Positions 1-64,000 of a stretch of 64,000 bases of DNA are shown piece after piece. The stretch is from Halopiger xanaduensis SH-6. GTDB lineage: Archaea; Halobacteriota; Halobacteria; Halobacteriales; Natrialbaceae. The stretch covers positions 1,996,270-2,060,269 of the forward strand of contig NC_015666.1 in the NCBI RefSeq assembly GCF_000217715.1, written 5' to 3'. Positions within the stretch are counted from its first letter, which is position 1. The number at the start of each line of letters is the position of its first letter. The notes beneath the pieces were generated by a model. It did no database searches. It was given only the letters and a program-made list of their open reading frames with translations, and was not told the origin of the DNA. The translations under genes were made by a program, and so were the position numbers.

Positions 1-692
1 CCGAGGATCCAGACCAGCACCAGGTAGACCGCGTACTCCGCCAGGTTCGATCGTAGCGTCGGCCAGAACCGCCCCCACGCGCCGAGGACGCCTCGCTCCT
101 CGAGCAGCATGATCGGGACGACGAACTCGGATGTAAGGCGCATCACGAGCGCGGTGACGAGAAGGAGGGGGACCGCGAGGAGGAAGACCGGCGCCAGCGA
201 GACCAGCGCGCTCTCGAGGGTCGAGACGCCGGCCAGGAGAAGCGCCGTCGGAATCCCGAGGATCGCGAGCACGACGATGCCGACGGCCACTCGAAAGCCG
301 AACAGCCGGAGCCCGCGGCCGAGGTTCGTCCGCGCGTACCGGCGAACGTGGACCGCCCTCGAGCGGAGGGATTCGATGAAGACGAACTCCATGATCGCGC
401 CGATGAGCGCGAACAGCAGCCCGAGCAGGAGGATCGCCCCGATCACGATCGCGGCGATGACGAGGATATCGTCGGGAAGCTCGCCGGTGATCGGCTCCGT
501 CGACGGATTCTGCGGCGCCATCTCGGGGTTGTTGGACGCGGTCAGCCCGGGGTTGTTCACGCCGAACCCGCCGACGAAGAAGACGACGACCGCAAGCTTG
601 AGCCACAGTACTGGTCGGACCGGGAGCAACAAGGTTCGCGTTGCATCGATCGCGTCGCTTAAGTTGTCGACAGCATCCATCACTGCGGACAT
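1..692 (-). CDS. multi-pass membrane protein, DUF7544-like (partial)
   Basis: The gene runs off the left edge, so only the first 230 codons are present. The ATG at 692 starts MSAVMDAVDN. A soluble head is followed by hydrophobic segments at about residues 27-44, 76-103, 134-155, 163-185 and one beginning near 218, so this is an integral membrane protein with at least five helices. The arrangement, and the segment starting RPVLWLKLAV, recall a haloarchaeal family of unknown function (DUF7544, from memory). The neighbouring kinase gene is divergent. Function is unknown. Confidence 0.75.
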   Translation of the reverse strand, partial: MSAVMDAVDNLSDAIDATRTLLLPVRPVLWLKLAVVVFFVGGFGVNNPGLTASNNPEMAPQNPSTEPITGELPDDILVIAAIVIGAILLLGLLFALIGAIMEFVFIESLRSRAVHVRRYARTNLGRGLRLFGFRVAVGIVVLAILGIPTALLLAGVSTLESALVSLAPVFLLAVPLLLVTALVMRLTSEFVVPIMLLEERGVLGAWGRFWPTLRSNLAEYAVYLVLVWIL

Positions 693-707
693 ACTCTTGT
701 CGAGTTG

Positions 708-717
708 AAAATAATAC
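708..717 (-). promoter_or_regulatory. TATA-like element for the membrane protein at 1-692
   Basis: On the minus strand the A/T-rich tract TATTATTTT lies about 20 bases upstream of the ATG at 692. This is the spacing expected for a nearly leaderless haloarchaeal transcript. Only the motif and spacing support it. Confidence 0.4.
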
Positions 718-764
718 TGTTCGACAGAGGCCGAACACCTCTCACCGGCAACACTTCGGGATGC

Positions 765-771
765 ATTTAAC
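765..771 (+). promoter_or_regulatory. TATA box of the kinase gene
   Basis: ATTTAAC lies 24-30 bases before the ATG at 795, so transcription would begin at or next to the start codon (leaderless). Confidence 0.5.
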
Positions 772-794
772 GCTGAAACGAGTCTTTCCTCCGT

Positions 795-1604
795 ATGGAC
801 CTCCGCCAGCTAGCCCGCGGGTCGATCGAGTGGGGCCGGATCGAGCGCGTCGTGCGGACGCTGGCGGACCGGTACGACCGCGAGGTCGTCCGCGTCGAGT
901 TCCTCGAGGCCGACAACTGGCTGTCGACCCCCTGCGTCATCGACGACGAGTGGTTCGTCAAGATCGTCTCGCGCCAGAACGCGTTCGTTCACGCCTTGCT
1001 TACGACCGGCCGGAACGTCGGCGCGGTCTCGGCGGGGACCGGCGGCTTCTTCGACCGGTTTAGCACGCCCCGCGAGATGGTCGAACACGAGTACGAGGCC
1101 ACCCAGCGGATGCGCGAGATCGGCGTCAACGCGCCCCGACCGATCGAAGCCTTCGAAGTCAACGGCCTCGGCGTGCTGGTGCTCGAGTACCTCCCCGAGT
1201 TCGAGTCGTTCGGCACGGTGTCCGACGCCGTCGTCGACGAGCGAGCCGCGGACCTGTTCGATATGCTCGCGACGCTGCACGAGCACGGCCTCGCCCACGG
1301 CGACCTGCGCGCGGAGAACATCTTGCTCTGCGACGGCGAGATCTACTTCATCGACGCCACCAGCGTCCACGAGGACCGCGTCGCCGAGACGACGGCCTAC
1401 GACCTCGCGTGCGCGCTGGCCGTCCTCGAGCCCCGGATCGGGGCGCGGCGGTCCGTACAGGCGGCGTCGACGGCCTACGACCCGGAACAGCTACTCTCGG
1501 CGCGGCGCTTCCTCGATTTCGTCCGGCTGCGTCCCGACCACGAGTTCGACTCGACGCAACTGCGGGGCGAACTCGAGAAGGCGGCGGATCTCGGCGGGCA
1601 GTGA
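795..1604 (+). CDS. RIO/Kdo-type atypical protein kinase
   Basis: This is a 269-residue kinase-fold protein. The candidate ATP-binding lysine is K56 in WFVKIV. The catalytic loop is HGDLRAENIL (D170, N175). The metal-binding aspartate is in FIDAT (D187), replacing a classical DFG. This pattern is typical of RIO and lipopolysaccharide-kinase-like proteins in archaea. The substrate cannot be read from sequence; a protein or a small molecule is possible. It is a single gene with its own TATA box and near-zero leader. The aldehyde dehydrogenase downstream begins 85 bases later and looks functionally unrelated. The kinase fold call is solid; the specific role is unknown. Confidence 0.85.
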   Translation: MDLRQLARGSIEWGRIERVVRTLADRYDREVVRVEFLEADNWLSTPCVIDDEWFVKIVSRQNAFVHALLTTGRNVGAVSAGTGGFFDRFSTPREMVEHEYEATQRMREIGVNAPRPIEAFEVNGLGVLVLEYLPEFESFGTVSDAVVDERAADLFDMLATLHEHGLAHGDLRAENILLCDGEIYFIDATSVHEDRVAETTAYDLACALAVLEPRIGARRSVQAASTAYDPEQLLSARRFLDFVRLRPDHEFDSTQLRGELEKAADLGGQ

Positions 1605-1689
1605 GCGAACCGTCGTCACCAACTCGCCGATGGGCCGCCGCGTGTGAACTACCATCAGGGTTTTCACGGTTCTCGTCGTACGATTTTCC

Positions 1690-3225
1690 ATGAGTCAGCA
1701 AGCCTCAGAGCAGGCGTACGGCCACTACATCGGCGGCGAGTGGACCGACGGCAGCGGCTCCGACACGTTCGAGAGCGAGAACCCTGCGACGGGCGAGACC
1801 CTGGCGACGTTCCGCCGCGGCACGGAGGACGACGTCGACGCCGCCCTCGAGGCCGCGGAGGACGCCTTCGAGGAGTGGCGCGAGCTGTCCTACATCGACC
1901 GCGCGGAGTACCTCTGGGACATCTACCACGAACTTCGGGATCGCCACGAGGAGTTGGGCGAGATCGTCACGAAGGAGTGCGGCAAGGAGATTTCCGAAGG
2001 AAAGGCCGACGTCACCGAAGCCTGGCACATGGTCGAGTGGGCGGCGGGCAACGCGCGCCACCCACACGGCGACATCGTTCCGAGTGAGATCGGCAGCAAG
2101 GACGCCTACATGCGCCGCAAACCCCGCGGCGTGATCGGCTGCATCACGCCGTGGAACTTCCCCGTTGCCATCCCGTTCTGGCACATGGCCATCGCCCTCG
2201 TGGAGGGGAACACGGTCGTCTGGAAACCGGCCGAGCAGACGCCCTGGTGCGGCCAGATCATCGCCGAGATGATGGAAGATGCTGGGATTCCCGAGGGCGT
2301 CTTCAACATGGTCCAGGGCTTCGGCGACGCCGGCGCGGCGATCACCGACGACGGCCGCGTCGACACCGTCCTCTTTACCGGCTCCGCGGAGGTCGGCCAC
2401 GAGATCGCCAGCAAGGTCGGCGGCGAACCCGGAAAGCTCGCGGCCTGCGAGATGGGCGGCAAGAACGGGATCGTCATCACCGAGGAGGCGGACCTGGACA
2501 TCGCCGTCCACTCCGCCGTGATGTCGAGTTTCAAGACCACGGGCCAACGCTGCGTCTCGAGCGAGCGCCTGATCGTCCACGAGGACGTCTACGACGAGTT
2601 CAAGGAGCGGTTCGTCGACATCGCCGAGGACATCGCCGTCGGCGACCCGCTCGAGGAGGACACGTTCATGGGGCCGGCGATCGAGGCCGACCACGTCGAG
2701 AAGATCCGCCAGTACAACGAACTCGCGCGGGAGGAGGGCGGCGAGGTGCTGGTCGACCGGTTCGAACTCGAAGACGACGAGATTCCGGACGGTCACGAGG
2801 ACGGCCACTGGGTCGGCCCGTTCGTCTACGAGATCGACTACGACACCGACCTGCGCTGCCTGAAAGAGGAGTGTTTCGGCCCGCACGTCGCCCTCGTCGA
2901 GTATTCGGGCGATATCGACCGCGCGATAGAAATCCACAACGACACGCCCTACGGGCTCGCGGGGGCGATCATCTCAGAGGATTACCGCCAGATCAACCGC
3001 TTCCGCGACCGGGCGGATCTGGGACTGGCGTACGCGAACCTGCCCTGTATCGGCGCCGAGGTCCAACTGCCCTTCGGCGGCGTCAAGAAGTCCGGTAACG
3101 GCTACCCCAGCGCTCGAGAGGCCATCGAGGCCGTCACCGAGCGCACCGCCTGGACGATGAACAACTCCAAGGAGATCGAGATGGCCCAGGGGCTGTCGGC
3201 GGATATCGTGACGCGGGACGACTGA
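1690..3225 (+). CDS. NAD(P)+-dependent aldehyde dehydrogenase
   Basis: This is a full-length aldehyde dehydrogenase superfamily enzyme (511 residues; the family is usually 480-520), oxidising an aldehyde to a carboxylate with NAD(P)+. All key residues are visible: N156 in TPWNFP (oxyanion site), K179 in VWKPAEQ, general base E254 in ACEMGGKN, and nucleophile C288 in GQRCVSSE. The family includes the alpha-ketoglutaric semialdehyde dehydrogenase of the haloarchaeal pentose pathway and several other semialdehyde dehydrogenases; the substrate cannot be decided here because no sugar-pathway genes are adjacent. The ATG at 1690 is the first start giving the canonical N-terminus. It ends convergently with the nitrilase-like gene. 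Confidence 0.9.
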   Translation: MSQQASEQAYGHYIGGEWTDGSGSDTFESENPATGETLATFRRGTEDDVDAALEAAEDAFEEWRELSYIDRAEYLWDIYHELRDRHEELGEIVTKECGKEISEGKADVTEAWHMVEWAAGNARHPHGDIVPSEIGSKDAYMRRKPRGVIGCITPWNFPVAIPFWHMAIALVEGNTVVWKPAEQTPWCGQIIAEMMEDAGIPEGVFNMVQGFGDAGAAITDDGRVDTVLFTGSAEVGHEIASKVGGEPGKLAACEMGGKNGIVITEEADLDIAVHSAVMSSFKTTGQRCVSSERLIVHEDVYDEFKERFVDIAEDIAVGDPLEEDTFMGPAIEADHVEKIRQYNELAREEGGEVLVDRFELEDDEIPDGHEDGHWVGPFVYEIDYDTDLRCLKEECFGPHVALVEYSGDIDRAIEIHNDTPYGLAGAIISEDYRQINRFRDRADLGLAYANLPCIGAEVQLPFGGVKKSGNGYPSAREAIEAVTERTAWTMNNSKEIEMAQGLSADIVTRDD

Positions 3226-3602
3226 GCGGCGCAGCCTCGGTTGCTCGTTTCCGTTTTGGGTCCGTTCGCGCTCGAGAGTCGGATCGCTGTCGATACGGCG
3301 ACGGTGAGAGTGTGAGTGAGAATTCACTAGACGGTATCGAGCAGGAGCGAAACGGAAAGGGTGGACGAGGCCGAGGTGCGGCGACGGATGCGGACGTAGA
3401 TGCGGGCGCGGACGTAACGCTCGGTCCCGGGCCCGAGCGTGCGACGGGCCGGAGCGACGCGCATGCCGGTTCGACGTGAAAAGCGTCTTCCCGGCACCCG
3501 TCAATTGGCGCCCGGAGACAAAAAGTCAGCGGTCGGCAGTTGCTGCCCGCTCTCGTCACACCGGCTACAGAACGGCGACTACCGTCCCGAGACGCCCGAC
3601 GT
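3226..3602. other. convergent intergenic region without a recognisable gene
   Basis: These 377 bases separate the 3' ends of the aldehyde dehydrogenase and the nitrilase-like gene. I see no plausible coding frame. One GC-rich hairpin stands out: CGCTCGG at 3418-3424 pairs with CCGAGCG at 3433-3439 around an 8-base loop. It could help end transcription, but no T tract follows it. Confidence 0.5.
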
Positions 3603-4469
3603 TCAGAACCGTCGATCCCGCAGCGCCGGGAACGCCGCGCGGACGTCGGCGACGGTCTCGCGGTCGACGTCGGCCGCGACGAGCGTCGGATCGTCGCCGC
3701 TCGAGGCGAGCGACACGCCCCACGGGTCGTAGACGGTCGACCGGCCCAGCAGCGTCGTCTCGCCGTCGTCGGTGTCGAACGTGCCGGCGCCGTTGATCGT
3801 CGCGACGTAACACTGGTTCTCGATCGCCCGCGCCCGAGACAGCGTTTCCCAGTGTTCGATCCGCGGGTAGGGCCACGCGCTCGGGACGAGTACGAGTTCG
3901 GCGCCCTCGTCGACCAGTCGCCGGTACAGTTCCGGGAACCGCAGGTCGTAGCAGGTCGTCACGCCGGCCGTGACGCCCTCTATCGTCGCGGTCTCGAGGC
4001 GCTCGCCGGGGACGAGCAGTTCAGACTCGGCGGACTGGTAGCCGAACAGGTGGTGCTTGCGGTAGACCAGTTGCAGGTCGCCGGCGGCGTCGAACAGCGC
4101 GGCGGTGTTGGCCAGCCCCTCGTCGGCGGGGGTCGGAACGGTTTCGGTCGCCGCGAGGTCCTCGACGATACTCCCCGCGAGGACGGCGACGTCGTTGTCG
4201 GCTGCGGCGGTTCGCAGCGCCGTGAACGTCTCCCCGTCGAACGGCTCCGACAGCCGCGCGTAGCGGTCGAACGCGAAGTAGCCGACGTTGAACAGTTCCG
4301 GGAGCGCGACCAGATCCGCACCCCGCGCGGCGGCCCGCTCGACCGCCGACACCGCCCGGTCGACGTTGCGCTCGACGCGGCCGGCCTCGACGCGAATCTG
4401 GGCGAGGGCGATCGAGAGCGACCCGTCCGCAGCGGCGTCCGTCGGTTGTCGGTCGCTCACGGTTCTCAC
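3603..4469 (-). CDS. carbon-nitrogen hydrolase (nitrilase superfamily)
   Basis: This is a soluble enzyme hydrolysing a non-peptide C-N bond (amide, omega-amide or carbamoyl type). The full Glu-Lys-Cys triad is present: E58 in ALPELFNVGYF, K138 in VYRKHHLF, and C173 in TTCYDLRFPELYR. The length of 288 residues is normal for a single-domain member. The best alternatives within the family are omega-amidase and deaminated-glutathione amidase types; sequence alone does not choose. The start is a GTG at 4467-4469 that overlaps the stop of the upstream SRPBCC gene as GTGA, which implies translational coupling. A second GTG nine bases inside is also possible. Confidence 0.87.
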   Translation of the reverse strand: MRTVSDRQPTDAAADGSLSIALAQIRVEAGRVERNVDRAVSAVERAAARGADLVALPELFNVGYFAFDRYARLSEPFDGETFTALRTAAADNDVAVLAGSIVEDLAATETVPTPADEGLANTAALFDAAGDLQLVYRKHHLFGYQSAESELLVPGERLETATIEGVTAGVTTCYDLRFPELYRRLVDEGAELVLVPSAWPYPRIEHWETLSRARAIENQCYVATINGAGTFDTDDGETTLLGRSTVYDPWGVSLASSGDDPTLVAADVDRETVADVRAAFPALRDRRF

Positions 4470-4906
4470 GCACCCGATTGGCCGTCCAGTTCCCGCTCGA
4501 GCGCGCGGTGCAGATTCCGGATCTCGTCGTCCAAATTCCGCTTGAAGAACTTCTCGACGCCCGGGAGTTTGCCGTCGACGACGAAGTGATTCTCGAGGCG
4601 GGTACCGCCGTCGATCTCGACGATCTCGTGTTCGCCCGTGACCTCGAGGACCTTCGATTTGCCGACGAACTTGACGTACTCCGGCGGTCTGCGCGTGACG
4701 TCCTCGGTCTCGACGGCGACCGTTCGCCGCACGAGCGGGATCGGCAGTTCGACGTGCCAGGTGACTCGCCGCCCCTCCGGATCGTCGGCGGTGTACCGCT
4801 GGACCACGCTGATCGCTCGAGCGCGGTTTTCGGGGTCGGCGATGAACTCCCAGACGCGCTCGGGCGGTGCCGACACCTCGAACGACCGGTCGACCCGTAC
4901 AGTCAT
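4466..4906 (-). CDS. SRPBCC (START/Bet v1-fold) family protein
   Basis: This is a 146-residue helix-grip protein of the polyketide-cyclase/CoxG-like SRPBCC group, which binds hydrophobic ligands in a deep cavity. The N-terminal signature VSAPPERVWEFIADPEN and a long C-terminal helix ending ALERELDG are characteristic. A longer reading frame extends upstream to 5167, but the ATG at 4906 gives the family N-terminus and lies about 27 bases after a TATA-like TTTTTACC on the minus strand, so it is preferred. Its stop overlaps the GTG of the nitrilase-like gene, and the pair probably forms one transcript. The ligand is unknown. Confidence 0.8.
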   Translation of the reverse strand: MTVRVDRSFEVSAPPERVWEFIADPENRARAISVVQRYTADDPEGRRVTWHVELPIPLVRRTVAVETEDVTRRPPEYVKFVGKSKVLEVTGEHEIVEIDGGTRLENHFVVDGKLPGVEKFFKRNLDDEIRNLHRALERELDGQSGA

Positions 4907-5121
4907 GCGGCTAACTGAGTCGTTGTGCGGTAAAAAGACCGTGGACCGCGACGCGGTGATGCGGCGTTCCGGTGGCGATCCCCGCGAGGACGGACGCGGC
5001 CGGACGGAGGGGGCGGGCGGAGTCGCGATCGATGGGGCGGATGTGGCGGGCGGAACCCGATCCGAGCTCGAGCCTGCGAGACGGCGGCGGGCCGGAGCGT
5101 GGCGATCGAGGCCGCCGCCGC

Positions 5122-5346
5122 TCAGCTCAGGGTGACTTTCCACGTCGTCGACCGGGCGCGGCCCCACTTTTCGATGTCGACGTCGTCCGATTTCTCGGCG
5201 AGGTGGGGAAGCCGCGCGCCGACCTGTTTCGACGAAAGTCCGATCGCATCCGCGATGTTTTTCGCCCGGAAATACCGTTCACCGCGGGCGGCGCTCTCGC
5301 GGAGATACGAGAGGATTCGCTGCTCTTCGTCGGAATAGTCGGTCAT
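5122..5346 (-). CDS. small wHTH-like protein, DUF7123-like
   Basis: This is a 74-residue protein without cysteines. Residues 6-60 look like a winged helix: a helix with DEEQRILSYLRES, then a segment NIADAIGLSSKQVGARLPHL that reads as a helix-turn-helix, then a strand-rich wing ending STTWKV. Small proteins of this form are widespread in haloarchaea (DUF7123, from memory) and have no assigned role. DNA binding is a reasonable inference but unproved. It is monocistronic on the minus strand. A GTTAAGAGTTAAG tract upstream (plus 5380-5392) may be the TATA region. Confidence 0.75.
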   Translation of the reverse strand: MTDYSDEEQRILSYLRESAARGERYFRAKNIADAIGLSSKQVGARLPHLAEKSDDVDIEKWGRARSTTWKVTLS

Positions 5347-5498
5347 CGTCCGTGTTCGGTCTAGGGCGTCGCCGGCCTTAACTCTTAACGGCCGATCCCT
5401 CGTGTGACCGCGGTTCTACCCGCGGGAACAGGGCTGTCAGTCGTTTCGATACGGCGGTCTATCGACCGCTATCGCGACTGCTCGTTCCCGGTCTCGGC

Positions 5499-5681
5499 TC
5501 AGTCCCAGAGGTGCAGGCCGACGACCGCTATCGCGCTAAAAAGTACCGCGGCGCCGAAGCCCCAGGCGGCCTGGATCTCCGGTGCACCGATCACCATCAG
5601 TAGCGCGCCGAGCACTGCGATCGCTCCGCAACCGAGCGCCAGTCCGACGCCCTTGTCCGTCGACTCCGTTTCGGTAGCCAT
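5499..5681 (-). CDS. small two-helix membrane protein (DUF7525-like)
   Basis: This is a 60-residue protein with a short acidic head (MATETESTDKG) and two hydrophobic helices at about 12-31 and 37-57, joined by GAPEIQ. It is probably anchored in the cytoplasmic membrane. A TTAAG element about 25 bases before the ATG (plus 5705-5710) supports leaderless expression. Haloarchaeal genomes carry many such conserved orphan proteins. No function can be assigned. Confidence 0.7.
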   Translation of the reverse strand: MATETESTDKGVGLALGCGAIAVLGALLMVIGAPEIQAAWGFGAAVLFSAIAVVGLHLWD

Positions 5682-5802
5682 GCGTGAGCGTTGTTAGCGG
5701 GGTCTCTTAAGCGCACTTGTTCGCGGCCGTATTTGTGTCGCGACCGGTCGCTGCAGCGCCGGGAGAAGAGTGAGGGTATCGCAGAAACTCGAGTCGGAGC
5801 CG

Positions 5803-6834
5803 TTAGTTGATCGTCGTGTGCTCGGACTCCTCGTTCAGCGCGAGGTTGGCCGCGATCTCGGCGTTTCGCATCGCGTACTGGGCCGTCTGCTCGAGGCTGA
5901 CCAGCACCTCTCGAACCCGCAGCAGGTCTTCGTTGGGCATCTCCGGCAGATCCGCGAGGATCTCGTCCTCGAGGGTGGAGATCTCGTGGAAGAGGCCGCG
6001 GACCTGATTGGACTTGTCGTAGTCGCGCTTGACGGCCGCTTCGACCGCCAGCGAGGTGATTTCGTCGACGAGATCGTTCAGTTCGCGGATGTCCCGCATG
6101 ACGGAGCTGTCGACGTCCAGCGTGTGGCTCTCGGTCTCGATGACGATCTCGGCGATGTCTTCCCCGTTGTCGGCGGTTAGCTCGAGGTTCTTCGCGATCG
6201 AGCGGTAGCCGATCAGCGGGAAGCCGCTGCTGAGTCCGACCGCGCGGGCGAGGTTGGGGTTCTGGTAGGCCGTGAAGATCAGGCGCAGCAGGAGCACGAA
6301 GATCTTGTTAGCCTGTCGCTCCCGGTTCAGGGCCCGCTGGGCGAGGTCGGGGTTGCCGTGGGCCAGGGCCTTGATCCCTTCGCCGCGCATCGTCTGGCCG
6401 GTTCGCTCGAGGCGCTCTAAGAGGTTGTCGAGGGTGAAGTCCTCGGGGTCGACCGAACAGCGGATGGAGATGCTCTCGGGGGTTTCCTCGATGACGCCCA
6501 GGCCCATCAGCTGGGTTTCGGCCTGGTAGACCGCGTTGATGTGGTCGGAGTCGAGCGCGCCGTCCTCGCGCTCGATGCGGATGACGCGCCGGCCCAGCAC
6601 GTACTGGGCGACGATCGCGCGCTCGACGGCGTCGGCGTCGAGATCGTCGGCGTGAATGATCGCCTCCGTCTCCTCGGAGCTGGCCGATTCGGGCATCACG
6701 GTCAGGGTGCCCTTGCCGCTGGTTCGCAGGGAGACCTCGTCGCCCTTCTCGACGGCGTGCTCGGACGCCCACTCCGCGGGCAGCGTCATCGCGAGGGTCG
6801 ACGGGCCGAGTCGTTGCACTTTCCGGGTTTCCAT
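5803..6834 (-). CDS. PhoU-domain phosphate uptake regulator with AbrB-like N-terminus
   Basis: The 343-residue protein has two parts. Residues 1-50 (METRKVQRLGPSTLAMTLP...) form an AbrB/SpoVT swapped-hairpin DNA-binding-like domain, and the rest is an all-helical PhoU-type domain with two three-helix bundles. This fusion is common in archaea and is annotated as a phosphate-transport regulator; it may act on DNA directly, unlike bacterial PhoU. No pst genes lie in the window, so the target is elsewhere or this protein regulates something other than phosphate. The promoter region contains a TGAC-N6-GTCA palindrome (see 6867-6880). Confidence 0.88.
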   Translation of the reverse strand: METRKVQRLGPSTLAMTLPAEWASEHAVEKGDEVSLRTSGKGTLTVMPESASSEETEAIIHADDLDADAVERAIVAQYVLGRRVIRIEREDGALDSDHINAVYQAETQLMGLGVIEETPESISIRCSVDPEDFTLDNLLERLERTGQTMRGEGIKALAHGNPDLAQRALNRERQANKIFVLLLRLIFTAYQNPNLARAVGLSSGFPLIGYRSIAKNLELTADNGEDIAEIVIETESHTLDVDSSVMRDIRELNDLVDEITSLAVEAAVKRDYDKSNQVRGLFHEISTLEDEILADLPEMPNEDLLRVREVLVSLEQTAQYAMRNAEIAANLALNEESEHTTIN

Positions 6835-6866
6835 GCACCGGGCTACGCGAGACTCGACCTTAATCT

Positions 6867-6880
6867 TGACTATATGGTCA
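6867..6880. promoter_or_regulatory. palindromic candidate operator upstream of the PhoU-like gene
   Basis: TGACTATATGGTCA has inverted TGAC/GTCA arms, and it adjoins an A/T-rich TTATATC that could serve as TATA box for the minus-strand gene starting at 6834. A repressor or autoregulatory site is an inference from symmetry and position. Confidence 0.35.
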
Positions 6881-7022
6881 TTATATCGGGCCCAATAGTA
6901 ATATGGTTGGTTCCCTCGGTAGACCCGAGTCGGACCTTAAACTAGATTCAGGCCGTTCAGGTAGCGATGCACAGAGCGGATACGGCACGAGCCCCGGCGC
7001 AGACGCGGGTCCGAGTGCAGTC

Positions 7023-8174
7023 TCAGACGACCTTTACGAGCCGCGTCGTGAACCGACCGGTCCGAACCCGCAGCCAGCCTCGCAACTCCTCGTTGACGTC
7101 CTCGCCGTCCGTATCGACGTGTAACGCGTCGATTCCGTCGAGTTTCTCCTCGGACGCGACGACCTCGAGTTCGTCGGCTCGCTCGATGACCGCCGGCGAA
7201 ATCTGGTGGTTTCCCCGACCGAAGACGAACCCCTGGCCGCCGATCGGCGAGACGACGATCGTCACGGGGTCCTCGAGAACGGCGAGGATGTCCGATTCGG
7301 CGGCGTCCCGGGCGAGCACCTCGCCGTCGCGCCAGACGTCGACGCCGAGCGGTGACGAGTCGATTCCCAGTTCCTCCTCGATTGCGCCGACGGTGCCGCC
7401 GGGACCGAAGACGTAGGTTCGGCCATCGTCAATCTCGCGAGCGAACCCCGACGCCAGCGAGTCGACGCTACCGCTCGAGAGTTGTTTGCTCGACTGGATA
7501 TCCGGTGCGACGGGGACCGGCACGACGGCCTTGAGCTCCGTTCGGACCTCGCCCTCGCGGTAGGCTTCCTCGTCGATATCGTTCACTTCGCGGGTCTCGA
7601 CGCGGTCGAACTCGGCGGCGATTCGGCCCGCGTCGGCGGGCGTGACGGCGAACACTGAGGAGTAGATCTTGACGCCCGCGGGGACACCGAGCATCGGCGT
7701 TCGATCGCCGGCGCCGTACTCGTTGCTGTCACGCTTGCTGTCGCTTTCGTCCTCGAGCACTTCGGCCACGTCGACGGCCGTTCCGTCCCCGCCGACGAAC
7801 AGCACGAGGTCGACGTCACGCTCGAGGAAGGCTCGGACGGCAGCCTGCGTATCCGCCGCGGTGGTCTCGGTTTCGTCGAGATCGACGCCCGTCGCCTGGC
7901 GATCGGTGTCAGCGTCGGTCGCCGGATCGTAGACGACTTCGGGATCGAACCCCGCGTCTCGAGCCGCGTGCTCGCCCAGCACACCCGCAGCCGTGTAGAC
8001 CGTCACGTCGGGGCCGCGGCGGTGCAGCGAGCGCAACGCGTCCCGCGCTCGGTCGGGAGCGCGCGGCTCGGCCCCTAGGCGGCGCGCTTCCGGGACTTTG
8101 CCGTCCGTTCCCTTCAGGCCGACCCGACCGCCCATGCCCGCGATCGGATTGACGACGACGCCAAGCGCGTCCAT
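7023..8174 (-). CDS. ATP-NAD kinase family protein
   Basis: This is a 383-residue member of the NAD kinase/diacylglycerol kinase-like superfamily. It has the N-terminal VVNPIAGMGG (residues 7-16), the signature GGDGT (128-132) and the downstream phosphate-contacting GVPAGVKIYSSVF. It is longer than canonical NAD kinases (about 280 residues) and matches the archaeal/bacterial AcoX-type ATP-NAD kinase group, whose substrate is often uncertain. Phosphorylation of NAD or a related nucleotide or polyol is the likely reaction. The two segments at 87-115 and 140-155 are acidic, halophile-type loops. It is monocistronic. Confidence 0.8.
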   Translation of the reverse strand: MDALGVVVNPIAGMGGRVGLKGTDGKVPEARRLGAEPRAPDRARDALRSLHRRGPDVTVYTAAGVLGEHAARDAGFDPEVVYDPATDADTDRQATGVDLDETETTAADTQAAVRAFLERDVDLVLFVGGDGTAVDVAEVLEDESDSKRDSNEYGAGDRTPMLGVPAGVKIYSSVFAVTPADAGRIAAEFDRVETREVNDIDEEAYREGEVRTELKAVVPVPVAPDIQSSKQLSSGSVDSLASGFAREIDDGRTYVFGPGGTVGAIEEELGIDSSPLGVDVWRDGEVLARDAAESDILAVLEDPVTIVVSPIGGQGFVFGRGNHQISPAVIERADELEVVASEEKLDGIDALHVDTDGEDVNEELRGWLRVRTGRFTTRLVKVV

Positions 8175-8272
8175 GGCGGTTCTAGGTCGATTTCGAACAA
8201 AAGACGTCCGGTGTTCCGGGCGATCACCCCGTTTTCTGAAACGTTAAGAGGGGGGCGGACGGATGGCCGATT

Positions 8273-8395
8273 ATGAACGAACTGACCTACGTGCTCGCCG
8301 CGGAGACCGAACTGCCGATGGAGATCGTCGGCTGGGGCGTGCTGATCGCCAGTCTGCTCGTCACGATCGTCTGGCTCGCCTACGTCTACCGCTAA
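8273..8395 (+). CDS. 40-residue single-span membrane protein
   Basis: A complete small reading frame encodes MNELTYVLAAETELP, then one hydrophobic helix (about residues 17-37), ending AYVYR. Strand-consistent G/C-rich third codon positions and a clean start and stop between two minus-strand genes argue that it is real. An acidic amphipathic N-terminus and a single anchor are typical of haloarchaeal microproteins. No function can be given. It is absent from gene lists with a 60-residue cutoff. Confidence 0.55.
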   Translation: MNELTYVLAAETELPMEIVGWGVLIASLLVTIVWLAYVYR

Positions 8396-8402
8396 CTCGA
8401 GT

Positions 8403-9086
8403 TCAAACGGTATCGACTCGTTCTCGAAGCCACGCCGCCGCCTCGGCGGCCGTCGCTTCGTCCGTGCTTTCGATCGCGATCCGGACCGACTCGCCGGGGT
8501 AGCTCCCGACCGAGACGTCGAAGCGGTCCCGGATCTCCTCGAGGCGATCCAACAGCGCGCTCTCGGGTTCGTCGGCGACGACTTCTTCGCGGTAGGTCGG
8601 CGTCCCCGAGAACGCCGGCGCGATCGCCTCGAACATCGCCTGCATCTCGGTTGGGACGCCCGGTAGCACGTAGACGTCCTCGAGCGCTGCACCGGGTGCG
8701 ACGCCGGCCTCGTTGTGCAGCGCCCGCGCTCCTGCCGGCAGTTTTGTCGTTCCCTCGATCAACTCCGAGCGGGAGTAGCCGTCCTCCCCGAGCCAGGCCA
8801 GCGCCTCCTCGTGTTCCTCGAGCGGGCGACCGAGCGCGGCGGCGATCCCCTCCATCGTGACGTCGTCGTGGGTCGGGCCGAGGCCGCCGGTGACGACGAC
8901 GGCGTCGTACTCGGCCCGGTACTCGTTGACGACGCGAGCGATGTCGGCGACCCGGTCGGGTACCGTCGTGACGCGCTCGACGGCGACGCCGCGCTCGTCT
9001 AGGCGCTCGCAGAGCCAGGTTGCGTTCGTGTTCGTCGTCTGCCCGGCGAGCAGTTCGTCCCCGACCGTAACGACCGCGGCGTTCAT
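8403..9086 (-). CDS. molybdopterin-binding (MoaB/Mog, CinA N-domain) protein
   Basis: A single MoCF_BD domain of 227 residues. MNAAVVTVGDELLAGQTTNTN at the N-terminus and VVTGGLGPTHDD at 66-75 are the molybdopterin-recognition segments. In bacteria the same domain forms the N-terminal half of CinA, but the nicotinamide-mononucleotide deamidase half is absent here. Haloarchaea carry this stand-alone form under the name competence/damage-inducible protein A. It may bind pterin or ADP-ribose/NAD-type ligands. The ATG at 9086 gives the canonical start; an upstream start would add only nine residues. Confidence 0.83.
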   Translation of the reverse strand: MNAAVVTVGDELLAGQTTNTNATWLCERLDERGVAVERVTTVPDRVADIARVVNEYRAEYDAVVVTGGLGPTHDDVTMEGIAAALGRPLEEHEEALAWLGEDGYSRSELIEGTTKLPAGARALHNEAGVAPGAALEDVYVLPGVPTEMQAMFEAIAPAFSGTPTYREEVVADEPESALLDRLEEIRDRFDVSVGSYPGESVRIAIESTDEATAAEAAAWLRERVDTV

Positions 9087-9202
9087 ACGAGCGTGTTCGG
9101 GACGGGTCCTCAAAACGGTATTCCAGTGACCGCCCGCGTTCTCAGGCCAGGCTGTTCACCGTCCAATGTTAGTGTGAGAAACGTTTTCGGCCGGAACCGA
9201 TC

Positions 9203-9209
9203 ATATAAG
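9203..9209 (+). promoter_or_regulatory. TATA box upstream of the wHTH gene at 9263
   Basis: CATATAAG lies about 55 bases before the ATG, so the predicted transcript would carry a leader of about 30 nt. That leader includes GAGGAG at 9241-9246, which is too far from the start (16 bases) to be an optimal Shine-Dalgarno site. Confidence 0.45.
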
Positions 9210-9262
9210 TAAACCCTCCATCAGCCACAAGATTCAATTAGAGGAGTTAGAATAGTCCACCA

Positions 9263-9616
9263 ATGTCTTCGGGTCGGACACAGTACGAATCGGATTCGGA
9301 TACGGTTCTCTCAGCGCTCGGGAACAAATACAGCGCCGAAATCCTCTGCGCTGCGGGCACGCCGAAATCGGCGCAGGCGCTGAGCGAGGACATCGAGATT
9401 CCGATCGCGACCTGCTACCGTCGTATCGAGGAACTGGTCGACGCCGGGCTCTTGACCTGCGAGGGGCGAGAACTCTCCGAGAAGGGGCGCCGAACGAACA
9501 TCTACCGGCGGACGGTCGACGAACTCGAGGTCGATTTCTCCGAAGCCGAGCCGGAGTTCTCCCGTAAGCGCCGGACCGAGGCGAAAAATCAGCTCCAGGA
9601 CCAACTCGAGGAATGA
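9263..9616 (+). CDS. winged helix-turn-helix (ArsR-like) transcriptional regulator
   Basis: This is a 117-residue regulator. Residues 12-80 form an ArsR/TrmB-like winged helix: DTVLSALGNKYSAEIL, the turn SAQALSEDIEIPIATCYRRIEELVDAG with the recognition helix, then a wing (LTCEGRELSEKGRRTNIYRRT). The C-terminal 35 residues form a charged helix (FSRKRRTEAKNQLQDQLEE), probably for dimerisation. There is no metal-binding cysteine cluster, so the signal is not obviously a metal. It precedes the queD-queE-queC genes on the same strand, but a 135-base gap and separate start signals argue against a shared operon. Confidence 0.82.
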   Translation: MSSGRTQYESDSDTVLSALGNKYSAEILCAAGTPKSAQALSEDIEIPIATCYRRIEELVDAGLLTCEGRELSEKGRRTNIYRRTVDELEVDFSEAEPEFSRKRRTEAKNQLQDQLEE

Positions 9617-9751
9617 GGGCGGCTTTTCCGGCGAGTTACACGGGATCCCACGAGTGCGAACTGCGACTGGATCGGGCAGCCGATCGTACTGATCCGCGAC
9701 GTCCACGTTCGAAGTGATCATCCTTAAGTAATCCTGCGAGAATACTGCGGT

Positions 9752-10249
9752 GTGACTGATCGAACCGCCAGCCGCGAGCACGCGGAGCGAGCCGACGCGG
9801 GGCTCGAGTCCGAACCGGCCGCGGCGCAGGTCTCCGGTACCGAACGCGTCCTCCACGTCGGCCGCGACCGGCCGATCCGGATCAGCGCCGGCCACCGGCT
9901 GCAACACCACGACGGGAAGTGCGCGCGACCGCACGGCCACAACTACGAGGTCGCCGTCACCGTCGTCGGCGAACTGACCGACGAGGGCTGGGTCGCGGAC
10001 AAGGGCGATATTACCCAGGTAATAGACGAGTGGGATCACCGGTTCCTGCTCGAGCGCGGCGACCCCCTTATCGAGGCCTTCGAGGCGGCCGGCGACGCCG
10101 ACGGGATCGTGGTCCTCGAACACCCGCCGACGGCCGAGGTGATGAGCGTCGTCCTCGAGCGGAAACTCGAGGCGGCGCTGCCGGACACCGTCTCGGAGGT
10201 CGCGGTGCAGGTCAACGAGACGAGCGAACTCTGCGGCGGAGGGTTCTGA
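9752..10249 (+). CDS. queD: 6-carboxytetrahydropterin synthase (QueD/PTPS family)
   Basis: This enzyme catalyses the first committed step after GTP cyclohydrolase in preQ0 synthesis for archaeosine in tRNA, converting dihydroneopterin triphosphate to 6-carboxytetrahydropterin. The zinc ligands are visible: H48 in SAGHRL, and H61 and H63 in CARPHGHNYEV. The catalytic C57 precedes them (DGKC). PTAEVMSV and NETSELCGGGF complete the family pattern. Residues 1-30 are an acidic extension. The start is GTG. Its TGA overlaps the ATG of queE (TGATG), so the two are translationally coupled. Confidence 0.92.
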   Translation: MTDRTASREHAERADAGLESEPAAAQVSGTERVLHVGRDRPIRISAGHRLQHHDGKCARPHGHNYEVAVTVVGELTDEGWVADKGDITQVIDEWDHRFLLERGDPLIEAFEAAGDADGIVVLEHPPTAEVMSVVLERKLEAALPDTVSEVAVQVNETSELCGGGF

Positions 10250-11037
10250 TGCCGGTGTCCGACTCAGTGGACGACCGCGCGGCTACCGACGGAGAAGCGA
10301 CCGGTGCGAGCGACGAGCCCAGCCTGCCGATCAACGAACTGTTCGAATCCCTCCAGGGCGAGGGCACCCTCGCCGGCGTTCCCTCCGTCTTCGTCCGCAC
10401 CAGCGGCTGCAACCTCCGCTGCTGGTTCTGCGACTCCTACCACACCTCCTGGGAACCGACCCACGCCACGATGTCCCTCGAGGAGATCGTCGCCGAGGTC
10501 GAGTCGTACGACGCCGGCCACGTCGTCCTTACCGGGGGCGAACCGCTGCTTCATGAGGAGAGCGTCGAACTCCTCGAGCGCCTCAGCGAGCGCGGGTATC
10601 ACACCACCGTCGAGACCAACGGGACGATCTACCGCGACGCGCCGATCGACCTCGCCTCGGTGAGTCCGAAACTCGAGAGCAGCACGCCGACGCCCGACCG
10701 GGATCCCAAGGGGGAGGGCGAATGGGCGGAAAAACACGAGGACGCCCGCATCGACCTCGAGGCCCTCGCGGCGCTCGTCGAGGCGTACGACTCCCAGCTG
10801 AAGTTCGTCGTCACCGACGACGAGGACATGCCCGAGATCCTCGACCTCCTCGGGGAGCTTCGGGGCGTCGCGGACGTCCCGATTCGCGACGGGGACGTAC
10901 TGCTGATGCCCGAAGGAGCGACTCGAGAGCGACTCGCGGAGACCCGAACCCGCGTCGCGGATCTCGCGATGGAGTACGGCTTCCGCTACACGCCGCGGTT
11001 GCACGTCGATCTGTGGAACGACGCGCCAGAGACGTAA
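10249..11037 (+). CDS. queE: 7-carboxy-7-deazaguanine synthase (radical SAM)
   Basis: This is the radical SAM enzyme turning 6-carboxytetrahydropterin into 7-carboxy-7-deazaguanine. It has 262 residues. C54, C58 and C61 in CNLRCWFC bind the 4Fe-4S cluster, and the ESLQGEGTLAG segment just before it and TGGEPLLHEE after it are typical of QueE. The ATG overlaps the queD stop codon. A longer frame begins upstream inside queD, but the overlap start yields the family N-terminus after a 25-residue acidic halophilic extension. It lies 25 bases from queC. Confidence 0.92.
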   Translation: MPVSDSVDDRAATDGEATGASDEPSLPINELFESLQGEGTLAGVPSVFVRTSGCNLRCWFCDSYHTSWEPTHATMSLEEIVAEVESYDAGHVVLTGGEPLLHEESVELLERLSERGYHTTVETNGTIYRDAPIDLASVSPKLESSTPTPDRDPKGEGEWAEKHEDARIDLEALAALVEAYDSQLKFVVTDDEDMPEILDLLGELRGVADVPIRDGDVLLMPEGATRERLAETRTRVADLAMEYGFRYTPRLHVDLWNDAPET

Positions 11038-11062
11038 CTCCGCACTCCACACGTACGATACC

Positions 11063-11815
11063 ATGACCGAAGACACTGCTACGACCGACGAAGCCGAATC
11101 GTCCGCCGACCGCAGCGAGCGCGCCGTCGTCCTCCTCTCGGGCGGCATGGACAGCGCCACCGCCGCCTACGAGGCCCGCGGGCGGGGCTACGAGATCTAC
11201 GCCCTGCACACCTCCTACGGCCAGCGCACGGAGGACCGCGAACTCGAGTGCGCCCGCCGGTTGGCCGACGAACTCGACGCCGCGGACTTCCTGCGGATCG
11301 AGACGGGCCACCTCTCGGCGATCGGCGCCTCGAGCTTGACCGACGACGAAATGGCGGTCGCGGATGCGGATATGGAGAGCGACGAGATTCCCACGTCCTA
11401 CGTCCCCTTCCGCAACGCGAACCTGCTCGCGATGGCGGTCTCCTACGCCGAGGCCAACGACTGCGACGCGGTCTTCATCGGCGCCCACAGCGAGGACTTC
11501 TCCGGATATCCCGACTGCCGCCCCGAGTTCTTCGAGGCCTTCGAGAACGTGGTCGACGTCGGCACGAAACCCGAGACCGACATCGCGATCGAGGCGCCGT
11601 TCGTCGAGTGGTCCAAGACCGATATCGCAGAGCGGGGCGTCGAACTCGAGGTGCCCTACGAGCACACCTGGAGTTGCTACCGCGAGAACGAACCCGCCTG
11701 CGGCACCTGCGACGCCTGCGCGTTCCGCCTGCAGGCGTTCCAGAACGTCGGGGTTCGCGATCCGATCGAGTACGCCGAGCGCCCGTCCTACGTTGAAAGC
11801 GACACCGGACGGTAG
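11063..11815 (+). CDS. queC: 7-cyano-7-deazaguanine (preQ0) synthase
   Basis: This ATP-dependent enzyme forms preQ0 from 7-carboxy-7-deazaguanine and ammonia, the last step of the soluble pathway that feeds archaeosine. It has 250 residues. The PP-loop LLSGGMDS (residues 24-31) binds ATP, and the zinc site is formed by C205, C213, C216 and C219 in SCYRENEPACGTCDAC. It is the third gene of queD-queE-queC. The tRNA-guanine transglycosylase that uses preQ0 is not in the window. Confidence 0.94.
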   Translation: MTEDTATTDEAESSADRSERAVVLLSGGMDSATAAYEARGRGYEIYALHTSYGQRTEDRELECARRLADELDAADFLRIETGHLSAIGASSLTDDEMAVADADMESDEIPTSYVPFRNANLLAMAVSYAEANDCDAVFIGAHSEDFSGYPDCRPEFFEAFENVVDVGTKPETDIAIEAPFVEWSKTDIAERGVELEVPYEHTWSCYRENEPACGTCDACAFRLQAFQNVGVRDPIEYAERPSYVESDTGR

Positions 11816-11945
11816 CGTCGGACCGGCACGTTGCTCGAGAGCCGTCCGATCTCGATAGTCGTGATGGCTTTGGCAGTCGGAACGGAACCTGACATCGACG
11901 CTCTCGAGTCGGTACCGTCGCGTGCGAACTGACCGGGTTCGAAGA

Positions 11946-12269
11946 TCAGTTGTCGGACTCGGAATCCGATCGCTGGTCGTCCGTCCGGTCCGGCTGTAGC
12001 TGTCTGACGAGGTTCAAATGCATCAGGTGGAGGTGCATGCCGATTCCGTAGAGGATCGTCCCTAACCCGACGAACGTGAGCGGCATGAGTACCGATTCGA
12101 CCGCCTGCGCAGGGCTGTCGAGATTCGCGGGGAGAACGATACCGACGGCCAGGACGAACGCACTCAGAATGATCACTAATCCCGCACGGACCGCACGCGA
12201 GTATCTGCCAACTCGGTTAATTCGTTCTTCGACCTCCCGTCGAGACGGGGGTTCCGGTTCAGGAACCAT
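11946..12269 (-). CDS. small membrane protein with two helices
   Basis: This is a 107-residue protein. A charged N-terminus (EPPSRREVEERINRVGRYSRAVRAG) is followed by hydrophobic helices at about 30-50 and 61-82 and a histidine-containing stretch GMHLHLMHLNLVRQL. The tail (RTDDQRSDSESDN) is acidic and disordered. It is likely anchored in the cytoplasmic membrane with both termini inside. It sits alone between queC and an oxidoreductase, convergent with queC. I do not recognise a family. Confidence 0.65.
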   Translation of the reverse strand: MVPEPEPPSRREVEERINRVGRYSRAVRAGLVIILSAFVLAVGIVLPANLDSPAQAVESVLMPLTFVGLGTILYGIGMHLHLMHLNLVRQLQPDRTDDQRSDSESDN

Positions 12270-12453
12270 GGGTCGTGGCTCTCCCAGTTACGCTGCGTCG
12301 AGCTCCTGTCATTACATATCGATCCGAGAGACAGCAGTGTAAAGCAGGGACTGGAATAGGCAACCGCTCGGTAGATCGGCTGCATTGAACGCGAGTTCCG
12401 CGCGACGAACTGCGTGAAAAATCGTACTGACGACCGTTCCCTTCAGCCCGCCG

Positions 12454-13458
12454 TTACTCGTTGACCAGCAGCAGCTTCCCGCGGAAGTCGCCTTCTTCGC
12501 CGCGGCGGTGGACTTCCGCGACCTCGTCGAAGGAATAGCGGTCGTCGATGTGCGGTTCGATCGCACCCTTGTCGACCAGCGTCGCGATGTCCTCGAGTTC
12601 CTCGCCGATGCGGTCCTGCCGGTCGCCCAGCAACACGGGGAGGATGACGAGCACGACGCCCAACTCGAGCGAGTTGGCGTGCATCGGCGCGAGGTCGAGG
12701 TCCTGCGCGGCGCTGGACTCGGTCGTCACGACGCTCCCGAACGGCCGGACCGCCTGGAAGGCCGTCTCGAGGTGCTCGTCGCCGACGGGATCGAAGACGA
12801 CGTCGAACCCGCCGCCGCTGGCGTGCTCGTCGACGTAGGTTTCGACGTCGGTCTCGGTGTAGTCGACGGTCGCGTCGGCCCCCAGCTCCGCGGCGAGCTC
12901 GCGGTTCGCTTCGCTCGAGCCCGTCGCGGTCACGTCCGCGCCGAACCAGTCGGCGAGCTGGACGCCGATGTGACCGACGCCGCCGGCCCCGCCGTAGACG
13001 AGCACCTCGTCGCCGACGTCGACGGTCGACTTGTCGGCGAGCATCTCCCAGGCCGTCAGCGCGACGACCGGGAGGGCGGCGCTGTCCTCGAGCGGAATCG
13101 ACTCGGGAGCGTGAGCGAACGTGCCCGCGTGGCCGACGACGTAGTCGGCGAGCGCGCCCTGCCGGCCCGCGCCGCCGGGCATGCCGTAGACCTCGTCGCC
13201 CTCCTCGAACTGCTCGACGCCGTCGCCGACCGCGTCGACGACGCCGGCGACGTCGCAGTGGAGGATGGCCGGGAACTCGGGCGCGAAGTCCGGGATCGCG
13301 CCCTGCCGGATCTTGTAGTCGACGGGGTTGAGGCTCGAGGCGACGACCTCGACGCGGATCTCGTTCGGGCCGGGTTCGGGAACCTCGACGGTCGTCTCCT
13401 CGAAGACGTCGGGGTCGCCGTACTCCTCGATCGCGTAGGCGGTCATCTCGGTAGGCAT
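12454..13458 (-). CDS. zinc-independent quinone oxidoreductase (MDR family)
   Basis: This is a 334-residue medium-chain dehydrogenase/reductase of the NADPH:quinone oxidoreductase (zeta-crystallin) group. The N-terminal GroES-like domain contains SLNPVDYKIRQG, and the Rossmann domain contains the dinucleotide motif VYGGAGGVGHIGVQLA (about residues 149-164). No catalytic or structural zinc cysteines are present, which separates it from alcohol dehydrogenases. It probably reduces quinones or enones with NADPH in the cytoplasm. A second start upstream would add a low-complexity leader, so the ATG at 13458 is chosen. Confidence 0.87.
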   Translation of the reverse strand: MPTEMTAYAIEEYGDPDVFEETTVEVPEPGPNEIRVEVVASSLNPVDYKIRQGAIPDFAPEFPAILHCDVAGVVDAVGDGVEQFEEGDEVYGMPGGAGRQGALADYVVGHAGTFAHAPESIPLEDSAALPVVALTAWEMLADKSTVDVGDEVLVYGGAGGVGHIGVQLADWFGADVTATGSSEANRELAAELGADATVDYTETDVETYVDEHASGGGFDVVFDPVGDEHLETAFQAVRPFGSVVTTESSAAQDLDLAPMHANSLELGVVLVILPVLLGDRQDRIGEELEDIATLVDKGAIEPHIDDRYSFDEVAEVHRRGEEGDFRGKLLLVNE

Positions 13459-13676
13459 CTCGCCTCGAGTGTTCGATACCCGCGCGGGAATACCCGGCGC
13501 TTCCGGTCACGCGTGCTGATAGTCGCGGATAGCGGATCGTCCTGCTGGTTTCGATTCGGTCCCGATTCGCACGGCGGACTCGAGAACCTCTCGCCCCGTT
13601 GCGAGCGCTCGAGCACAGCTAGCGTTTCTTACCAAATATTCAACACGACGGCCGTCGAACGCCGTACCGAGTACCG

Positions 13677-14195
13677 ATGATCGATCTCCGCGCGTGGTTC
13701 CGCGACGACGAGGGCGGCTGGACGGTCCCCGAGGGCCGCCGCGGGGAGTTGCTCGTGCTGGTCGTCGGCCTCCCGCTGTTCGCCTGGCTAGTGCCCGCGC
13801 AGGCCGACCTCTCCCTGCCCGCACGCTGGACCGACGCGTGGTGGACCGCCGTCTCGATCGGCGTCTGCGGCGGCTTCTGTTACGCCGTCATCGTCAGGGA
13901 GTCCCTCGTCGCGGTGATCCCGGACACGAACGCCTGGACGGTCATTTCGTTTCTCTGCAGTAGCGTCGGGTTCTCCGTCTTCAGGCACGTGCCGGCGGCC
14001 GGCGCCGTCGCAGTGGGTCTCGTTGCCGCCGGCGCGACGATCGTCGGAATCTACGTGCTCTGGCTGCTGTCGCCGCTCCACGAGGGGATCGAGCCGGCCA
14101 GGCGCGGCGTCGAGCCGCCCGCGGCCCTCGAGCCCGAATCGCGCTCGTCGGTGCGGGACTCGTCAGCACGGTACTCGCCGGATTCGGATTCGTAA
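13677..14195 (+). CDS. hypothetical four-helix membrane protein
   Basis: This is a 172-residue protein with helices at about 26-44, 57-75, 83-101 and 105-128, and a soluble C-terminal tail of about 45 residues rich in Pro, Ser and Glu (EPESRSSVRDSSARYSPDSDS). The N-terminal MIDLRAWFRDDEGGW is charged. It is divergent from the oxidoreductase, and an A/T-rich CAAATATTC about 40 bases upstream may be its promoter. The family is not recognised. Confidence 0.65.
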   Translation: MIDLRAWFRDDEGGWTVPEGRRGELLVLVVGLPLFAWLVPAQADLSLPARWTDAWWTAVSIGVCGGFCYAVIVRESLVAVIPDTNAWTVISFLCSSVGFSVFRHVPAAGAVAVGLVAAGATIVGIYVLWLLSPLHEGIEPARRGVEPPAALEPESRSSVRDSSARYSPDSDS

Positions 14196-14215
14196 GCCTC
14201 CGCGCTGCCGAAGCC

Positions 14216-15484
14216 TCACCACGCCGCCTCGAGGATTCCTTCGATCTCCTCGACGGTCGGCTCCAGCCCGGGCGGTGCGTTTTCCATGAACCGATCCCCC
14301 AGTACGTCCTCGGCGACCGTCCGGAACTCCTCGGGCTGCGGGCCGTCGACGTTGCGCAACTTCGCGGGCAACTCGAGGGCGTCGCGAACCTCCGTCACCG
14401 CTTCGACGACCGCGGCGCCGTGATCGGCGGCTTCGTCGACCCCGAGCGCGTTCGCGAGCAGCCCCGACCGGGCGTCGATCTCTCCGGCGGCTTCGCGCTC
14501 GAACAGGTACTCGAGGGCGTGGGGGACGACGACCGCGTGGGCGGCCCCCTGCTGGACGTCGGCCGTGCGGCTGAGCGCGTGTCCGAACGCGTGGACGATC
14601 GAAAGCGTCGTTCCCTCCGGTCGGGAGACGCCGTACTGGACGAGGACGACCCCCTCGAGGATCGTCTCGAACGTCCCGACGTCGCGATCGCCCTCGCCGA
14701 ACGCGCGCAGGCCGTCCTCGAGTTTCTCGAGACCGTGTCTGGCCGTCGCGTCGGTGATCGTCGTCGCGTTGGCGGCGTAGAGCGTCTCGACGCCCTTGTC
14801 GAAGCCGTTCATCGCGGAGCCCGCGAGGACCGAGTCGGGCGTCGTCGCCGCGAGTTCGGGGTCGTAGAACGCCGCCTCGGGCATCAGCCGCGGATCCGAG
14901 ATCCCGCCGCCGATCTCCGCCTCGACCGGACTCGAGTCCGGCGATGCTGTGACGCCGGCAACCTGCGAGAGGTCGGCGCCCGCCAGCGTCGTCGGAACGG
15001 TGACGACGGGTAGCAGTTCCGCCTCGTCCGGAACATCGATGGTCCCCGTTTCCTCGAGTTCCTCGGCCAGCACCGCGGCCGAGCGGTCCCGCGCGGCGAG
15101 GACGCTCATCACCGTCGCGACGTCGAGGCTGCTGCCGCCGCCGAGGGCGACGAGCGCGTCCGCATCTTCCGCTTTTACTCGTGCGACGCCGTCCAGCGCC
15201 GTCGACAGGCGTTTCTTCGGCGTCGTCTCGTCGAAGACCCCCGCCAGTCGGTCGCCGAGCCCCCGCCGCACCGGATCGATTACGACGGGCGTATCGCCGA
15301 CCGTCGACCCGCAGACGACCAGCGCGCGCTCGAGGCCCAGCCGCTCGAGTTCGTCCTCGAGGTCGGCGACGCAGCCGGCGCCGAATCGGATCGTCGCCGG
15401 GTGGTACTCGAATCGAAAGGCGGTGTCGCGGTCGGGGCCGTCGTCGCCGCCGTCGCTCGGATCGCTCGAGACGGGCGCGTTCAT
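14216..15484 (-). CDS. iron-containing alcohol dehydrogenase family protein
   Basis: This is a 422-residue group III dehydrogenase, NAD(P)+-dependent and Fe2+-bound. The cofactor site GGGSSLDVATVMS is visible near residue 118, then PTTLAGADLSQVAG, and the metal-ligand region contains MNGFDKGVETLYA and the histidine pair HAFGHALSR / QGAAHAVVVPH. The enzyme resembles haloarchaeal alcohol or glycerol-type dehydrogenases; the substrate is not assignable. The ATG at 15484 is chosen over an extension that would run to 15664 and overlap the helicase gene's end. Confidence 0.85.
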   Translation of the reverse strand: MNAPVSSDPSDGGDDGPDRDTAFRFEYHPATIRFGAGCVADLEDELERLGLERALVVCGSTVGDTPVVIDPVRRGLGDRLAGVFDETTPKKRLSTALDGVARVKAEDADALVALGGGSSLDVATVMSVLAARDRSAAVLAEELEETGTIDVPDEAELLPVVTVPTTLAGADLSQVAGVTASPDSSPVEAEIGGGISDPRLMPEAAFYDPELAATTPDSVLAGSAMNGFDKGVETLYAANATTITDATARHGLEKLEDGLRAFGEGDRDVGTFETILEGVVLVQYGVSRPEGTTLSIVHAFGHALSRTADVQQGAAHAVVVPHALEYLFEREAAGEIDARSGLLANALGVDEAADHGAAVVEAVTEVRDALELPAKLRNVDGPQPEEFRTVAEDVLGDRFMENAPPGLEPTVEEIEGILEAAW

Positions 15485-15566
15485 GGACCGCAGTACGTCG
15501 TCACGGATGTTAAAAGCGCGAGCAGCCTCGTCCGGCCGGGAACGGCCAGACGGCGGATCGCCGCAC

Positions 15567-17855
15567 CTACTCCGGCACCGGAATGAACTCCGGTTCGACC
15601 TCGCGGAGTCGACCCGTGCTCTCGAGGAACGAGTGGAGGTCGTCGTACAGGTCGAACTCTGCACCGCCGTCGCCCGTCGCGCCGCGGCCGCCGCTGCGGA
15701 GCGTGTACCAGTCGCCGACGATCGCGCAGTACCGCTGTGCGCGGGTCATCGCCACGTTCAGCCGCCGCGGGCCGTCCAGCGGCCGGCCGAGGAAGCCGAT
15801 CTCCCCGTCGGCGTTGCTCCGGACCAGCGAGAGCACGATCGCCGTTTTCTCGCTGCCCTGGAAGGAATCGATCGTATCGACGGTAACTGCGCGTCCCCGC
15901 TCGTGCTCGAGGTGCCGGCGCAGCGTCCCGCGGATCGCGTCGACCTGCGCCGTGTACGGCGTGATGACGCTGACGTCCGACGGCTCGAGGTCGTCTTCGT
16001 CCTCGAGAAGCTCCGAGACGAGGTGCGCGACGAGCCGGGCCTCCGCCTCGTTTTTCGTCGAGCGGTCGACCGTCTCCTCGCTGCCGCCGACGTCGTAGCC
16101 GACCAGCGCCGGGCGGTCCGCGAGCGCGTCGACGTCGCGGCCCTGCCGCAGCGCGCGGTCGTAGAACCGGCGGTTGGGGAACCAGGCGACGTCGCGGTGC
16201 ATCCGGTACTGCGTCCGCAGTTGGACGCCGACGCCCTCGTAGACGCCGCCGTCGGCGTAGAGGTGTTCGAACAGCGAGAGGCCGGCCGCCGATTCCGGCG
16301 GCTCCTCGGTCGCGCTAAAGGGCGGGAGCTGCTTGTGGTCGCCCGCGAGGATCACCTTCTCGGCCCGCGAGAGCGGGATGCAGGAGGCGGTACACGTCGC
16401 CTGGGTCGCCTCGTCGAGCACGAGCACGTCGAACTCGCGCTCGAGGGCGGCCGCGCTGCTGTTGGTCGCGGCGACGACGTCGGCCCGTCCGTCGCACCCG
16501 GCGTACCGCCGGCCGACGACGTCGTTCGACGAGTTGCCGGCGTTCGCGCGTCGGAGGACGAACTCGTCGGCCCCGTGCTGGGCGTAGGCGTGCAGCGACC
16601 GCTCGTCGGCCGCGTCGGGCGTGCTCGAGCCGGCGACGAGGTTGTCGACCGCCTGGTTCGAGTCGGCGCAGACGAGGACGTCGTCGCCGGCCTCGACGGA
16701 GCGCCTGACGACCTCGACGAGGGTCCGCGTCTTCCCCGTCCCCGGCGGCCCGTGGATGCAGAACAGTTGATCCGCGAGCAGGGCGCAGGAGACCGCCAGC
16801 TCCTGCTCCTGGTTGAGTTCGACGTCCTGCTGGCTGCTCTTGACGCCGGCGGTGTCGCCGAAGGTAACCGCCGTCCCGCCGGTCAGCAGGGCCCGCAGGT
16901 CGTCGCGCTCGCGGACGCGCTTGACGGCCTCGAGTTCCCGGTCGTAAGGGACGGGGTTCAGCAGCAGCGTCGCCGCGAAGCCCCGGCGCTTCTTGTTCAG
17001 GTGGCCGCCGACGGTCGTCCGGTTCTCGATCTCGCGCCAGTCGATCGCGAGGGAGACGGTCGCGCCCTCGATCGCGTCGACCGTCGCCGGGATCGGGAAC
17101 TCGTCGGGCGCGTGTTCCTCGCTCGGCGGGTGGAGGAGCACCTCGTTGCCCTCGTAGATGCCGAACTCGTCCTGGACGTACCGGTACCGATCCCGCCGGT
17201 CGTCGCTGTTTCCGTACCCATCGTCGTCATCGTCGATCCGAAACCGATAGACGCCGTCGTCCGGCCGGCCGAGCGACGCCATCGAGGGGATCGCACCGAC
17301 CCCCTCTCCGCGGAGCTGTTCGGCCGATTTCCCGCCTGTCCGCTCTCGATTCTCGTCGCGCTGAGCGTCCATCTCCGCGCGGACGAACGACTCGAGTTCG
17401 TCGAAGAACGCGTCCGGATCGCCGTCGACCGGGTTCCGTGCGGACTCTCGCTCCGCGATCGGGGAGTCGAAGTACGCGGGCGGCTCGGCGGGCGCGTAGT
17501 CGGAGTGCCAGAAGCGGACGCGCTCGGCCAGCGGCGACCGGACGAAGGCGTCGCGGTCGATCGACTCGCGTTCGCCGCCGCCGTCGTAGACGAACACCTC
17601 GCCGTGGAGCGCGTGATCCGTGAAGGCGACGTACTCGCCCGTCAGTGCCGCGCCGTCGGGTTCGTGCAGCGGAATCGCGATCCAGTCGTCCTTCTCGGGG
17701 TGGGCGAGCCCTTCGTGGTGGCTCGCGTACTCGACGATGCCGTCGACGGGAATTGGATCGTCTCGAACCGGCTCGAGATCGCCGTCCGCGGGAGCGCAGA
17801 GGGCGGCAGACGAGAGATCGAAGCCGTCGATCGCGCTCTCGAAGAGGAGGGACAT
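15567..17855 (-). CDS. superfamily 1 DNA/RNA helicase, SMUBP-2/DNA2-like
   Basis: This is a 762-residue AAA-type helicase of the Upf1/SMUBP2/DNA2 group. The N-terminal 330 residues contain OB-like strands. The motor begins at Q-motif-like NQEQELAV. Walker A is GPPGTGKT (369-376), Walker B is VLVLDEATQA, and motifs GDHKQLPP, QYRMH, TPYTAQVD, DTIDSFQGSEK and LNVAMTRAQ follow in order. It lies divergent to the rpa1 operon with 159 bases between, so replication or repair work is likely. The minus-strand frame continues far into rpa1, but the ATG at 17855 is the sensible start. Confidence 0.9.
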   Translation of the reverse strand: MSLLFESAIDGFDLSSAALCAPADGDLEPVRDDPIPVDGIVEYASHHEGLAHPEKDDWIAIPLHEPDGAALTGEYVAFTDHALHGEVFVYDGGGERESIDRDAFVRSPLAERVRFWHSDYAPAEPPAYFDSPIAERESARNPVDGDPDAFFDELESFVRAEMDAQRDENRERTGGKSAEQLRGEGVGAIPSMASLGRPDDGVYRFRIDDDDDGYGNSDDRRDRYRYVQDEFGIYEGNEVLLHPPSEEHAPDEFPIPATVDAIEGATVSLAIDWREIENRTTVGGHLNKKRRGFAATLLLNPVPYDRELEAVKRVRERDDLRALLTGGTAVTFGDTAGVKSSQQDVELNQEQELAVSCALLADQLFCIHGPPGTGKTRTLVEVVRRSVEAGDDVLVCADSNQAVDNLVAGSSTPDAADERSLHAYAQHGADEFVLRRANAGNSSNDVVGRRYAGCDGRADVVAATNSSAAALEREFDVLVLDEATQATCTASCIPLSRAEKVILAGDHKQLPPFSATEEPPESAAGLSLFEHLYADGGVYEGVGVQLRTQYRMHRDVAWFPNRRFYDRALRQGRDVDALADRPALVGYDVGGSEETVDRSTKNEAEARLVAHLVSELLEDEDDLEPSDVSVITPYTAQVDAIRGTLRRHLEHERGRAVTVDTIDSFQGSEKTAIVLSLVRSNADGEIGFLGRPLDGPRRLNVAMTRAQRYCAIVGDWYTLRSGGRGATGDGGAEFDLYDDLHSFLESTGRLREVEPEFIPVPE

Positions 17856-17983
17856 GTCGCTCCGATCGAAGCACTCGCTCGTAAATCTTTGCGCCGCGGT
17901 GACCGATCGGAGGCGGCGCCGGCGCCCGTTTCTCTCCGCCGCGGCCGCCCGCCGCCGATCACTTCCGCCCCGCTGCGGGAACG

Positions 17984-17993
17984 CTTTTAAATC
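17984..17993 (+). promoter_or_regulatory. TATA box of the rpa1 operon
   Basis: CTTTTAAATC lies 22-31 bases before the ATG at 18015, giving a nearly leaderless transcript for rpa1-rpap1-rpe. Confidence 0.6.
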
Positions 17994-18014
17994 CTGCACG
18001 CCAATTACGGACGA

Positions 18015-19295
18015 ATGGAACTCGATGATCATGCCGAGGATCTCGCCTCCGACCTCGGCGTCGACAAAGAGGAGGTCAAATCCGACCTGCAGAACTTGGT
18101 GGAGTACAGCGTTCCGGTCGACGAAGCCAAACAGAGCCTTCGCCGGAAGTACGGCGACGGCTCGAGCGCCGGCGGCGCGACGCCCGAGTCGAAGGACGTC
18201 GCCGACATTTCCCCAGACGACGGCAACGTCACCGTAACGGGGGTCGTCCTCACGGCGGGCAAGCGATCGATCCGCTACCAGGGCGACGACCACGTCATCG
18301 TCGAGGGACGGCTCGCCGACGACACCGGCGTCATCGACTACACCGCCTGGGAGGACTTCGGCCTCTCGCCGGGCGACACGATCACCGCCGGCAACGCCGG
18401 CGTCCGCGAGTGGGACGGCGAACCCGAACTCAACCTCGGGGAAAGCACCTCGCTTTCCTTCCAGGAGGAATCGCCGGACGTCCCCTACGAGATCGGCGGC
18501 GACGCGCAACTCGCCGACCTCCGGACGGGCGACCGCGCCGTCACCATCGAGGTGACGGTCGTGGAGTGCGAGCGCCGCACCATCGACGGCCGCGACGGCG
18601 AGACGGAGATTCTGAGCGGCGTCTTCGGCGACGAGAGCGGCCGCCTGCCGTTCACGAACTGGGATCCCGCGCCCGAGATCGAGGAAGGGAATGCGGTCCG
18701 GATCGAGAACGCCTACGTCCAGGAGTTCCGCGGCGTCCCCGAAGTTAACGTCTCGGAGTTCTCGACGGTCGCGGACCTCGAGCGCGAGATCGACGTCGGG
18801 GCCGATACGACGACGATGGACGTCGGCGAGGCCGTCAGGACGGGCGGCATCTACGACGTCGAGGTCGTCGGCAACGTCATCGCGGTCCGCGATGGATCTG
18901 GACTTATCCAGCGCTGTCCGGAGTGCTACCGCGTCATCCAGAAGGGCCAGTGCCGGACCCACGGCGACGTGGACGGCGTCGACGACCTCCGCGTGAAGGC
19001 GATCGTCGACGACGGCACCGGGACGCTCACGGCCATCCTCGACGACGAACTCACCGAGGACGTCTACGGCGGGACGCTTGACGACGCGCTCGAGCAGGCC
19101 CGCGAGGCGATGGATCAAGAGGTCGTCGCCGACCGGATCCGCGAGCGCATCGTCGGCCGCGAGTACCGCGTGCGCGGACACCTCTCGGTCGACGAGTACG
19201 GCGCCAATCTCGACGCCGAGACGTTCGAGGAGAGCGACGACGATCCGGAGGCGCGTGCGACCGCCTTCCTCGAGGACGCGGAGGTGCAAGCATGA
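18015..19295 (+). CDS. rpa1: single-stranded DNA-binding replication protein A (RPA1 type)
   Basis: This is a 426-residue RPA. An N-terminal helical region (MELDDHAEDLASDLGV...) is followed by several OB folds (first at about 75-150, second about 175-275) and a zinc-binding OB region where CPECYRVIQKGQCRTHG at about 300-317 gives a CCCH ligand set. It coats ssDNA during replication, repair and recombination. The gene is followed by rpap1 and rpe in the order described for the Haloferax volcanii rpa1 operon. The stop TGA overlaps the next ATG, which implies coupling. Confidence 0.92.
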   Translation: MELDDHAEDLASDLGVDKEEVKSDLQNLVEYSVPVDEAKQSLRRKYGDGSSAGGATPESKDVADISPDDGNVTVTGVVLTAGKRSIRYQGDDHVIVEGRLADDTGVIDYTAWEDFGLSPGDTITAGNAGVREWDGEPELNLGESTSLSFQEESPDVPYEIGGDAQLADLRTGDRAVTIEVTVVECERRTIDGRDGETEILSGVFGDESGRLPFTNWDPAPEIEEGNAVRIENAYVQEFRGVPEVNVSEFSTVADLEREIDVGADTTTMDVGEAVRTGGIYDVEVVGNVIAVRDGSGLIQRCPECYRVIQKGQCRTHGDVDGVDDLRVKAIVDDGTGTLTAILDDELTEDVYGGTLDDALEQAREAMDQEVVADRIRERIVGREYRVRGHLSVDEYGANLDAETFEESDDDPEARATAFLEDAEVQA

Positions 19296-21175
19296 GCGCC
19301 AACGACGACGAGGAGATGGAGATTCCCGGCCGCGAAGTCGCCTACCGACTGTTCGCGGCCGAGTACGACGACGCCTCGGTCTCCTACACCGAGAGCGACG
19401 AGGAGCGAGCGCCGAACTACGTGATCGCGCCGACCGGCGCCCGGATCAACCGGCTGTTCGCGGTCGGGACCCTGACCGAGGTCACGTCTGTCAACGACGA
19501 GATGGTCCGCGCCCGCGTCGTCGACCCGACCGGCGCGTTCGTCGTCTACGCCGGCCAGTACCAGCCCGACGAACTGGCCTTCCTCGAGGGGATCGAGCCG
19601 CCGGCGTTCGTCGCGGTCACCGGGAAGGCCCGCACCTTCCAGCCCGAGGACTCCGACCAAGTGTACACCTCGATCCGGCCCGAGAGCATCGCGACGGTCG
19701 ACGCCGACACGCGCGACCGCTGGGTCGTCAGCGCGGCCGAGCAGACCCTCGAGCGAATCGAACTGTACGCGGCCGCCGCGGAGGCGGGCATCCGCGGCGA
19801 CGACCTGACGGACGCCCTGCTCGAGCAGGGCGTCGAACCCGGCCTCGCGGCCGGCATCCCGCTCGCGCAGGACCACTACGGCACGACGCCGTCGTACCTC
19901 GCCGCGCTGCGCGACTGCGCGCGCGAGGCCGTCGAAGTCGTTTCCGGCGACCGCGATCAGGTCGGGCCGTTCGACGCCCAGCCCGGGGAGACGAACTCCG
20001 GCTACGAAGACGCGACGTTCGACTCGCTCGCCAATCTGGGCGTCGACGCCGTCGATCGATCCGTGCTCGAGTCCGTCTCGAATGAGGGTGCCGCCGGGCA
20101 GGAACCGGCAGAGGCGGAACCGAAACCCGAATCCGAATCCGAACCCGAACCCGAACCCGAAGCGGTCGCCGCAGCGGCCGGCGGCGACACCGTCGAATCG
20201 TCGTCCGCGGCCGGCACCGCGACGGGTGAAGCGCGCGACGCCTCGAGCGGAACGGCGACCGAGACCGCCGAGACGGCAACCGACACCGTCGGCGACGGCG
20301 ACTCCGGCGTCGAACTCGAGAGCGAGGGCGGCGTCGACTCCGAGTCGGAATCCGAGGACGCGGTCGAGTCTGCGGAGTCCGGACCCGAACCGGCGTCCGA
20401 ATCCGAACCCGCGGCGGATCCCGACACGGCCGAGCCCGTCGACGAATCCGCAGACGCCGCTGCGGCCGACGCCGGCACCGACGACGAACTCGCTGCCGAC
20501 GAGCCGGCCGACGACGAGGAACTCGGCGACTTCGACGCCAACGATATCGGCGACGGCATGTACGAGATGGACGACGAGGAGCGCGAGCAACTCGAGGAGG
20601 AGTTCGGCGCCGAGTTCACGACCGGCGCGGAGGTCGAGGAACCCGGCGAAGCCGACATCGACGTGCCGGAGTCCGACGACGGAGACGCAGAAGCCGACGC
20701 TGCGACTGACGCTGACACTGGAGCGGAATCTGATCCCGCCGATTCCGATCTCGACGACGATGACGACCTCGGCGCGCCGCCGACGTCCGGCCTCGAGGAC
20801 GAGGACGAAACGGAAGCAGCCGAGTCGGAATCCGAACTCGAGGAGACCGAAGCGGAGTCGGGAGCCGAGACGGAGGCCGAACCGGACGAGTCCGAATCGG
20901 AAGCGGAACCGGAATCCGGCGCAGACGAATCCGAGGACGCGGCTGCTGACGAGTCCGATACCGACGAACCCGCCGCCGACGTCGACCTCCAGGACTACGT
21001 CGTCGAAACCATGGCGGACCTCGACGACGGCGACGGCGCCGACCGAACGGAACTGGTCGAGACCGTCGCCGCCGACACCGGCGCCTCCGAGGACGAGGTC
21101 GAGGACGCCATCCAGGACGCGCTGATGGGCGGGCAGTGTTACGAGCCGGACGACGAGACGCTGAAACCGATCTAA
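19292..21175 (+). CDS. rpap1: RPA-associated protein RPAP1 with long acidic linker
   Basis: This is the second gene of the rpa1 operon, 627 residues. Residues 1-230 are the folded part: an OB-like core (AYRLFAAEYDDASVSY... VVYAGQYQPDELAFL) and a helical region. Residues about 265-560 are low-complexity and extremely acidic, with Glu/Ser/Pro runs. Residues about 565-627 form a winged-helix-like tail (LQDYVVETMADLDDGDG...) ending in a cysteine-containing strand. In Haloferax, RPAP partners bind their cognate RPA; the linker here may provide hypersaline solubility. The ATGA overlap with rpa1 suggests stoichiometric expression. Confidence 0.9.
   Translation: MSANDDEEMEIPGREVAYRLFAAEYDDASVSYTESDEERAPNYVIAPTGARINRLFAVGTLTEVTSVNDEMVRARVVDPTGAFVVYAGQYQPDELAFLEGIEPPAFVAVTGKARTFQPEDSDQVYTSIRPESIATVDADTRDRWVVSAAEQTLERIELYAAAAEAGIRGDDLTDALLEQGVEPGLAAGIPLAQDHYGTTPSYLAALRDCAREAVEVVSGDRDQVGPFDAQPGETNSGYEDATFDSLANLGVDAVDRSVLESVSNEGAAGQEPAEAEPKPESESEPEPEPEAVAAAAGGDTVESSSAAGTATGEARDASSGTATETAETATDTVGDGDSGVELESEGGVDSESESEDAVESAESGPEPASESEPAADPDTAEPVDESADAAAADAGTDDELAADEPADDEELGDFDANDIGDGMYEMDDEEREQLEEEFGAEFTTGAEVEEPGEADIDVPESDDGDAEADAATDADTGAESDPADSDLDDDDDLGAPPTSGLEDEDETEAAESESELEETEAESGAETEAEPDESESEAEPESGADESEDAAADESDTDEPAADVDLQDYVVETMADLDDGDGADRTELVETVAADTGASEDEVEDAIQDALMGGQCYEPDDETLKPI
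20121..20161 (+). repeat. short tandem repeat in the rpap1 linker
   Basis: A GAACCC/GAATCC hexamer is repeated about six times, encoding alternating acidic residue and Pro/Ser (the ESEPEPEPE-like part of the RPAP1 linker). It is a local replication-slippage tract, in frame, and part of a wider acidic low-complexity region. Confidence 0.7.
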
Positions 21176-21199
21176 GTCGTCTCACTTCATTTCGAACCG

Positions 21200-22057
21200 A
21201 TGGAACCGGGACCGCCGACCCCCCGCGTCGAGCCCATCCCCGGCGAACCCGCCGCGACCGCGACGGTCGGCGGCGACCGCGTGCTTCTCGTCGCCGACTA
21301 CCACGCCGGCTACGAGGCCGGCCTGCGCTCCGAGCGCGGCGTCGACGTCCCCAGCCGCGCGCCCGACCGCCGCGAGCGACTGTGTACCCTCCTCGAGCGA
21401 ACCGCCGCGGACCGGTTGGTCGTGTGCGGCGATCTGATGCACTCGATCGGCGACCCCGGCGGCGCCGAGCGCGGCGAGCTCGAGGTGTTGCTCGAGTCCG
21501 TGCCGCCGACGGTCGACGTGACGGTGGTGAAGGGAAACCACGACGGGCAGCTCGAGACGTGGTTCGGGAACGACGATAGCGACGCCGGTGGTGGTGCCAT
21601 CGGCGAACCGGGACAACCGGACCTCGCCAGCGTCACTATCGTCCCCGGCGACGGCATCGACATAGACGGCGTCGGCGTCTGCCACGGCCACACGTGGCCC
21701 GCGCCCGCGGTCCTCGAGTGCGACGTCGTCTGTCTCGGCCACGAACACCCCTGCGTCCGCCTCGAGGACGAGGTCGGCGGAAGCCGCGCCGAGCGGGCGT
21801 GGCTCCGCGGCCGGGTCGATCCGGCGCCGTTTCGCGAGTACGGCGGCTACGCAGACGCGGAAATCTCGTGGCTCGAGTCGCCGGACGTCGCGCCGCCGCG
21901 GCTGGTCGTCGTGCCCGCGTTCAACGATCTGGTCGGCGGGACGTGGGTGAACGTCCCGAACCAGTCGTTCCTCTCGCCGTTCCTGCCCGACGGGCTAGCC
22001 GAGGGCGAGGCGTACCTGCTCGACGGGACGCGGCTCGGGCCGTACCGGAACGTCTAA
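21200..22057 (+). CDS. rpe: RPA-associated metallophosphoesterase
   Basis: This is the third gene of the operon, 285 residues, calcineurin-like fold. Metal-binding motifs occur in order: DYHAGYE, CGDLMHSIG, KGNHDGQ, CHGHTWP and LGHEHPC. The family uses a two-metal centre to hydrolyse phosphodiester or phosphomonoester bonds. Its fixed place after rpa1 and rpap1 in haloarchaea suggests a role in ssDNA metabolism, but no substrate is known to me. It lies 24 bases after rpap1. The loop at 137-150 (NDDSDAGGGAIGEPG) is an acidic insertion. Confidence 0.88.
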   Translation: MEPGPPTPRVEPIPGEPAATATVGGDRVLLVADYHAGYEAGLRSERGVDVPSRAPDRRERLCTLLERTAADRLVVCGDLMHSIGDPGGAERGELEVLLESVPPTVDVTVVKGNHDGQLETWFGNDDSDAGGGAIGEPGQPDLASVTIVPGDGIDIDGVGVCHGHTWPAPAVLECDVVCLGHEHPCVRLEDEVGGSRAERAWLRGRVDPAPFREYGGYADAEISWLESPDVAPPRLVVVPAFNDLVGGTWVNVPNQSFLSPFLPDGLAEGEAYLLDGTRLGPYRNV

Positions 22058-22157
22058 GATCGTTTCTCGAGGTACCGTACTCCTCGAGCCGCGTCGCTAT
22101 TCCTACGCGCTTGGAACGAGCGGTACCGCTACGACACCGGTCCGCCAACGATACGTC

Positions 22158-22688
22158 ATGGCCGACGGTGACCTCCGCGTTCCGTCCCTCTCGTCGTCGA
22201 TTCGACTCGTCGGCGAGGAGACGACGACCGTCGACGGCGATTCGCTCGCTTCCCTCCCGCTGCAGGAGCGCGAGTGCGAAATCGTCTGTGCGACCGGCGA
22301 CCGATACACCGAAACGTGGTACGGCGTGCCGGTACTCGAACTCCTTGAGCGGGCGTCGGTGCCGCCCGAGACGACTCATCTGCTCGTCGTCTCCGGCGAC
22401 GGCTACCGCGCCTGCGTCGCCGTCGAAACGGCGCTCGAGGGGCTACTTGCGCTGGGCAAGAACGGCCGGCCGCTCGCTGATGCGAGCGACTACGAGACGC
22501 GGTTCGTCGCGGTCGGCGCAGACGGGCCACGGACCGTAAAGGACGTCGGGCGAATCGAGGCGATGACGCTCGAGCCTGGAGAGGATCCGGAGGCGTACGA
22601 ACTCGGCGTCGAATCAGCGCCCGAGTCTGAGTCGGAGCCGGTATCCACACCGACAGCCGAAGCCCCGTCGCCGGACGACGCTGCGTGA
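22158..22688 (+). CDS. molybdopterin-binding (sulfite-oxidase fold) domain protein
   Basis: This 176-residue protein resembles the oxidoreductase molybdopterin-binding domain alone. The segments CATGDRYTETWYGVPVLELLERA and VVSGDGYRACVAVETALEG, then ALGKNGRPL, match the fold's typical order. The cysteine in the first segment aligns with the position that ligates molybdenum in sulfite oxidases, but many stand-alone members do not bind Mo. The last 30 residues are acidic and disordered. There is no signal peptide, so it is cytoplasmic. A role cannot be given; redox or binding only. Confidence 0.7.
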   Translation: MADGDLRVPSLSSSIRLVGEETTTVDGDSLASLPLQERECEIVCATGDRYTETWYGVPVLELLERASVPPETTHLLVVSGDGYRACVAVETALEGLLALGKNGRPLADASDYETRFVAVGADGPRTVKDVGRIEAMTLEPGEDPEAYELGVESAPESESEPVSTPTAEAPSPDDAA

Positions 22689-22779
22689 GTGCCCGAGCAA
22701 TCGGCCGGTCGAGACGCCACGCTCGACACCAGCGCATGTAAGCCGAATCACCATCCCCCGGTCGGGAGAACCCACGCCC

Positions 22780-23076
22780 ATGCCCATGGAAACGTATCGG
22801 CTCGAGATCCGCGAGACCGAGGAACCCGGGATCGATGCCGACGTGTACGACTCCGATGACACGGTCGCGGAATCGACGTACGTCTCCTACGACGACTACG
22901 ACCTCGAGCCGCCGTCTTCGAACTCGAGCGACGGCCAGCAGTCGTACGCCGAGGAGGTGACGGCCGACGTGACGACGATCGATCTCCAGTACGAACGGGA
23001 CGACGCCGGTTTCGTCTTCCGACTGCTCGGCGATCGCGACGAGCTGGCGAGCGTTCGGATAGACGCCGAGGAGTAG
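22780..23076 (+). CDS. small acidic hypothetical protein
   Basis: This is a 98-residue, very acidic protein. Residues 4-50 alternate strand-like segments (METYRLEIRE, ADVYDSDDTVAESTYVSYDDYD), then a linker with Ser/Gln, then two strands (VTTIDLQYERDDAGFVFRLLG). It looks like a small beta-rich protein without cysteines or membrane spans. It is a haloarchaea-type orphan; the start could also be the second Met. I do not recognise a family. Confidence 0.6.
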   Translation: MPMETYRLEIRETEEPGIDADVYDSDDTVAESTYVSYDDYDLEPPSSNSSDGQQSYAEEVTADVTTIDLQYERDDAGFVFRLLGDRDELASVRIDAEE

Positions 23077-23166
23077 TTCTGTGGAGTCGCCGCGAGCGTC
23101 GACGAGCTGCGGCGTCGCTACGTGCGGCGTGAAACGGAAAAACGCGGTGTGGTTTCGTTCGCTACG

Positions 23167-24525
23167 TTACAGGTTTTCGCCGAGCCACGCGGCGAAGTCG
23201 CCGGTCAGGAAGCCGTAGTAGTCCCACGCGTTCAGCGCGACCACGGCGATCAGCGCGATGATGACCGGAATCCGAAGGAGCCAGATCCACGTGACGCCCA
23301 GCGATCCGATGTTCGTGATGCCCTTCCCGAGTTCGTCGAGTGCGAGGTCCGGAACGACCCACCCGATGAAAATCGAGAGGAGGAGTCCGCCGAGGACGAG
23401 CAGCACGCCGTTGGCGAACAGGTCGTAGACGTCGATGAAGATGATGTCGAGCGCGGCCGGAACGCCGACGACGAACATTGCGGTGCCGAGCATCGCCGTC
23501 GCCGGCACTCGGTCGACGCCGTGCTCGTCGATCAGGTAGGAGGTGACGACCTCCATGATACTGATCGCGCTCGAGAGGGCGGCGATCGAGACCACGCCGA
23601 AGAAAATCGCGCCGAGGATGCCGCCGAACGGCAACTCGGCGAACGCCGCCGCGAGGCTCACGAAGATCAGGGCCGGACCGGAGCTGCCGGCGGGGATGCC
23701 GGCGGTGAAGAGGATCGGGAACGCGATCAAGCCGGCGGTGAACGCAATTCCGGTGTCGAGGAACGCGATAATCCCGGCGTCTTCGGCGAGGTTTCGATCC
23801 TCGCCGAGATAGGAGGCGTACGTGATCATCACGCCCATCCCGAGCGACAGCGTGAAGAACGCCTGTGCGGCGGCTGCCGGCAGGATCGACGTCCAGTTGG
23901 ACGCGATCGTACCGAAGTCCGGCGAGAGGTAGTACGCGTACGCTTCACCGGCGCCCTCGAGGGTGAACGCGTAGACGGCGAGTCCGATCAGGAGCGCGAT
24001 GATGGCCGGAACCATCACCTTGACCGAAAGCTCGATCCCGCGCTCGATGCCGAACGCGACGATGGCGATGACCGCCACCATGAAAATCGCGTGGAAGACG
24101 ACGGCGTCAAGGCCGCTCGCGACCGCACCGAACTGCTGTCCGGCAGCCTCGGGAGTGGCGGTGTACTCGCCCTGCAGGCCGAGCAAGACGTATCGAACGG
24201 TCCAGCCGGCGACGACGCTGTAGTACGAGAGGATGATGAACCCGGCTGTGACGAAGACCCATCCTATTTTCGTCCACGCGCCGGTTCCGAGACGTTTGAG
24301 CGCGCCGACCGGGTTGCGCTCGGTGTGGCGGCCGACGACGAACTCGACGAGGATAACCGGGAACCCGATCCCGAGGATCAACAGCAGGTAGACGACGAGG
24401 AACGCGGCCCCGCCGTACTCCCCCACCTGGTACGGAAACCGCCAGATGTTCCCCAGTCCGACTGCGCTTCCAACCGCGGCAAGGATGAACCCTGCCCTCG
24501 TTGCCCATGATTCGCGTTGTGCCAT
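23167..24525 (-). CDS. sodium-dependent transporter, NSS/SNF family
   Basis: This is a 452-residue symporter of the neurotransmitter:sodium symporter type (LeuT fold). Eleven to twelve helices are visible. The unwound TM1 region GSAVGLGNIWRFPYQ carries the Na+ and substrate sites, and TM6 has FFTLSLGMGVMITYASY. Substrates in the family are amino acids or related amines, driven by the Na+ gradient; the exact one is unknown. A GTTATAT TATA box lies 25-31 bases before the ATG on the minus strand, immediately below an inverted repeat that may be an operator. Confidence 0.9.
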   Translation of the reverse strand: MAQRESWATRAGFILAAVGSAVGLGNIWRFPYQVGEYGGAAFLVVYLLLILGIGFPVILVEFVVGRHTERNPVGALKRLGTGAWTKIGWVFVTAGFIILSYYSVVAGWTVRYVLLGLQGEYTATPEAAGQQFGAVASGLDAVVFHAIFMVAVIAIVAFGIERGIELSVKVMVPAIIALLIGLAVYAFTLEGAGEAYAYYLSPDFGTIASNWTSILPAAAAQAFFTLSLGMGVMITYASYLGEDRNLAEDAGIIAFLDTGIAFTAGLIAFPILFTAGIPAGSSGPALIFVSLAAAFAELPFGGILGAIFFGVVSIAALSSAISIMEVVTSYLIDEHGVDRVPATAMLGTAMFVVGVPAALDIIFIDVYDLFANGVLLVLGGLLLSIFIGWVVPDLALDELGKGITNIGSLGVTWIWLLRIPVIIALIAVVALNAWDYYGFLTGDFAAWLGENL

Positions 24526-24549
24526 ACCGATTGGTTTGAAAGAGCCATC

Positions 24550-24574
24550 ATATAACTTTTCGTGGTTTCACGAA
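24550..24574 (-). promoter_or_regulatory. TATA box and adjacent inverted repeat of the transporter gene
   Basis: On the minus strand GTTATAT (24550-24556) is placed for a leaderless transcript of the gene starting at 24525. Just upstream, TTCGTG-GTTT-CACGAA (24559-24574) is a perfect 6-base inverted repeat overlapping the BRE position, where a bound protein would block or aid TFB. Confidence 0.45.
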
Positions 24575-24790
24575 GTGAGAGACGCCGATTCGAGGCGGGT
24601 TTTGACCGCCATAGCGGCTAAAATTGCGGAAGGGTCGGATTGGATTACATTTATAATTTATACCTGCTGGCACCGTCGGCGTTACGGAACCGGTCACCTC
24701 GAGCAGTGATAAACCGTGAAGGTGTTACGGAATCCTTTTCCTGTTGGTCATCACAACAGGGCGTATGATACCGACAGGGGTGTTTCGAGC

Positions 24791-26341
24791 GTGACGATGG
24801 AAGACCGCATCGACGAACTCGAGGAGCGCCGCGAGGAGGCCGAACTGGGTGGCGGCGAGGAGCGCATCCAGAAGCAACACGACAAGGGGAAGATGACCGC
24901 CCGCGAGCGGATCGACTACTTCCTCGACGAGGGCACCTTTACGGAGTTCGACCAGCTCCGGACCCACCAGACGAGCCAGTTCGGCATGGAGGAGCGGAAG
25001 ATCCCCGGCGACGGCGTCGTGACGGGCTACGGCGAGGTCAACGGCCGAACCGTCTTCGTCTTCGCCCACGACTTCACGGTCTTCGGCGGCTCGCTGGGCG
25101 AGGTTTTCGCCGAGAAGATCTGCAAGGTCATGGACATGGCGATGGAAGTCGGCGCGCCGGTCGTCGGGCTCAACGACTCCGCCGGCGCCCGCATTCAGGA
25201 GGGGGTCAAGAGCCTCGCCGGCTTCACCGAAATCTTCCGCCGGAATCAGGAAGCCAGCGGCGTCATCCCACAGATTTCGGGGATCATGGGTCCCTGCGCC
25301 GGCGGCGCGGTCTACTCTCCCTCGATTACGGACTTCATCTTCATGGTCCAGGACACGAGCCACATGTACATCACCGGGCCCGGCGTCACCAAGACCGTCA
25401 CCGGCGAGGAGGTCACCCACGAGGAACTCGGCGGGGCGATGACCCACGCCGGGAAGACCGGCGTCGCCCAGTTCGCCTGCGAGAGCGAGGAGCAGGCCCT
25501 CGACGACATCAAGCGGCTTCTTTCCTATCTCCCGCAGAACAACGTCGAGGACCCACCCCGCGTCGAGCCGTGGGACGACCCCGACCGCCGCGACGAGCGG
25601 CTCAACGACATCGTCCCGCCGAGCCCGCAGAAGCCCTACGACATGGTCGACGTCATCGATTCCGTCGTCGACGAGGGTTCGTTCTTCGAGGTCGCGGAGA
25701 ACTTCGCCAAGGAACTCGTCGTCGGCTTCGGCCGACTGGACGGCCGCTCGGTCGGCATCGTCGCCAACCAGCCCCGCGTGAACGCCGGGACGCTGACCGT
25801 CGACTCCTCGATGAAGGGCTCGAGATTCGTCCGCTTCTGCGACTCCTTTAACATCCCGATCGTCACCTTCGTCGACGTCCCCGGCTACATGCCCGGCACC
25901 GATCAGGAGCACCGCGGGATCATCCGCCACGGCGCGAAGCTGCTGTACGCCTACGCCGAGGCGACCGTTCCCCTCCTCACGGTCATCACCCGCAAGGCCT
26001 ACGGCGGCGCCTACTGTGTCATGGCCTCCAAAAATCTCGGCGCCGACGTCAACTACGCCTGGCCGACCGCCGAAATCGCCGTCATGGGCCCGCAGGGCGC
26101 GGTCAACATCCTCTACCGCGACGAACTCGAGGAGGCCGAAAACCCCGACGAGCTGCGGGACGAACTCATCGAGGAGTACCGCGAGGAGTTCGCCAACCCC
26201 TACACGGCGACGGACAAGGGCTTCCTCGACGACGTGATCGTCCCCACCGAAACCCGGCCGCGGCTGATCGACGACCTCGAGATGCTCGAGACCAAGCGCG
26301 AGCAAAATCCGGACAAGAAACACGGAAACATTCCGCTGTAA
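24791..26341 (+). CDS. pccB: acyl-CoA (propionyl/acetyl-CoA) carboxylase, carboxyltransferase subunit
   Basis: This is the beta subunit of biotin-dependent acyl-CoA carboxylase, transferring CO2 from carboxybiotin to propionyl- or acetyl-CoA. The GTG at 24791 gives 516 residues ([13 protein letters not shown]...); an ATG six bases later is the alternative, and an upstream ATG at 24716 would add an unrelated head. Crotonase-fold motifs are intact: [35 protein letters not shown] and [10 protein letters not shown]. The next gene, 15 bases downstream, is the PccX-like protein. The biotin-carrying alpha subunit is 1.8 kb further on, at 28115. The product likely serves the propionyl-CoA pathway or 3-hydroxypropionate metabolism. 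Confidence 0.9.
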
Positions 26342-26356
26342 CGACCGATTCTATCC

Positions 26357-26707
26357 ATGGCATCCAAGAAACAGGCGGACACGGCCGAGGCGGCTGAGTC
26401 CCCGACGGACGATCTGCCGGTCGGCGAGCAACCTGACGTGGCGGCGGTCCTCTCGGACGTCGAACTCGACATTCCGGACACCGCCGACGAGGAGGAGGCG
26501 GCCGCGATCGCGGCCGCGGTCGGCGCGCACCTCCACGATCACGCCCTCGCGGTCGCCGCGGCGGCCGCGAGCGAGGCGGAGACGTGGGAGAGCAAGCGCT
26601 GGGCCTTCAGCGGCCGGGTGCGCGCCCAGCAGCACCGCCACGCCCGCGTCCCCCGCGAGGCGCCGACGAACGCGTGGTCGGCCGCGGGACGGACGGATCG
26701 ATTCTGA
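26357..26707 (+). CDS. pccX: PccX-like small acyl-CoA carboxylase subunit
   Basis: This is a 116-residue protein. After an acidic N-terminus (about 40 residues) come an Ala-rich helix ([21 protein letters not shown]) and a conserved-looking tail [13 protein letters not shown]...[15 protein letters not shown]. This matches the small epsilon-like third subunit (PccX) found between pccB and pccA in Haloferax mediterranei, required there for propionyl-CoA carboxylase activity. It starts 15 bases after pccB, so it is co-transcribed with it. The symbol rests on synteny and C-terminal similarity. Confidence 0.78.
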
Positions 26708-26758
26708 CCGCTGGATCGCGGTCTCGTATATCCGCGTTTCGATCAATTCGCGTCTCGA

Positions 26759-27547
26759 TCACGACCGTTCGGCGACCAGTGCGATCGCCCGTAACTGCTC
26801 CTCGTACCGCTCGAAAATTCGTCGCAGCGACCGCACTCGCCGTCGCGCCTGCGGTCGTCTGAGTAGGTTGTAGCCGATCCGCAGCGTCCCCAGCAGTCCC
26901 TCGTCCGCGAGCACGCGCCGCGGCTCGAGCAGCGCCATCGGCTCGAGGGCTCGCCACATGACGGTGAAGCCCGCGGACTCGAGGCGGTCAACCCAGCCGG
27001 ACTCGGTGAGTGGCTGCGGCCGAACGTTGGCCACCTGCGCCGCCTCCCGTCGGATCCGGACCGCCGTTTCGTCGTCGACGCCGTCCGCGAGGGCGAGTTC
27101 GTGGACGCCGTACCGGCCGCCCGGCCGCAGTAATCGGCGGGCCTCCTCGAGGATCGCTCGCTTCCCGCCGTCGGGTTGCATGGTCAGCATCGCCTCGCCG
27201 TAGACGGCGTCTGCGCTATTGCGAGGCAGATCCGTGTCGGCGGCGTTTCCGACGACGATTTCGGGGACTGGCCGATCAATATTCTCGAGTTGCTTCCGAA
27301 GCCGCGCCGCCCGCTCGCGATCCAGTTCGATCCCCGTGTACGAGTTCGGGTTCCGATCGAGTGCGAGCCGTGCGGTCGCTCCGACGCCGGGCGCGAACTC
27401 GACGACGTCGTCCGCGGCCGCGATCGAGAGCGCCTCGAGCAACTCGCGGGTCAGCGCCTCGCCGCCGGGACGGAGCGTTCGCTTCCCGAGGGTGGCGAGC
27501 AGTTCGTGTGCCGGCTGGTTCGCGATCCGCGTCGACTTGCGGGTCAT
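26759..27547 (-). CDS. class I SAM-dependent methyltransferase
   Basis: This is a 262-residue methyltransferase. Motif I is VVEFAPGVGATARLAL (about residues 54-69), the acidic ribose-binding residue follows in YTGIELD, and motif IV-like region contains VYGEAMLTMQPD. The C-terminal third is helical and basic (RRPQARRRVRSLRR). Members with this order methylate small molecules such as quinone or lipid intermediates; the substrate cannot be named. The gene runs against pccB-pccX and is convergent with them, so it interrupts the pcc set. Confidence 0.8.
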   Translation of the reverse strand: MTRKSTRIANQPAHELLATLGKRTLRPGGEALTRELLEALSIAAADDVVEFAPGVGATARLALDRNPNSYTGIELDRERAARLRKQLENIDRPVPEIVVGNAADTDLPRNSADAVYGEAMLTMQPDGGKRAILEEARRLLRPGGRYGVHELALADGVDDETAVRIRREAAQVANVRPQPLTESGWVDRLESAGFTVMWRALEPMALLEPRRVLADEGLLGTLRIGYNLLRRPQARRRVRSLRRIFERYEEQLRAIALVAERS

Positions 27548-27763
27548 GTGGGGAGTCCGTCGGTACCGTCTCGAGCGCTGCTGTCCGACGTCCGGAACGT
27601 CGCCACCCTTGCCGTATCGCCGTTATGCCGAACATGCTCGTGTCCGTCCGCTTCCGGGGCGGACAGCTCGAGACCGGTGACGAACGGAGACTCGAGAACT
27701 GTAGACGCCGATCCGAGCCGGCGTTGCGACTGTCGGAACGGACGAGGAATAACGTATGAATAG

Positions 27764-27885
27764 TGAAGCGGCGAACCGACGTTCCCGGAGGCTCGCGCAC
27801 TCCAGTACTTGCCGGGACGCAGGCGGGCTTAACTTCCGTGTTCGGGATGGGTACGGGTGTTTCCCCGCCGCTGTGGCCGCTTCAA
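27764..27885 (-). rRNA. 5S ribosomal RNA (stand-alone copy)
   Basis: The minus strand reads TTGAAGCGGCCACAGCGG at the 5' end and ends GTTCGCCGCTTCA. The two ends pair as a clean terminal helix, and the conserved core (CCCGTACCCATCCCGAACACGG, then AAGTACTGGAGTGCGCGAG) is haloarchaeal 5S throughout, about 122 nt. No 16S or 23S gene is next to it: upstream lies pccA on the other strand, downstream a methyltransferase. The terminal stem uses GAAGCGG:CCGCTTC, and both strands agree, so the fold is preserved. It therefore looks like a functional extra copy rather than a decayed fragment. Confidence 0.9.
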
Positions 27886-27926
27886 TGCCGACCCGCGGAG
27901 TCGAACCGCGGTACAGCCACCGTCGG
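27886..27926 (-). ncRNA. t-element (tRNA-like tRNase Z site) preceding 5S rRNA
   Basis: Directly before the 5S start the minus strand forms a tRNA-like mini-domain: CCGAC (plus 27922-27926) pairs with GTCGG (27888-27892) as an acceptor-like stem, and CCGCGG-TTCGACT-CCGCGG (27893-27911) is a T-arm with the TTCGA loop. In Haloferax volcanii such elements direct tRNase Z to cut the 5' end of 5S rRNA; here the cut would fall after A27886. A complete tRNA is not present. Confidence 0.8.
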
Positions 27927-27971
27927 TTTCCGCGTTCAGTACCTCGTTTCCGTTCCGCGAACGTAATGGTT

Positions 27972-28020
27972 TCGTTTCGAAACGACTGCACGAACGCGCC
28001 GACTCTCGAGCGCTCGAGAG
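27972..28020. promoter_or_regulatory. two palindromes between the 5S gene and pccA
   Basis: TCGTTTCGAAACGA (27972-27985) and CTCTCGAGCGCTCGAGAG (28003-28020) are perfect palindromes in the 188 bases separating two divergent units. They may be protein-binding sites or simple consequence of the CTCGAG-rich genome. No strong TATA box for either direction is evident. Confidence 0.3.
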
Positions 28021-28114
28021 GCTCGAGAGCGATGCGTTCGCGTGCGAAACGGTCTCGGAGAGCCGACCGGTTGCGAAAAAGTAAGGTAGTCGCCTCGCAA
28101 CTGTTTGTACAGAA

Positions 28115-29950
28115 ATGTTCAGGAAGGTCCTGGTGGCGAACCGCGGCGAGATCGCCGTCAGAGTCATGCGCGCGTGCGAGGAACTGAACGTTGGGACGGT
28201 CGCGATCTACTCGGAGGCGGACAAGAACGCCGGACACGTCCGCTACGCCGACGAAGCGTACAACGTCGGGCCGGCCCGCGCGGCCGACTCCTACCTCGAT
28301 CACGAGGCCGTCATCGAGGCCGCGCGCAAGGCCGACGCCGACGCGATCCACCCCGGCTACGGCTTCCTCGCGGAGAACGCCGAGTTCGCCCGCAAGGTCG
28401 AGAACGCGGACGGAATCACCTGGATCGGACCTTCCAGCGACGCGATGGAGTCGCTCGGCGAGAAGACGAAGGCCCGGACGATCATGAACGAGGCCGACGT
28501 GCCCATCGTTCCCGGGACCACCGACCCCGTCACCGAACCCGAGGAGGTCAAGGAATTCGGCGAGGAGTACGGCTACCCCATCGCCATCAAGGCCGAGGGC
28601 GGGGGCGGCGGCCGCGGGATGAAGGTCGTCCGCGACGAAAGCGAGGTCGAAGACCAACTCGAGAGCGCCAAGCGCGAGGGCCAGGCCTACTTCGACAACG
28701 ACTCGGTCTACCTCGAGCGCTACCTCGAGCAGCCCCGTCATATCGAGGTCCAGATCCTGGCCGACGAGCACGGCAACGTCCGCCACCTCGGCGAGCGCGA
28801 CTGTTCGCTGCAGCGCCGCCACCAGAAGGTCATCGAGGAAGGCCCCTCGGCCGCATTGACGGACGAACTCCGCGAGAAGATCGGCGAGGCGGCCCGCCGC
28901 GGGGTCGCCGCCGCGGACTACACCAACGCCGGCACCGTCGAGTTCCTCGTCGAGGAGGAACCCGGCCGCGACGGGCCGCTCGGCCCCGACGCGAACTTCT
29001 ACTTCCTCGAGGTCAACACCCGGATTCAGGTCGAGCACACCGTCACCGAGGAGATCACCGGCTACGACATCGTCAAGCGCCAGATTCGAATCGCCGCCGG
29101 CGAGGAGATCGACTTCGAGCAGGACGAGGTCACCTTCGACGGCCACGCGATGGAGTTCCGGATCAACGCGGAGAACGCCGCCCAGGACTTCGCGCCCGCG
29201 ACAGGGGGGACCCTCGAGACCTACGACCCGCCGGGCGGGATCGGCGTTCGCCTCGACGACGCCTTGCGGCAGGGCGACGAACTCGTCACCGACTACGACT
29301 CGATGATCGCCAAACTCGTCGTCTGGGGCGAGGACCGCGACGAGTGCATCGAGCGCTCGCTGCGTGCCCTCCGCGAGTACGAAATCGAGGGTATCCCGAC
29401 GATCATCCCCTTCCACCGGCTGATGCTCACCGACGAGACGTTCGTCGAGAGCACGCACACGACGAAGTATCTGGACGAGGAGATGGACCAAGAGCGGATC
29501 GAGGAAGCCCAACAGCAGTGGGGCGGCGACACCGGCGACGGCGGCGACGGCGAGGACGAGGAGTCCGTCGAGCGCGAGTTCACCGTCGAGGTCAACGGCA
29601 AGCGCTTCGAGGTCGAACTCGAGGAGCACGGCGCGCCGGCGATTCCGACCGGCGACGTCGAGGCCGGCGGCGGTCAAGCCCAGCCGCCCCAGCCGGCCGG
29701 CGGATCCAGCAGCGGCGACGCCGACGTCGCCGGCGAGGGCGAAACCGTCGACGCCGAGATGCAGGGGACGATCCTCGACATCGAGGTCGAGGTGGGCGAC
29801 GAGGTCGCGGCCGGCGACGTGCTGGTCGTCCTCGAGGCGATGAAGATGGAAAACGACATCGTGGCCTCGAAGGGCGGCACGGTCGTCGAGATCCCCGTCG
29901 AGGAGGACCAGAGCGTCGACATGGGCGATACGCTGGTCGTCCTCGAGTAG
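28115..29950 (+). CDS. pccA: acyl-CoA carboxylase alpha subunit (biotin carboxylase + biotin carrier)
   Basis: This is a 611-residue fusion. Residues 1-450 form the biotin carboxylase: [18 protein letters not shown], the ATP-grasp glycine loop GGGGGRGMK, and [16 protein letters not shown]. An acidic linker follows (about 465-490). The C-terminal biotin carrier domain ends in EAMKMEN, with biotinylated lysine near residue 577. With the pccB product it would carboxylate propionyl- and/or acetyl-CoA. Unusually it stands apart from pccB-pccX, with a methyltransferase and 5S rRNA between. The short A-rich leader GCGAAAAAGTAAGG may hold the promoter. Confidence 0.93.
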
Positions 29951-30393
29951 ATCGGATCGCTTCGGATTCGTTGTCGATTTTCTCAGCCGTCACCGGCCGG
30001 AACGTGTTCGGCTGAACGCTGAACTACCTTCGTTCGCAAGACGGGGATGCACGCGGTATCGAGACCCACCCTGCGAGCGGTCGACGGCGTCCGGACTCGT
30101 CTGCACGTGGTGCTGGCTCCGTCTTTGACCCATACGATCGATATCGCGTGCGCGGTCGGAAGCCGCGTACCGATCGGTTCGACCGTGCGGTCGGTGCGTC
30201 GATGTGCCGACTCCGCTCTAGAGCCATCGTCTTCCGCCGGTCGGCCCAAACCTGTGATCGACGGGTTCGAGAACCCGTCCGGTGGTTGTTCAGTCGGTCC
30301 GGGTCGACACGGTTCACGTTCGATCTTTTGTCCTGTCGTCTCCGTGGCCAGCGGTCCACTCGGCCCTCGAGTCCGACGAAAACGAGTACCCGA
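29951..30393. other. intergenic region without a recognisable gene
   Basis: These 443 bases lie between the 3' ends of pccA and the radical SAM gene. No convincing frame is seen. A perfect inverted repeat GACGGGTTC-GA-GAACCCGTC occupies 30260-30279; it resembles a T-arm, but the flanks do not form a tRNA. It may be a bidirectional terminator hairpin, though there is no T tract. Confidence 0.5.
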
Positions 30394-31545
30394 TTAGTCG
30401 CCCGAAGCCGGCCGCTCGATCGTCGATGTCTCTTCCCACGGCAGCGGTCCGTCGTACTCCCCGGGAACGTACGGACAGAGCGGGTCGCTCGCGAGCGGAT
30501 TCCCGGTGTGGGCGTAGGCCCGCGAGCGGCTGCCGCCGCAGACGTGGTGGTACGGACAGGCACCGCACTTCCCCTCGAGGTTGTCGCGATCGCGCAGCGA
30601 CCGGAACAGCGACGAGTCGCGGTAGATGTCGGTGAGGGGTTCGTCGCGGACATTGCCGGCCGACTGCGGCAGGAAGCCCGAGGGGAAGACCTCGCCGGTG
30701 TGACTCACGAACGCGAAGCCGTCGCCGGCGATGATGCCGGTTCGGCGGCCGATGCCGTCTGCGGGTCCGTTTTCGGCGCTGGCACCGGAACCGGACCGAG
30801 GCCCGCCGCTCGAGCCGTCGGTCGCTCGCTGCATCGCGACCCGGCGGTACTGGGGCGCTTCGGTCGTCTTAACGCCGAACGGCTCCTCGTCGCTGACGTC
30901 GTTCAACCAGGCCATCACCGCGTCGGCCTCGTCGGGATCGATCGGCTCGAGGACGCGGCCGCGGCCGACGGGCACGAGGAAGAAGACGCTCCACAGGACC
31001 GCGCCGAGATCGCGCAGCAGCTCCCTGATCTCGGGGAGTTCGCCGACGGTCTGGCGGCAGACGGTTGTGTTCACCTGCACGGGGAGACCGGCCGCGCGGG
31101 CGTCCTCGACGGCTCGCACGGTTTCCTCGAAGCTCCCGTTCTCGCCGCGGAAGTCATCGTGGGTCGCGGCCGACGCGCCGTCGAAACTGACCGCCATCCG
31201 CTTCAGCCCGGCGTCGGCCAGCGCCTCGATGCGGTCGGCGGTCAGCGAGTGGGTCCCGCTGGGCGTGATCGTCATCCGGAGACCCAGGTCGGTCCCGTAA
31301 TCGACCAGTTCCTCGACGTCGTCGCGGACGAGCGGATCGCCGCCCGAGAGGACGACTAACTGCCCCTCGCCGAACTCGGCGGCCTCCTCGAGCAGGCGCT
31401 TTCCCTCGGCCGTCGAGAGTTCGTCGGGGTGGCGTTTCTCCTGCGCGTCGGCCCGGCAGTGGTCGCAGGCGAGCGCGCAGGCCTGGGTGACCTCCCAGAT
31501 GAGGACGAACGGCCGCTCCGACGTATCGACGTGACCTGGTCTCAT
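30394..31545 (-). CDS. radical SAM/SPASM maturase-like enzyme (TIGR04053 type)
   Basis: This 383-residue enzyme has the cluster motif CALACDHC (C23, C27, C30), an LVVLSGGDPLVRDD motif near residue 63, and a C-terminal SPASM domain with CGACPYHHVCGGSRSRA and a late Cys in DPLCPY. SPASM enzymes bind auxiliary 4Fe-4S clusters and modify peptides, or decarboxylate Fe-coproporphyrin (AhbD, a close relative). The family TIGR04053 is my recollection. Its divergent neighbour is a candidate RiPP protein, and a CGCGG-motif peptide lies 1.2 kb away, so peptide modification is the leading idea and haem synthesis the alternative. Residues 220-250 hold a Ser/Gly-rich insertion. Confidence 0.85.
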   Translation of the reverse strand: MRPGHVDTSERPFVLIWEVTQACALACDHCRADAQEKRHPDELSTAEGKRLLEEAAEFGEGQLVVLSGGDPLVRDDVEELVDYGTDLGLRMTITPSGTHSLTADRIEALADAGLKRMAVSFDGASAATHDDFRGENGSFEETVRAVEDARAAGLPVQVNTTVCRQTVGELPEIRELLRDLGAVLWSVFFLVPVGRGRVLEPIDPDEADAVMAWLNDVSDEEPFGVKTTEAPQYRRVAMQRATDGSSGGPRSGSGASAENGPADGIGRRTGIIAGDGFAFVSHTGEVFPSGFLPQSAGNVRDEPLTDIYRDSSLFRSLRDRDNLEGKCGACPYHHVCGGSRSRAYAHTGNPLASDPLCPYVPGEYDGPLPWEETSTIERPASGD

Positions 31546-31637
31546 TGCCCGGTACTTGCGAGCGACCGACGGAAAGTCGCACTCTCGTTCTCACCGGTCG
31601 GGAAGACGCGAACGCGTTCGCCCGATCGACGACGTGT

Positions 31638-31652
31638 TCCCAGCCGCTGGGA
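31638..31652. promoter_or_regulatory. inverted repeat in the divergent rSAM/RiPP promoter region
   Basis: TCCCAG-CCG-CTGGGA is a perfect 6-base inverted repeat in the 148 bases between the rSAM start (31545) and the partner start (31694). It could be a shared operator. Confidence 0.35.
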
Positions 31653-31693
31653 GTTTGGGGAACGATCTTCCTCGCCGTTTCGTACCGTCGAGT

Positions 31694-32053
31694 ATGGTCG
31701 AGAAGGCGCGCCGTGCGAAGGTCGAATACGACGACTCCGAATCGCCGATCCCGCAGTGGGAGGTCTTCGTCCGCGACGAGGAGGGCGGTCCGCTGCGCCA
31801 CGTCGGCAGCGTCGCCGCCGAGAGCGCGACGGACGCCCACGAACAGGCCTCGAGGCTGTTCGGCTGGTATTCGGTCGACCTCTGGGTCTGTCCGGCCGAC
31901 GAGGTCGTCCGGTTCTCGACGCGGGCCGTCGACGACGAGGCGGCCGATCCGGACGCGGACGACGATGGAACGACAGACGACACGGACGACGGGAGCGAGG
32001 AACCGCGCGTGTACAAGGAAACCGCCGGCGTCTCCGACGTAAATAGTTTGTAA
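31694..32053 (+). CDS. PaaB-like protein, Htur_1727-family candidate RiPP / rSAM partner
   Basis: This is a 119-residue protein starting MVEKARRAKVEYDD. The core (QWEVFVRDEEGGPLRHVGSV, then ATDAHEQASRLFGWYSVDLWVCPADEVVRF) resembles PaaB-like single-domain proteins. I recall a haloarchaeal family (Htur_1727) with this core, described as radical-SAM-partnered and a candidate RiPP; the divergent rSAM here fits. The rest is an acidic stretch and the tail YKETAGVSDVNSL, which would be the likely modified part if it is a precursor. A single Cys lies in WVCPADE. A longer frame exists upstream but begins in unrelated sequence. Confidence 0.75.
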   Translation: MVEKARRAKVEYDDSESPIPQWEVFVRDEEGGPLRHVGSVAAESATDAHEQASRLFGWYSVDLWVCPADEVVRFSTRAVDDEAADPDADDDGTTDDTDDGSEEPRVYKETAGVSDVNSL

Positions 32054-32202
32054 TCCGCCGGCAGCAGGTTCGTGGTTTCCGTCGGTCGTTGGCAGTCTAC
32101 GAGTAGGATAGCTGACGTTGACCGCCGGTCAACCGCCACTATTCAATTCGTATATCAGTCCTGAACGCTGATATTCCGCGTATAACAATGCCGGTTCTCT
32201 AC

Positions 32203-32207
32203 GGAGG
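32203..32207 (+). promoter_or_regulatory. Shine-Dalgarno site deciding the pilin start
   Basis: GGAGG lies seven bases before the ATG at 32215, favouring that start over the in-frame ATG at 32188. Confidence 0.55.
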
Positions 32208-32214
32208 ACCGGTA

Positions 32215-32685
32215 ATGCGCTCCGTGTCGCTATCCGACGACCGAACCGCCGTCTCGTCCGTCGTCGGCGTCCTCCTTCTGATCGCGATCACCGTCGTCCT
32301 GGCCGGCGTCGTTCACACGTTCGCGTTCAGTCTCGCGGACGACACCCTCCAGACGTATCCGACTGCCGGCGTCTCGATCGACGCCGACGCGGACTGTGAC
32401 GACGAGAAGGCGACGGGCCTCGTTGCGACCCACGTCGCCGGGGATTCGATCCCCGCTAACGAACTCTATCTAGAAACCACCAGCGACGACCCCGATCTCT
32501 CGGGTTCGTGGGCGGCGCCGGACGAGTACGCGACCGCCGGCGTCGACGACGGGACGGTGAGCGCGGGCGATACCGCGACCGTCTGCGCCAAAGAGGATGC
32601 TCTCGAGGGGACGACGGTGCAGGTCGTCTGGCGGGCGGAGTCGGACGCTCGATCCCTCGTCTTGGCGGAGCGGGACGGCAGCTAA
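32215..32685 (+). CDS. type IV pilin-like protein with class III signal
   Basis: This is a 156-residue protein starting MRSVSLSDDRTAVSS. Residues 12-33 (AVSSVVGVLLLIAITVVLAGVV) are the hydrophobic pilin helix; prepilin peptidase (PibD) would cut in the region before SVVG. The remaining residues are a small, mainly beta, acidic extracellular domain with two cysteines far apart (about residues 64 and 121). Such proteins form adhesion pili or minor surface pilins in haloarchaea. No other pilus genes are near, so it may be an accessory pilin. Its place beside candidate RiPP genes may be chance. Confidence 0.82.
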   Translation: MRSVSLSDDRTAVSSVVGVLLLIAITVVLAGVVHTFAFSLADDTLQTYPTAGVSIDADADCDDEKATGLVATHVAGDSIPANELYLETTSDDPDLSGSWAAPDEYATAGVDDGTVSAGDTATVCAKEDALEGTTVQVVWRAESDARSLVLAERDGS

Positions 32686-32721
32686 GCTCGAGTGGCTGCG
32701 CGGCCCGCCGCGTCTCGGGTC

Positions 32722-33024
32722 TCAGTCCCGAACGTGCGCGCGAGTTACGTGACCACCGCAGCCACACTGGTCGACGTACTCGAGGTCGACGTTCTCGAAC
32801 GCGGCCTCGAGTTCGTCCCAGAGGTAGGTTTCGGGGTGGCCGTGGTCGCCGTGGGTCACGAGGTTGACGTGGTAGCCGCTCTCGGTCGCCTCGACCGCGT
32901 CTTTGGCCTGCTCGACGACGAGGTCGCGGTCGGCCGCGTGTCGGGGCTGCTCGAGGTTCGCGGACCAGGAATTTTCGTGGTCGCGCCGCGTCACCGGTTC
33001 GACGTCGCTGACGTCTTCGGCCAT
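32722..33024 (-). CDS. CGCGG-motif candidate rSAM-modified RiPP protein
   Basis: This is a 100-residue protein. The body is charged and helical, with SWSANLEQPRHAADRDLVVEQA and a His-rich middle (VTHGDHGHPETY). Near the C-terminus, residues 87-91 are Cys-Gly-Cys-Gly-Gly, followed by HVTRAHVRD. I recall an archaeal family named after this motif, predicted to be modified by a radical SAM enzyme. The Gly/Cys-dense end is typical of SPASM-enzyme substrates. It lies 1.2 kb from the rSAM gene, on the same strand, with the pilin-like and Htur_1727-type genes between. Confidence 0.78.
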   Translation of the reverse strand: MAEDVSDVEPVTRRDHENSWSANLEQPRHAADRDLVVEQAKDAVEATESGYHVNLVTHGDHGHPETYLWDELEAAFENVDLEYVDQCGCGGHVTRAHVRD

Positions 33025-33132
33025 ACGGAACCGTCGGCGCTCGACGGCGCTAAGGGCTGAGCCGAACCCGTTCGGGCGGCGAACCGGTGGTATCCGTCGG
33101 TGACCGGCAGTCGGCGGTCCCGTGGCGTCCCG

Positions 33133-33555
33133 TCAACAGCAGAACATGAACGGGTAGATCAGCGCCACGCGGTCGCCGTCCTCGAGTTCCGTCTGGAACC
33201 CGTCCAGCAGTTCGTTGAACTTGCCGTTGACGCAGACGCGAGCGTAGGTGCGGGTCTGTTCGCCCTCGGGGTTCTTGCGCCAGGTCCCCGGCAGTTCCTC
33301 CGGCGGCTCCGCCCAGCCGTGGGCCGTCGCCTCCTCCTCCGTTTCGGCGATCAGCAGGTCCTCGACGTCGTACTCCGCGAAGAAGGCCTCGAGGAACGCC
33401 TGCAATCGGGTTCCCTCGAAGGTAAACTCGAGTTCGTGGGTGCCGACGGCTTCGCGGACGTGGCCGGTGCAGCGGACGGTAACGGTGGTCTCGGGAGTAG
33501 TTTCGCCGGTGTGATCGACATCGGTCGCCTGGTCGTGGGTAGCTTCGGCCGTCAT
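33133..33555 (-). CDS. MoaD/ThiS-like ubiquitin-fold protein with Cys-Cys C-terminus
   Basis: This is a 140-residue protein: an N-terminal unstructured part of about 25 residues, then a beta-grasp core (TVTVRCTGHVREAVG, FTFEGTRLQAFLEAFFAEYDVEDLL, YARVCVNGKFNELLDG, ELEDGDRVALIYPFMF). Standard sulfur carriers and SAMPs end in Gly-Gly to be adenylated; this protein ends in FCC, so it cannot act as a usual E1 substrate. The terminal cysteines could instead bind a metal or carry sulfur as persulfide. A middle insertion (about 70-95) is longer than in MoaD. It sits between the CGCGG gene and the membrane protein. Confidence 0.78.
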   Translation of the reverse strand: MTAEATHDQATDVDHTGETTPETTVTVRCTGHVREAVGTHELEFTFEGTRLQAFLEAFFAEYDVEDLLIAETEEEATAHGWAEPPEELPGTWRKNPEGEQTRTYARVCVNGKFNELLDGFQTELEDGDRVALIYPFMFCC

Positions 33556-33643
33556 ATCCGGTCGTACGACGTTGCGGGGCGAAAACTCGACTCCGAACGT
33601 GTTCGGGAGTAATCGAACGACGATCGAGAGCGAACGATCGCGT

Positions 33644-35035
33644 ATGAACCGGATGCCTGGCGGGTTACGGACCGATCAGCAACCGCCGACGGCGATCCCG
33701 TTTCGCCACTTCGTGCTCGCGCTGGCGTTTCTGGTCGCCGGTGTCGTCGGCGGAACGGTCCTGACCGTCACGACGCTGCCCGGACTGTCCGAGCTCGCGT
33801 TCGTCCACGTCGTTCTGCTGGGGTGGATCGCCGTGACGATCATGGGCGCGATGACCCAGTTCGTCCCCGTCTGGTCGGGCGTCTCGATCCACTCGCGCCG
33901 GCTCGCCGTCGCACAACTGTGGCTCGTCGTCGTCGGCCTGCTGGGCTTCGCCGGCGCCCTGCTCGCCGGCGAACTCGTGTGGCTTCCGGTCGTCGCCGCG
34001 CCAATCCTGCTCGGTATCTGGCTGTTCGTCTACAACGTCGGCCGGACGCTGCTGGGCGCGCGGCCGCTCGGCTTTACGGAGCGCCACTTCGCGCTCGCGC
34101 TCGCGTGTTTCGCCCTCGTCGCACCGCTGGGGTACCTGCTCGCGGTCGATTTCACGCGCCCGGCGTTCGACGCGGTGGCGCTCGTTCGCGGCGACGTCCG
34201 CCTGCTGCACGCCACGCTCGCGCTGTACGGGGCGCTGCTCGCGACCGTCCTCGGCGCGCTCCTCCAGCTCACGAAGATGTTCGCCCAGTGGGAGCTCGGC
34301 GCGCTCGAGGACCGCCTCCTGCAACTCGAGCAGGCCCTCTTTCCGACCGGCCTCCTCGCGTTCACGGTCGGACGCGCAGCCGGTACTGACCTCGTCGCGC
34401 AGGTCGGTGCGATGGCTCTGCTGGCCGGCCTCGTCGCGTTCACGGTCGTCGTCGTCCGCGCGCTCGCGGGATCAACCGCTGAGCGCTCGCCCATGACCGA
34501 CCGGTACTGGGTCGTCGTCGCGTCGCTGTACGCGTGGGCGTTCCTGACGGTTCCGGCGTGGTGGCTCGAGCCGACCGGCGAGACGGTGTTCGGTCACCCC
34601 GACGCGGCGAACGTCCTGATCTTCGGCGTCTTCGGCTTCGTCGTCGTCGGCTCGCTCTACCACATCGTTCCCTTCATCATCTGGCACGAACGGTACAGCG
34701 ACCGGCTAGGGTTCGAACAGGTCCCGATGATCGACGACCTCTACGACGACCGCCTCGAGCGGGCGGACTTCGCGCTCACGGTCGTCGCGCTCGTCGGACT
34801 CGCGACCGCGCCGCTGTTCGACCTGCCGGCCGCCGTCACGGTCGGAAGTGCAGTCCTCGGGACGGCCGGCGTCGTCCTGTTCGTCTCGAACGTGCTACTG
34901 ACGATCCACCGGCACGGGCCGAACGGGCTCGCTGGCGTTCTCATGACCGGAGACCGGCTCGAGTCCGAGGAGGGTGCGGACGACCTCGAGGACGGCGTCG
35001 GCGACCTCGGCGATGTCGAGGTTGAGGGCGACTAA
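33644..35035 (+). CDS. 12-helix membrane protein related to haem-copper oxidase subunit I / NnrS
   Basis: This is a 463-residue integral membrane protein with about twelve helices (for example FVLALAFLVAGVVGGTVLTV and LLGWIAVTIMGAMTQFVP). Histidines on helices resemble haem-ligand positions: FVHVVLLGW, LLHATLALYG and LYHIVPFIIWHERY. This is the pattern of COX1-like/NnrS-like proteins, which bind haem or copper. The last 30 residues are acidic and soluble. It starts at 33644; the longer frame beginning at 33572 would add sequence that lacks membrane character. It is divergent from the Cys-Cys beta-grasp gene with 88 bases between. Confidence 0.72.
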   Translation: MNRMPGGLRTDQQPPTAIPFRHFVLALAFLVAGVVGGTVLTVTTLPGLSELAFVHVVLLGWIAVTIMGAMTQFVPVWSGVSIHSRRLAVAQLWLVVVGLLGFAGALLAGELVWLPVVAAPILLGIWLFVYNVGRTLLGARPLGFTERHFALALACFALVAPLGYLLAVDFTRPAFDAVALVRGDVRLLHATLALYGALLATVLGALLQLTKMFAQWELGALEDRLLQLEQALFPTGLLAFTVGRAAGTDLVAQVGAMALLAGLVAFTVVVVRALAGSTAERSPMTDRYWVVVASLYAWAFLTVPAWWLEPTGETVFGHPDAANVLIFGVFGFVVVGSLYHIVPFIIWHERYSDRLGFEQVPMIDDLYDDRLERADFALTVVALVGLATAPLFDLPAAVTVGSAVLGTAGVVLFVSNVLLTIHRHGPNGLAGVLMTGDRLESEEGADDLEDGVGDLGDVEVEGD

Positions 35036-35069
35036 GGCTGCTGAAACGGCCTCGAAAGCCGAGGGCCGG

Positions 35070-35336
35070 TTACTGAACGCCCCCTTCCGATCTCGACCCG
35101 ACTCGAATCAGCGAGTGAATCTTGTCGTAGCGAATGCTGGCCCCCTCGAGGGTCTGACCGTCGAGCTCGAGATAGCCGGGTTCGAAGCCGGTGACTTTCC
35201 CCTCGTGTTCGGGGTCGTCGGACCCGGTCCGGTCGGCCTCCCAGATTTGGACGACGTCGCCGACGTCGACGTGCTCCTGCACGAGTGCTTTGGCTCGCGA
35301 GTCGTCGGCGTCGGGCGGAATCGTAAGCTCGGTCAT
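35070..35336 (-). CDS. small hypothetical soluble protein
   Basis: This is an 88-residue protein beginning MTELTIPPDADDSRAKALVQEH. Strand-rich sequence follows (VGDVVQIWEADRTG, EGKVTGFEPGYLELDG, ASIRYDKIHSLIRVG), which suggests a small SH3- or OB-like beta barrel. No cysteines, no membrane segment. A longer frame upstream (to 35447) is rejected because it lacks the acidic composition of the rest. Convergent with the membrane protein gene. The family is a haloarchaeal orphan to me. Confidence 0.65.
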   Translation of the reverse strand: MTELTIPPDADDSRAKALVQEHVDVGDVVQIWEADRTGSDDPEHEGKVTGFEPGYLELDGQTLEGASIRYDKIHSLIRVGSRSEGGVQ

Positions 35337-35437
35337 CGTCCCGGTCCACGCCGGCCACGGGGGTAAACGCCGTCGCGTCAGGTGACGGGCGCTTTTGAGG
35401 CCACGCGTCTCGGTCGCGGTCGCTGTCTCCGCGAGGG

Positions 35438-35530
35438 TCACTCCCACTGCGTCGAGATATACAGCAGCGCGATCAAACAGAGGATCACGATGACGAACAG
35501 CGCCACCGTCATCACGAACGGATCGAGCAT
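35438..35530 (-). CDS. 30-residue single-span membrane microprotein
   Basis: A short frame encodes MLDPFVMTVALFVIVILCLIALLYISTQWE: almost all of it is one hydrophobic helix, with polar residues only at the C-terminus. The longer upstream frame to 35626 is not acidic and seems spurious. Size and layout fit haloarchaeal single-helix membrane peptides. Support is limited to composition. Confidence 0.45.
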   Translation of the reverse strand: MLDPFVMTVALFVIVILCLIALLYISTQWE

Positions 35531-35625
35531 AGCGGAGGTTCGGAGGGGGCGATGAAAGTGCTGTCGATCATCCGACGGCAGTTCCGTTCCGTCGGTTTTT
35601 GTACGATCGAGACAAACTACCGACA

Positions 35626-36855
35626 ATGAAAGTCATCAAGGACAGCGTTCACGACCACCTTCAGGTCGAGGGCGTCGCGCGGGACCTCCTCGATACGCCG
35701 CCCGTCCAGCGGCTCCGGGGCATCCGCCAACTCGGCACCGTCTCGCTCGTCTATCCCTCCGCGAACCACACCCGCTTCGAGCACAGCCTCGGCGTCTACC
35801 ATCTCGCCTGCAAGGCCCTCGAGCAGCTCAACGTCGAGGGGGCGCAGGCCGAACGCGTCCGGGCCGCCGCCCTGCTGCACGACGTCGGCCACGGGCCGTT
35901 CAGCCACAACCTCGAGCCGCTGACCCACCGGCGGACGGGCCGGTACCACGACGACGTCGACCACCTGATCGCGGACGGCGCGGTCGGCGACGTCCTTCGG
36001 GACCACGACCTCGAGCCCGAGCGGATCGCGGGGCTGATCGCCGGCGAGGGCCGGTTCGGCCAGCTCGTCTCGGGCGAACTCGACGTCGACCGGATGGACT
36101 ACCTCGTCCGGGACGCCCACCACACCGGCGTTCCCTACGGGACGATCGACCACGAGCGGCTGGTCCGGGAACTCACCTTCGTCGACGGCGAACTCGTCCT
36201 CGACGAGGGGAACGTCCAGGCCGCCGAGAGCCTGCTGGTCGCGCGGGCGCTGATGAACCCGACCGTCTACAGCCACAGCGTCGCCCGGATCAGCAAGGCG
36301 ATGTTGCGGCGGGCGGCCGAGCGGCTGCTCGAGCGGACCGACACGGACGCCGAGACGCTACAGCGGATGGACGACGCCGACCTGATCGTCGCCTTGCGCT
36401 CCTGTGAGGACACGCAGGAGTTCTCCCGCCGGCTGGACGAACGCGATCTGTTCAAGCGGGCGGTGTGGGCCGAGATCGACGACGTCCCCGGCGGCGTGAT
36501 CGAGAGCGACCACGGGGCGGTCCGCGAGTTCGAGCGCGAGATCGCCGAGCGAGCCGCGGTCGATCAAGAGTGTGTCATCCTCGATATCCCGGGCCGACCG
36601 TCGATGACGGAGTCGACGACGCGCGTGATGGTCAACGGCGACATCCGCCAGTTGGGCCAGCAGTCGCCGCTCGTGGAAGCCCTGCGCGCGGCTCAGTACT
36701 CCCAGTGGCGCCTCGGCGTCTACTCGCCGCCCGAAATGCGCGAGCGCGTCGGCCGGGCTGCCGTCGACGTGCTCGGCCTCGATATCGAGGGCGCGCTGGT
36801 CAGCGAAGTGCGGGACGGACTGGATACGACACTGGATCAGTTCGTGGACGACTAA
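35626..36855 (+). CDS. HD-domain phosphohydrolase (SAMHD1/dGTPase-like)
   Basis: This is a 409-residue metal-dependent phosphohydrolase. The HD-domain residues are intact: TRFEHSLGVYHLA (H), LLHDVGHGPFSHNLE (HD pair) and ELDVDRMDYLVRDAHHTG (late D). The family hydrolyses dNTPs or other nucleotides; archaeal members are not well characterised. The C-terminal 150 residues are helical and carry no recognised domain. It is preceded by a T-rich stretch and begins at ATG 35626, giving the normal KVIKDSVHDHLQ N-terminus. Convergent with DNA ligase. Confidence 0.88.
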   Translation: MKVIKDSVHDHLQVEGVARDLLDTPPVQRLRGIRQLGTVSLVYPSANHTRFEHSLGVYHLACKALEQLNVEGAQAERVRAAALLHDVGHGPFSHNLEPLTHRRTGRYHDDVDHLIADGAVGDVLRDHDLEPERIAGLIAGEGRFGQLVSGELDVDRMDYLVRDAHHTGVPYGTIDHERLVRELTFVDGELVLDEGNVQAAESLLVARALMNPTVYSHSVARISKAMLRRAAERLLERTDTDAETLQRMDDADLIVALRSCEDTQEFSRRLDERDLFKRAVWAEIDDVPGGVIESDHGAVREFEREIAERAAVDQECVILDIPGRPSMTESTTRVMVNGDIRQLGQQSPLVEALRAAQYSQWRLGVYSPPEMRERVGRAAVDVLGLDIEGALVSEVRDGLDTTLDQFVDD

Positions 36856-36880
36856 CGGCGGCGAACGGAGAATTCGAACG

Positions 36881-38581
36881 TCAGGACCGCAGCGCCTCGA
36901 CCCGCTCGAGCGTGTCCGCGTCCTCGGGTTCCTTATCAGAGCGGACCGCCAGGAATCGCGGGAATCGCAGTGCATAGCCCGACGAGTAGGTCGGCGAGGT
37001 CTGGATCTCCTCGTAACCCACCTCGAAGACGACCGCCGGCTCGAGGTCGACGTCTTGGCCGTCCTCCGCGGCGATGTGGGGCTCGAGCAGCTCCGTCAGC
37101 TCTTCGAGCTTCTCGTCCGTGATGCCGGTCGCGACCTTGCCGACGGTCTCTAAGTCGTCGCCGTCCCGCACCGAGAGTTCGAAGGTCCCGAGGAAGTTTG
37201 CGCGCCGACCTTCGCCCCACTCGGCGCCGGTGACCACGCAGTCTACGGTCTCGACGTCGGGCTTGCGCTTGCGCCAGTGTTTCCCCCGGCGGCCCGGCGA
37301 GTACGTCGACTCGGGATTCTTGAGCATGATCCCCTCGTGACCGGCCTCGAGGGCGTCGGCGTCGATCGCCTCGATTTCGTCGGGGTCGTCGGTGGTCCAG
37401 AGCAGGGAGAGGCCTTCGACGTCGCGCTCGTCTTCCGTCTCGGTTACGGCGTCGGGATCCTCCGCCAGCACCGCCCGCAGCCTGTCGTGGCGCGCCGTCA
37501 GCGGCTCCTCGAGCAGATCCTCGCCGCCTGCGTGCAGACAGTCGAAGAAGACGGGTCGGACGGTGACCTCCTCGCGGGCCTTCTCGACGTCGTGCTTCCG
37601 GCGGAACCGCTTGAGCACCTCCTGGAAGGGGAGCGGCCCCCCGTCGTCGTCGACGGCGACGACCTCGCCGTCGAGGATGACCGGTTCCTCGAGCGTCTCG
37701 TCGGCGTACTCGAGGACTTCGGGGAGGGCGTCGGTGACTTCCTCCATGTTGCGGGAGAAGACGCGGGTCGTATCGTCGTCGGGGGCGTGATGCAGTTGAA
37801 TGCGAGCCCCGTCGTACTTCCACTCCACGGCGGCCTCGTCCCACTCCTCGAGCGCGTCGGTGACGGTGCCGGCCTGCGCGAGCATCGTCTGGACGGGCCG
37901 GCCGATCTCGAGATCGATTGCCTCGAGCCCCTCGAGTCCCTCGTCGCGGGCGATGCGGGCGACCTCGCCGTAGTCGTTCGAGACCTGCAGGGCCCGTTCG
38001 ACCTCCTCCTCGGGGACGTCGAAGGCCTCGGCGACGGCGTCTCGGACGGCCCCCTCGCCGACGCCGATGCGCATCTCCGAGAGGACGAGTCGCGCGAGGT
38101 AGCGGGCTTCCTCGCTCGAGCAGCGGTTAAAGAGGCCGAAGAGGAGGTCGACCTTGCGGTCCTGGCTGCCCGATCCTTCGGCGGCCGCGAGGTCGCAGAG
38201 GGTCTCGTAGACTTCGCGGACGGTGAGGTCGTCCTCGCCGCCGTCGCCGCCGGTGAACGCGCCCAGGCCCTGCTGGCCGCCGAAGTCGTAGCTGGCCGCC
38301 ACGTCGCCGATCTCGCCCGTCTCCGCGAGCCGGTCCTCGACGTCGTCGGCGTCGACGTTCGTCCCGGCTGCGCGGGCGATCGCCTCGTAGCACGCGCTCG
38401 GGCCGATGTCGAGCGTCGTCGAGTCCCACGCGGGGAAGACCCGTCCCTGGACGAACCGGGCGACGATCTCGAGGTCGGCTTCCGCGTCGCGGAGCAGGTC
38501 GGTGACGTGCGCGACGATCTCGAGGTCCGCGGGCTCGGCTTCGATCGCGGCGGCGCGGTCGGCGAACGTGGCGAACTGCAT
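36881..38581 (-). CDS. ligA: ATP-dependent DNA ligase
   Basis: This is a 566-residue ATP-dependent ligase sealing nicks in replication and repair. The adenylated lysine is K255 in EWKYDGARIQ (motif I). Downstream are GEVVAVDDDG (motif III region), EGIMLKNPESTYSPGRRGKHWRKRKP (motifs IV/V) and the OB-fold C-terminal part ending in the PCNA-proximal region. The N-terminal 230 residues form the DNA-binding domain. It is the usual haloarchaeal replicative ligase in size and layout. The symbol ligA follows haloarchaeal practice; bacterial LigA is the NAD-dependent enzyme. Confidence 0.94.
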   Translation of the reverse strand: MQFATFADRAAAIEAEPADLEIVAHVTDLLRDAEADLEIVARFVQGRVFPAWDSTTLDIGPSACYEAIARAAGTNVDADDVEDRLAETGEIGDVAASYDFGGQQGLGAFTGGDGGEDDLTVREVYETLCDLAAAEGSGSQDRKVDLLFGLFNRCSSEEARYLARLVLSEMRIGVGEGAVRDAVAEAFDVPEEEVERALQVSNDYGEVARIARDEGLEGLEAIDLEIGRPVQTMLAQAGTVTDALEEWDEAAVEWKYDGARIQLHHAPDDDTTRVFSRNMEEVTDALPEVLEYADETLEEPVILDGEVVAVDDDGGPLPFQEVLKRFRRKHDVEKAREEVTVRPVFFDCLHAGGEDLLEEPLTARHDRLRAVLAEDPDAVTETEDERDVEGLSLLWTTDDPDEIEAIDADALEAGHEGIMLKNPESTYSPGRRGKHWRKRKPDVETVDCVVTGAEWGEGRRANFLGTFELSVRDGDDLETVGKVATGITDEKLEELTELLEPHIAAEDGQDVDLEPAVVFEVGYEEIQTSPTYSSGYALRFPRFLAVRSDKEPEDADTLERVEALRS

Positions 38582-38703
38582 CGGCGGACGCTACTGCCGG
38601 CGGGAGTAAAACGGTTCTGAGACGCGGGCGACCACCGTTCGCGAGTGCGGGCCTGCGAGTAATCCCTCGGCTGTGCCTCGTGGCGAACGGACTCGAGGGG
38701 CGG

Positions 38704-38710
38704 ATTTAAA
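38704..38710 (+). promoter_or_regulatory. TATA box of the GCS2-like gene
   Basis: ATTTAAA lies 32-38 bases before the ATG at 38742, giving a very short leader. Confidence 0.5.
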
Positions 38711-38741
38711 GGCGGTCGCGTCCGCACTCTCGAGTAAGACA

Positions 38742-40295
38742 ATGCCCGAGGAAGAACTCGCGTCGCGGGTCGCAGACGTGCTTTCGGTCGACGCCGAGGC
38801 GTATCAAGCGCAGGCTGCGGCCGACGCCGAGGTCATCAAGGAGGGAGTCGAGGACGGCGTCTTCGACAACCCCCAAGCGATCGTCGGCCTCGAGTACGAG
38901 TTCTACGCGGTCAAGGACGACGACTGTGCGCTCCGACGGGTGCCCCGGCGGCTGCTCGAACTCATCGGGTTCGAGAAGGAACTCGGGCTGCACAACGCGG
39001 AGATGACGACCAGCCCGCAGCCGCTGAACGCCGACGGGATCGTCGCCCAGGAGTCGGAGGTCAAGGCCCGGCTCCGGACGGCGCTGACGGTCTCCGAGTC
39101 GGAGGGGATGCGGCTGGTCAGCGACGGGCTCTGGACGATCCCGCCGGAGGGCGAGGACGCGCGGACCTACCTGACCGACAGCGTCGAGCGGACGGCGACC
39201 GCCGAGGACGGCAGCGAGCGTTCGATCCGCGTCGCGACGAACATGAGCGACTCGGCCCGGTACCACGCGATGGCCAACACCGACCAGGCCCAGGCTGCGG
39301 GGATGCGCATCGAGGCGCCCCACGTCTCCCTGCAGGCCGACACCGTCATGCCCGAGAGCCTCATCACGTCGATCCAGCCCCACTACCAGGTCCCCCACGC
39401 GGCCGATCTCCCGGACTACTTCAACTACGCGCTGCGCATCGCGGGGCCGCTGCTCGCGCTCGGCGTCAACTCGCCGTTCTTCCCGCCGGACCTCTACGAC
39501 GAGGACGCGAGTCCCGAGGACGTCCTCGCGGACGGCTGGATGGAACACCGTATCAGCGTCTTCGAGACCGTCCTGAACGATCCCACCACCGGCGAGGGGA
39601 AAGTGCGATTCCCCCGCGATCTGGCGACCGTCGACGAGGCGATCGATCGCGTCGCGGGCGACGACACGATCGTCCCGATGCCCGTCGAGGAGGGCGAGCG
39701 GTTCGACGACCAGTTCCCCCACTTCCGGCGCAAGCACGGCACCTACTGGCGGTGGGTCCGGCCGGTTTTCGGCGGCCCGACCCGTTCGGCGGCCAACGCC
39801 CGCATCGAGTTCCGCCCCATCCCCGCTCAACCCACGGTGCGCGACGGCACCGCCTTCCTCGCCGCCTTCGCCGGCCTGCTCCAGAGTCTCACCCGCCTCG
39901 AGCACCCCGTCCGCGAACTCGACTGGCCGGTCGCCCGCGAGAACTTCTACGCCGCGATGGTCGACGGCCTCGAGGCCGACCTGACCTGGATCACCAACGA
40001 CGGCAAGGAGACGACCGACACCCTCGAGCTCTACGAGGACCTGCTCGCCCACGCCGAGGACGGACTGACCTATCGCGGCCTGAACGAGGAGGAAGCCGCG
40101 AAGTACCTCTATCCGCTTCGGCGGCGGGTCCGCCAGCGCGTGACGCCGGCGAGCTGGAAACGCGAGCAGGTTCGCGCCGAGGTCGAGGACGGCGCGTCCC
40201 TCGCCGAGGCGATCACGACGATGCAGCGGCAGTACGTCGACCGCCAGCGCGAGACGCTGCTCGAGGGGAGTTTCGCGGACTGGATCGGCGACTGA
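38742..40295 (+). CDS. glutamate-cysteine ligase (GCS2)-like ATP-grasp-type protein
   Basis: This is a 517-residue protein with GLEYEFYAVKDDD near residue 47, typical of the carboxylate-amine ligase (GCS2/YbdK) fold, then LLEL.. and the aromatic-rich region GTYWRWVRPVFGGPTRSAANARIEFRPIP that resembles the glutamate/ATP site. Haloarchaea make gamma-glutamylcysteine as their main thiol, and the GshA that does this is in this superfamily; whether this gene is that enzyme is uncertain. The ATG at 38742 follows an excellent TATA box. An upstream frame start at 38673 is rejected. Confidence 0.7.
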   Translation: MPEEELASRVADVLSVDAEAYQAQAAADAEVIKEGVEDGVFDNPQAIVGLEYEFYAVKDDDCALRRVPRRLLELIGFEKELGLHNAEMTTSPQPLNADGIVAQESEVKARLRTALTVSESEGMRLVSDGLWTIPPEGEDARTYLTDSVERTATAEDGSERSIRVATNMSDSARYHAMANTDQAQAAGMRIEAPHVSLQADTVMPESLITSIQPHYQVPHAADLPDYFNYALRIAGPLLALGVNSPFFPPDLYDEDASPEDVLADGWMEHRISVFETVLNDPTTGEGKVRFPRDLATVDEAIDRVAGDDTIVPMPVEEGERFDDQFPHFRRKHGTYWRWVRPVFGGPTRSAANARIEFRPIPAQPTVRDGTAFLAAFAGLLQSLTRLEHPVRELDWPVARENFYAAMVDGLEADLTWITNDGKETTDTLELYEDLLAHAEDGLTYRGLNEEEAAKYLYPLRRRVRQRVTPASWKREQVRAEVEDGASLAEAITTMQRQYVDRQRETLLEGSFADWIGD

Positions 40296-40395
40296 GTCCG
40301 AGTGCGGACCGGCCCGGCGGGAGCCCCACGGCCGACGAGCGGCCGCTCGCGAACAGCCAAAAGCGATTAAGTAGCCACGCTCGAGAGTGTAGCGT

Positions 40396-41388
40396 ATGGT
40401 AACCTTCCTCTCCGGGGGCACCGGGACGCCGAAGTTGTTAGACGGCGCTGGGGCCGTGTTTTCGCCGGAGGAGACGACGATCGTCGCCAATACGGGCGAC
40501 GACATCGAGATCGGCGGCCTGTTCGTGTCGCCGGACGTCGACACGCTGCTCTTTCAGGGCGGGGGCGTCCTCGACCGCGAGACGTGGTGGGGGATCGCGG
40601 GCGACACGCACCGGACGAATTCGGCGCTGATGGAGCTCGCCGACGCCGCGGGGCTCCCCGAGGGGCCGCAGTACCTCCCCGAAGACGCACAGACGGCGGG
40701 GCGGGACATCGCGAACTGGCGGCGCTTCTCCGGGATCGCCGAGTTCATGACCATCGGCGACCGCGACCGGGCCGTCCACATCACGCGCACCAGCCTCCTC
40801 GATCAGGGCCACACGCTGAGCGAGGCCACCCAGCGCCTCGCCGACGCCTTCGATCTCTCCGTCGACCTCCTCCCGATGAGCGACGACCCCGTGGCCAGCC
40901 TCGTCCACACCGACGAGGGCATGATGCACTTCCAGGAGTACTGGGTCGGCCGCCGCGGCGAGCCCGACGTCGAGAACGTCGAGTTCCGCGGCTCCTCGAC
41001 CGCCGAGCCCGCGCCCGGCGTCCTCGAGGCGCTCGAAGACACGGTCGTCATCGGGCCGTCGAACCCGGTCACGAGCATCGGTCCGATGCTCGCGCTGCCG
41101 GGGGTCGCGGATTCGCTCGCACAGACGACGGTCGTCGCGGTGTCGCCGTTCCTCGGGGACGAGGCCTTCTCCGGGCCGGCAGAGGACCTGATGGAGGCGG
41201 TCAACGCCGAGCCGAGCACCGAGGGGCTGGCGACCGCGTACCCCTTTGCCGACGCCTACATCGTCGACGAGGGCGACGACGTCGAGTTCGACCGGCCGAC
41301 GATCCAGACTGATATCAAGATTGACTCGCCCGAAGACGCGAAGCGCGTCACTCGAGCGATCGAGCAGGCGATCGAGATCGTCAGTTAG
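40396..41388 (+). CDS. cofD: 2-phospho-L-lactate transferase (F420 biosynthesis)
   Basis: This is a 330-residue enzyme joining the lactyl phosphate group to the riboflavin-derived Fo ring, a late step of coenzyme F420 synthesis. The N-terminal GGTGTPKLL (residues 7-15) is the CofD phosphate loop; [20 protein letters not shown] and [12 protein letters not shown] are family signatures. Haloarchaea do contain F420, so the presence is expected. The ATG of the following DUS-like gene is one base after the stop, so they form one operon. The other cof genes are elsewhere. Confidence 0.94.
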
Positions 41389-41389
41389 C

Positions 41390-42148
41390 ATGTCTGAACT
41401 CGCCTTCACCCCGCCGCTCGCGCTCGCCAGCCTCAGCGGCGAGGCCGACGCCGAGTGGGCCCGCGCCGGCGCCGAGTACGCCGAGGCCGCCTTCCTCGGC
41501 GGCATCGCCCTCGACGCGAACTCGAGAGCCGCCGCGCGCGAGCTCGTCGAACGCGACCGGAACGAGTTCCTGCCCCCGGAGCCGCTCGAGTTCATCGACC
41601 GACAACTCGCCGCCCTCGAGGACGTCCCGATTCAACCGGGGTTCAACGTCCGGAGCGCGACCCGCGAGCCGATCGCCGACGCGGCGCGAGTCTGTCGCGA
41701 CCGGGGCGCCCTCCTCGAGATCAACGCCCACTGCCGGCAGGACGAACTCTGCGCGGTCGGCTGCGGCGAGACGCTGCTGCGCGATGCGGACCGCCTCGCT
41801 GCATATGTCGAAACGGCCGCCGAAACTGGCGCAACCGTCGGCGTCAAGGTCCGCGCCGAGGTGTCGGACGTCGACCTCCCGGCGCTCTCGCGGCGGCTCG
41901 AGGACGCGGGTGCGGCGTTCGTCCACGTCGACGCGATGGACTCCGAACCCGTGATCGCCGACGTCGTCGACGCGACCGACCTGTTCGTGATCGCCAACAA
42001 CGGCGTCCGCGACGACGAGACCGTTCGGGAGTACGTCGACTACGGCGCCGACGCCGTCAGCGTCGGCCGGCCCAGCGACAACCCGGCGGTGCTCGAGCGC
42101 GTCCGTTCGGCGGTGGAGCGACGGCTCAGCGTCGAAGCGAGTCCCTAA
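41390..42148 (+). CDS. tRNA-dihydrouridine-synthase-like TIM-barrel protein
   Basis: This is a 252-residue protein with a TIM-barrel layout. LLEINAHCRQDELCAVGCGETLL resembles the DUS active-site helix containing Cys, and VSVGRPSDNPAVLERVRSAVERRL resembles the phosphate-binding C-terminus. It is shorter than standard Dus (about 330) and lacks the C-terminal tRNA-binding helical domain, so it may not act on tRNA. It starts one base after cofD, so it belongs to the same operon and could act in the same F420-linked context. The family is archaeal, uncharacterised. Confidence 0.75.
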   Translation: MSELAFTPPLALASLSGEADAEWARAGAEYAEAAFLGGIALDANSRAAARELVERDRNEFLPPEPLEFIDRQLAALEDVPIQPGFNVRSATREPIADAARVCRDRGALLEINAHCRQDELCAVGCGETLLRDADRLAAYVETAAETGATVGVKVRAEVSDVDLPALSRRLEDAGAAFVHVDAMDSEPVIADVVDATDLFVIANNGVRDDETVREYVDYGADAVSVGRPSDNPAVLERVRSAVERRLSVEASP

Positions 42149-42252
42149 GTCGAGTTCGACTCCCGTCCGGCCCGTAATTCAACCGGTAACCGCCGCGAAT
42201 AATATCAATCCGGCAATAACTATTATCGGGTCGGCGTGGCTCTGTCCAGGGG

Positions 42253-42657
42253 ATGACGGAACTCATCGAACGGACAGACGAGTACACGATCGAACTGGAC
42301 GAGGAGCAGGGCGTCCCGATTTTCACGTACAACGCATTCGTCTCCGGAGAGGAACTCCGAGATATCGCCCGTACGTGGGCGGATTTCATCGCATCCGAAG
42401 ACGCTGACCAGTACGTCGTCAACACCGAGTCGATCTCCGCACATGACGACGCCGACAAGCGCTGGCTCGCCGAAACGTGGATCCCGGATCTGATCGACCA
42501 CGGTGTCCGCCACGGGGCCGGCGTCTACGCCGATTCGGCGATCGCGAGCATGGACATGGAAGAGATCGAAGGCCAGTTGAACGCGATCGATCCCGACTTC
42601 GAATACCGTATCTTCGGCTCGGACGACGACGCGCTCGAGTGGCTCGCGGCGCAGTAA
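42253..42657 (+). CDS. STAS/SpoIIAA-like hypothetical protein
   Basis: This is a 134-residue protein. Sequence order (EYTIELDEEQGVPIFTYNAFVSGEELRDIARTWADFI, YVVNTESISAHDDADKRWLAETWIPDLIDHGVRHGAGVYA, then MDMEEIEGQL and YRIFGSDDDALEWL) is the beta-alpha pattern of the SpoIIAA/STAS-like group often called DUF or 'hypothetical'. No conserved catalytic residue is evident. It is monocistronic; the strongly acidic surface fits a cytoplasmic halophilic protein. Role unknown. Confidence 0.65.
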   Translation: MTELIERTDEYTIELDEEQGVPIFTYNAFVSGEELRDIARTWADFIASEDADQYVVNTESISAHDDADKRWLAETWIPDLIDHGVRHGAGVYADSAIASMDMEEIEGQLNAIDPDFEYRIFGSDDDALEWLAAQ

Positions 42658-42738
42658 GCAGGAAGCCGCGAGCACCGCGTTCCTCGATCGACCGCTCGAG
42701 AGGAAAGGACTAACGGGCGCGCTCGCTTGCATCCGAGC

Positions 42739-43062
42739 ATGAGCCTCGACGATCTCAACGAGGAGATTCAGGCATCGTACTCCGAATTCGGCGACGAGCT
42801 GTCGATCGACCTCGACCGCGAGACGCGAAACGAACTCGCGCTGCTCGAGACCGCCCTCGATCCCGAGGAAACGGACGAACTCGTCCGGCGGGCGATCCAC
42901 ATGCTCTTTCAGTCGACCGTCGAGACGGGGAACCTCGATTTCCACCTGCGCTCGGCGTACGACGTGACCTACGACGAGTACCTCTCAGGAATGACCTTCG
43001 ACCAGATGACCGGCGCCGATCAGTACCCGACGATGGACGACGAGCGCCGGTACCAGTTCTAA
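42739..43062 (+). CDS. hypothetical all-helical acidic protein
   Basis: This is a 107-residue protein: MSLDDLNEEIQASYSEFGDEL, then helices with ETRNELALLETALDPEETDELVRRAIHMLFQST, and an aromatic-rich end DQMTGADQYPTMDDERRYQF. No cysteine, no membrane segment. It lies just before the degenerate response-regulator gene on the opposite strand (convergent, 8 bases). I recognise no family, though similar proteins occur in haloarchaea. Confidence 0.7.
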   Translation: MSLDDLNEEIQASYSEFGDELSIDLDRETRNELALLETALDPEETDELVRRAIHMLFQSTVETGNLDFHLRSAYDVTYDEYLSGMTFDQMTGADQYPTMDDERRYQF

Positions 43063-43070
43063 CTGGCTGC

Positions 43071-43547
43071 TTACTCGGTCGGCCCCGGCTGGGGCGGTAA
43101 TCGGACGGCTGCGATCCAGAACCGGACGAGCAGCCGCATCGTCCTGACGAACTCTTCTTTCTCTTCGTCGGCCGGATGCTCGACGACCGCGTTGGCCCGC
43201 CGGTCGTAGGCGCGCCGGACCGCCGTCGTGGGCGCCGTCGTCGGGAGACAGACGACGAGCGGAATTCGCGCGAGCGCCGCGTCGTCGGCGATCGTCTCGA
43301 GGACCGAGTCACCGTTCAGCAACGTCGACGGCTCGGTCCGGAGGACGACGAGCCCCGGCTCAGGGGCGTCCTCGTATTCGCCCCGCTGCCGGAGGAAGTC
43401 GAGACACGCGGCGTCGTCGTGAACGACGTGCAGCGAGATGTCGTCCCGTTCGGCCCGGAAGGCGCGTTTCGTTCGCTCGATCCGGTCGCTCGAGGAATCG
43501 ACGAGGAGTACGTCCGGCGGGTCGGTGGGGTCGTCGCGATCAATCAT
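43071..43547 (-). CDS. degenerate response-regulator receiver protein
   Basis: This 158-residue protein follows the receiver fold (PPDVLLVDSSSDR, ACLDFLRQRGEYEDAPEPGLVVLRTEP, PLVVCLPTTAP, AVVEHPADEEKEEFVRTMRLL). The expected phospho-acceptor aspartate at the end of strand 3 (VVLD) is Arg in VVLRTEP, and the conserved lysine near strand 5 (VxKP) is Glu in VVEHP; only the early acidic residue in LLVDSSSDR remains. Phosphorylation is therefore unlikely. It may be a pseudo-receiver that binds a partner without phosphate. No sensor kinase is near. Confidence 0.78.
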   Translation of the reverse strand: MIDRDDPTDPPDVLLVDSSSDRIERTKRAFRAERDDISLHVVHDDAACLDFLRQRGEYEDAPEPGLVVLRTEPSTLLNGDSVLETIADDAALARIPLVVCLPTTAPTTAVRRAYDRRANAVVEHPADEEKEEFVRTMRLLVRFWIAAVRLPPQPGPTE

Positions 43548-43851
43548 CGGAGTCGTCTATGCTGCAGTGGAGTCGGTGTCGGCGAGGTGTAGTCAGGACG
43601 GGTCGGTACTGTGGTCGCTGCTCCGGTGCTGGTATCGGTTCCAGTTCTGGGGCCGGTAGCGGTGCCGAAGCCACATTTGAAACTGCGGTCGGTCGCTCAC
43701 GCCTCGGGTCCGAGCGGCGTCGCACTCGAGCAGCTATTTTCCCGTCATTCCGTGTAATCCTTCGGACTGCACGCGACGCGACTGGAGTGATCGTGGCGCC
43801 CGATGCGGATGCGGACACGGATCGTCGCCTCGACCGCAGTCTGAGCGTCAC
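43548..43851. other. intergenic region without a recognisable gene
   Basis: These 304 bases separate two minus-strand genes. They contain no frame with acidic haloarchaeal composition, no tRNA and no obvious hairpin. The 5' end holds the start region of the receiver gene. I see nothing else in it. Confidence 0.5.
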
Positions 43852-45756
43852 TTAATCGTCGATCGGCGCGGCGCTCGAGAGCGCCTCGTCGAGTTCGGCT
43901 TCTTCCATCTTCTCGACCAGCGCCTCGATCACTTCCTCGCGCTTTCCCTTGACGAACTTGATCGAGCCGACGACGAGGTGGCCGCCGCCGGAGACGCCGC
44001 CGCCGGGGACCTCCGCCTCGAGTTCCGAGACCATCTGCGGGATGTCCAGGCGGACGCCGTCACTGCGGAGCACGGCGAAGTCCGGTCCGTAGCCGACCGT
44101 GATGACCGGGTCGCCGGTCTCCTCGATCTTGCGGTCGTGGATCTCGCCGGTCGTCTTGCCCGGCGCGGGGTAGGTAAAGCGGTGGGCGTGGTTCTCGACG
44201 TCGATCCGGTAGAGGTGCGCGCCGTTGTCCAGTTCCTCGTGCTCGAGGTGGGGCATCGCGGCCGCGAGCTGCTCGTCGACCTCCTCGCGGGCGCGGTCGG
44301 CGAAGAAGTCCACGAGCTTGCGGTGGCGGTCCTCGTCGTCGCTGTCGATCTGGAGCAGGTCCTGGATCAGCTGGTCGCCGGAGTTGTAGCGCAGCCAGAA
44401 GGCGGCGTAGTCCAGCGCTTCGCTGACGTCCTGCAGCCGTTCTTCGTCGTACCCTTCCTCGGCGGCCAGCGCGAGATAGTCTTCCATCGCGTCGGCCTTC
44501 GAGCGGTCCGAGAGGCCGGCGACGGCGGGGACGTGGCGCAGTTCCTCCGTGAGGTCGGGGTAGATCATCCGCGCGAGTTCGACGCAGAGCATCCCCGTCG
44601 TGATCCGGTAGTCCTCGTCGTGGAGGTAGGGGTTGACGTGGGCGTCGAGCAGGTCGCCGACCGCGTCGGGGTCGGGGTGGTGGTGATCGATCGCGACGAT
44701 CGGGATGTCGTAGTGGGCCAGCGTCTCGTAGGCCGGGACGTCCTCGGCCGTCGAGCCGTTGTCCAGCATGAGCAGGAGCGGCAGTTGCTGGCCATGCTTC
44801 TCGCGGTCCTCGAGCGCGAAGTTCAGATCGCGCGTGGCGTCTTCCATCTCGTAGAACGGCGCCTTCGCGGGGAGGCGCTTGATGAGGTGTCGCGGCGCGT
44901 CCTCGTCCTCGTGGACCTCGGCGATGAATCGCTCGAGGGCGATCTGGACGGGGACGGCGGCGCACATCCCGTCGCCGTCGGCGTGGTGGCGCACGCGGAT
45001 CGGGCGCCCTTCAAGGACGGTCCGCCGGAGTCGCTTGGCGACCTCCTCGAGGTTGGGCCGGAGTTTCTCGAAGGCGGGCCAGTCGATCAGCGGTTCGACC
45101 TCGTGGGGTTCCGCGCGTTCCTCGAGGGCGGTCTCGATGCGCTCGCGGGCGTCATCGGCGTCCTGGCCCTCGAGCTTCGAGAGGCCGTCGACCTCGATCT
45201 GGACCGATCCCTCGCGGTGTTCGGGGGTGCCGGTCACGCGGACGACGTCGCCGACCTCGACCGAGGGGTAGGCGCGGACGCCGGCCTCCTCGAAGGCCGC
45301 GCAGGGGACGACGCCGTACTCGTCGGCGACGTGGAAGATGGTCGGGCCGCCGGTCTGTTTGACCTGCACGACCTCGCCCTCGAGGTGGATCTGCTCGCCG
45401 ACGTTGGCCTCGAGGCGGTCGGTGCCCGTCAGCGCGTAATCGTGGGAGACCTCTCGGAGCGTGTAGTCGTCGAGTTCGACCGGTTCGAAGGCCATGTCGC
45501 CGTTGTCGCGGACGCTCTCGAGTTCGACGACGAGTTCGTCGCCGACGGCGAAGGTGCCCTCGAGGACGGATTCGTGGACGAGACCGGAGACGGATTCGGA
45601 GAGATCGACGAAGACGCCGTAGTCGACGATGCCGTTAATTTCGGCGAGATAGGGCTGGTCTTGCTCGAGATCGTCTGCGGTGCAATCTGCATCGAGATCG
45701 TAGACGACGGAATCCCCGTCGTCCGCGCCGGGTTCTCCGGCGGACGCTCGTGTCAT
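43852..45756 (-). CDS. RecJ-like DHH phosphoesterase with S1 and OB domains
   Basis: This is a 634-residue protein. Residues 30-100 are an S1 RNA-binding domain (YLAEINGIVDYGVFVDLSESVSGLVHESV), next an OB-fold region (about 120-185), then the DHH nuclease core: VRHHADGDGMCAAVP, LMLDNGSTAEDVP, AIDHHHPDPDAV and, at the end, DHHA1 with GGGVSGGGHLVVGS. All metal ligands look intact. The group comprises archaeal RecJ-like exonucleases and related RNA/DNA phosphodiesterases active in replication or RNA decay. A GTTATAC TATA box lies about 28 bases before the ATG. Confidence 0.88.
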   Translation of the reverse strand: MTRASAGEPGADDGDSVVYDLDADCTADDLEQDQPYLAEINGIVDYGVFVDLSESVSGLVHESVLEGTFAVGDELVVELESVRDNGDMAFEPVELDDYTLREVSHDYALTGTDRLEANVGEQIHLEGEVVQVKQTGGPTIFHVADEYGVVPCAAFEEAGVRAYPSVEVGDVVRVTGTPEHREGSVQIEVDGLSKLEGQDADDARERIETALEERAEPHEVEPLIDWPAFEKLRPNLEEVAKRLRRTVLEGRPIRVRHHADGDGMCAAVPVQIALERFIAEVHEDEDAPRHLIKRLPAKAPFYEMEDATRDLNFALEDREKHGQQLPLLLMLDNGSTAEDVPAYETLAHYDIPIVAIDHHHPDPDAVGDLLDAHVNPYLHDEDYRITTGMLCVELARMIYPDLTEELRHVPAVAGLSDRSKADAMEDYLALAAEEGYDEERLQDVSEALDYAAFWLRYNSGDQLIQDLLQIDSDDEDRHRKLVDFFADRAREEVDEQLAAAMPHLEHEELDNGAHLYRIDVENHAHRFTYPAPGKTTGEIHDRKIEETGDPVITVGYGPDFAVLRSDGVRLDIPQMVSELEAEVPGGGVSGGGHLVVGSIKFVKGKREEVIEALVEKMEEAELDEALSSAAPIDD

Positions 45757-45783
45757 CTTGGTACGTCGTTTGGGGGTGGCCGC

Positions 45784-45790
45784 GTATAAC
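45784..45790 (-). promoter_or_regulatory. TATA box of the DHH protein gene
   Basis: Minus-strand GTTATAC ends about 28 bases upstream of the ATG at 45756, predicting a leaderless transcript. Confidence 0.5.
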
Positions 45791-45900
45791 CCTTGTCAAG
45801 AAGGCCTGGGTGCGGCGCGAGGGGGGTGCAGTCGACAGCGAATACCAACGGTGTTCGCGACCTCGCGAATCCGGGCTCCGGATCCCAAGTCGGAGCCCGA

Positions 45901-46347
45901 TTACTCCGTCAGCACGGTCACGGGCCCGTCGAACTCGAGCAGCACCCGCTGGGTCGCGTCGCCGAACAGCGCCTTACCCGTCGGCGACCGCTCGCGACCC
46001 GGGAGGTAGACGTGATCGCAGTCGTGTTCGTCGGCGGCCTCGAGGATAGCGTCGGCTTTCTCGCCGACGTAGCCGGCCGTTTCGTACTCGATGTCGAACG
46101 TCGACAGTTCCTCCTCCGCGAGGTCCTGTGCGAACTGTCGAGCGCCCTCGCGCGCGTCGTCGGTCGTGTACGTGCCGCCCGAACTGGCGATCGACGACAT
46201 CGCCTGCTTGCGCGCGGCGTACTCCTCGTCCGTCGTCGCGTGGATCAGGACGACGGCTGCGTCGCCGGCTTCGGCGAGCGATCCTGCCATCCGTGCGAGT
46301 TCCGTGGCCGCTTCCGTCGGTTCAGCGACGACAAGTGCTCGGTCCAT
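45901..46347 (-). CDS. universal stress protein (UspA family)
   Basis: This is a 148-residue single-domain Usp. The start MDRALVVAEPTEAATE is the first strand and loop, and GRERSPTGKALFGDATQRVLLEFDGPVTVL near the C-terminus is the ATP-binding G-type loop and last strand. It is therefore a nucleotide-binding Usp probably working as a stress or signalling protein. It is divergent from the GntP permease across a 141-base A/T-rich region; coregulation is possible. Confidence 0.85.
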   Translation of the reverse strand: MDRALVVAEPTEAATELARMAGSLAEAGDAAVVLIHATTDEEYAARKQAMSSIASSGGTYTTDDAREGARQFAQDLAEEELSTFDIEYETAGYVGEKADAILEAADEHDCDHVYLPGRERSPTGKALFGDATQRVLLEFDGPVTVLTE

Positions 46348-46380
46348 GTCCGGCCCTGTGAGTGTAAATACGTAAATATA

Positions 46381-46470
46381 TGTGGGTATTAGTTAGTGGT
46401 ATTCGAGTAACATAATGGAAAATTATAGATTGTTGCATCTATACCATAAAATATACCAATAATTCTTTGA
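46381..46470. promoter_or_regulatory. A/T-rich divergent control region between UspA and GntP genes
   Basis: This tract is unusually A/T-rich for the genome and holds GGTATT twice (46385-46390 and 46398-46403) and its inverse ATACC twice (46441-46445 and 46453-46457), the latter next to AAAATATACC, a fair TATA box for the plus-strand permease. Paired inverse repeats could bind one regulator. Confidence 0.4.
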
Positions 46471-46488
46471 GAACGTAGCTGGTGAACG

Positions 46489-47904
46489 ATGTTCATACCA
46501 CTACAGGGTGTTGAGTTTTCACACAGCCCACTGCTAACGTTCTTCATCGGACTGTTAGTTGTCGTGGCACTGCTCGTCTGGCTCGACTTTCCGGCGTTCA
46601 TCGGGTTGATCCTCGCCGGCTTTACCGTCGGCGTGGTCAATGCGGTCTTCGTGCCGGATTTCGGACCCGCTGACGCCGCGACCGAAGTCGCGGGAGCGTT
46701 CGGTGACAACATGACCGGGATCGGTATTCCGATCCTCGCCGCCGCCATCATCGGCAAATCGATGCTGGAAAGCGGCGCCGCACAGCGTATCGTCCGCGGG
46801 TTCCAGAACCTGCTCGGAAAGGACAACTCCGACATCGCGCTGCTCGGCAGCAGTTCCGTGCTCGCGATTCCGGTCTTCTTCGACAGCGTGTTCTACCTCA
46901 TGGCGCCGCTCGCCCGCTCGATGCGCGCTCGCGTCGGCCGAGACTACACGCTCTTCCTCGTCGTCGTCGGGGCCGGTGCGGCGACCGCACACGTCTTCGT
47001 GCCGCCGACGCCCGGCCCGCTGGCCGTCGCTGCGCAGGTCGGCAGCGACCTCGGTGTGACTATCTTTATCGGCCTCATAACGGCGATTCCGGCCGTGACT
47101 CTCGCGGGCCTCGTCTACGGCCGCTGGATCAACGCCCGGCTCGACATTCCGCTGCGCGACACCATGGCGACGACCACCGAGGAACTGCAGGAGGTTGCCG
47201 ACCGACCGACCAGTTCCCTGCCCGGCCTGCTCGCGTCGCTCTCGCCGATTCTGGTCGCCGTCGGCCTCATCGGTTCCTACACCGTCGTCGACTCGTTCCA
47301 GGACGTCCTCCCGGCGCTCGGTTCGATCGAGCCGATCGTCGTCTTCGTCGGCGACAAGAACGTCGCGCTGATGCTCGCGGCCGTCGTTGCCGCCTACGTC
47401 CTCTACAGCCACAACGAGATGACCTCGAGCGAGTGGAGCGAGGAACTGACCGAGGCCCTCAAAAGCGGCGGTAACATCGCCGCGATTACGGCCGCCGGTG
47501 GGGCCTTCGGTGCGATGCTCGCCGCCTCCGGCATCGGCGACTATCTGGCCGGCATCCTCCAGGAGTTCGGTATCGGACTGCTGATCACCGCCTGGCTCAT
47601 CGCCGCGATCGTCCGCATCGCACAGGGGTCGGCGACCGCCGCGATGCTCACCGCGGCCGGGATCATGGCGCCGCTGACCGGCCAGCTGTCGGTCAGCGCC
47701 GCGTACCTCGTCATGGTAATCGGCGCCGGCGGAAACATCTGCTCGTGGTACAACGACTCCGGCTTCTGGCTGGTCAAGGAGATCGGCGGCCTCACGCAGG
47801 AGGAGACGCTGAAAACCTGGACCGTCCTGACGACGATCATCTCCGTCTCGGGGCTGATTACGACGCTCGTCGTGTCGTCGATCATCCCGTATCCGTTCGG
47901 GTAA
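46489..47904 (+). CDS. GntP-family gluconate:H+ symporter-like permease
   Basis: This is a 471-residue permease with about twelve helices, no signal peptide. VPPTPGPLAVAAQVG and the symmetrical glycine-rich GSSSVLAIPVFFDSVFYLMAPL, with QGSATAAMLTAAG in the second half, are GntP signatures. The family imports gluconate or other sugar acids. No gluconate kinase or dehydrogenase lies beside it, so the substrate is open. The start ATG is preceded by a weak GGTGA ribosome site and an A/T-rich control region. Confidence 0.87.
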   Translation: MFIPLQGVEFSHSPLLTFFIGLLVVVALLVWLDFPAFIGLILAGFTVGVVNAVFVPDFGPADAATEVAGAFGDNMTGIGIPILAAAIIGKSMLESGAAQRIVRGFQNLLGKDNSDIALLGSSSVLAIPVFFDSVFYLMAPLARSMRARVGRDYTLFLVVVGAGAATAHVFVPPTPGPLAVAAQVGSDLGVTIFIGLITAIPAVTLAGLVYGRWINARLDIPLRDTMATTTEELQEVADRPTSSLPGLLASLSPILVAVGLIGSYTVVDSFQDVLPALGSIEPIVVFVGDKNVALMLAAVVAAYVLYSHNEMTSSEWSEELTEALKSGGNIAAITAAGGAFGAMLAASGIGDYLAGILQEFGIGLLITAWLIAAIVRIAQGSATAAMLTAAGIMAPLTGQLSVSAAYLVMVIGAGGNICSWYNDSGFWLVKEIGGLTQEETLKTWTVLTTIISVSGLITTLVVSSIIPYPFG

Positions 47905-48111
47905 TTCGGGGACGGTACCCGGAGTCCGGTACCGCTCTCGAGTATCGCCGTTTTCTCCTTCAGTTCGTTCCGAACCCTTTTTCGTCGCAGTTCAGGCCGC
48001 TCTCGCTCGAGTCGAACGACTCGAGCGACGAGTCGGCCGCGCTGCAGTCGGATTCCCGCGCGGAGTCGGCGCATCGGAACGTTTAGCAACCGCAAGCCCG
48101 GACGTGGTGAC

Positions 48112-48609
48112 ATGGGGCTGCTCGACGCGCTGTTTCGCTCGAACGAGATCCTCGGCATCGCCGAGGAGACCCTCGAGTTCGCCATCGAGTCCTCGGAGGC
48201 GGCCCACCCCGACGAGTACATGGGCTTTCTGCGCGGGACCGAAGCGGATCAGTTGGGGCTGGACCGCGACGGACTCGTCATCACGGACATCCTGGTGATT
48301 CCGGGCACCGAGTCCAACAGCGTCAGCGCGACCGTCAAGACGAACCAGATTCCGAACGACGTGAAGGCGTTGGGCAGCGTCCACTCCCACCCGAACGGCG
48401 TCCTCCGGCCCAGCGACGCTGACTTAGGAACCTTCGGTCGCGGCAGCGTCCACATCATCATCGGCGCGCCGTACCGCCGGACTGACTGGAAGGCTTTCGA
48501 CTCCCAGGGACAGCGGACGACCCTGAACGTCATCGACGTCGAACTCCCCGAAACCGAGGAGTTCTTCGACTTCACGCAGGCCGATATCGACGAGGAGTTG
48601 CGAGGATGA
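48112..48609 (+). CDS. JAMM/MPN metalloprotease-like protein
   Basis: This is a 165-residue JAB/MPN domain protein. The zinc site is complete: E35 in PDEYMGFL and the motif [14 protein letters not shown] (H91, H93, S101, D104), which fits HxH-x7-S-x2-D. Archaeal JAMM enzymes can remove ubiquitin-like SAMP modifiers from proteins (HvJAMM1), so an isopeptidase or desampylase role is plausible, but no substrate is proven. The last base triplet overlaps the ATG of ribL (ATGA), so the two are translationally coupled. It is monomeric-sized, without extra domains. Confidence 0.85.
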
Positions 48610-49103
48610 CGGCGGACGATACTGACGATGGCGGACGCGGCCGCGAGCGAGACGGCGGCAGCGAGGACGGGAAGCCCGCACGAACCGTCATCGCCCAAGG
48701 CACCTTCGACATTCTCCACCCCGGCCACGTCCACTACCTCGAGGAGGCCGCGGCGATGGGCGACGAACTGATCGTTATCGTCGCCCGGAAGGCGAACGTC
48801 GACCACAAGGAGCAGCCGATCTGTCCCGCCACGCAGCGCCGGGACGTCGTCGGCGCGCTCGAGGCCGTCGACGAGGCGATCCTGGGCCACGAGGAAGACA
48901 TCTTCGTCCCGATCGAGGAGATCGATCCCGACGTGATCGCGCTGGGCCACGACCAGCACCACGACGAGTCCGCCATCGAGGCCGAACTCGAACGCCGCGG
49001 GGTCGACTGTACGGTCGAGCGCGCGAGCGGTCGCGACCCCGAGGCGGGAGAACTCCTCTCGACGCGCCACATCATCGATCGCGTGCTCGAGCGCCGCGGG
49101 TAG
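48606..49103 (+). CDS. ribL: FAD synthase (archaeal RibL)
   Basis: This nucleotidyltransferase of 165 residues converts FMN and ATP to FAD. The motif [16 protein letters not shown] (residues about 33-48) is the HxGH nucleotide-binding site, and [12 protein letters not shown] is the second conserved site (ISSTxI-like). The first 25 residues are an acidic extension. The ATGA overlap with the JAMM gene means shared translation, so the flavin and protease genes are likely expressed together. Archaeal RibL acts in the cytosol with the riboflavin kinase RibK elsewhere. Confidence 0.9.
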
Positions 49104-49195
49104 TCGTTCGGTCCGTCGACGCGTCGACGGGTCAAACTGGACTCCGACGGTTATCGTCCCGCCGGCGGTGAGTGAGCCGTAGCCGGCCCTCGCCG

Positions 49196-49399
49196 TCAGT
49201 TCTCGATGATCGCTGCTGGCGGCGGCAAGCACAGCGAGTCGACAGTATGGCCTGTCTCGACGAAGTGCTCGATCGCTTTCTCTGACACCTCTCTCTCACT
49301 GTACCCCTCCGACGTACTGATTTGCCACTCGCACTCGAGACAGTACTTGCACATTCGATTCTCTACTGGTCCTCCGTGGTATGACGTGGAAAGACTCAT
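49196..49399 (-). CDS. small Cys/His zinc-finger-like protein
   Basis: This is a 67-residue protein. RMCKYCLECEWQIST has three cysteines, then IEHFVETGHTVDSLC brings two histidines and a fourth cysteine, a layout that could bind a zinc ion. Similar haloarchaeal small proteins begin near the CKYCLECEW motif, so the ATG at 49354 (52 residues) is an alternative start. It is probably an isolated cytosolic protein. No function is known to me. Confidence 0.6.
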   Translation of the reverse strand: MSLSTSYHGGPVENRMCKYCLECEWQISTSEGYSEREVSEKAIEHFVETGHTVDSLCLPPPAAIIEN

Positions 49400-49519
49400 G
49401 CAGGAAATCGAAGGGAGCGGTGCCGCTTCTCGAGTAGCGGTATCGTCGCCGAAAAAGCCATCACACGACGTCCATAGCGCTATTTGAGGGACCTGATACG
49501 GCAGGACCGCAAGTGGGCC

Positions 49520-51247
49520 CTACTCTCGCTTGACGCCGGGGTTCGTCACCGCGCCGTTGGCCGCCGAGCCGAAGTCGCGGCCGTACTTCGCCAGCACGCC
49601 GGTCGTGTACTGGGGCTCGGGCAAGTCGCGTTCCTCGAGCCGCCGCTCGATCTCCTCGTCGCTGAGGTCGACGGAGAGCTCGAGGTCGTCGATGTCGATC
49701 CGGACGGTGTCGCCGTCCTCGAGGGCGGCGATCGGGCCGCCGACGGCGGCTTCGGGGGCGACGTGGCCGATGGAAAAGCCACGGGTCGCGCCGGAGAACC
49801 GGCCGTCGGTAAAGAGCGCGACGTCCTCGGCGTGGCCCTGTCCCGCCACCGCGCTCGTGACGCCCAGCATCTCGCGCATGCCGGGACCGCCGCGGGGGCC
49901 CTCGTTACGGATCCCGATGACGTCGCCGCTCTCGACGCGGCCCTCCTGGACGTACCGCATGGCGTTTTCCTCGTTCTCGAAGATACGGACCGGCCCCTCG
50001 TGCTCGAGGTGGTCCTCGCCGGTGATCTTGATGACGGCGCCCTCGGGCGCGAGGTTGCCGGTGAGGATGCGGATGGCGCCCCGTTCGTGGATCGGGTCGT
50101 CGACCGTGTGAAGGAAGTCGGCGTCTACGTCCTCGATGGCCGGCGGATCGACGCGCTCGAGGGCTTCGGCGAGCGTCTCGCCGGTCACGGTCAGCGCGTC
50201 GCCGTGGAGCAGGTCCGCCTCGAGCAGTTCCCACAGAACGACCGGGATGCCGCCGACCTCGTGGAGGTCGTTCATCACGCGCTCGCCGCCGGGCTGGAGG
50301 TCGGCGATCTTCGGCGTGCGGGCGCTGATCTCGTTGAAGTCCTCGATGTCTAGGTCGACGCCTGCCTCGGCGGCCATCGCGAGCAGGTGGAGGACGGCGT
50401 TGGTCGAGCCGCCGACCGCCACCTGCAGGGCGATGGCGTTCTCGAAGGACTCCTTCGAGAGGAAGTCGGAGGGTTTGCGCCCCTCGCGGACGACTTCGAC
50501 GGCGAGTTCGCCGCTCTCGCGGGCGACCTCGTAGCGCTCGTCGTCCTCGGCGGGCGGCGACGAGGAGCCGAGCGGCGCGAAGCCGATGGTCTCGGAGATC
50601 GAGGCCATCGTGTTGGCGGTGAACATCCCGCCGCAGGAGCCGGCGCCGGGGCAGGCGTTGCGCTCCATCTCGTCGAGTTCGCCCTCGGACATGTCGCCGT
50701 CGGCGACGGCGCCCACGCCCTCGAAGACGTTCTGGATGGTGATCTCGCGGCCATCGTGCTCGCCGGGCATGATCGAACCGCCGTAGAGGAAGACGCTGGG
50801 CAGGTCCGTCCGGATCGCGGCCATCATCATCCCGGGCATGTTCTTGTCGCAGCCGCCGATCGTGACCAGCCCGTCCATGCGCTCGCCGAAGGAGACGAGT
50901 TCGACGGAGTCGGCGATCACTTCCCGGGAAATGAGGGAGGCCTTCATCCCCTCGGTCCCCATCGAAATGGCGTCGGAGATGGTGATCGTGCCGAACTCGA
51001 TGGGCATGCCGCCGGCCTCGTCGACGCCCTCGAGGGCGGCCTCGGCCACTTCGTCCAAGTGGACGTTACACGGCGTGATGTCCGCCGCGGGGTTGGGGAC
51101 GCCGATCATCGGCGCGCCGAAGTCCTCGTCGTCGAACCCCATCGCCCGGAACATCGCGCGGTGGGGGGCCTTGTCCGGGCCCTCCGTCACCTCGCGGCTC
51201 CGGAGATTCTCGTCTTTTCCGTAGTCGAACTCGTCGTCGCTGCTCAT
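49520..51247 (-). CDS. ilvD: dihydroxy-acid dehydratase
   Basis: This 575-residue enzyme makes 2-ketoacids in valine, leucine and isoleucine synthesis. Conserved cysteines of the Fe-S cluster are seen in [18 protein letters not shown] and [16 protein letters not shown]; the [15 protein letters not shown] and [19 protein letters not shown] motifs follow. The long frame extends to 52156, but the ATG at 51247 gives the family start after a small acidic head and has a TTTATA box 24-30 bases upstream, so it is leaderless. Length matches the family (about 555-580). Confidence 0.95.
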
Positions 51248-51270
51248 GGTCGGTTCTTGTATCCCGCAAG

Positions 51271-51277
51271 TATAAAC
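51271..51277 (-). promoter_or_regulatory. TATA box of ilvD
   Basis: Minus-strand GTTTATA 24-30 bases before the ATG at 51247 fits a leaderless start. Confidence 0.6.
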
Positions 51278-51396
51278 ACCCAGTTCTCGGCCGATTATTC
51301 CGTACGGAATGATTCGGCCGAACTTGTTCGGCCGAAACCGGGGGATAGTCGTTCGCGCGGTTCCGCGAGCGCGAGTCGGTTCGCGACCCGCGCCGC

Positions 51397-52086
51397 CTAC
51401 TCGAGTCGCTCTGCGGCCGCCTCGAGAGCCTCCTTCGTATCGACGCTCTCGAACGTCGCGTCGTCGATGCCGGCTTCCTCGAGGACGCGCTCGTCGACGG
51501 TGACGTAGTCGACACGCTCGAGCGCGGCGACGATCCGCCTGTCGTCGGACTCGAGCGTTTCTGCGCACGCTCGCGCCATCGGATCGGTCCGGTAGACCGC
51601 CTGGGTCGTCTGGTACCAGCCGTCCTCGAGTTGGACGACGGCCCCGTCGGCGGCCCCGTCGTGAGCGCGCTCGAGGAGCAACTCGAGCAAGTCGGGATCG
51701 ACGAACGGCATGTCGCAGGCCACGACGGCCGCGAACTCCCGGCCGTAGGTCTCGCCGACCGCCTCGAGGCCGGTCCCGATGCCGGCGACCGGTCCTCGAT
51801 CCTCGACGGGATCGAGCGCGAACTCGATCGCCGGGGCGCAGCCCTCGAGGGCGGCCGTGATGGCGTCGCGCTGGTCCTCGCGGCAGTTGACGACGACCGC
51901 GTCGGTGACGGCGGCGAGTCGGTCGACGACGCGGCGGATCATCGGCGTTCCCGCGAGGTCCGCGACCGCCTTGTCCTCGTCGCCGAAGCGCGTCGAGTAG
52001 CCGCCGGCGATGACGAGTCCCGCCAGATCCCCCTCCGGATCCACGTCGGCGTCCGAATTCGAATGCGCGCGGGAGCGAGGTGACAC
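51397..52086 (-). CDS. mobA: molybdenum cofactor guanylyltransferase
   Basis: This is a 229-residue nucleotidyltransferase attaching GMP to molybdopterin. [27 protein letters not shown] is the GTP/Mg site (LAGGxSxRxGxDK variant), and [17 protein letters not shown] the second metal-binding region. I chose the GTG at 52086 because a TATTATA box (52111-52117) lies 25-31 bases upstream; a GTG at 52101 would also be in frame. The gene follows ilvD closely on the same strand, but each has its own TATA box. Confidence 0.85.
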
Positions 52087-52110
52087 GGCTCGAGGTAGCA
52101 CCGAGGCGGC

Positions 52111-52117
52111 TATAATA
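52111..52117 (-). promoter_or_regulatory. TATA box deciding the mobA start
   Basis: TATTATA on the minus strand lies 25-31 bases before the GTG at 52086, which favours that start over the one at 52101. Confidence 0.5.
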
Positions 52118-52268
52118 CTGGTGTTGACGCGCCGCCGTCGACCGAGAGGACCCCATCCAGTTCGAATCTGAATATCAGGTAATTTTATACGCTCATAGGG
52201 CTAATTCGTCCGATCCTACTGTTTCTCGAGGAAGAAAGCTTATACCGCACCGTTCGACTCATCGAAGC

Positions 52269-52595
52269 ATGGCACGCGATGATCCGGTACGCAGCCAGAC
52301 AGCAGCGAACGACTCAGCACTCCCGAACCTCGTGACCATCGTCGGTCGCGGCGTCCCCTCCAAGTTCGAAATCGCCGTCGACGGCGAGATCGAGATGGTC
52401 GCGGACGATCCGGTCGCGGAAGCGACGATCGTCTCCGAGAACGTCGCGGAGGGTGCGATCGACGTCGGCGTTCAGCGGTTCCGCTTCTCCGGCGAGATGG
52501 CCAACGTCCACGTCGTCGACTGGAACGGCGTTCCCGCACCCGAATCGAAGAGCACGCCGAACGTCCACGTCGACTACAACGTTTCCGAGCGATAA
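52269..52595 (+). CDS. hypothetical beta-rich protein
   Basis: This is a 108-residue protein. Residues 20-100 alternate strands (NLVTIVGRGVPSKFEIAVDGEIEMV, EATIVSENVAEGAIDVGVQRFRFSGEMANVHVVDWNGVP), giving a probable beta-sandwich. It has no cysteines and no membrane segments. A GCTTATACC TATA box about 24-31 bases upstream makes a leaderless start at 52269. It is haloarchaeal in look; family not recognised. Confidence 0.65.
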   Translation: MARDDPVRSQTAANDSALPNLVTIVGRGVPSKFEIAVDGEIEMVADDPVAEATIVSENVAEGAIDVGVQRFRFSGEMANVHVVDWNGVPAPESKSTPNVHVDYNVSER

Positions 52596-52763
52596 CGTCG
52601 CTATTCTCCGGGTAGGGGTCTCAGTTTCTCGCGGCACTCGTCACGGTTGTCCCGGTTTCTCGAGTCGCAACTTCGTGTCGCGTCGACCGACGATCGTCCC
52701 GTCCGCCGTCAACGGACCGTCAGGCGTTGCCACCGCCGAAACCCCCTTGCGGGGGGCGATCCT

Positions 52764-53798
52764 ATGCCGACGATATCGATGCCGAATCCGACCGCCGACG
52801 CCTCGTCCGATCCCGCGCCCGAGACTGTGACCGTCAGCGCGGGCGCTCGGCTCCACGTCGGCTTCCAGAACCTCTCGCTGGCTCGGGAGCGCCTCTACGG
52901 CGGGATCGGCGTCGGCCTCGAGGAACCCCGCGTCACCGTCACCGCCGACCCCACCGAGACCGTCGCGAGCGACGATCCGCTCGGACGGGAGTACGCCGCC
53001 CGCGCCGTCGAGATTCTCGACGTGCCCGGCGTCGACCTCGCGGTCGAGGAGCGCCTCCCGCGCCACGTCGGCCTCGGCAGCGGCACGCAACTCGCGCTGG
53101 CGGTGCTCGCGGCGACGGCGCGGGCCTACGGCCTCGAGCCCCGCGCTCGAGAACACGCGCCGGCGATGGGACGGGGCGGCCGCAGCGGCGTCGGCGTCGC
53201 GACCTTCGAGGCCGGCGGCTTCGTCGTCGACGCCGGCCACCCGACGAACCGATTCACCACCGAGCCGCCCGCCGAGGGCGACTGGACGGTGCCGCCGGTG
53301 GTCGCCCGCCACGACCTGCCCGCGGACTGGAGCTTCCTCGTCGTCGTCCCAGACGCCGAACCCGGCCGCTGCGGCGAGTCGGAGGACCGGAGCATGCGCG
53401 CGGTCGTCGAGCGCGCCGACCCGGCCGTCGCCGACGAAATCGCCGGCGTCGTCACCCGCAAGTTGCTGCCCGCGGCCGCCGAGGGTCGCCTCGAGGCCTT
53501 CGGCGAGGCGATCGCCGAAATCGGCCGCAAGAACGGCGCGTGGTACGCCGATGCGCAGGGCGGGGTCTTCCGCCCGCCGGCCGGCGAACTCGTCGAGGCG
53601 CTCGAGGACTGTCCCGTCCTCTCGGGGATCGGCCAGTCGTCGTGGGGACCGGTCGTCTACGGCGTGACCGACAGCCGGCACGCCGAGGAGGCCGCCGCGG
53701 CCGCCGAAGACGCGCTCGAGATGCGAGGGCTCGAGGGGGAGGTACTGCTGCCCCGCGCCGCGACGGACGGAGCGACGGTTCGGACGCGCGGCGAGTAA
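52764..53798 (+). CDS. beta-RFAP synthase-like GHMP-fold protein
   Basis: This is a 344-residue protein of the GHMP kinase superfamily; GLGSGTQLALAVLAATA (residues about 95-111) is the phosphate loop, and RLHVGFQNLSL near the N-terminus plus GIGQSSWGPVVYGV near the C-terminus match beta-ribofuranosylaminobenzene 5'-phosphate synthases of the methanopterin pathway. Halophiles do not make methanopterin in the usual sense, so the product may be a modified folate-like pterin. The start at 52764 gives the family N-terminus; a GGGGGGCG stretch ten bases upstream may serve as ribosome site. Confidence 0.8.
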   Translation: MPTISMPNPTADASSDPAPETVTVSAGARLHVGFQNLSLARERLYGGIGVGLEEPRVTVTADPTETVASDDPLGREYAARAVEILDVPGVDLAVEERLPRHVGLGSGTQLALAVLAATARAYGLEPRAREHAPAMGRGGRSGVGVATFEAGGFVVDAGHPTNRFTTEPPAEGDWTVPPVVARHDLPADWSFLVVVPDAEPGRCGESEDRSMRAVVERADPAVADEIAGVVTRKLLPAAAEGRLEAFGEAIAEIGRKNGAWYADAQGGVFRPPAGELVEALEDCPVLSGIGQSSWGPVVYGVTDSRHAEEAAAAAEDALEMRGLEGEVLLPRAATDGATVRTRGE

Positions 53799-53854
53799 CG
53801 AGCGCTGCGTCCGTGGCCGCAGGGTAAAAGGTCGCGTGCGCCGACGGTGTAGGT

Positions 53855-54691
53855 ATGGAACGGATGCCGCTGGGCGTCGCGCGCCTCGACCGGATGATCG
53901 GCGGCGGCGCGCCGGCCGGCAGCGTCGTACTACTCGCCGGCGAATCCGGCGCCGGCGCGCGGGAGTTCGCCTACACCAGCGCCGTCATGAACGGCCTCGC
54001 CGAGCAGGGGGCCGACCGGTTCGACCTCCACTACGGCGACCTCGAGAACGGCGCGACGCTGCCCGGCGGCATCCACTACATTTCGTTTACGGACGAGCGG
54101 ACCGCGGTCGCCAGCGAGATGTCGTTCGTCATGGAGACCGACCTCGTCGAGACGGGAATGGACGCCGTCGAGTTCGTCGAACTCGCCGAGGAGTACTTCC
54201 AGTTGACGCCGGTGCCGACGGAGTGGTACGCCGAGCGGACGGCCGACATCACGCAACTGGGATCGCAGACCGAGCGCGAGGACGTCCTCGAGGCCTTCGC
54301 CGGCTACCTCTCCGAGCACGCCACGGGGGACCTCGTGATCGTCGACTCCGTGACGGACCTGATCGCGGCGGCCGACGATCGGCTCGGCTGGTCCGATCTG
54401 ACCGTCCTTCTGAAGGGACTCGCTCGTGCGTCTCATCGGTGGGGCGGCGTCATCCTCCTGCTGGTCAACTCCGAACTCCTCGAGCCGACCCAGCTGGGCC
54501 GGCTCAAGGAGGCGACCGACGGTACCCTACTGTTCGAGTGGGAGAGCGGCGGCTCCGAGCGCGCCCGGACGATGGTCGTCGAGCAGTTCCGGGGCGTCCT
54601 CTCGCGGCTCGAGGACGAGAACATCGTCCGGTTCGAGACCGAGATCGGCGACGCGGGCTTCGACATCAGCAACGTTCGGAAGATCCGCTGA
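53855..54691 (+). CDS. RecA/KaiC-like protein with degenerate Walker A (HTR-like)
   Basis: This is a 278-residue protein of the RecA/KaiC superfamily. It begins PLGVARLDRMIGGGAPAGSVVLLAGESGAGAREFAY: the usual phosphate loop GxxGxGK[ST] is here GESGAGAR, losing the invariant lysine. The Walker B strand remains (LVIVDSVTDL, about residue 154). Loss of the lysine suggests weak or no ATP hydrolysis, so it may act as a scaffold. Haloarchaea call such proteins HTR-like. Its function is unknown. The next gene has its own TATA-like sequence. Confidence 0.78.
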   Translation: MERMPLGVARLDRMIGGGAPAGSVVLLAGESGAGAREFAYTSAVMNGLAEQGADRFDLHYGDLENGATLPGGIHYISFTDERTAVASEMSFVMETDLVETGMDAVEFVELAEEYFQLTPVPTEWYAERTADITQLGSQTEREDVLEAFAGYLSEHATGDLVIVDSVTDLIAAADDRLGWSDLTVLLKGLARASHRWGGVILLLVNSELLEPTQLGRLKEATDGTLLFEWESGGSERARTMVVEQFRGVLSRLEDENIVRFETEIGDAGFDISNVRKIR

Positions 54692-54777
54692 GACTCCGCT
54701 TTGCGCTCGATACCGCACGTTCCGGGGACCGCCGTCGGCAACAACCCTTATGCACCGACCCTCGCTAGCTACGGTAG

Positions 54778-55626
54778 ATGGAGAGCGAGGACGACCAGGG
54801 GGACGTCTCGTTCGCACTCCCGGCCGACGTCGACGACTGGGTAACCGACGCGGCCGAGGACCGCGACGAATCGCCCGACGACGTCTGTCGGCGCGTCGTC
54901 ACGGCGGCCCACGCCGTCGCGACCGAGGGGGAGGGCGCCGAGCCGGCCGACCGCGAGGACATCGAGGAGCTTCGGGGGGAGCTCGAGACCCAGCGCGATG
55001 AGTTCCGCGACCTGCTCGAGGACGTCCGCTCGCGGGTGATCCAGGTCAAACGCGAGACCGACGCGAAAGCGCCCGCCGAGCACGACCACGGCGAGTACGA
55101 GGCCGACTTATCGTCGCTCCGTGCGGACCTCGAGGACCTCGAGGACACTGTCGATACCGGCTTCGAGAACTTCGAGGAGGTCCTCGAGTACCTCTTAGAG
55201 CGGACCGACCGCCTCGAGGAGCGCGCGACGGTGCTCGCGAAGGCGGCCGTCGACCTCCGGGATCACCGGGACGCGTTCGCCGATCGCGAGCGCCGTCGGG
55301 CGGCGGCCGACCGGCTCAAGACCGCGGCCAACCGGCTGGGCGTCCGGACCGCGACCTGCGAGGACTGCGGCTCGAGCGTCGACATTGCACTGCTGACCGC
55401 GCCCGAGTGTCCCCACTGCGCGAGCCCGTTCGCCGACGTCGCCGAGAAGCGGTCGTTTTTCGGCTCGCCGACGCTCGAGACCGGCGAGCCGCCGGCGCTC
55501 GAGGGCCGAGCAAAGAGCGCGACGGAATCGACGGCCGAGGACGTCTTCGCGCAGATCGAATCGAACGCCGAGACCGCCGCCGAAACGGAGCGAGACCGAG
55601 CGCTGCCGTTCGACACTCACTCATGA
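54778..55626 (+). CDS. coiled-coil protein with a C-terminal zinc ribbon
   Basis: This is a 282-residue protein. The first 60 residues resemble a small helical DNA-binding-like head (FALPADVDDWVTDAAEDRDESPDDVCRRVV). Residues about 60-170 are a long coiled coil (EELRGELETQRDEFRDLLEDV..., RADLEDLEDTVDTGFENFEEVLEYLLERTDRLEE). A zinc ribbon is seen near 195-225 (CEDCGSSVDIALL..CPHCASPF). The tail is acidic. The next gene overlaps it by ATGA, so both are co-translated. It may be a chromosome-organising or scaffold protein; this is inference. Confidence 0.75.
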   Translation: MESEDDQGDVSFALPADVDDWVTDAAEDRDESPDDVCRRVVTAAHAVATEGEGAEPADREDIEELRGELETQRDEFRDLLEDVRSRVIQVKRETDAKAPAEHDHGEYEADLSSLRADLEDLEDTVDTGFENFEEVLEYLLERTDRLEERATVLAKAAVDLRDHRDAFADRERRRAAADRLKTAANRLGVRTATCEDCGSSVDIALLTAPECPHCASPFADVAEKRSFFGSPTLETGEPPALEGRAKSATESTAEDVFAQIESNAETAAETERDRALPFDTHS

Positions 55627-56258
55627 GCGACGGAGCCGACTCAAGTCCGGGCTCGAGTTCGAACTCGCGCGACGACGGCGAACTCGACCCCGATCGCGAG
55701 CGCGAGGTGGCCGTCGACTACGACGGATTCGACGCGCTCCCCGATCCCGGAGCAACCGGATCGCGGCGCGGGGTCGCCGGTGACGAAAACGAGGGCAGGG
55801 AAGCGGGCGCAGGAACGACGGCACTCCGCTCGGATTCGGACGCGCGAGCCGACGAATCCCCCTCGAGTCACTCGAGTCCCGGTTCAACGACCGAGCGAAC
55901 CGGACCGCTCGGCGACCTCGCCGCTGCCGTCGACGAGCGATCAGCGGATCGCGACGGGGCCGACGACGCCTTCGACGACCTGTTCGAACGCGAGGACGTC
56001 ACTACACTCGATCCCGATCGACTCTGGGAACGCCTCGAGAACGACGAACCCCTCGCCGACCAGTTGGCGGACGACCGCGAAATCCGCGAGATCGACAAAC
56101 ACGAGTACTGCCACCAGTGCGAGCACTTCGCCGACCCGCCGGGCGTCGACTGCACCCGCGAGGGAACCGACATTCTCGAACTGGCGAGCCTCGATACCTT
56201 TCGGGTCGCGGATTGTCCGGTCGTCCTCGAGAACGAGGAACTCGAGCGGCGATACTGA
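55623..56258 (+). CDS. hypothetical protein with C-terminal four-cysteine motif
   Basis: This is a 211-residue protein. Residues 1-110 are disordered, acidic and Ser/Gly-rich. Residues about 120-211 are folded: LWERLENDEPLADQL, then YCHQCEHFADPPGVDC with a later CPVV cysteine, a plausible zinc site. It starts in the overlap with the coiled-coil gene, so it is a partner of that protein. No known family. Confidence 0.7.
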   Translation: MSDGADSSPGSSSNSRDDGELDPDREREVAVDYDGFDALPDPGATGSRRGVAGDENEGREAGAGTTALRSDSDARADESPSSHSSPGSTTERTGPLGDLAAAVDERSADRDGADDAFDDLFEREDVTTLDPDRLWERLENDEPLADQLADDREIREIDKHEYCHQCEHFADPPGVDCTREGTDILELASLDTFRVADCPVVLENEELERRY

Positions 56259-56354
56259 GTTGAAGGTGGCTGCAGCGGTCTCGAACGGCGACTCGGAGGG
56301 CGCCATGGGGAGGGAATACGAGGTGTTTTTGCGCTCGATATCCTACCGGCGGGT

Positions 56355-56678
56355 ATGCAGTTTTGCGACGACTGCGGTTCGATGATGAAAGCCGACGGCG
56401 ACCGCATGGTCTGTACGAGCTGCGGCGCCGAGACGGAACGGGACCGCGAGCAGGAGGACGCCTTCGTCACGACCGAGTCCCAGACGGACGACGACGTGAT
56501 CGAGTCGAGCGAGGACGCGAACTTCGAGGGGAAGCCGAAGGCGACGGACGTCGTCTGCGACGAGTGCGGGACCCAAGAAGCCTGGTACACGCTCAAACAG
56601 ACCGCGTCGGCCGACGAGCCGCCGACGCGCTTTTTCAAGTGCACCGAGTGCGGCCACCGCTGGCGCGGCTACAACTGA
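56355..56678 (+). CDS. tfs: transcription factor S (TFIIS-like cleavage factor)
   Basis: This is a 107-residue transcript-cleavage factor that rescues stalled RNA polymerase. The N-terminal zinc ribbon has C4, C7, C20 and C23; the C-terminal ribbon has C68, C71, C96 and C99. The acidic hairpin residues D87-E88 in ASADEPPTRFFKC, which reach the polymerase active site, are conserved. It stands alone between the zinc-protein pair and the cupredoxin gene. Confidence 0.92.
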   Translation: MQFCDDCGSMMKADGDRMVCTSCGAETERDREQEDAFVTTESQTDDDVIESSEDANFEGKPKATDVVCDECGTQEAWYTLKQTASADEPPTRFFKCTECGHRWRGYN

Positions 56679-56897
56679 GTCGTCCGTACCGACCCACGGC
56701 AGACTGAACTGCGTCTCGAGCCGATAGTCACTCCCAGTTGCACCCCGTTTCGCGTTCCAACGTTCGATTTCTGCGCCGTGGCGATCCACAGCGGGGATTG
56801 GGTAACGTACAGATGTACGTGGCAATCACTTCACAAGAACGCGTTGCACGAGCAATGTCACCGGATAACTAATCGGCGGTGCGGACAGGGGCCGGCC

Positions 56898-57677
56898 ATG
56901 GACCGACGACAGGTTCTGAAAGCGGCCGGCGTAACGTCGACAGTGTCACTCGCGGCTGGGCTCGGTGCGGCGAGCGACGAGGAACGCGGTCAGGGACGCG
57001 GCAACGGCCGTGCGGGCGACGATCGAGGACGGGGGCAGGAGCAGCGAGCGTGTCCGCAACCGAACTGTATCCATCCGGTGCTGGGCTACTCGGGGCTGAC
57101 CGCCGACGAGCAGTTACCGCAACCGCTCCAGCCCGATCACGCGGTCGACCTCGAGACCAGGCCGCCCTCGGGGGATCGGCCGCTCCCGGAGTTCGTCTTC
57201 GAACCGACCGGACTTCACGTCGAACCGGGCGACGTCGTGCGGTTCGATCTGGTAGCGCCCGATCACACCGTCACCGCGTACCATCCCTCTCTCGGTCGCC
57301 AGCGCCGCGTTCCGGAGGGCGTTCCGGCGTTTTCGTCGCCGGTGCTCGGGCAGGGAACGTTCTGGCTCTATCGATTCGACCAGCCCGGCGTCTACGACGT
57401 GCTGTGTGCGCCCCACGAGATCTTCGGGATGGTCGGGCGGATCGTCGTCGGCGACCCGCCCGCGGAGCCGAACTTCGGCCCGGCGGGTGCGATCGAGGTA
57501 GACGGCGAGGAGGTAGAACTCCGTCCGCCCGAACTCACCGCGGAACTGGTGTACGCCGATCCCGCGCTCAAGCCGGCGACGATCGCCGAGCAGGGTCAAG
57601 TTAGCTGGGACGCGCTCCAGCCCGAGAGCAAGCGGGTACTCGTGGAGTTTCCGGAGCCGCCGGCCGAGGGCGAGTGA
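56898..57677 (+). CDS. Tat-exported cupredoxin-like protein
   Basis: This is a 259-residue exported protein. The N-terminus DRRQVLKAAGVTSTVSLAAGLGAA is a Tat signal (twin arginine). The cupredoxin fold is seen in residues about 100-185: DHTVTAYHPSLGRQRRVP has histidines, and VYDVLCAPHEIFGMVGRIVV has the Cys-x2-His-x4-Met ligand pattern of type I copper proteins. It may carry electrons on the cell surface. The segment before (about 25-60) is Gly/Arg/Gln-rich. The C-terminal 60 residues form an extra domain. Confidence 0.85.
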   Translation: MDRRQVLKAAGVTSTVSLAAGLGAASDEERGQGRGNGRAGDDRGRGQEQRACPQPNCIHPVLGYSGLTADEQLPQPLQPDHAVDLETRPPSGDRPLPEFVFEPTGLHVEPGDVVRFDLVAPDHTVTAYHPSLGRQRRVPEGVPAFSSPVLGQGTFWLYRFDQPGVYDVLCAPHEIFGMVGRIVVGDPPAEPNFGPAGAIEVDGEEVELRPPELTAELVYADPALKPATIAEQGQVSWDALQPESKRVLVEFPEPPAEGE

Positions 57678-57707
57678 TCGAGCAGTAGGGATCTGAACGG
57701 TCGGTGC

Positions 57708-58121
57708 TTACAGTTCGTCGGCGAGGACGCCGCCGACGACCGCACCGACGACGCTGAGCCCGAGCGTGAACAGGACGAGGAACGCCAGAACGGCGAAGAC
57801 GAACCCGCCCATCGTGCCGGGCATACCGGGCATGCCGGCGCCGAGGACCATCGTCATCGCGAACAGCCAGAACAGCACCATCGGCACGAGCATGACGAGC
57901 CCGGCGAGCGCGCCGACTCGCAGCCCGTCCCCGCCGTCGCCGCCCTCGAGGTAGCCGGCGAGCGCGCCGCCGACGAACGCGGATCCGGGGATAAACGAGA
58001 GCACGATGCCGACGACGCCGCCGACGAGCGCGTTGACCGACGTGTTCCAGCCGGGACTCGAGTCGTCTTTGTCGGGGTACGTCTCGATCGTTGGGGGCGT
58101 TCCCGCGGTGTCGGAGGGCAT
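57708..58121 (-). CDS. DUF5518-like membrane protein
   Basis: This is a 137-residue protein with a short acidic cytosolic N-terminus (MPSDTAGTPPTIETYPDKDDSS), then glycine-rich helices at about 30-55, 65-95 and 105-135. The repeated GGxVGGVL pattern and Gly-Met loop are seen in a haloarchaeal membrane family (DUF5518, from memory). Function unknown. It converges with the cupredoxin gene. Confidence 0.75.
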   Translation of the reverse strand: MPSDTAGTPPTIETYPDKDDSSPGWNTSVNALVGGVVGIVLSFIPGSAFVGGALAGYLEGGDGGDGLRVGALAGLVMLVPMVLFWLFAMTMVLGAGMPGMPGTMGGFVFAVLAFLVLFTLGLSVVGAVVGGVLADEL

Positions 58122-58232
58122 ACCCTTCGATAGCGACAGCACGATAAAAAGTGTTCGTTGGTGATAGGTCCCGCAGAGCGACGAGCGGGGCGCAACGTTC
58201 ACAACCCCGCAGACGAACCGACGAGTAGACGA

Positions 58233-59606
58233 ATGTCAGACGGCCCGCGGCTGCCGGGCATCGAACGCGAGGACGAGGAGGACCGCATCGTCCTCCACGT
58301 CGACGCCGACTGCTTCTACGCCTCCTGCGAGCGACTGCGCGACCCCGAACTCCGGGGTGAGCCGGTCGTCGTCGGCATGGGCTACGAACCCGGCGAGACC
58401 GTCGGCGCCGTCGCCACCGCCAGCTACGAGGCCCGCGAGTTCGGCGTCGAGAGCGCCCAGGCGATCTCGACGGCCCTCGAGCGCCTGCCCCGCCGCGCGG
58501 CCCTCGATCCGGACGTCGAGGACCACGATCCGGACCTGACCCGCGAGGAGACCGGCTTCTACCGGTCCGTGGATATGGACTTCTACGAGTCGGTCGCGAG
58601 CGAGGTCCGCGAGATCCTCCACGACTGCGCCGACGTCGTCCGCGAGGTGAGCATCGACGAAGCCTACCTCGACGTCACCGAGCGCACCGCCTGGGAGGTC
58701 GCCGACGGGTTCGCCCGCCACGTGAAGGACCGCATCCGCAGGGAGGTCGGCGTCACCGTCAGCGTCGGCGCCGCGCCGACGATGAGCGCGGCCAAGATCG
58801 CCAGCGACTTCGACAAACCGGACGGGCTCACGGTCGTCAAACCCGGCGAGGTCCGCGAGTTCCTCGCGCCCCTCGAGGTCGACCTGCTTCACGGCGTCGG
58901 CCCCGTGACGGCCCGCGAGTTGCGGGAAATGGGCCTCGAGACCGCCGGCGAAGTGGCCGCGGCTGATCCGGAACCCCTCGTGGAGCGGTTCGGCGAGCGC
59001 GGCCGGGAACTCTACGAGCGCGCCCGCGGCGAAGACGACCGCCGCGTCGAGCCGAAGGGCGATCCCAAGAGTTTCTCCCGCGAATCCGCGTTCGCGGAGC
59101 CGGTGTCCGAACCCGAGCCGAAGTACGAGCAGATCGAGACGCTCGCGGCCGCGGTCGCCGACCGCGCGCAGCGTGAAGGGGCGCTCTACCGGACCGTCGG
59201 CGTCAAGGCCGTCACGCCGCCGTACGACGTGAACACGCGCGAGCGCTCGCTGCCCGGCCCGGTCGACGATCCCGAACTCGTCGATCGGATCGCCAACGAA
59301 CTCTTTGCGGAGTTCGAAGACGAGCCCGTTCGCAAGGTCGGCGTTCGGGTCGCGAACCTCGAGTTCTCGGCGGCCGATCAGGCGAGTCTCGACGGGTGGG
59401 ACGGTGTCGGGAGCGACGACGGAAATGTAAATCCGAGCGGAAGCGTGACCAATGCCGACTCCGAAACCGAACCGGCCCTCGAGTCGGATTCGACCGCAGA
59501 CGAAGCGGGGACCGACGATGCGCCCGCAGACGGCGCCCCCGATGCGTCGGCGGACGCGCTCGAGGAGCGGGCGGACGGCCAGGCGTCGTTGACGGATTTC
59601 TCCTGA
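58233..59606 (+). CDS. dinB: DNA polymerase IV (Y-family)
   Basis: This is a 457-residue translesion polymerase. The metal sites are HVDADCFYASCE near residue 22 and VSIDEAYLDVT near residue 148. A fingers loop with VVGMGYEPGETVGAV and VATASYEAREFGV, and the helix-hairpin-helix thumb GVGPVTARELREMGL, follow. The little finger domain ends about 400. The final 60 residues are an acidic Ser/Asp-rich tail ending QASLTDFS, which resembles a PCNA-binding box. It is longer than bacterial Dpo4 (about 350) because of this tail. Confidence 0.93.
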   Translation: MSDGPRLPGIEREDEEDRIVLHVDADCFYASCERLRDPELRGEPVVVGMGYEPGETVGAVATASYEAREFGVESAQAISTALERLPRRAALDPDVEDHDPDLTREETGFYRSVDMDFYESVASEVREILHDCADVVREVSIDEAYLDVTERTAWEVADGFARHVKDRIRREVGVTVSVGAAPTMSAAKIASDFDKPDGLTVVKPGEVREFLAPLEVDLLHGVGPVTARELREMGLETAGEVAAADPEPLVERFGERGRELYERARGEDDRRVEPKGDPKSFSRESAFAEPVSEPEPKYEQIETLAAAVADRAQREGALYRTVGVKAVTPPYDVNTRERSLPGPVDDPELVDRIANELFAEFEDEPVRKVGVRVANLEFSAADQASLDGWDGVGSDDGNVNPSGSVTNADSETEPALESDSTADEAGTDDAPADGAPDASADALEERADGQASLTDFS

Positions 59607-59755
59607 TAGACGCGACGAGTCGGCGGACGCTCGGCGGGTCCTGACCGCGGTGCCGTCCCGGAATCCGGACCGCCGCGCGCGACCGTCAGCCGGAACACTG
59701 AAACGATACCCCTTCGTTGACACTCGAGTAACGAACTATATCGTCTCGATCGCCT

Positions 59756-61198
59756 ATGACAGAGGACTTCTACGACCTTCTCGATATCCCTTCCGACGCC
59801 TCCCAGGACGAGATCAAGGAGGCCTACCGCGAGAAGGTCCGCGTCTACCATCCGGACGTCAACGACGACGATCGCGCGCGGGCGCAGTTTACGGCGGTCA
59901 AGAAAGCTCACGAGATCCTCGGCGATCCGGTCGAACGCCGGGCCTACGACCGCATGGGCCACAGGGACTACGTGGCGAAACGAACCAGCGGGATCCCCTC
60001 GCCGGACGTCTGGAGTTCGGATTCCGACAGCGGCTCGAGTAGTTCGTCCTCGAAGACGAGCACGACGACATCTAGCTCTCGCTCTCGCTCGAGTACGGGC
60101 GCCAGTTCGACGTCGACCTCGGGCAGGAGTTCGACCTCGAGTTCGCGGTCGTCGCGGGCCTCGACCGGTTCGTCGACCGGCGGATCCGGGTCGACTTCCC
60201 GCAACCGTTCGCGGTCCTCGACTTCCGGTTCCGGCTCGACCGCCGGCTCTTCCGCAGGCGCTTCGTCGACGTCGCGCAGCCGATCGACGAATCGGAGTGC
60301 CGGAACGGGGGCCGGGACTGGTACCGGAACCGCGACCGGATCGACCGGCGGCGCGAGTGCCTCCGCCTCGACCGCGGGCGGCGCGACCGGTGCAACCTCG
60401 AGCACCAGCACTACGTCCGCATCCGCATCCAGCGGCGGAACTGCGAGCGCTCGAACCGGCGACTCGAGCGCGAACGCTTCCAGCACTCGGACGCGGGACC
60501 GCACTCGGTCGGACGACGCGGACGCCAACGCGTTCGTCCGCTGGTGGCGCCGACGGAACTTCGCCCTGCCGCTGATCTGGCTGTCGGTGCTCGTCTACGC
60601 CGTCGGCCTCGGTCACTTCGCCCGCGAGAACGGGTCCGCACTGGCGGCGCTCGCAAACGACCTGACCGCTATCGGCGCCGATCCGGCGACGCTCTGGGCG
60701 ACGCTCCTAGCGGGTCGCCACGGCATCGAGGTACCGGCCGCATTCGTCGTCCAACTCGAACTTCTCGAACCGCCGCTGGCCCCGCTCGAGTGGACCGGCG
60801 CGTTAGCGGGGCTCATCGTCGCTGCGGTCGCGATCGTCCTCGGCGTCCGACTCGGCTGGCGCGAGGACACCTGGGGGACGATCACGATCGACGAGACGAT
60901 CTTCCTCGCGCTCGCGGTGACGGTCTCGGCGACGCTGTTCGGCGGGCCCCTCCTCGCCGGGGCGGCGCTCATGCCGTTCCTGTTCGCGGTGATCGTCCAC
61001 CGAACGAGGCTCGGGCCCGGCTGGAAGCCGTCCTACCTGTACGTGGTGCCGGTGCTCGCCCCCGCCGTCGCCCTCGGGGCCGGCCTCGCCGGGTACGCGT
61101 CGCTGCCGGGCGATCTCCTCGCGTTCGTCGTCCTCCCGTTCGCGGGCGCGTTCGGACTCCCGCTGCGGGCGACGATCCGGAAGCACTTCGATCGCTGA
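59756..61198 (+). CDS. DnaJ-domain membrane protein with Ser/Thr-rich linker
   Basis: This is a 480-residue protein. Residues 4-70 are a J domain with the HPD motif (32-34) in VYHPDVN. Residues about 83-250 are a Ser/Thr/Gly-rich low-complexity linker, remarkable for its uniformity. Residues about 263-480 contain about six helices (ALPLIWLSVLVYAVGLGHF, LAGLIVAAVAIVLGVRLGW and others). The J domain could recruit DnaK to the membrane. Similar haloarchaeal DnaJ-membrane proteins exist, but I know no function. Confidence 0.82.
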   Translation: MTEDFYDLLDIPSDASQDEIKEAYREKVRVYHPDVNDDDRARAQFTAVKKAHEILGDPVERRAYDRMGHRDYVAKRTSGIPSPDVWSSDSDSGSSSSSSKTSTTTSSSRSRSSTGASSTSTSGRSSTSSSRSSRASTGSSTGGSGSTSRNRSRSSTSGSGSTAGSSAGASSTSRSRSTNRSAGTGAGTGTGTATGSTGGASASASTAGGATGATSSTSTTSASASSGGTASARTGDSSANASSTRTRDRTRSDDADANAFVRWWRRRNFALPLIWLSVLVYAVGLGHFARENGSALAALANDLTAIGADPATLWATLLAGRHGIEVPAAFVVQLELLEPPLAPLEWTGALAGLIVAAVAIVLGVRLGWREDTWGTITIDETIFLALAVTVSATLFGGPLLAGAALMPFLFAVIVHRTRLGPGWKPSYLYVVPVLAPAVALGAGLAGYASLPGDLLAFVVLPFAGAFGLPLRATIRKHFDR

Positions 61199-61233
61199 CC
61201 GTCCACGACTTCCTCTCGGCCGTCGTCCCGTTT

Positions 61234-61866
61234 TCAGCCCACCAGCGTCGCTACGCCCTTCGTCTGGCGGTAATCGCTCGCCAGAATCTCCTCGAGCGTC
61301 TCGACGATCGTCTCGCGGTCGCCCTCGTCCCAGTCAGGCGGGTTGCGGATGGGGACGACCATGAATCCCCGCCCGCGGATCTGACGGGCGTGTAAGTCGC
61401 TCATGTCGAGCTCGAGGTGACGCCGCTGGGTCGTGTACTGCTGCAGGACGTGGTCGGTCGCCTGCGCACCGACGGGCAGGAGGATGTGGGCGTTGATCGC
61501 CCGCAGTTCGGCGTCGAAGAACCGCTCTAGGTCGTCGTAGTCCCGCGCGGTCGGCTGGTGGCCGTTCGGGAGACAGCACATGTGGACGTAGCTGCAAAAG
61601 AGGTTCTCGAGGTCGGGCTCGTCCTGCGAGCCGGACACGAAGCCGGTCTCGCGGAAGACATCCTGTACGGCGAGTCCGGCGTCGGTTTCGGTGAAGGGAA
61701 CCCCGGTTCGCTTCCCGCCGTGGACGCCGGGGTGGTCGCCGATGAGGTGGAAGTCGGCGTTGGCGTCACCGTAGCCGAAGACGGCCGTCCGCTCGTCGGG
61801 CGGCGTCCGGTCGAACGGCGGTCGGAGTCCGAACGGGTTGCTCGTTCTATCGGTGACGTTTTGCAC
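61234..61866 (-). CDS. uracil-DNA glycosylase superfamily protein
   Basis: This is a 210-residue UDG-fold protein. The first motif reads HLIGDHPGVHGGKRTGVPF, which corresponds to the GExPG-type water-activating loop, and the second catalytic loop-like segment VVPIRNPPDW sits near 170. The Cys-containing LENLFCSYVHMCCLP could be the family Fe-S cluster region, but four cluster cysteines are not clearly there. A role in excising uracil or a related base is probable. Orientation is opposite to the flanking genes. Confidence 0.75.
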   Translation of the reverse strand: MQNVTDRTSNPFGLRPPFDRTPPDERTAVFGYGDANADFHLIGDHPGVHGGKRTGVPFTETDAGLAVQDVFRETGFVSGSQDEPDLENLFCSYVHMCCLPNGHQPTARDYDDLERFFDAELRAINAHILLPVGAQATDHVLQQYTTQRRHLELDMSDLHARQIRGRGFMVVPIRNPPDWDEGDRETIVETLEEILASDYRQTKGVATLVG

Positions 61867-61950
61867 GGATATACGAACGGGAGACTCCCCAATAACGGTC
61901 GCGATTGTGTGCCGGGGCTGGCCGAGACGTGCTCGAGGCGTGGCGCGACG

Positions 61951-62724
61951 TTAGGGTTCGGGCGGCTCTTCGGGGCCGGTGCCGGAACCTGGTCCCGCAC
62001 CGGATCCCGCGCCCGTTCCCGTTCCGAAGCGGTCGGGTCCGCCGCCGCTCGAGCGAGAACGGGAGCGAGACTTGGACTGAGGCTCCATAACGAGCGTCGC
62101 ACTGATCAGTTCGGCGAGACCGCGCCGCAGCCGCTGGGAGACCGCCGAGTCGGAGATCCCGAGTCGCTCTCCGAGTTCGACGAGCGTCGTCTTTCGGGGG
62201 ACGTCGAAGTAGCCCGCCTCGTAGGCGGCGACGACCAGGTCCCGCTGGGCGTTCGTCAGGCCGAACCGCCGGCGCTGATCCGACCCGACCGCCTCGTGAA
62301 GCTGGGCGAGTTCGATCGAGACGTCGTCCTCGACACAGGCCGTGTAGAACTCCGAGAGATCCTCGTAGGACGGAAAGCGAAGGCGAAAGGTCCACTGGGA
62401 TGCGGTACCCGCGGCGCTCGTCACGATCGCGTCGCTGCTCCGGATCGCCTCGAGGACGCCGTCGAGCCGATCGTCCCACTCGACCCTGACGAGGGCGCTG
62501 TCCTCGAGTTCGTCGACGACGGCGGCGTCGGTGACGTTCCCGTTGTCGTCGAGTTCGTCGACGACCGAGTCGGCGACGTCGGCCGGCACCCAGAGGTACG
62601 GGAGGCTTCCCTCGTCGGCCGGCACCGTCGTCTCGACGGAAACGGTCGCGTCGCGGTCCGCATCGAGGACCGAGCCGAGCGGGAACTCGCTCGCGGGAAT
62701 CGAGACCGTCGCGATGACGCTCAT
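61951..62724 (-). CDS. bacterio-opsin activator-like HTH regulator
   Basis: This is a 257-residue regulator. Residues 1-150 form the GAF-like bacterioopsin-activator sensor domain (MSVIATVSIPASEFPLGSVL, TVSVETTVPADEG) and residues about 165-220 the HTH_10 domain (LTNAQRDLVVAAYEAGYFDVPRKTTLVELGERLGISDSAVSQRLRRGL). The final 35 residues are Gly/Ser-rich. A longer frame begins at 62913, but the ATG at 62724 yields the domain start. Its target is unknown; family members control light or metabolic genes. Confidence 0.85.
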   Translation of the reverse strand: MSVIATVSIPASEFPLGSVLDADRDATVSVETTVPADEGSLPYLWVPADVADSVVDELDDNGNVTDAAVVDELEDSALVRVEWDDRLDGVLEAIRSSDAIVTSAAGTASQWTFRLRFPSYEDLSEFYTACVEDDVSIELAQLHEAVGSDQRRRFGLTNAQRDLVVAAYEAGYFDVPRKTTLVELGERLGISDSAVSQRLRRGLAELISATLVMEPQSKSRSRSRSSGGGPDRFGTGTGAGSGAGPGSGTGPEEPPEP

Positions 62725-62939
62725 CTGTGGCTCCGGCTCCGACTCTCGAGCGCGGTCGAACGGATCGGGGAGCGCTCCAGTTTCGATCCGGTTCCCGTCG
62801 CCGTTCGTTCCGATTTTCGCCGCTTTACGTTCCAACACCGAACGGTACGCTCCGAACGTCGAACACGACTGTACATACGGTTCGTTCGGTAATACATTCA
62901 CAGGTCGATACAAGAATCGGCCGGTTAGATATCGAAGCC

Positions 62940-62947
62940 GTTTAAAT
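62940..62947 (+). promoter_or_regulatory. TATA box upstream of the membrane-hydrolase gene
   Basis: TTTAAATA lies about 64-71 bases before the ATG at 63011, leaving a leader of about 40 nt. Confidence 0.45.
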
Positions 62948-63010
62948 AGCGCTCGCGGCGAAACGCGGTGATTTTATGCCGCCGTTCCGGCTCTCCCCTG
63001 ACGAGGACGA

Positions 63011-63523
63011 ATGTATCAGGTTGGACACTACGGTGCGGCGCTGTTGCTGTACGCGCCGCTCGGTGCGGCCGTCTCGCTGGCGGGGTACGAACCGGCCGCT
63101 CTCCTCGGCGGTCTCGTCTGCGTCGGCCTCTCGACGCTGCCGGACTGCGATCACCGACTGCCGCTGATCGAGCATCGGGGGCCGACCCACACCCTGCTGT
63201 TCGCGGGGCTGGTCGGCGCGGCGCTGGCCGGGACCGTGACAGTCCTCGCCGACGCCTCGGCCTCGCTACTGACCCCCGTCGGCGGGGTCGACGACGCGCA
63301 CGTCGTCGGCTTCGCGTTCGTCGTCGGCGCGCTCTCGATCGTCTCACATCTCCTCGCGGACGCCCTGACGCCGATGGGGATTCGGCCGTTCTGGCCGGTC
63401 TCGAGGCGCCACTACACGCTCAGGGTGACGCGTGCGGCGAACACGATCGCGAACTACGTGCTGTTCGTGGTCGGGGTCGGCGCCGTCGCGGTCGCCGTCG
63501 CAGCCGTGAGGCTGTTCGGCTGA
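63011..63523 (+). CDS. membrane-bound metal-dependent hydrolase (YdjM/DUF457 family)
   Basis: This is a 170-residue protein with four or five membrane helices and metal-ligand residues: GHYGAA near residue 5, LPDCDHRLPLIEHRGPTHTLLF (about 43-64), and SHLLADALTPMGIRPFWPVS (about 113-132). The family is YdjM, named as an inner-membrane metal-dependent hydrolase; the substrate is not known. Expressed from its own promoter. Confidence 0.85.
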   Translation: MYQVGHYGAALLLYAPLGAAVSLAGYEPAALLGGLVCVGLSTLPDCDHRLPLIEHRGPTHTLLFAGLVGAALAGTVTVLADASASLLTPVGGVDDAHVVGFAFVVGALSIVSHLLADALTPMGIRPFWPVSRRHYTLRVTRAANTIANYVLFVVGVGAVAVAVAAVRLFG

Positions 63524-63571
63524 GTCGCGCGGGTCGTCGGAGGAAAGCAGAAGCGACGCGCCTCGAGCGCG

Positions 63572-63997
63572 TTACGGCGAGCGCGTCGCGGCGGTCCGGC
63601 TTCGGTAGATGCCGGCGCCGAACGCGACGGCGAGGACGGCCGCGAGGGCGACGTAGAGTCCGTCGAGAGCGGGACTGTACGTCATGACCGTCCGGCGGCC
63701 GAGGTAGGCGACCGCGAGAACGAGGACGGCCGACCCGGACAGCAGCCACCGCAGGAGCCGATCGTCGAACCGGCGCCGACTGCCCATCGTGGCGACGATG
63801 ATCGCGGCCAGCAGGGCGAGCGTCGCGGCGTACTGGAGCAACTGGACCGTCGGCGAGTAGTCGGTCACCAGCCCCAGGTCGGTCGGGCTGAGCGCGACGT
63901 GTAGCGGCACCGCGACGAGGCCGAACCCGAGCGCGCCGGTGACGGCCCCGGCGGTCAGCGACGACTCCCAAACGAGGACGGTCGCGACGGCGAACAT
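63572..63997 (-). CDS. hypothetical membrane protein (possibly extending past the window)
   Basis: This is at least 141 residues with about four helices (VTGALGFGLVAVPLHVALS, LLQYAATLALLAAIIVATM, LLRWLLSGSAVLVLAVAYLG, GLYVALAAVLAVAFGAGI). The first visible Met is near the window edge at 63997; a more upstream start beyond 64000 cannot be excluded. A basic tail RSRTAATRSP ends it. Family unknown. Confidence 0.65.
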   Translation of the reverse strand: MFAVATVLVWESSLTAGAVTGALGFGLVAVPLHVALSPTDLGLVTDYSPTVQLLQYAATLALLAAIIVATMGSRRRFDDRLLRWLLSGSAVLVLAVAYLGRRTVMTYSPALDGLYVALAAVLAVAFGAGIYRSRTAATRSP

Positions 63998-64000
63998 CGA

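Follow-up and report, generated by a model that had tools for sequence, protein, structure and literature searches.

The 64,000-nt stretch of Halopiger xanaduensis SH-6 analysed here (NC_015666.1, positions 1,996,270 to 2,060,269; assembly GCF_000217715.1), which we refer to as the window, contains two intact open reading frames that diverge from a 148-base intergenic region. The first, designated D, lies at 30394-31545 on the reverse strand and encodes a 383-residue radical SAM protein of the TIGR04053 family, which we predict to act as a coproheme decarboxylase (heme synthase) of the AhbD type. The second, designated P, lies at 31694-32053 on the forward strand and encodes a 119-residue protein with a PaaB fold. 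It belongs to the Htur_1727 family (TIGR04031) and is a predicted partner in the AhbC/AhbD branch of heme synthesis, an assignment that draws on its profile score, an AlphaFold2 model, the PDB match of that model and genomic co-occurrence. The original prediction had described the two genes as a radical SAM enzyme and a candidate RiPP protein sharing a divergent promoter region, and both reading frames, with their coordinates, the shared 148-base region and its inverted repeat, are confirmed in the sequence. The ATG of P at 31694 sits within a longer, TTG-started frame whose start is given as 31556 in the list of open reading frames.

The inverted repeat is the palindrome CGAACGCGTTCG at 31609-31620, 63 nt from the start codon of D and 73 nt from that of P, and it has the form CGAA-N4-TTCG of a NarO-type, denitrification-associated box (PMC5746218, PMC10062603). 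Promoters of Haloferax volcanii reported to carry CGAA-N4-TTCG include those of denitrification genes as well as that of ahbD (PMC5746218), and for a related motif in Haloferax mediterranei the distances to three start codons are given as 79, 66 and 69 nt (PMC10062603). The palindrome deviates at two central positions from the stricter H. mediterranei denitrification motif, CGAAYATDKTYG. It is identical to an engineered nos promoter variant, nospMUT6+7, from a set in which all mutations except number 12 are reported to have lowered activity (PMC10062603), and the same 12-mer occurs naturally upstream of D at two Haloferax loci (L049 and L053). The window holds five copies of CGAA-N4-TTCG, compared with 3.2 +/- 1.7 in shuffled sequences, and since 24 of 100 shuffles contained five or more copies, the motif is not enriched window-wide; about 0.01 copies would be expected in the 148-base gap. 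Of 71 haloarchaeal loci, 25 have an exact match at a distance of 30-130 nt upstream of D, where 1.7 would be expected from background, and the other 46 have none in that interval. Where P diverges from D, 7 of 19 loci carry the motif within 250 nt.

A further gene, designated G, lies 1.2 kb away (32722-33024, reverse strand) and encodes a member of TIGR03995, which NCBI names 'CGCGG family putative rSAM-modified RiPP protein' (137 bits, cutoff 70). A motif scan located a second CGAA-N4-TTCG palindrome just upstream of G (33063-33074), similar to the one between D and P, and a third at 33594-33605, between a ThiS/MoaD-like gene (33133-33555) and an open reading frame at 33635-35035, whose start was taken as the ATG at 33635. 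The original prediction had passed over G and the intergenic palindromes at 33063 and 33594.

The radical SAM protein and its relatives

D scores 501 bits against TIGR04053 (cutoff 395) and is a member of that family, as had been proposed. The runner-up families among the NCBIfam profiles are the AhbD heme synthase, NirJ2, TIGR04347 and AhbC, which places D among enzymes that act on tetrapyrrole side chains. Against TIGR04545, the NCBI model for AhbD, D reaches 343 bits and remains below the cutoff of 500. Since the D of a Haloferax locus (L053) likewise falls below this cutoff, at 332 bits, what we claim for D is AhbD-like action and membership in TIGR04053, not membership in TIGR04545.

The cysteine residues of D point in the same direction. 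The radical SAM motif CX3CX2C occupies residues 23-30 (31456-31479, reverse strand), with Cys23, Cys27 and Cys30 at the positions originally given, and Cys327, Cys330, Cys336 and Cys357 form a C-terminal CX2CX5CX20C motif (residues 327-357; 30475-30567, reverse strand). In both motifs D resembles AhbD of the siroheme-dependent pathway, as represented by Methanosarcina barkeri and by HVO_2144 of H. volcanii, and it fits the AhbD set of CX3CX2C with a C-terminal CX2CX5CX20-38C, the AuxII-type motif that one study reports for each of the 39 AhbDs in its comparison (PMC10452713). A SPASM cysteine set had been claimed for D. The C-terminal cysteines make up a single auxiliary-cluster set rather than the eight-cysteine SPASM arrangement. 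The cysteines of AuxI, by which D differs from AhbD proteins that have them, are absent, and the pattern as a whole is that of the AuxII-only group, the AhbD pattern of non-methanogens, of which no member had been studied biochemically according to the paper that defined the group (PMC10452713).

D is 68-71% identical to its counterparts in seven Haloferax loci and also resembles AhbD of Haloferax in its neighbourhood. At locus L053, where D scores 495 bits on TIGR04053, genes for halocyanin and norB lie downstream, and both are described near HVO_2144 (PMC5746218). The putative orthology of D with HVO_2144 is judged from sequence identity and gene neighbours across Haloferax loci rather than from a tree. 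Deletion of HVO_2144 (ahbD) is reported to leave aerobic growth normal and to make anaerobic growth very slow, and protoheme restored DMSO respiration in the mutant. Under denitrifying conditions protoheme alone gave no rescue and rescue was partial when DMSO was added, a shortfall that the authors attribute to uptake (PMC5746218). More distant relatives of D, 51-54% identical, occur in nine Acidobacteria loci; in one of these (L103), the neighbours identified by Pfam include norB (nitric oxide reductase), a hemerythrin of the ScdA type and a regulator of the CRP type, once more an anaerobic-respiration setting. Taken with its motifs, these relationships make a heme synthase of the AhbD type the probable identity of D, with coproheme as its predicted substrate and heme b as its predicted product.

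The coproheme source in haloarchaea

We surveyed 391 genomes of the class to which the window belongs for D (E<1e-80; 271 genomes, 268 of them above cutoff), for P (E<=1e-11; 241 genomes, 237 above the NCBI cutoff), for the TIGR04347 radical SAM protein, which is the haloarchaeal AhbC (E<1e-150; 226 genomes, with four weaker matches counted as absent), and for hemE (E<1e-60; 93 genomes); a genome without a listed match was counted as lacking the gene. AhbC and hemE are mostly exclusive, with 12 genomes sharing both (odds ratio 0.058, n=391), in counts that ignore shared ancestry and among genomes that are related, so that Fisher values obtained from them are not probabilities of independent events. 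One or the other of these genes is present in 266 of the 271 genomes with D, compared with 41 of the 120 without it; the five remaining D genomes have neither.

The genome of H. xanaduensis encodes hemE (365 bits), the ferrochelatase hemH (187 bits) and a CgoX-like, protoporphyrinogen-oxidase-type protein (proto_IX_ox, 127 bits), all above the NCBI cutoffs and together on one 437-kb contig. ChdC (PF06778) is present in 53 of 54 genomes tested, among them H. xanaduensis, where the match is above cutoff, and all four gene types of the coproporphyrin-dependent heme pathway (hemE, cgoX, cpfC and chdC) are accordingly present in this organism. The AhbA/B and AhbC genes of the siroheme-dependent (Ahb) pathway were not found there: the genome gave no TIGR04347 match at E 1e-80, its sole TIGR04546 match at E 1e-20 was D itself, and it gave no match to PF17805, which we take to be a marker of the siroheme decarboxylase AhbA/B. 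This last domain was sought in 13 genomes, with no match in any of the eight AhbC-negative genomes, H. xanaduensis being one of them, and four matches in each of the five AhbC-positive genomes. Since AhbA/B and AhbC are missing from these searches and hemE, ferrochelatase and a CgoX-like oxidase are present, D would finish a pathway of the coproporphyrin type.

In this respect H. xanaduensis differs from H. volcanii, for which uroD, cgoX and cpfC are reported absent (PMC5746218) and which, as a control in our profile survey, gave no hemE match; the surveys for AhbC, D and P each matched in H. volcanii. The setting of D likewise departs from that of AhbD in the siroheme-dependent pathway, with hemE-, cgoX- and hemH-type genes instead of the upstream siroheme enzymes. 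Compared with the coproporphyrin-dependent pathway itself, H. xanaduensis adds an AhbD-type enzyme beside ChdC, which may act as a second, oxygen-independent finisher. These observations suggest two interchangeable routes to coproheme in haloarchaea, both leading to the same finishing enzymes, and the question of what makes coproheme in haloarchaea becomes testable by gene deletion.

The PaaB-like protein and its partners

P scores 86.7 bits against TIGR04031 (cutoff 57.2), the family to which it had been assigned, and contains a Pfam PaaB domain (33.8 bits, cutoff 27). The PaaB resemblance that had been noted for P is further borne out by its predicted structure. In the AlphaFold2 model, residues 21-70 have block means of 93-96 pLDDT and the tail is of low confidence. 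A Foldseek search with this model ranked the PaaB chains 3egr and 4iit first, the only two with a probability of 1.0 among the 50 PDB matches listed, and returned no PDB match with E < 0.001. P is not a true PaaB, a candidate identity that was rejected on its score against TIGR02157 (28.4 bits, cutoff 85.45). It shares with PaaB, a subunit of phenylacetyl-CoA epoxidase (PF06243, TIGR02157), the fold and the core motif EVFVR...HVGS...W, and differs from it in the presence of an acidic linker and tail, in its heme gene context and in the residue pair Cys66-Pro67 (31889-31894, forward strand), in place of which one solved PaaB sequence has V-P and the other V-K. Across 158 members of TIGR04031, G38, A42, L55 and W64 are invariant, R73 is conserved in 98% and His36 in 94%; Cys66-Pro67 is found in 149 members and Cys66 is replaced in 8. 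Cys-Pro pairs are known from heme-regulatory motifs, and for this reason we favour porphyrin binding as a putative property of P. The role that we favour is that of a putative porphyrin escort or docking subunit.

The co-occurrence of D and P that had been predicted for haloarchaea was found in the genome survey. In its most general form, the suggestion that radical SAM enzymes have P as a partner or carrier is also supported, as P was never found without AhbC or D in the 391 genomes. P is bound more tightly to AhbC than to D, however, since it is present in 223 of the 226 genomes with AhbC compared with 18 of the 64 that have D but no AhbC. By combination, 204 of the 391 genomes contain AhbC, D and P, 3 contain AhbC and D without P, 19 contain AhbC and P without D, and 18, H. 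xanaduensis SH-6 among them, contain D and P without AhbC; 46 have D alone and 101 have none of the three.

Gene order reflects the same association. In the best 30 TIGR04031 loci a second radical SAM gene follows P immediately on the same strand in every case, and 8 of these 3.2-kb stretches also contain D. The five second genes that were scanned are members of TIGR04347 (674-702 bits, cutoff 525). Among 80 named D loci, 71 of which are haloarchaeal, P is present in 24 and is directly followed by AhbC in 21; sixteen of the 21 have the order D, P, AhbC with D divergent, and the three loci with P and D only are all from Natronococcus. In Haloterrigena turkmenica ahbC is Htur_1726 and ahbD is Htur_1728 (PMC3403918), which by number places Htur_1727, the type gene of the P family, between them. 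AhbC, the 12,18-didecarboxysiroheme deacetylase (TIGR04347; Htur_1726), is therefore the usual neighbour of P in relatives, and the absence of this third, AhbC-like gene from the present locus had gone unremarked in the original prediction. No fusion of P to AhbC was seen, the two being separate open frames wherever both occur in one examined locus, and in seven genomes the roughly 1.5 kb around P is free of radical SAM genes. A literature search that had most subscription journals outside its reach returned no mention of Htur_1727, TIGR04053, TIGR04031, or HVO_1120 and HVO_1122, which we presume to be neighbours of ahbC; for haloarchaeal rSAM-partnered and candidate RiPP proteins neither term was among the best matches listed, and for CGCGG, radical SAM and BA_1875 nothing was relevant by title. 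The genomic associations of P suggest that it is probably an AhbC-linked protein of the heme branch, found here without AhbC.

A proposed role in heme synthesis and competing accounts

We propose, with a probability of roughly 0.6, that the pair functions in oxygen-independent heme synthesis and not in peptide modification, D being an AhbD-type enzyme and P an accessory of the sister enzyme AhbC. Coproheme would be supplied in this organism by the coproporphyrin-dependent route, and the last step would be carried out by ChdC with oxygen and by D without it. D and P would both be turned on at low oxygen by an oxygen-responsive or NarO-type regulator through the palindrome at 31609. The least certain steps concern P, whose PaaB domain may bind or pass on porphyrin by means of His36 and Cys66-Pro67, and which may dock on AhbC-type enzymes through its flexible tail. 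In H. xanaduensis P is likely the left-behind partner of a lost AhbC that has remained next to D. What is unusual in this proposal is the swap of the upstream route, the survival of P through that swap, and the new interpretation, as companions of the heme pathway, of one and perhaps two families labelled 'candidate RiPP'.

A bolder extension, which we put forward as speculation and expect to be wrong in its full form, is that P is the first member of a new class of porphyrin-handling protein: a PaaB-fold escort that would hold coproheme at its Cys-Pro/His site and hand it from AhbC to AhbD or ChdC, that was integrated into haloarchaeal heme synthesis firmly enough to persist after its own enzyme was lost in the exchange of the siroheme half of the pathway for the coproporphyrin half, and that is kept even with AhbC homologues lacking radical chemistry. 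If the role in heme synthesis is correct, TIGR04031, and perhaps TIGR03995, would be companions of anaerobic heme metabolism, a false lead would be removed from natural-product mining, and an unrecognised accessory protein would join a heme pathway that has been studied for over a decade.

A possible though doubtful alternative is that P is here a decaying relic next to D, AhbC having been lost in the switch to the coproporphyrin route. The failure to find either AhbC or PF17805 in H. xanaduensis fits this account, as does the lack of P in 46 of the 64 D genomes without AhbC. The pooled dN/dS of P is 0.51 in lineages without AhbC (14 pairs, 6 loci) versus 0.33 in those with it (111 pairs, 21 loci), values that are noisy, coming as they do from a domain of 62-69 codons and from related pairs, with single AhbC-less pairs ranging from 0.25 to 1.05. 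In Natronococcus sp. A-GB1 (L041), where no AhbC is found up to 6 kb from D, the coding sequence of P is disrupted and split between frames. The P frame of H. xanaduensis is intact, however, with its promoter box still present; its close relatives, at 78-85% identity, keep the full length, and both pooled dN/dS values are below 1. The weaker constraint on P in the absence of AhbC, together with the broken copy, suggests that P at this locus may have been repurposed for D or may be on its way out.

PaaB probably serves as an electron-transfer or docking bridge in phenylacetyl-CoA epoxidase, and P could in the same manner bring ferredoxin to AhbC and AhbD. The PaaB fold of P and the constant company of AhbC- or AhbD-type genes agree with such a function, but we consider it unlikely, as 49 of the 271 D genomes do without P and as P is retained in places where no such electrons would be needed. 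P stands directly before AhbC homologues that lack CX3CX2C in 6 of 6 cases inspected (L196 and L201 of genus g47, represented by 7 sampled genomes, and L207-L210 of g54); seven other AhbC genes beside P in the same set keep the motif. The retention of P before homologues without these radical SAM cysteines indicates that its role seems independent of the radical chemistry of AhbC.

The proximity of G raises the question of whether D is instead the maturase of the CGCGG protein, engaged in peptide modification unrelated to heme, as a presumed partnership of TIGR04053 with TIGR03995 would imply and as the NCBI reading of TIGR03995 as an rSAM-modified RiPP family would suit. G directly precedes D on the same strand, with a gap of at most 120 nt, in 13 of the 80 named loci and occurs anywhere in the locus in 28; in the 240 of the 391 genomes in which G was sought, it was found in 132 of 167 with D compared with 18 of 73 without D. 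This co-occurrence is real yet partial, since G is missing from 35 of the 167 genomes with D and present in 18 of the 73 without it, and it is looser than the link between D and a coproheme source. In Haloferax, moreover, heme is reported to rescue the deletion of the matching gene in DMSO respiration (PMC5746218). We therefore rejected D as a dedicated CGCGG maturase and regard this account as improbable.

That P is a RiPP precursor whose tail is modified by D, as first proposed, was examined through conservation of the tail across the family, co-occurrence and the nature of the partner enzymes, and rejected as highly improbable, for although the NCBI family name and a semi-conserved tail end in many members speak for it, the main genomic partner of P is AhbC rather than D, 46 AhbC-less genomes have D and no P, residues 21-70 form a confidently predicted globular domain common to PaaB, D itself follows a coproheme source in 266 of 271 genomes, and the HVO_2144 deletion is rescued by heme in DMSO respiration and in part, with added DMSO, under denitrification. 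The partner enzymes of P appear to be of the AhbC/AhbD type and tied to heme genes, which speaks against a dedicated RiPP maturase. The short tail had been singled out as the part that might be modified, and this idea fares no better: 24 of the 158 family members are nearly tailless, ending within 20 residues past R73, and no core region is conserved across the family, columns beyond 85 being poorly conserved apart from the end motif. This semi-conserved end, of the EPRVYEET or RTHEL types, fits a loose pattern in 74 of the 158 members, and the tail is thus not featureless.

Genes and palindromes surrounding the D-P pair

Downstream of the PaaB-like gene P, at the position occupied in relatives by the gene for the radical SAM protein AhbC, lies a type IV pilin-like gene (PF07790; window 32188-32685, + strand). 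It is followed on the opposite strand by the gene for a CGCGG protein (TIGR03995; 32722-33024, - strand), in which about 90 residues are highly conserved (SWSANLE ... HVNLVTHGDHGHP ... QCGCGGHVTRVHV). A TIGR03995 gene immediately precedes D, the predicted AhbD-type radical SAM gene, in 13 of the 80 named loci. Three of the five CGAA-N4-TTCG palindromes in the 64-kb window are intergenic, and all three fall within 2 kb (31609, 33063 and 33594); this clustering suggests a small gene group under oxygen control that extends to the open reading frame at 33635-35035.

AhbC homologues and a broken P in relatives

Homologues of AhbC from two genera, g47 (loci L196 and L201) and g54 (L207-L210), lack the CX3CX2C motif. 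P is directly 5' of each of these homologues, and hemE, encoding uroporphyrinogen decarboxylase, is present in all six genomes. In a Natronococcus locus (L041, about 5500-5900) P is split over reading frames; this organism possesses D, and AhbC is not encoded within 6 kb of that gene.

Location of the coproporphyrin genes

The hemE, ferrochelatase and CgoX-like genes of the Halopiger xanaduensis genome are found at around 9.7-13.2 kb of a 437-kb contig, C1 (5693-9234 of locus L170), and the window is on a different contig, C3. The coproporphyrin half of heme synthesis may therefore be plasmid-borne in this genome. AhbC, D, P and hemE were all not found in 79 of the 391 sampled genomes of the class, and ChdC, which belongs to the coproporphyrin-dependent heme pathway, was present in 9 of the 10 tested among these 79.
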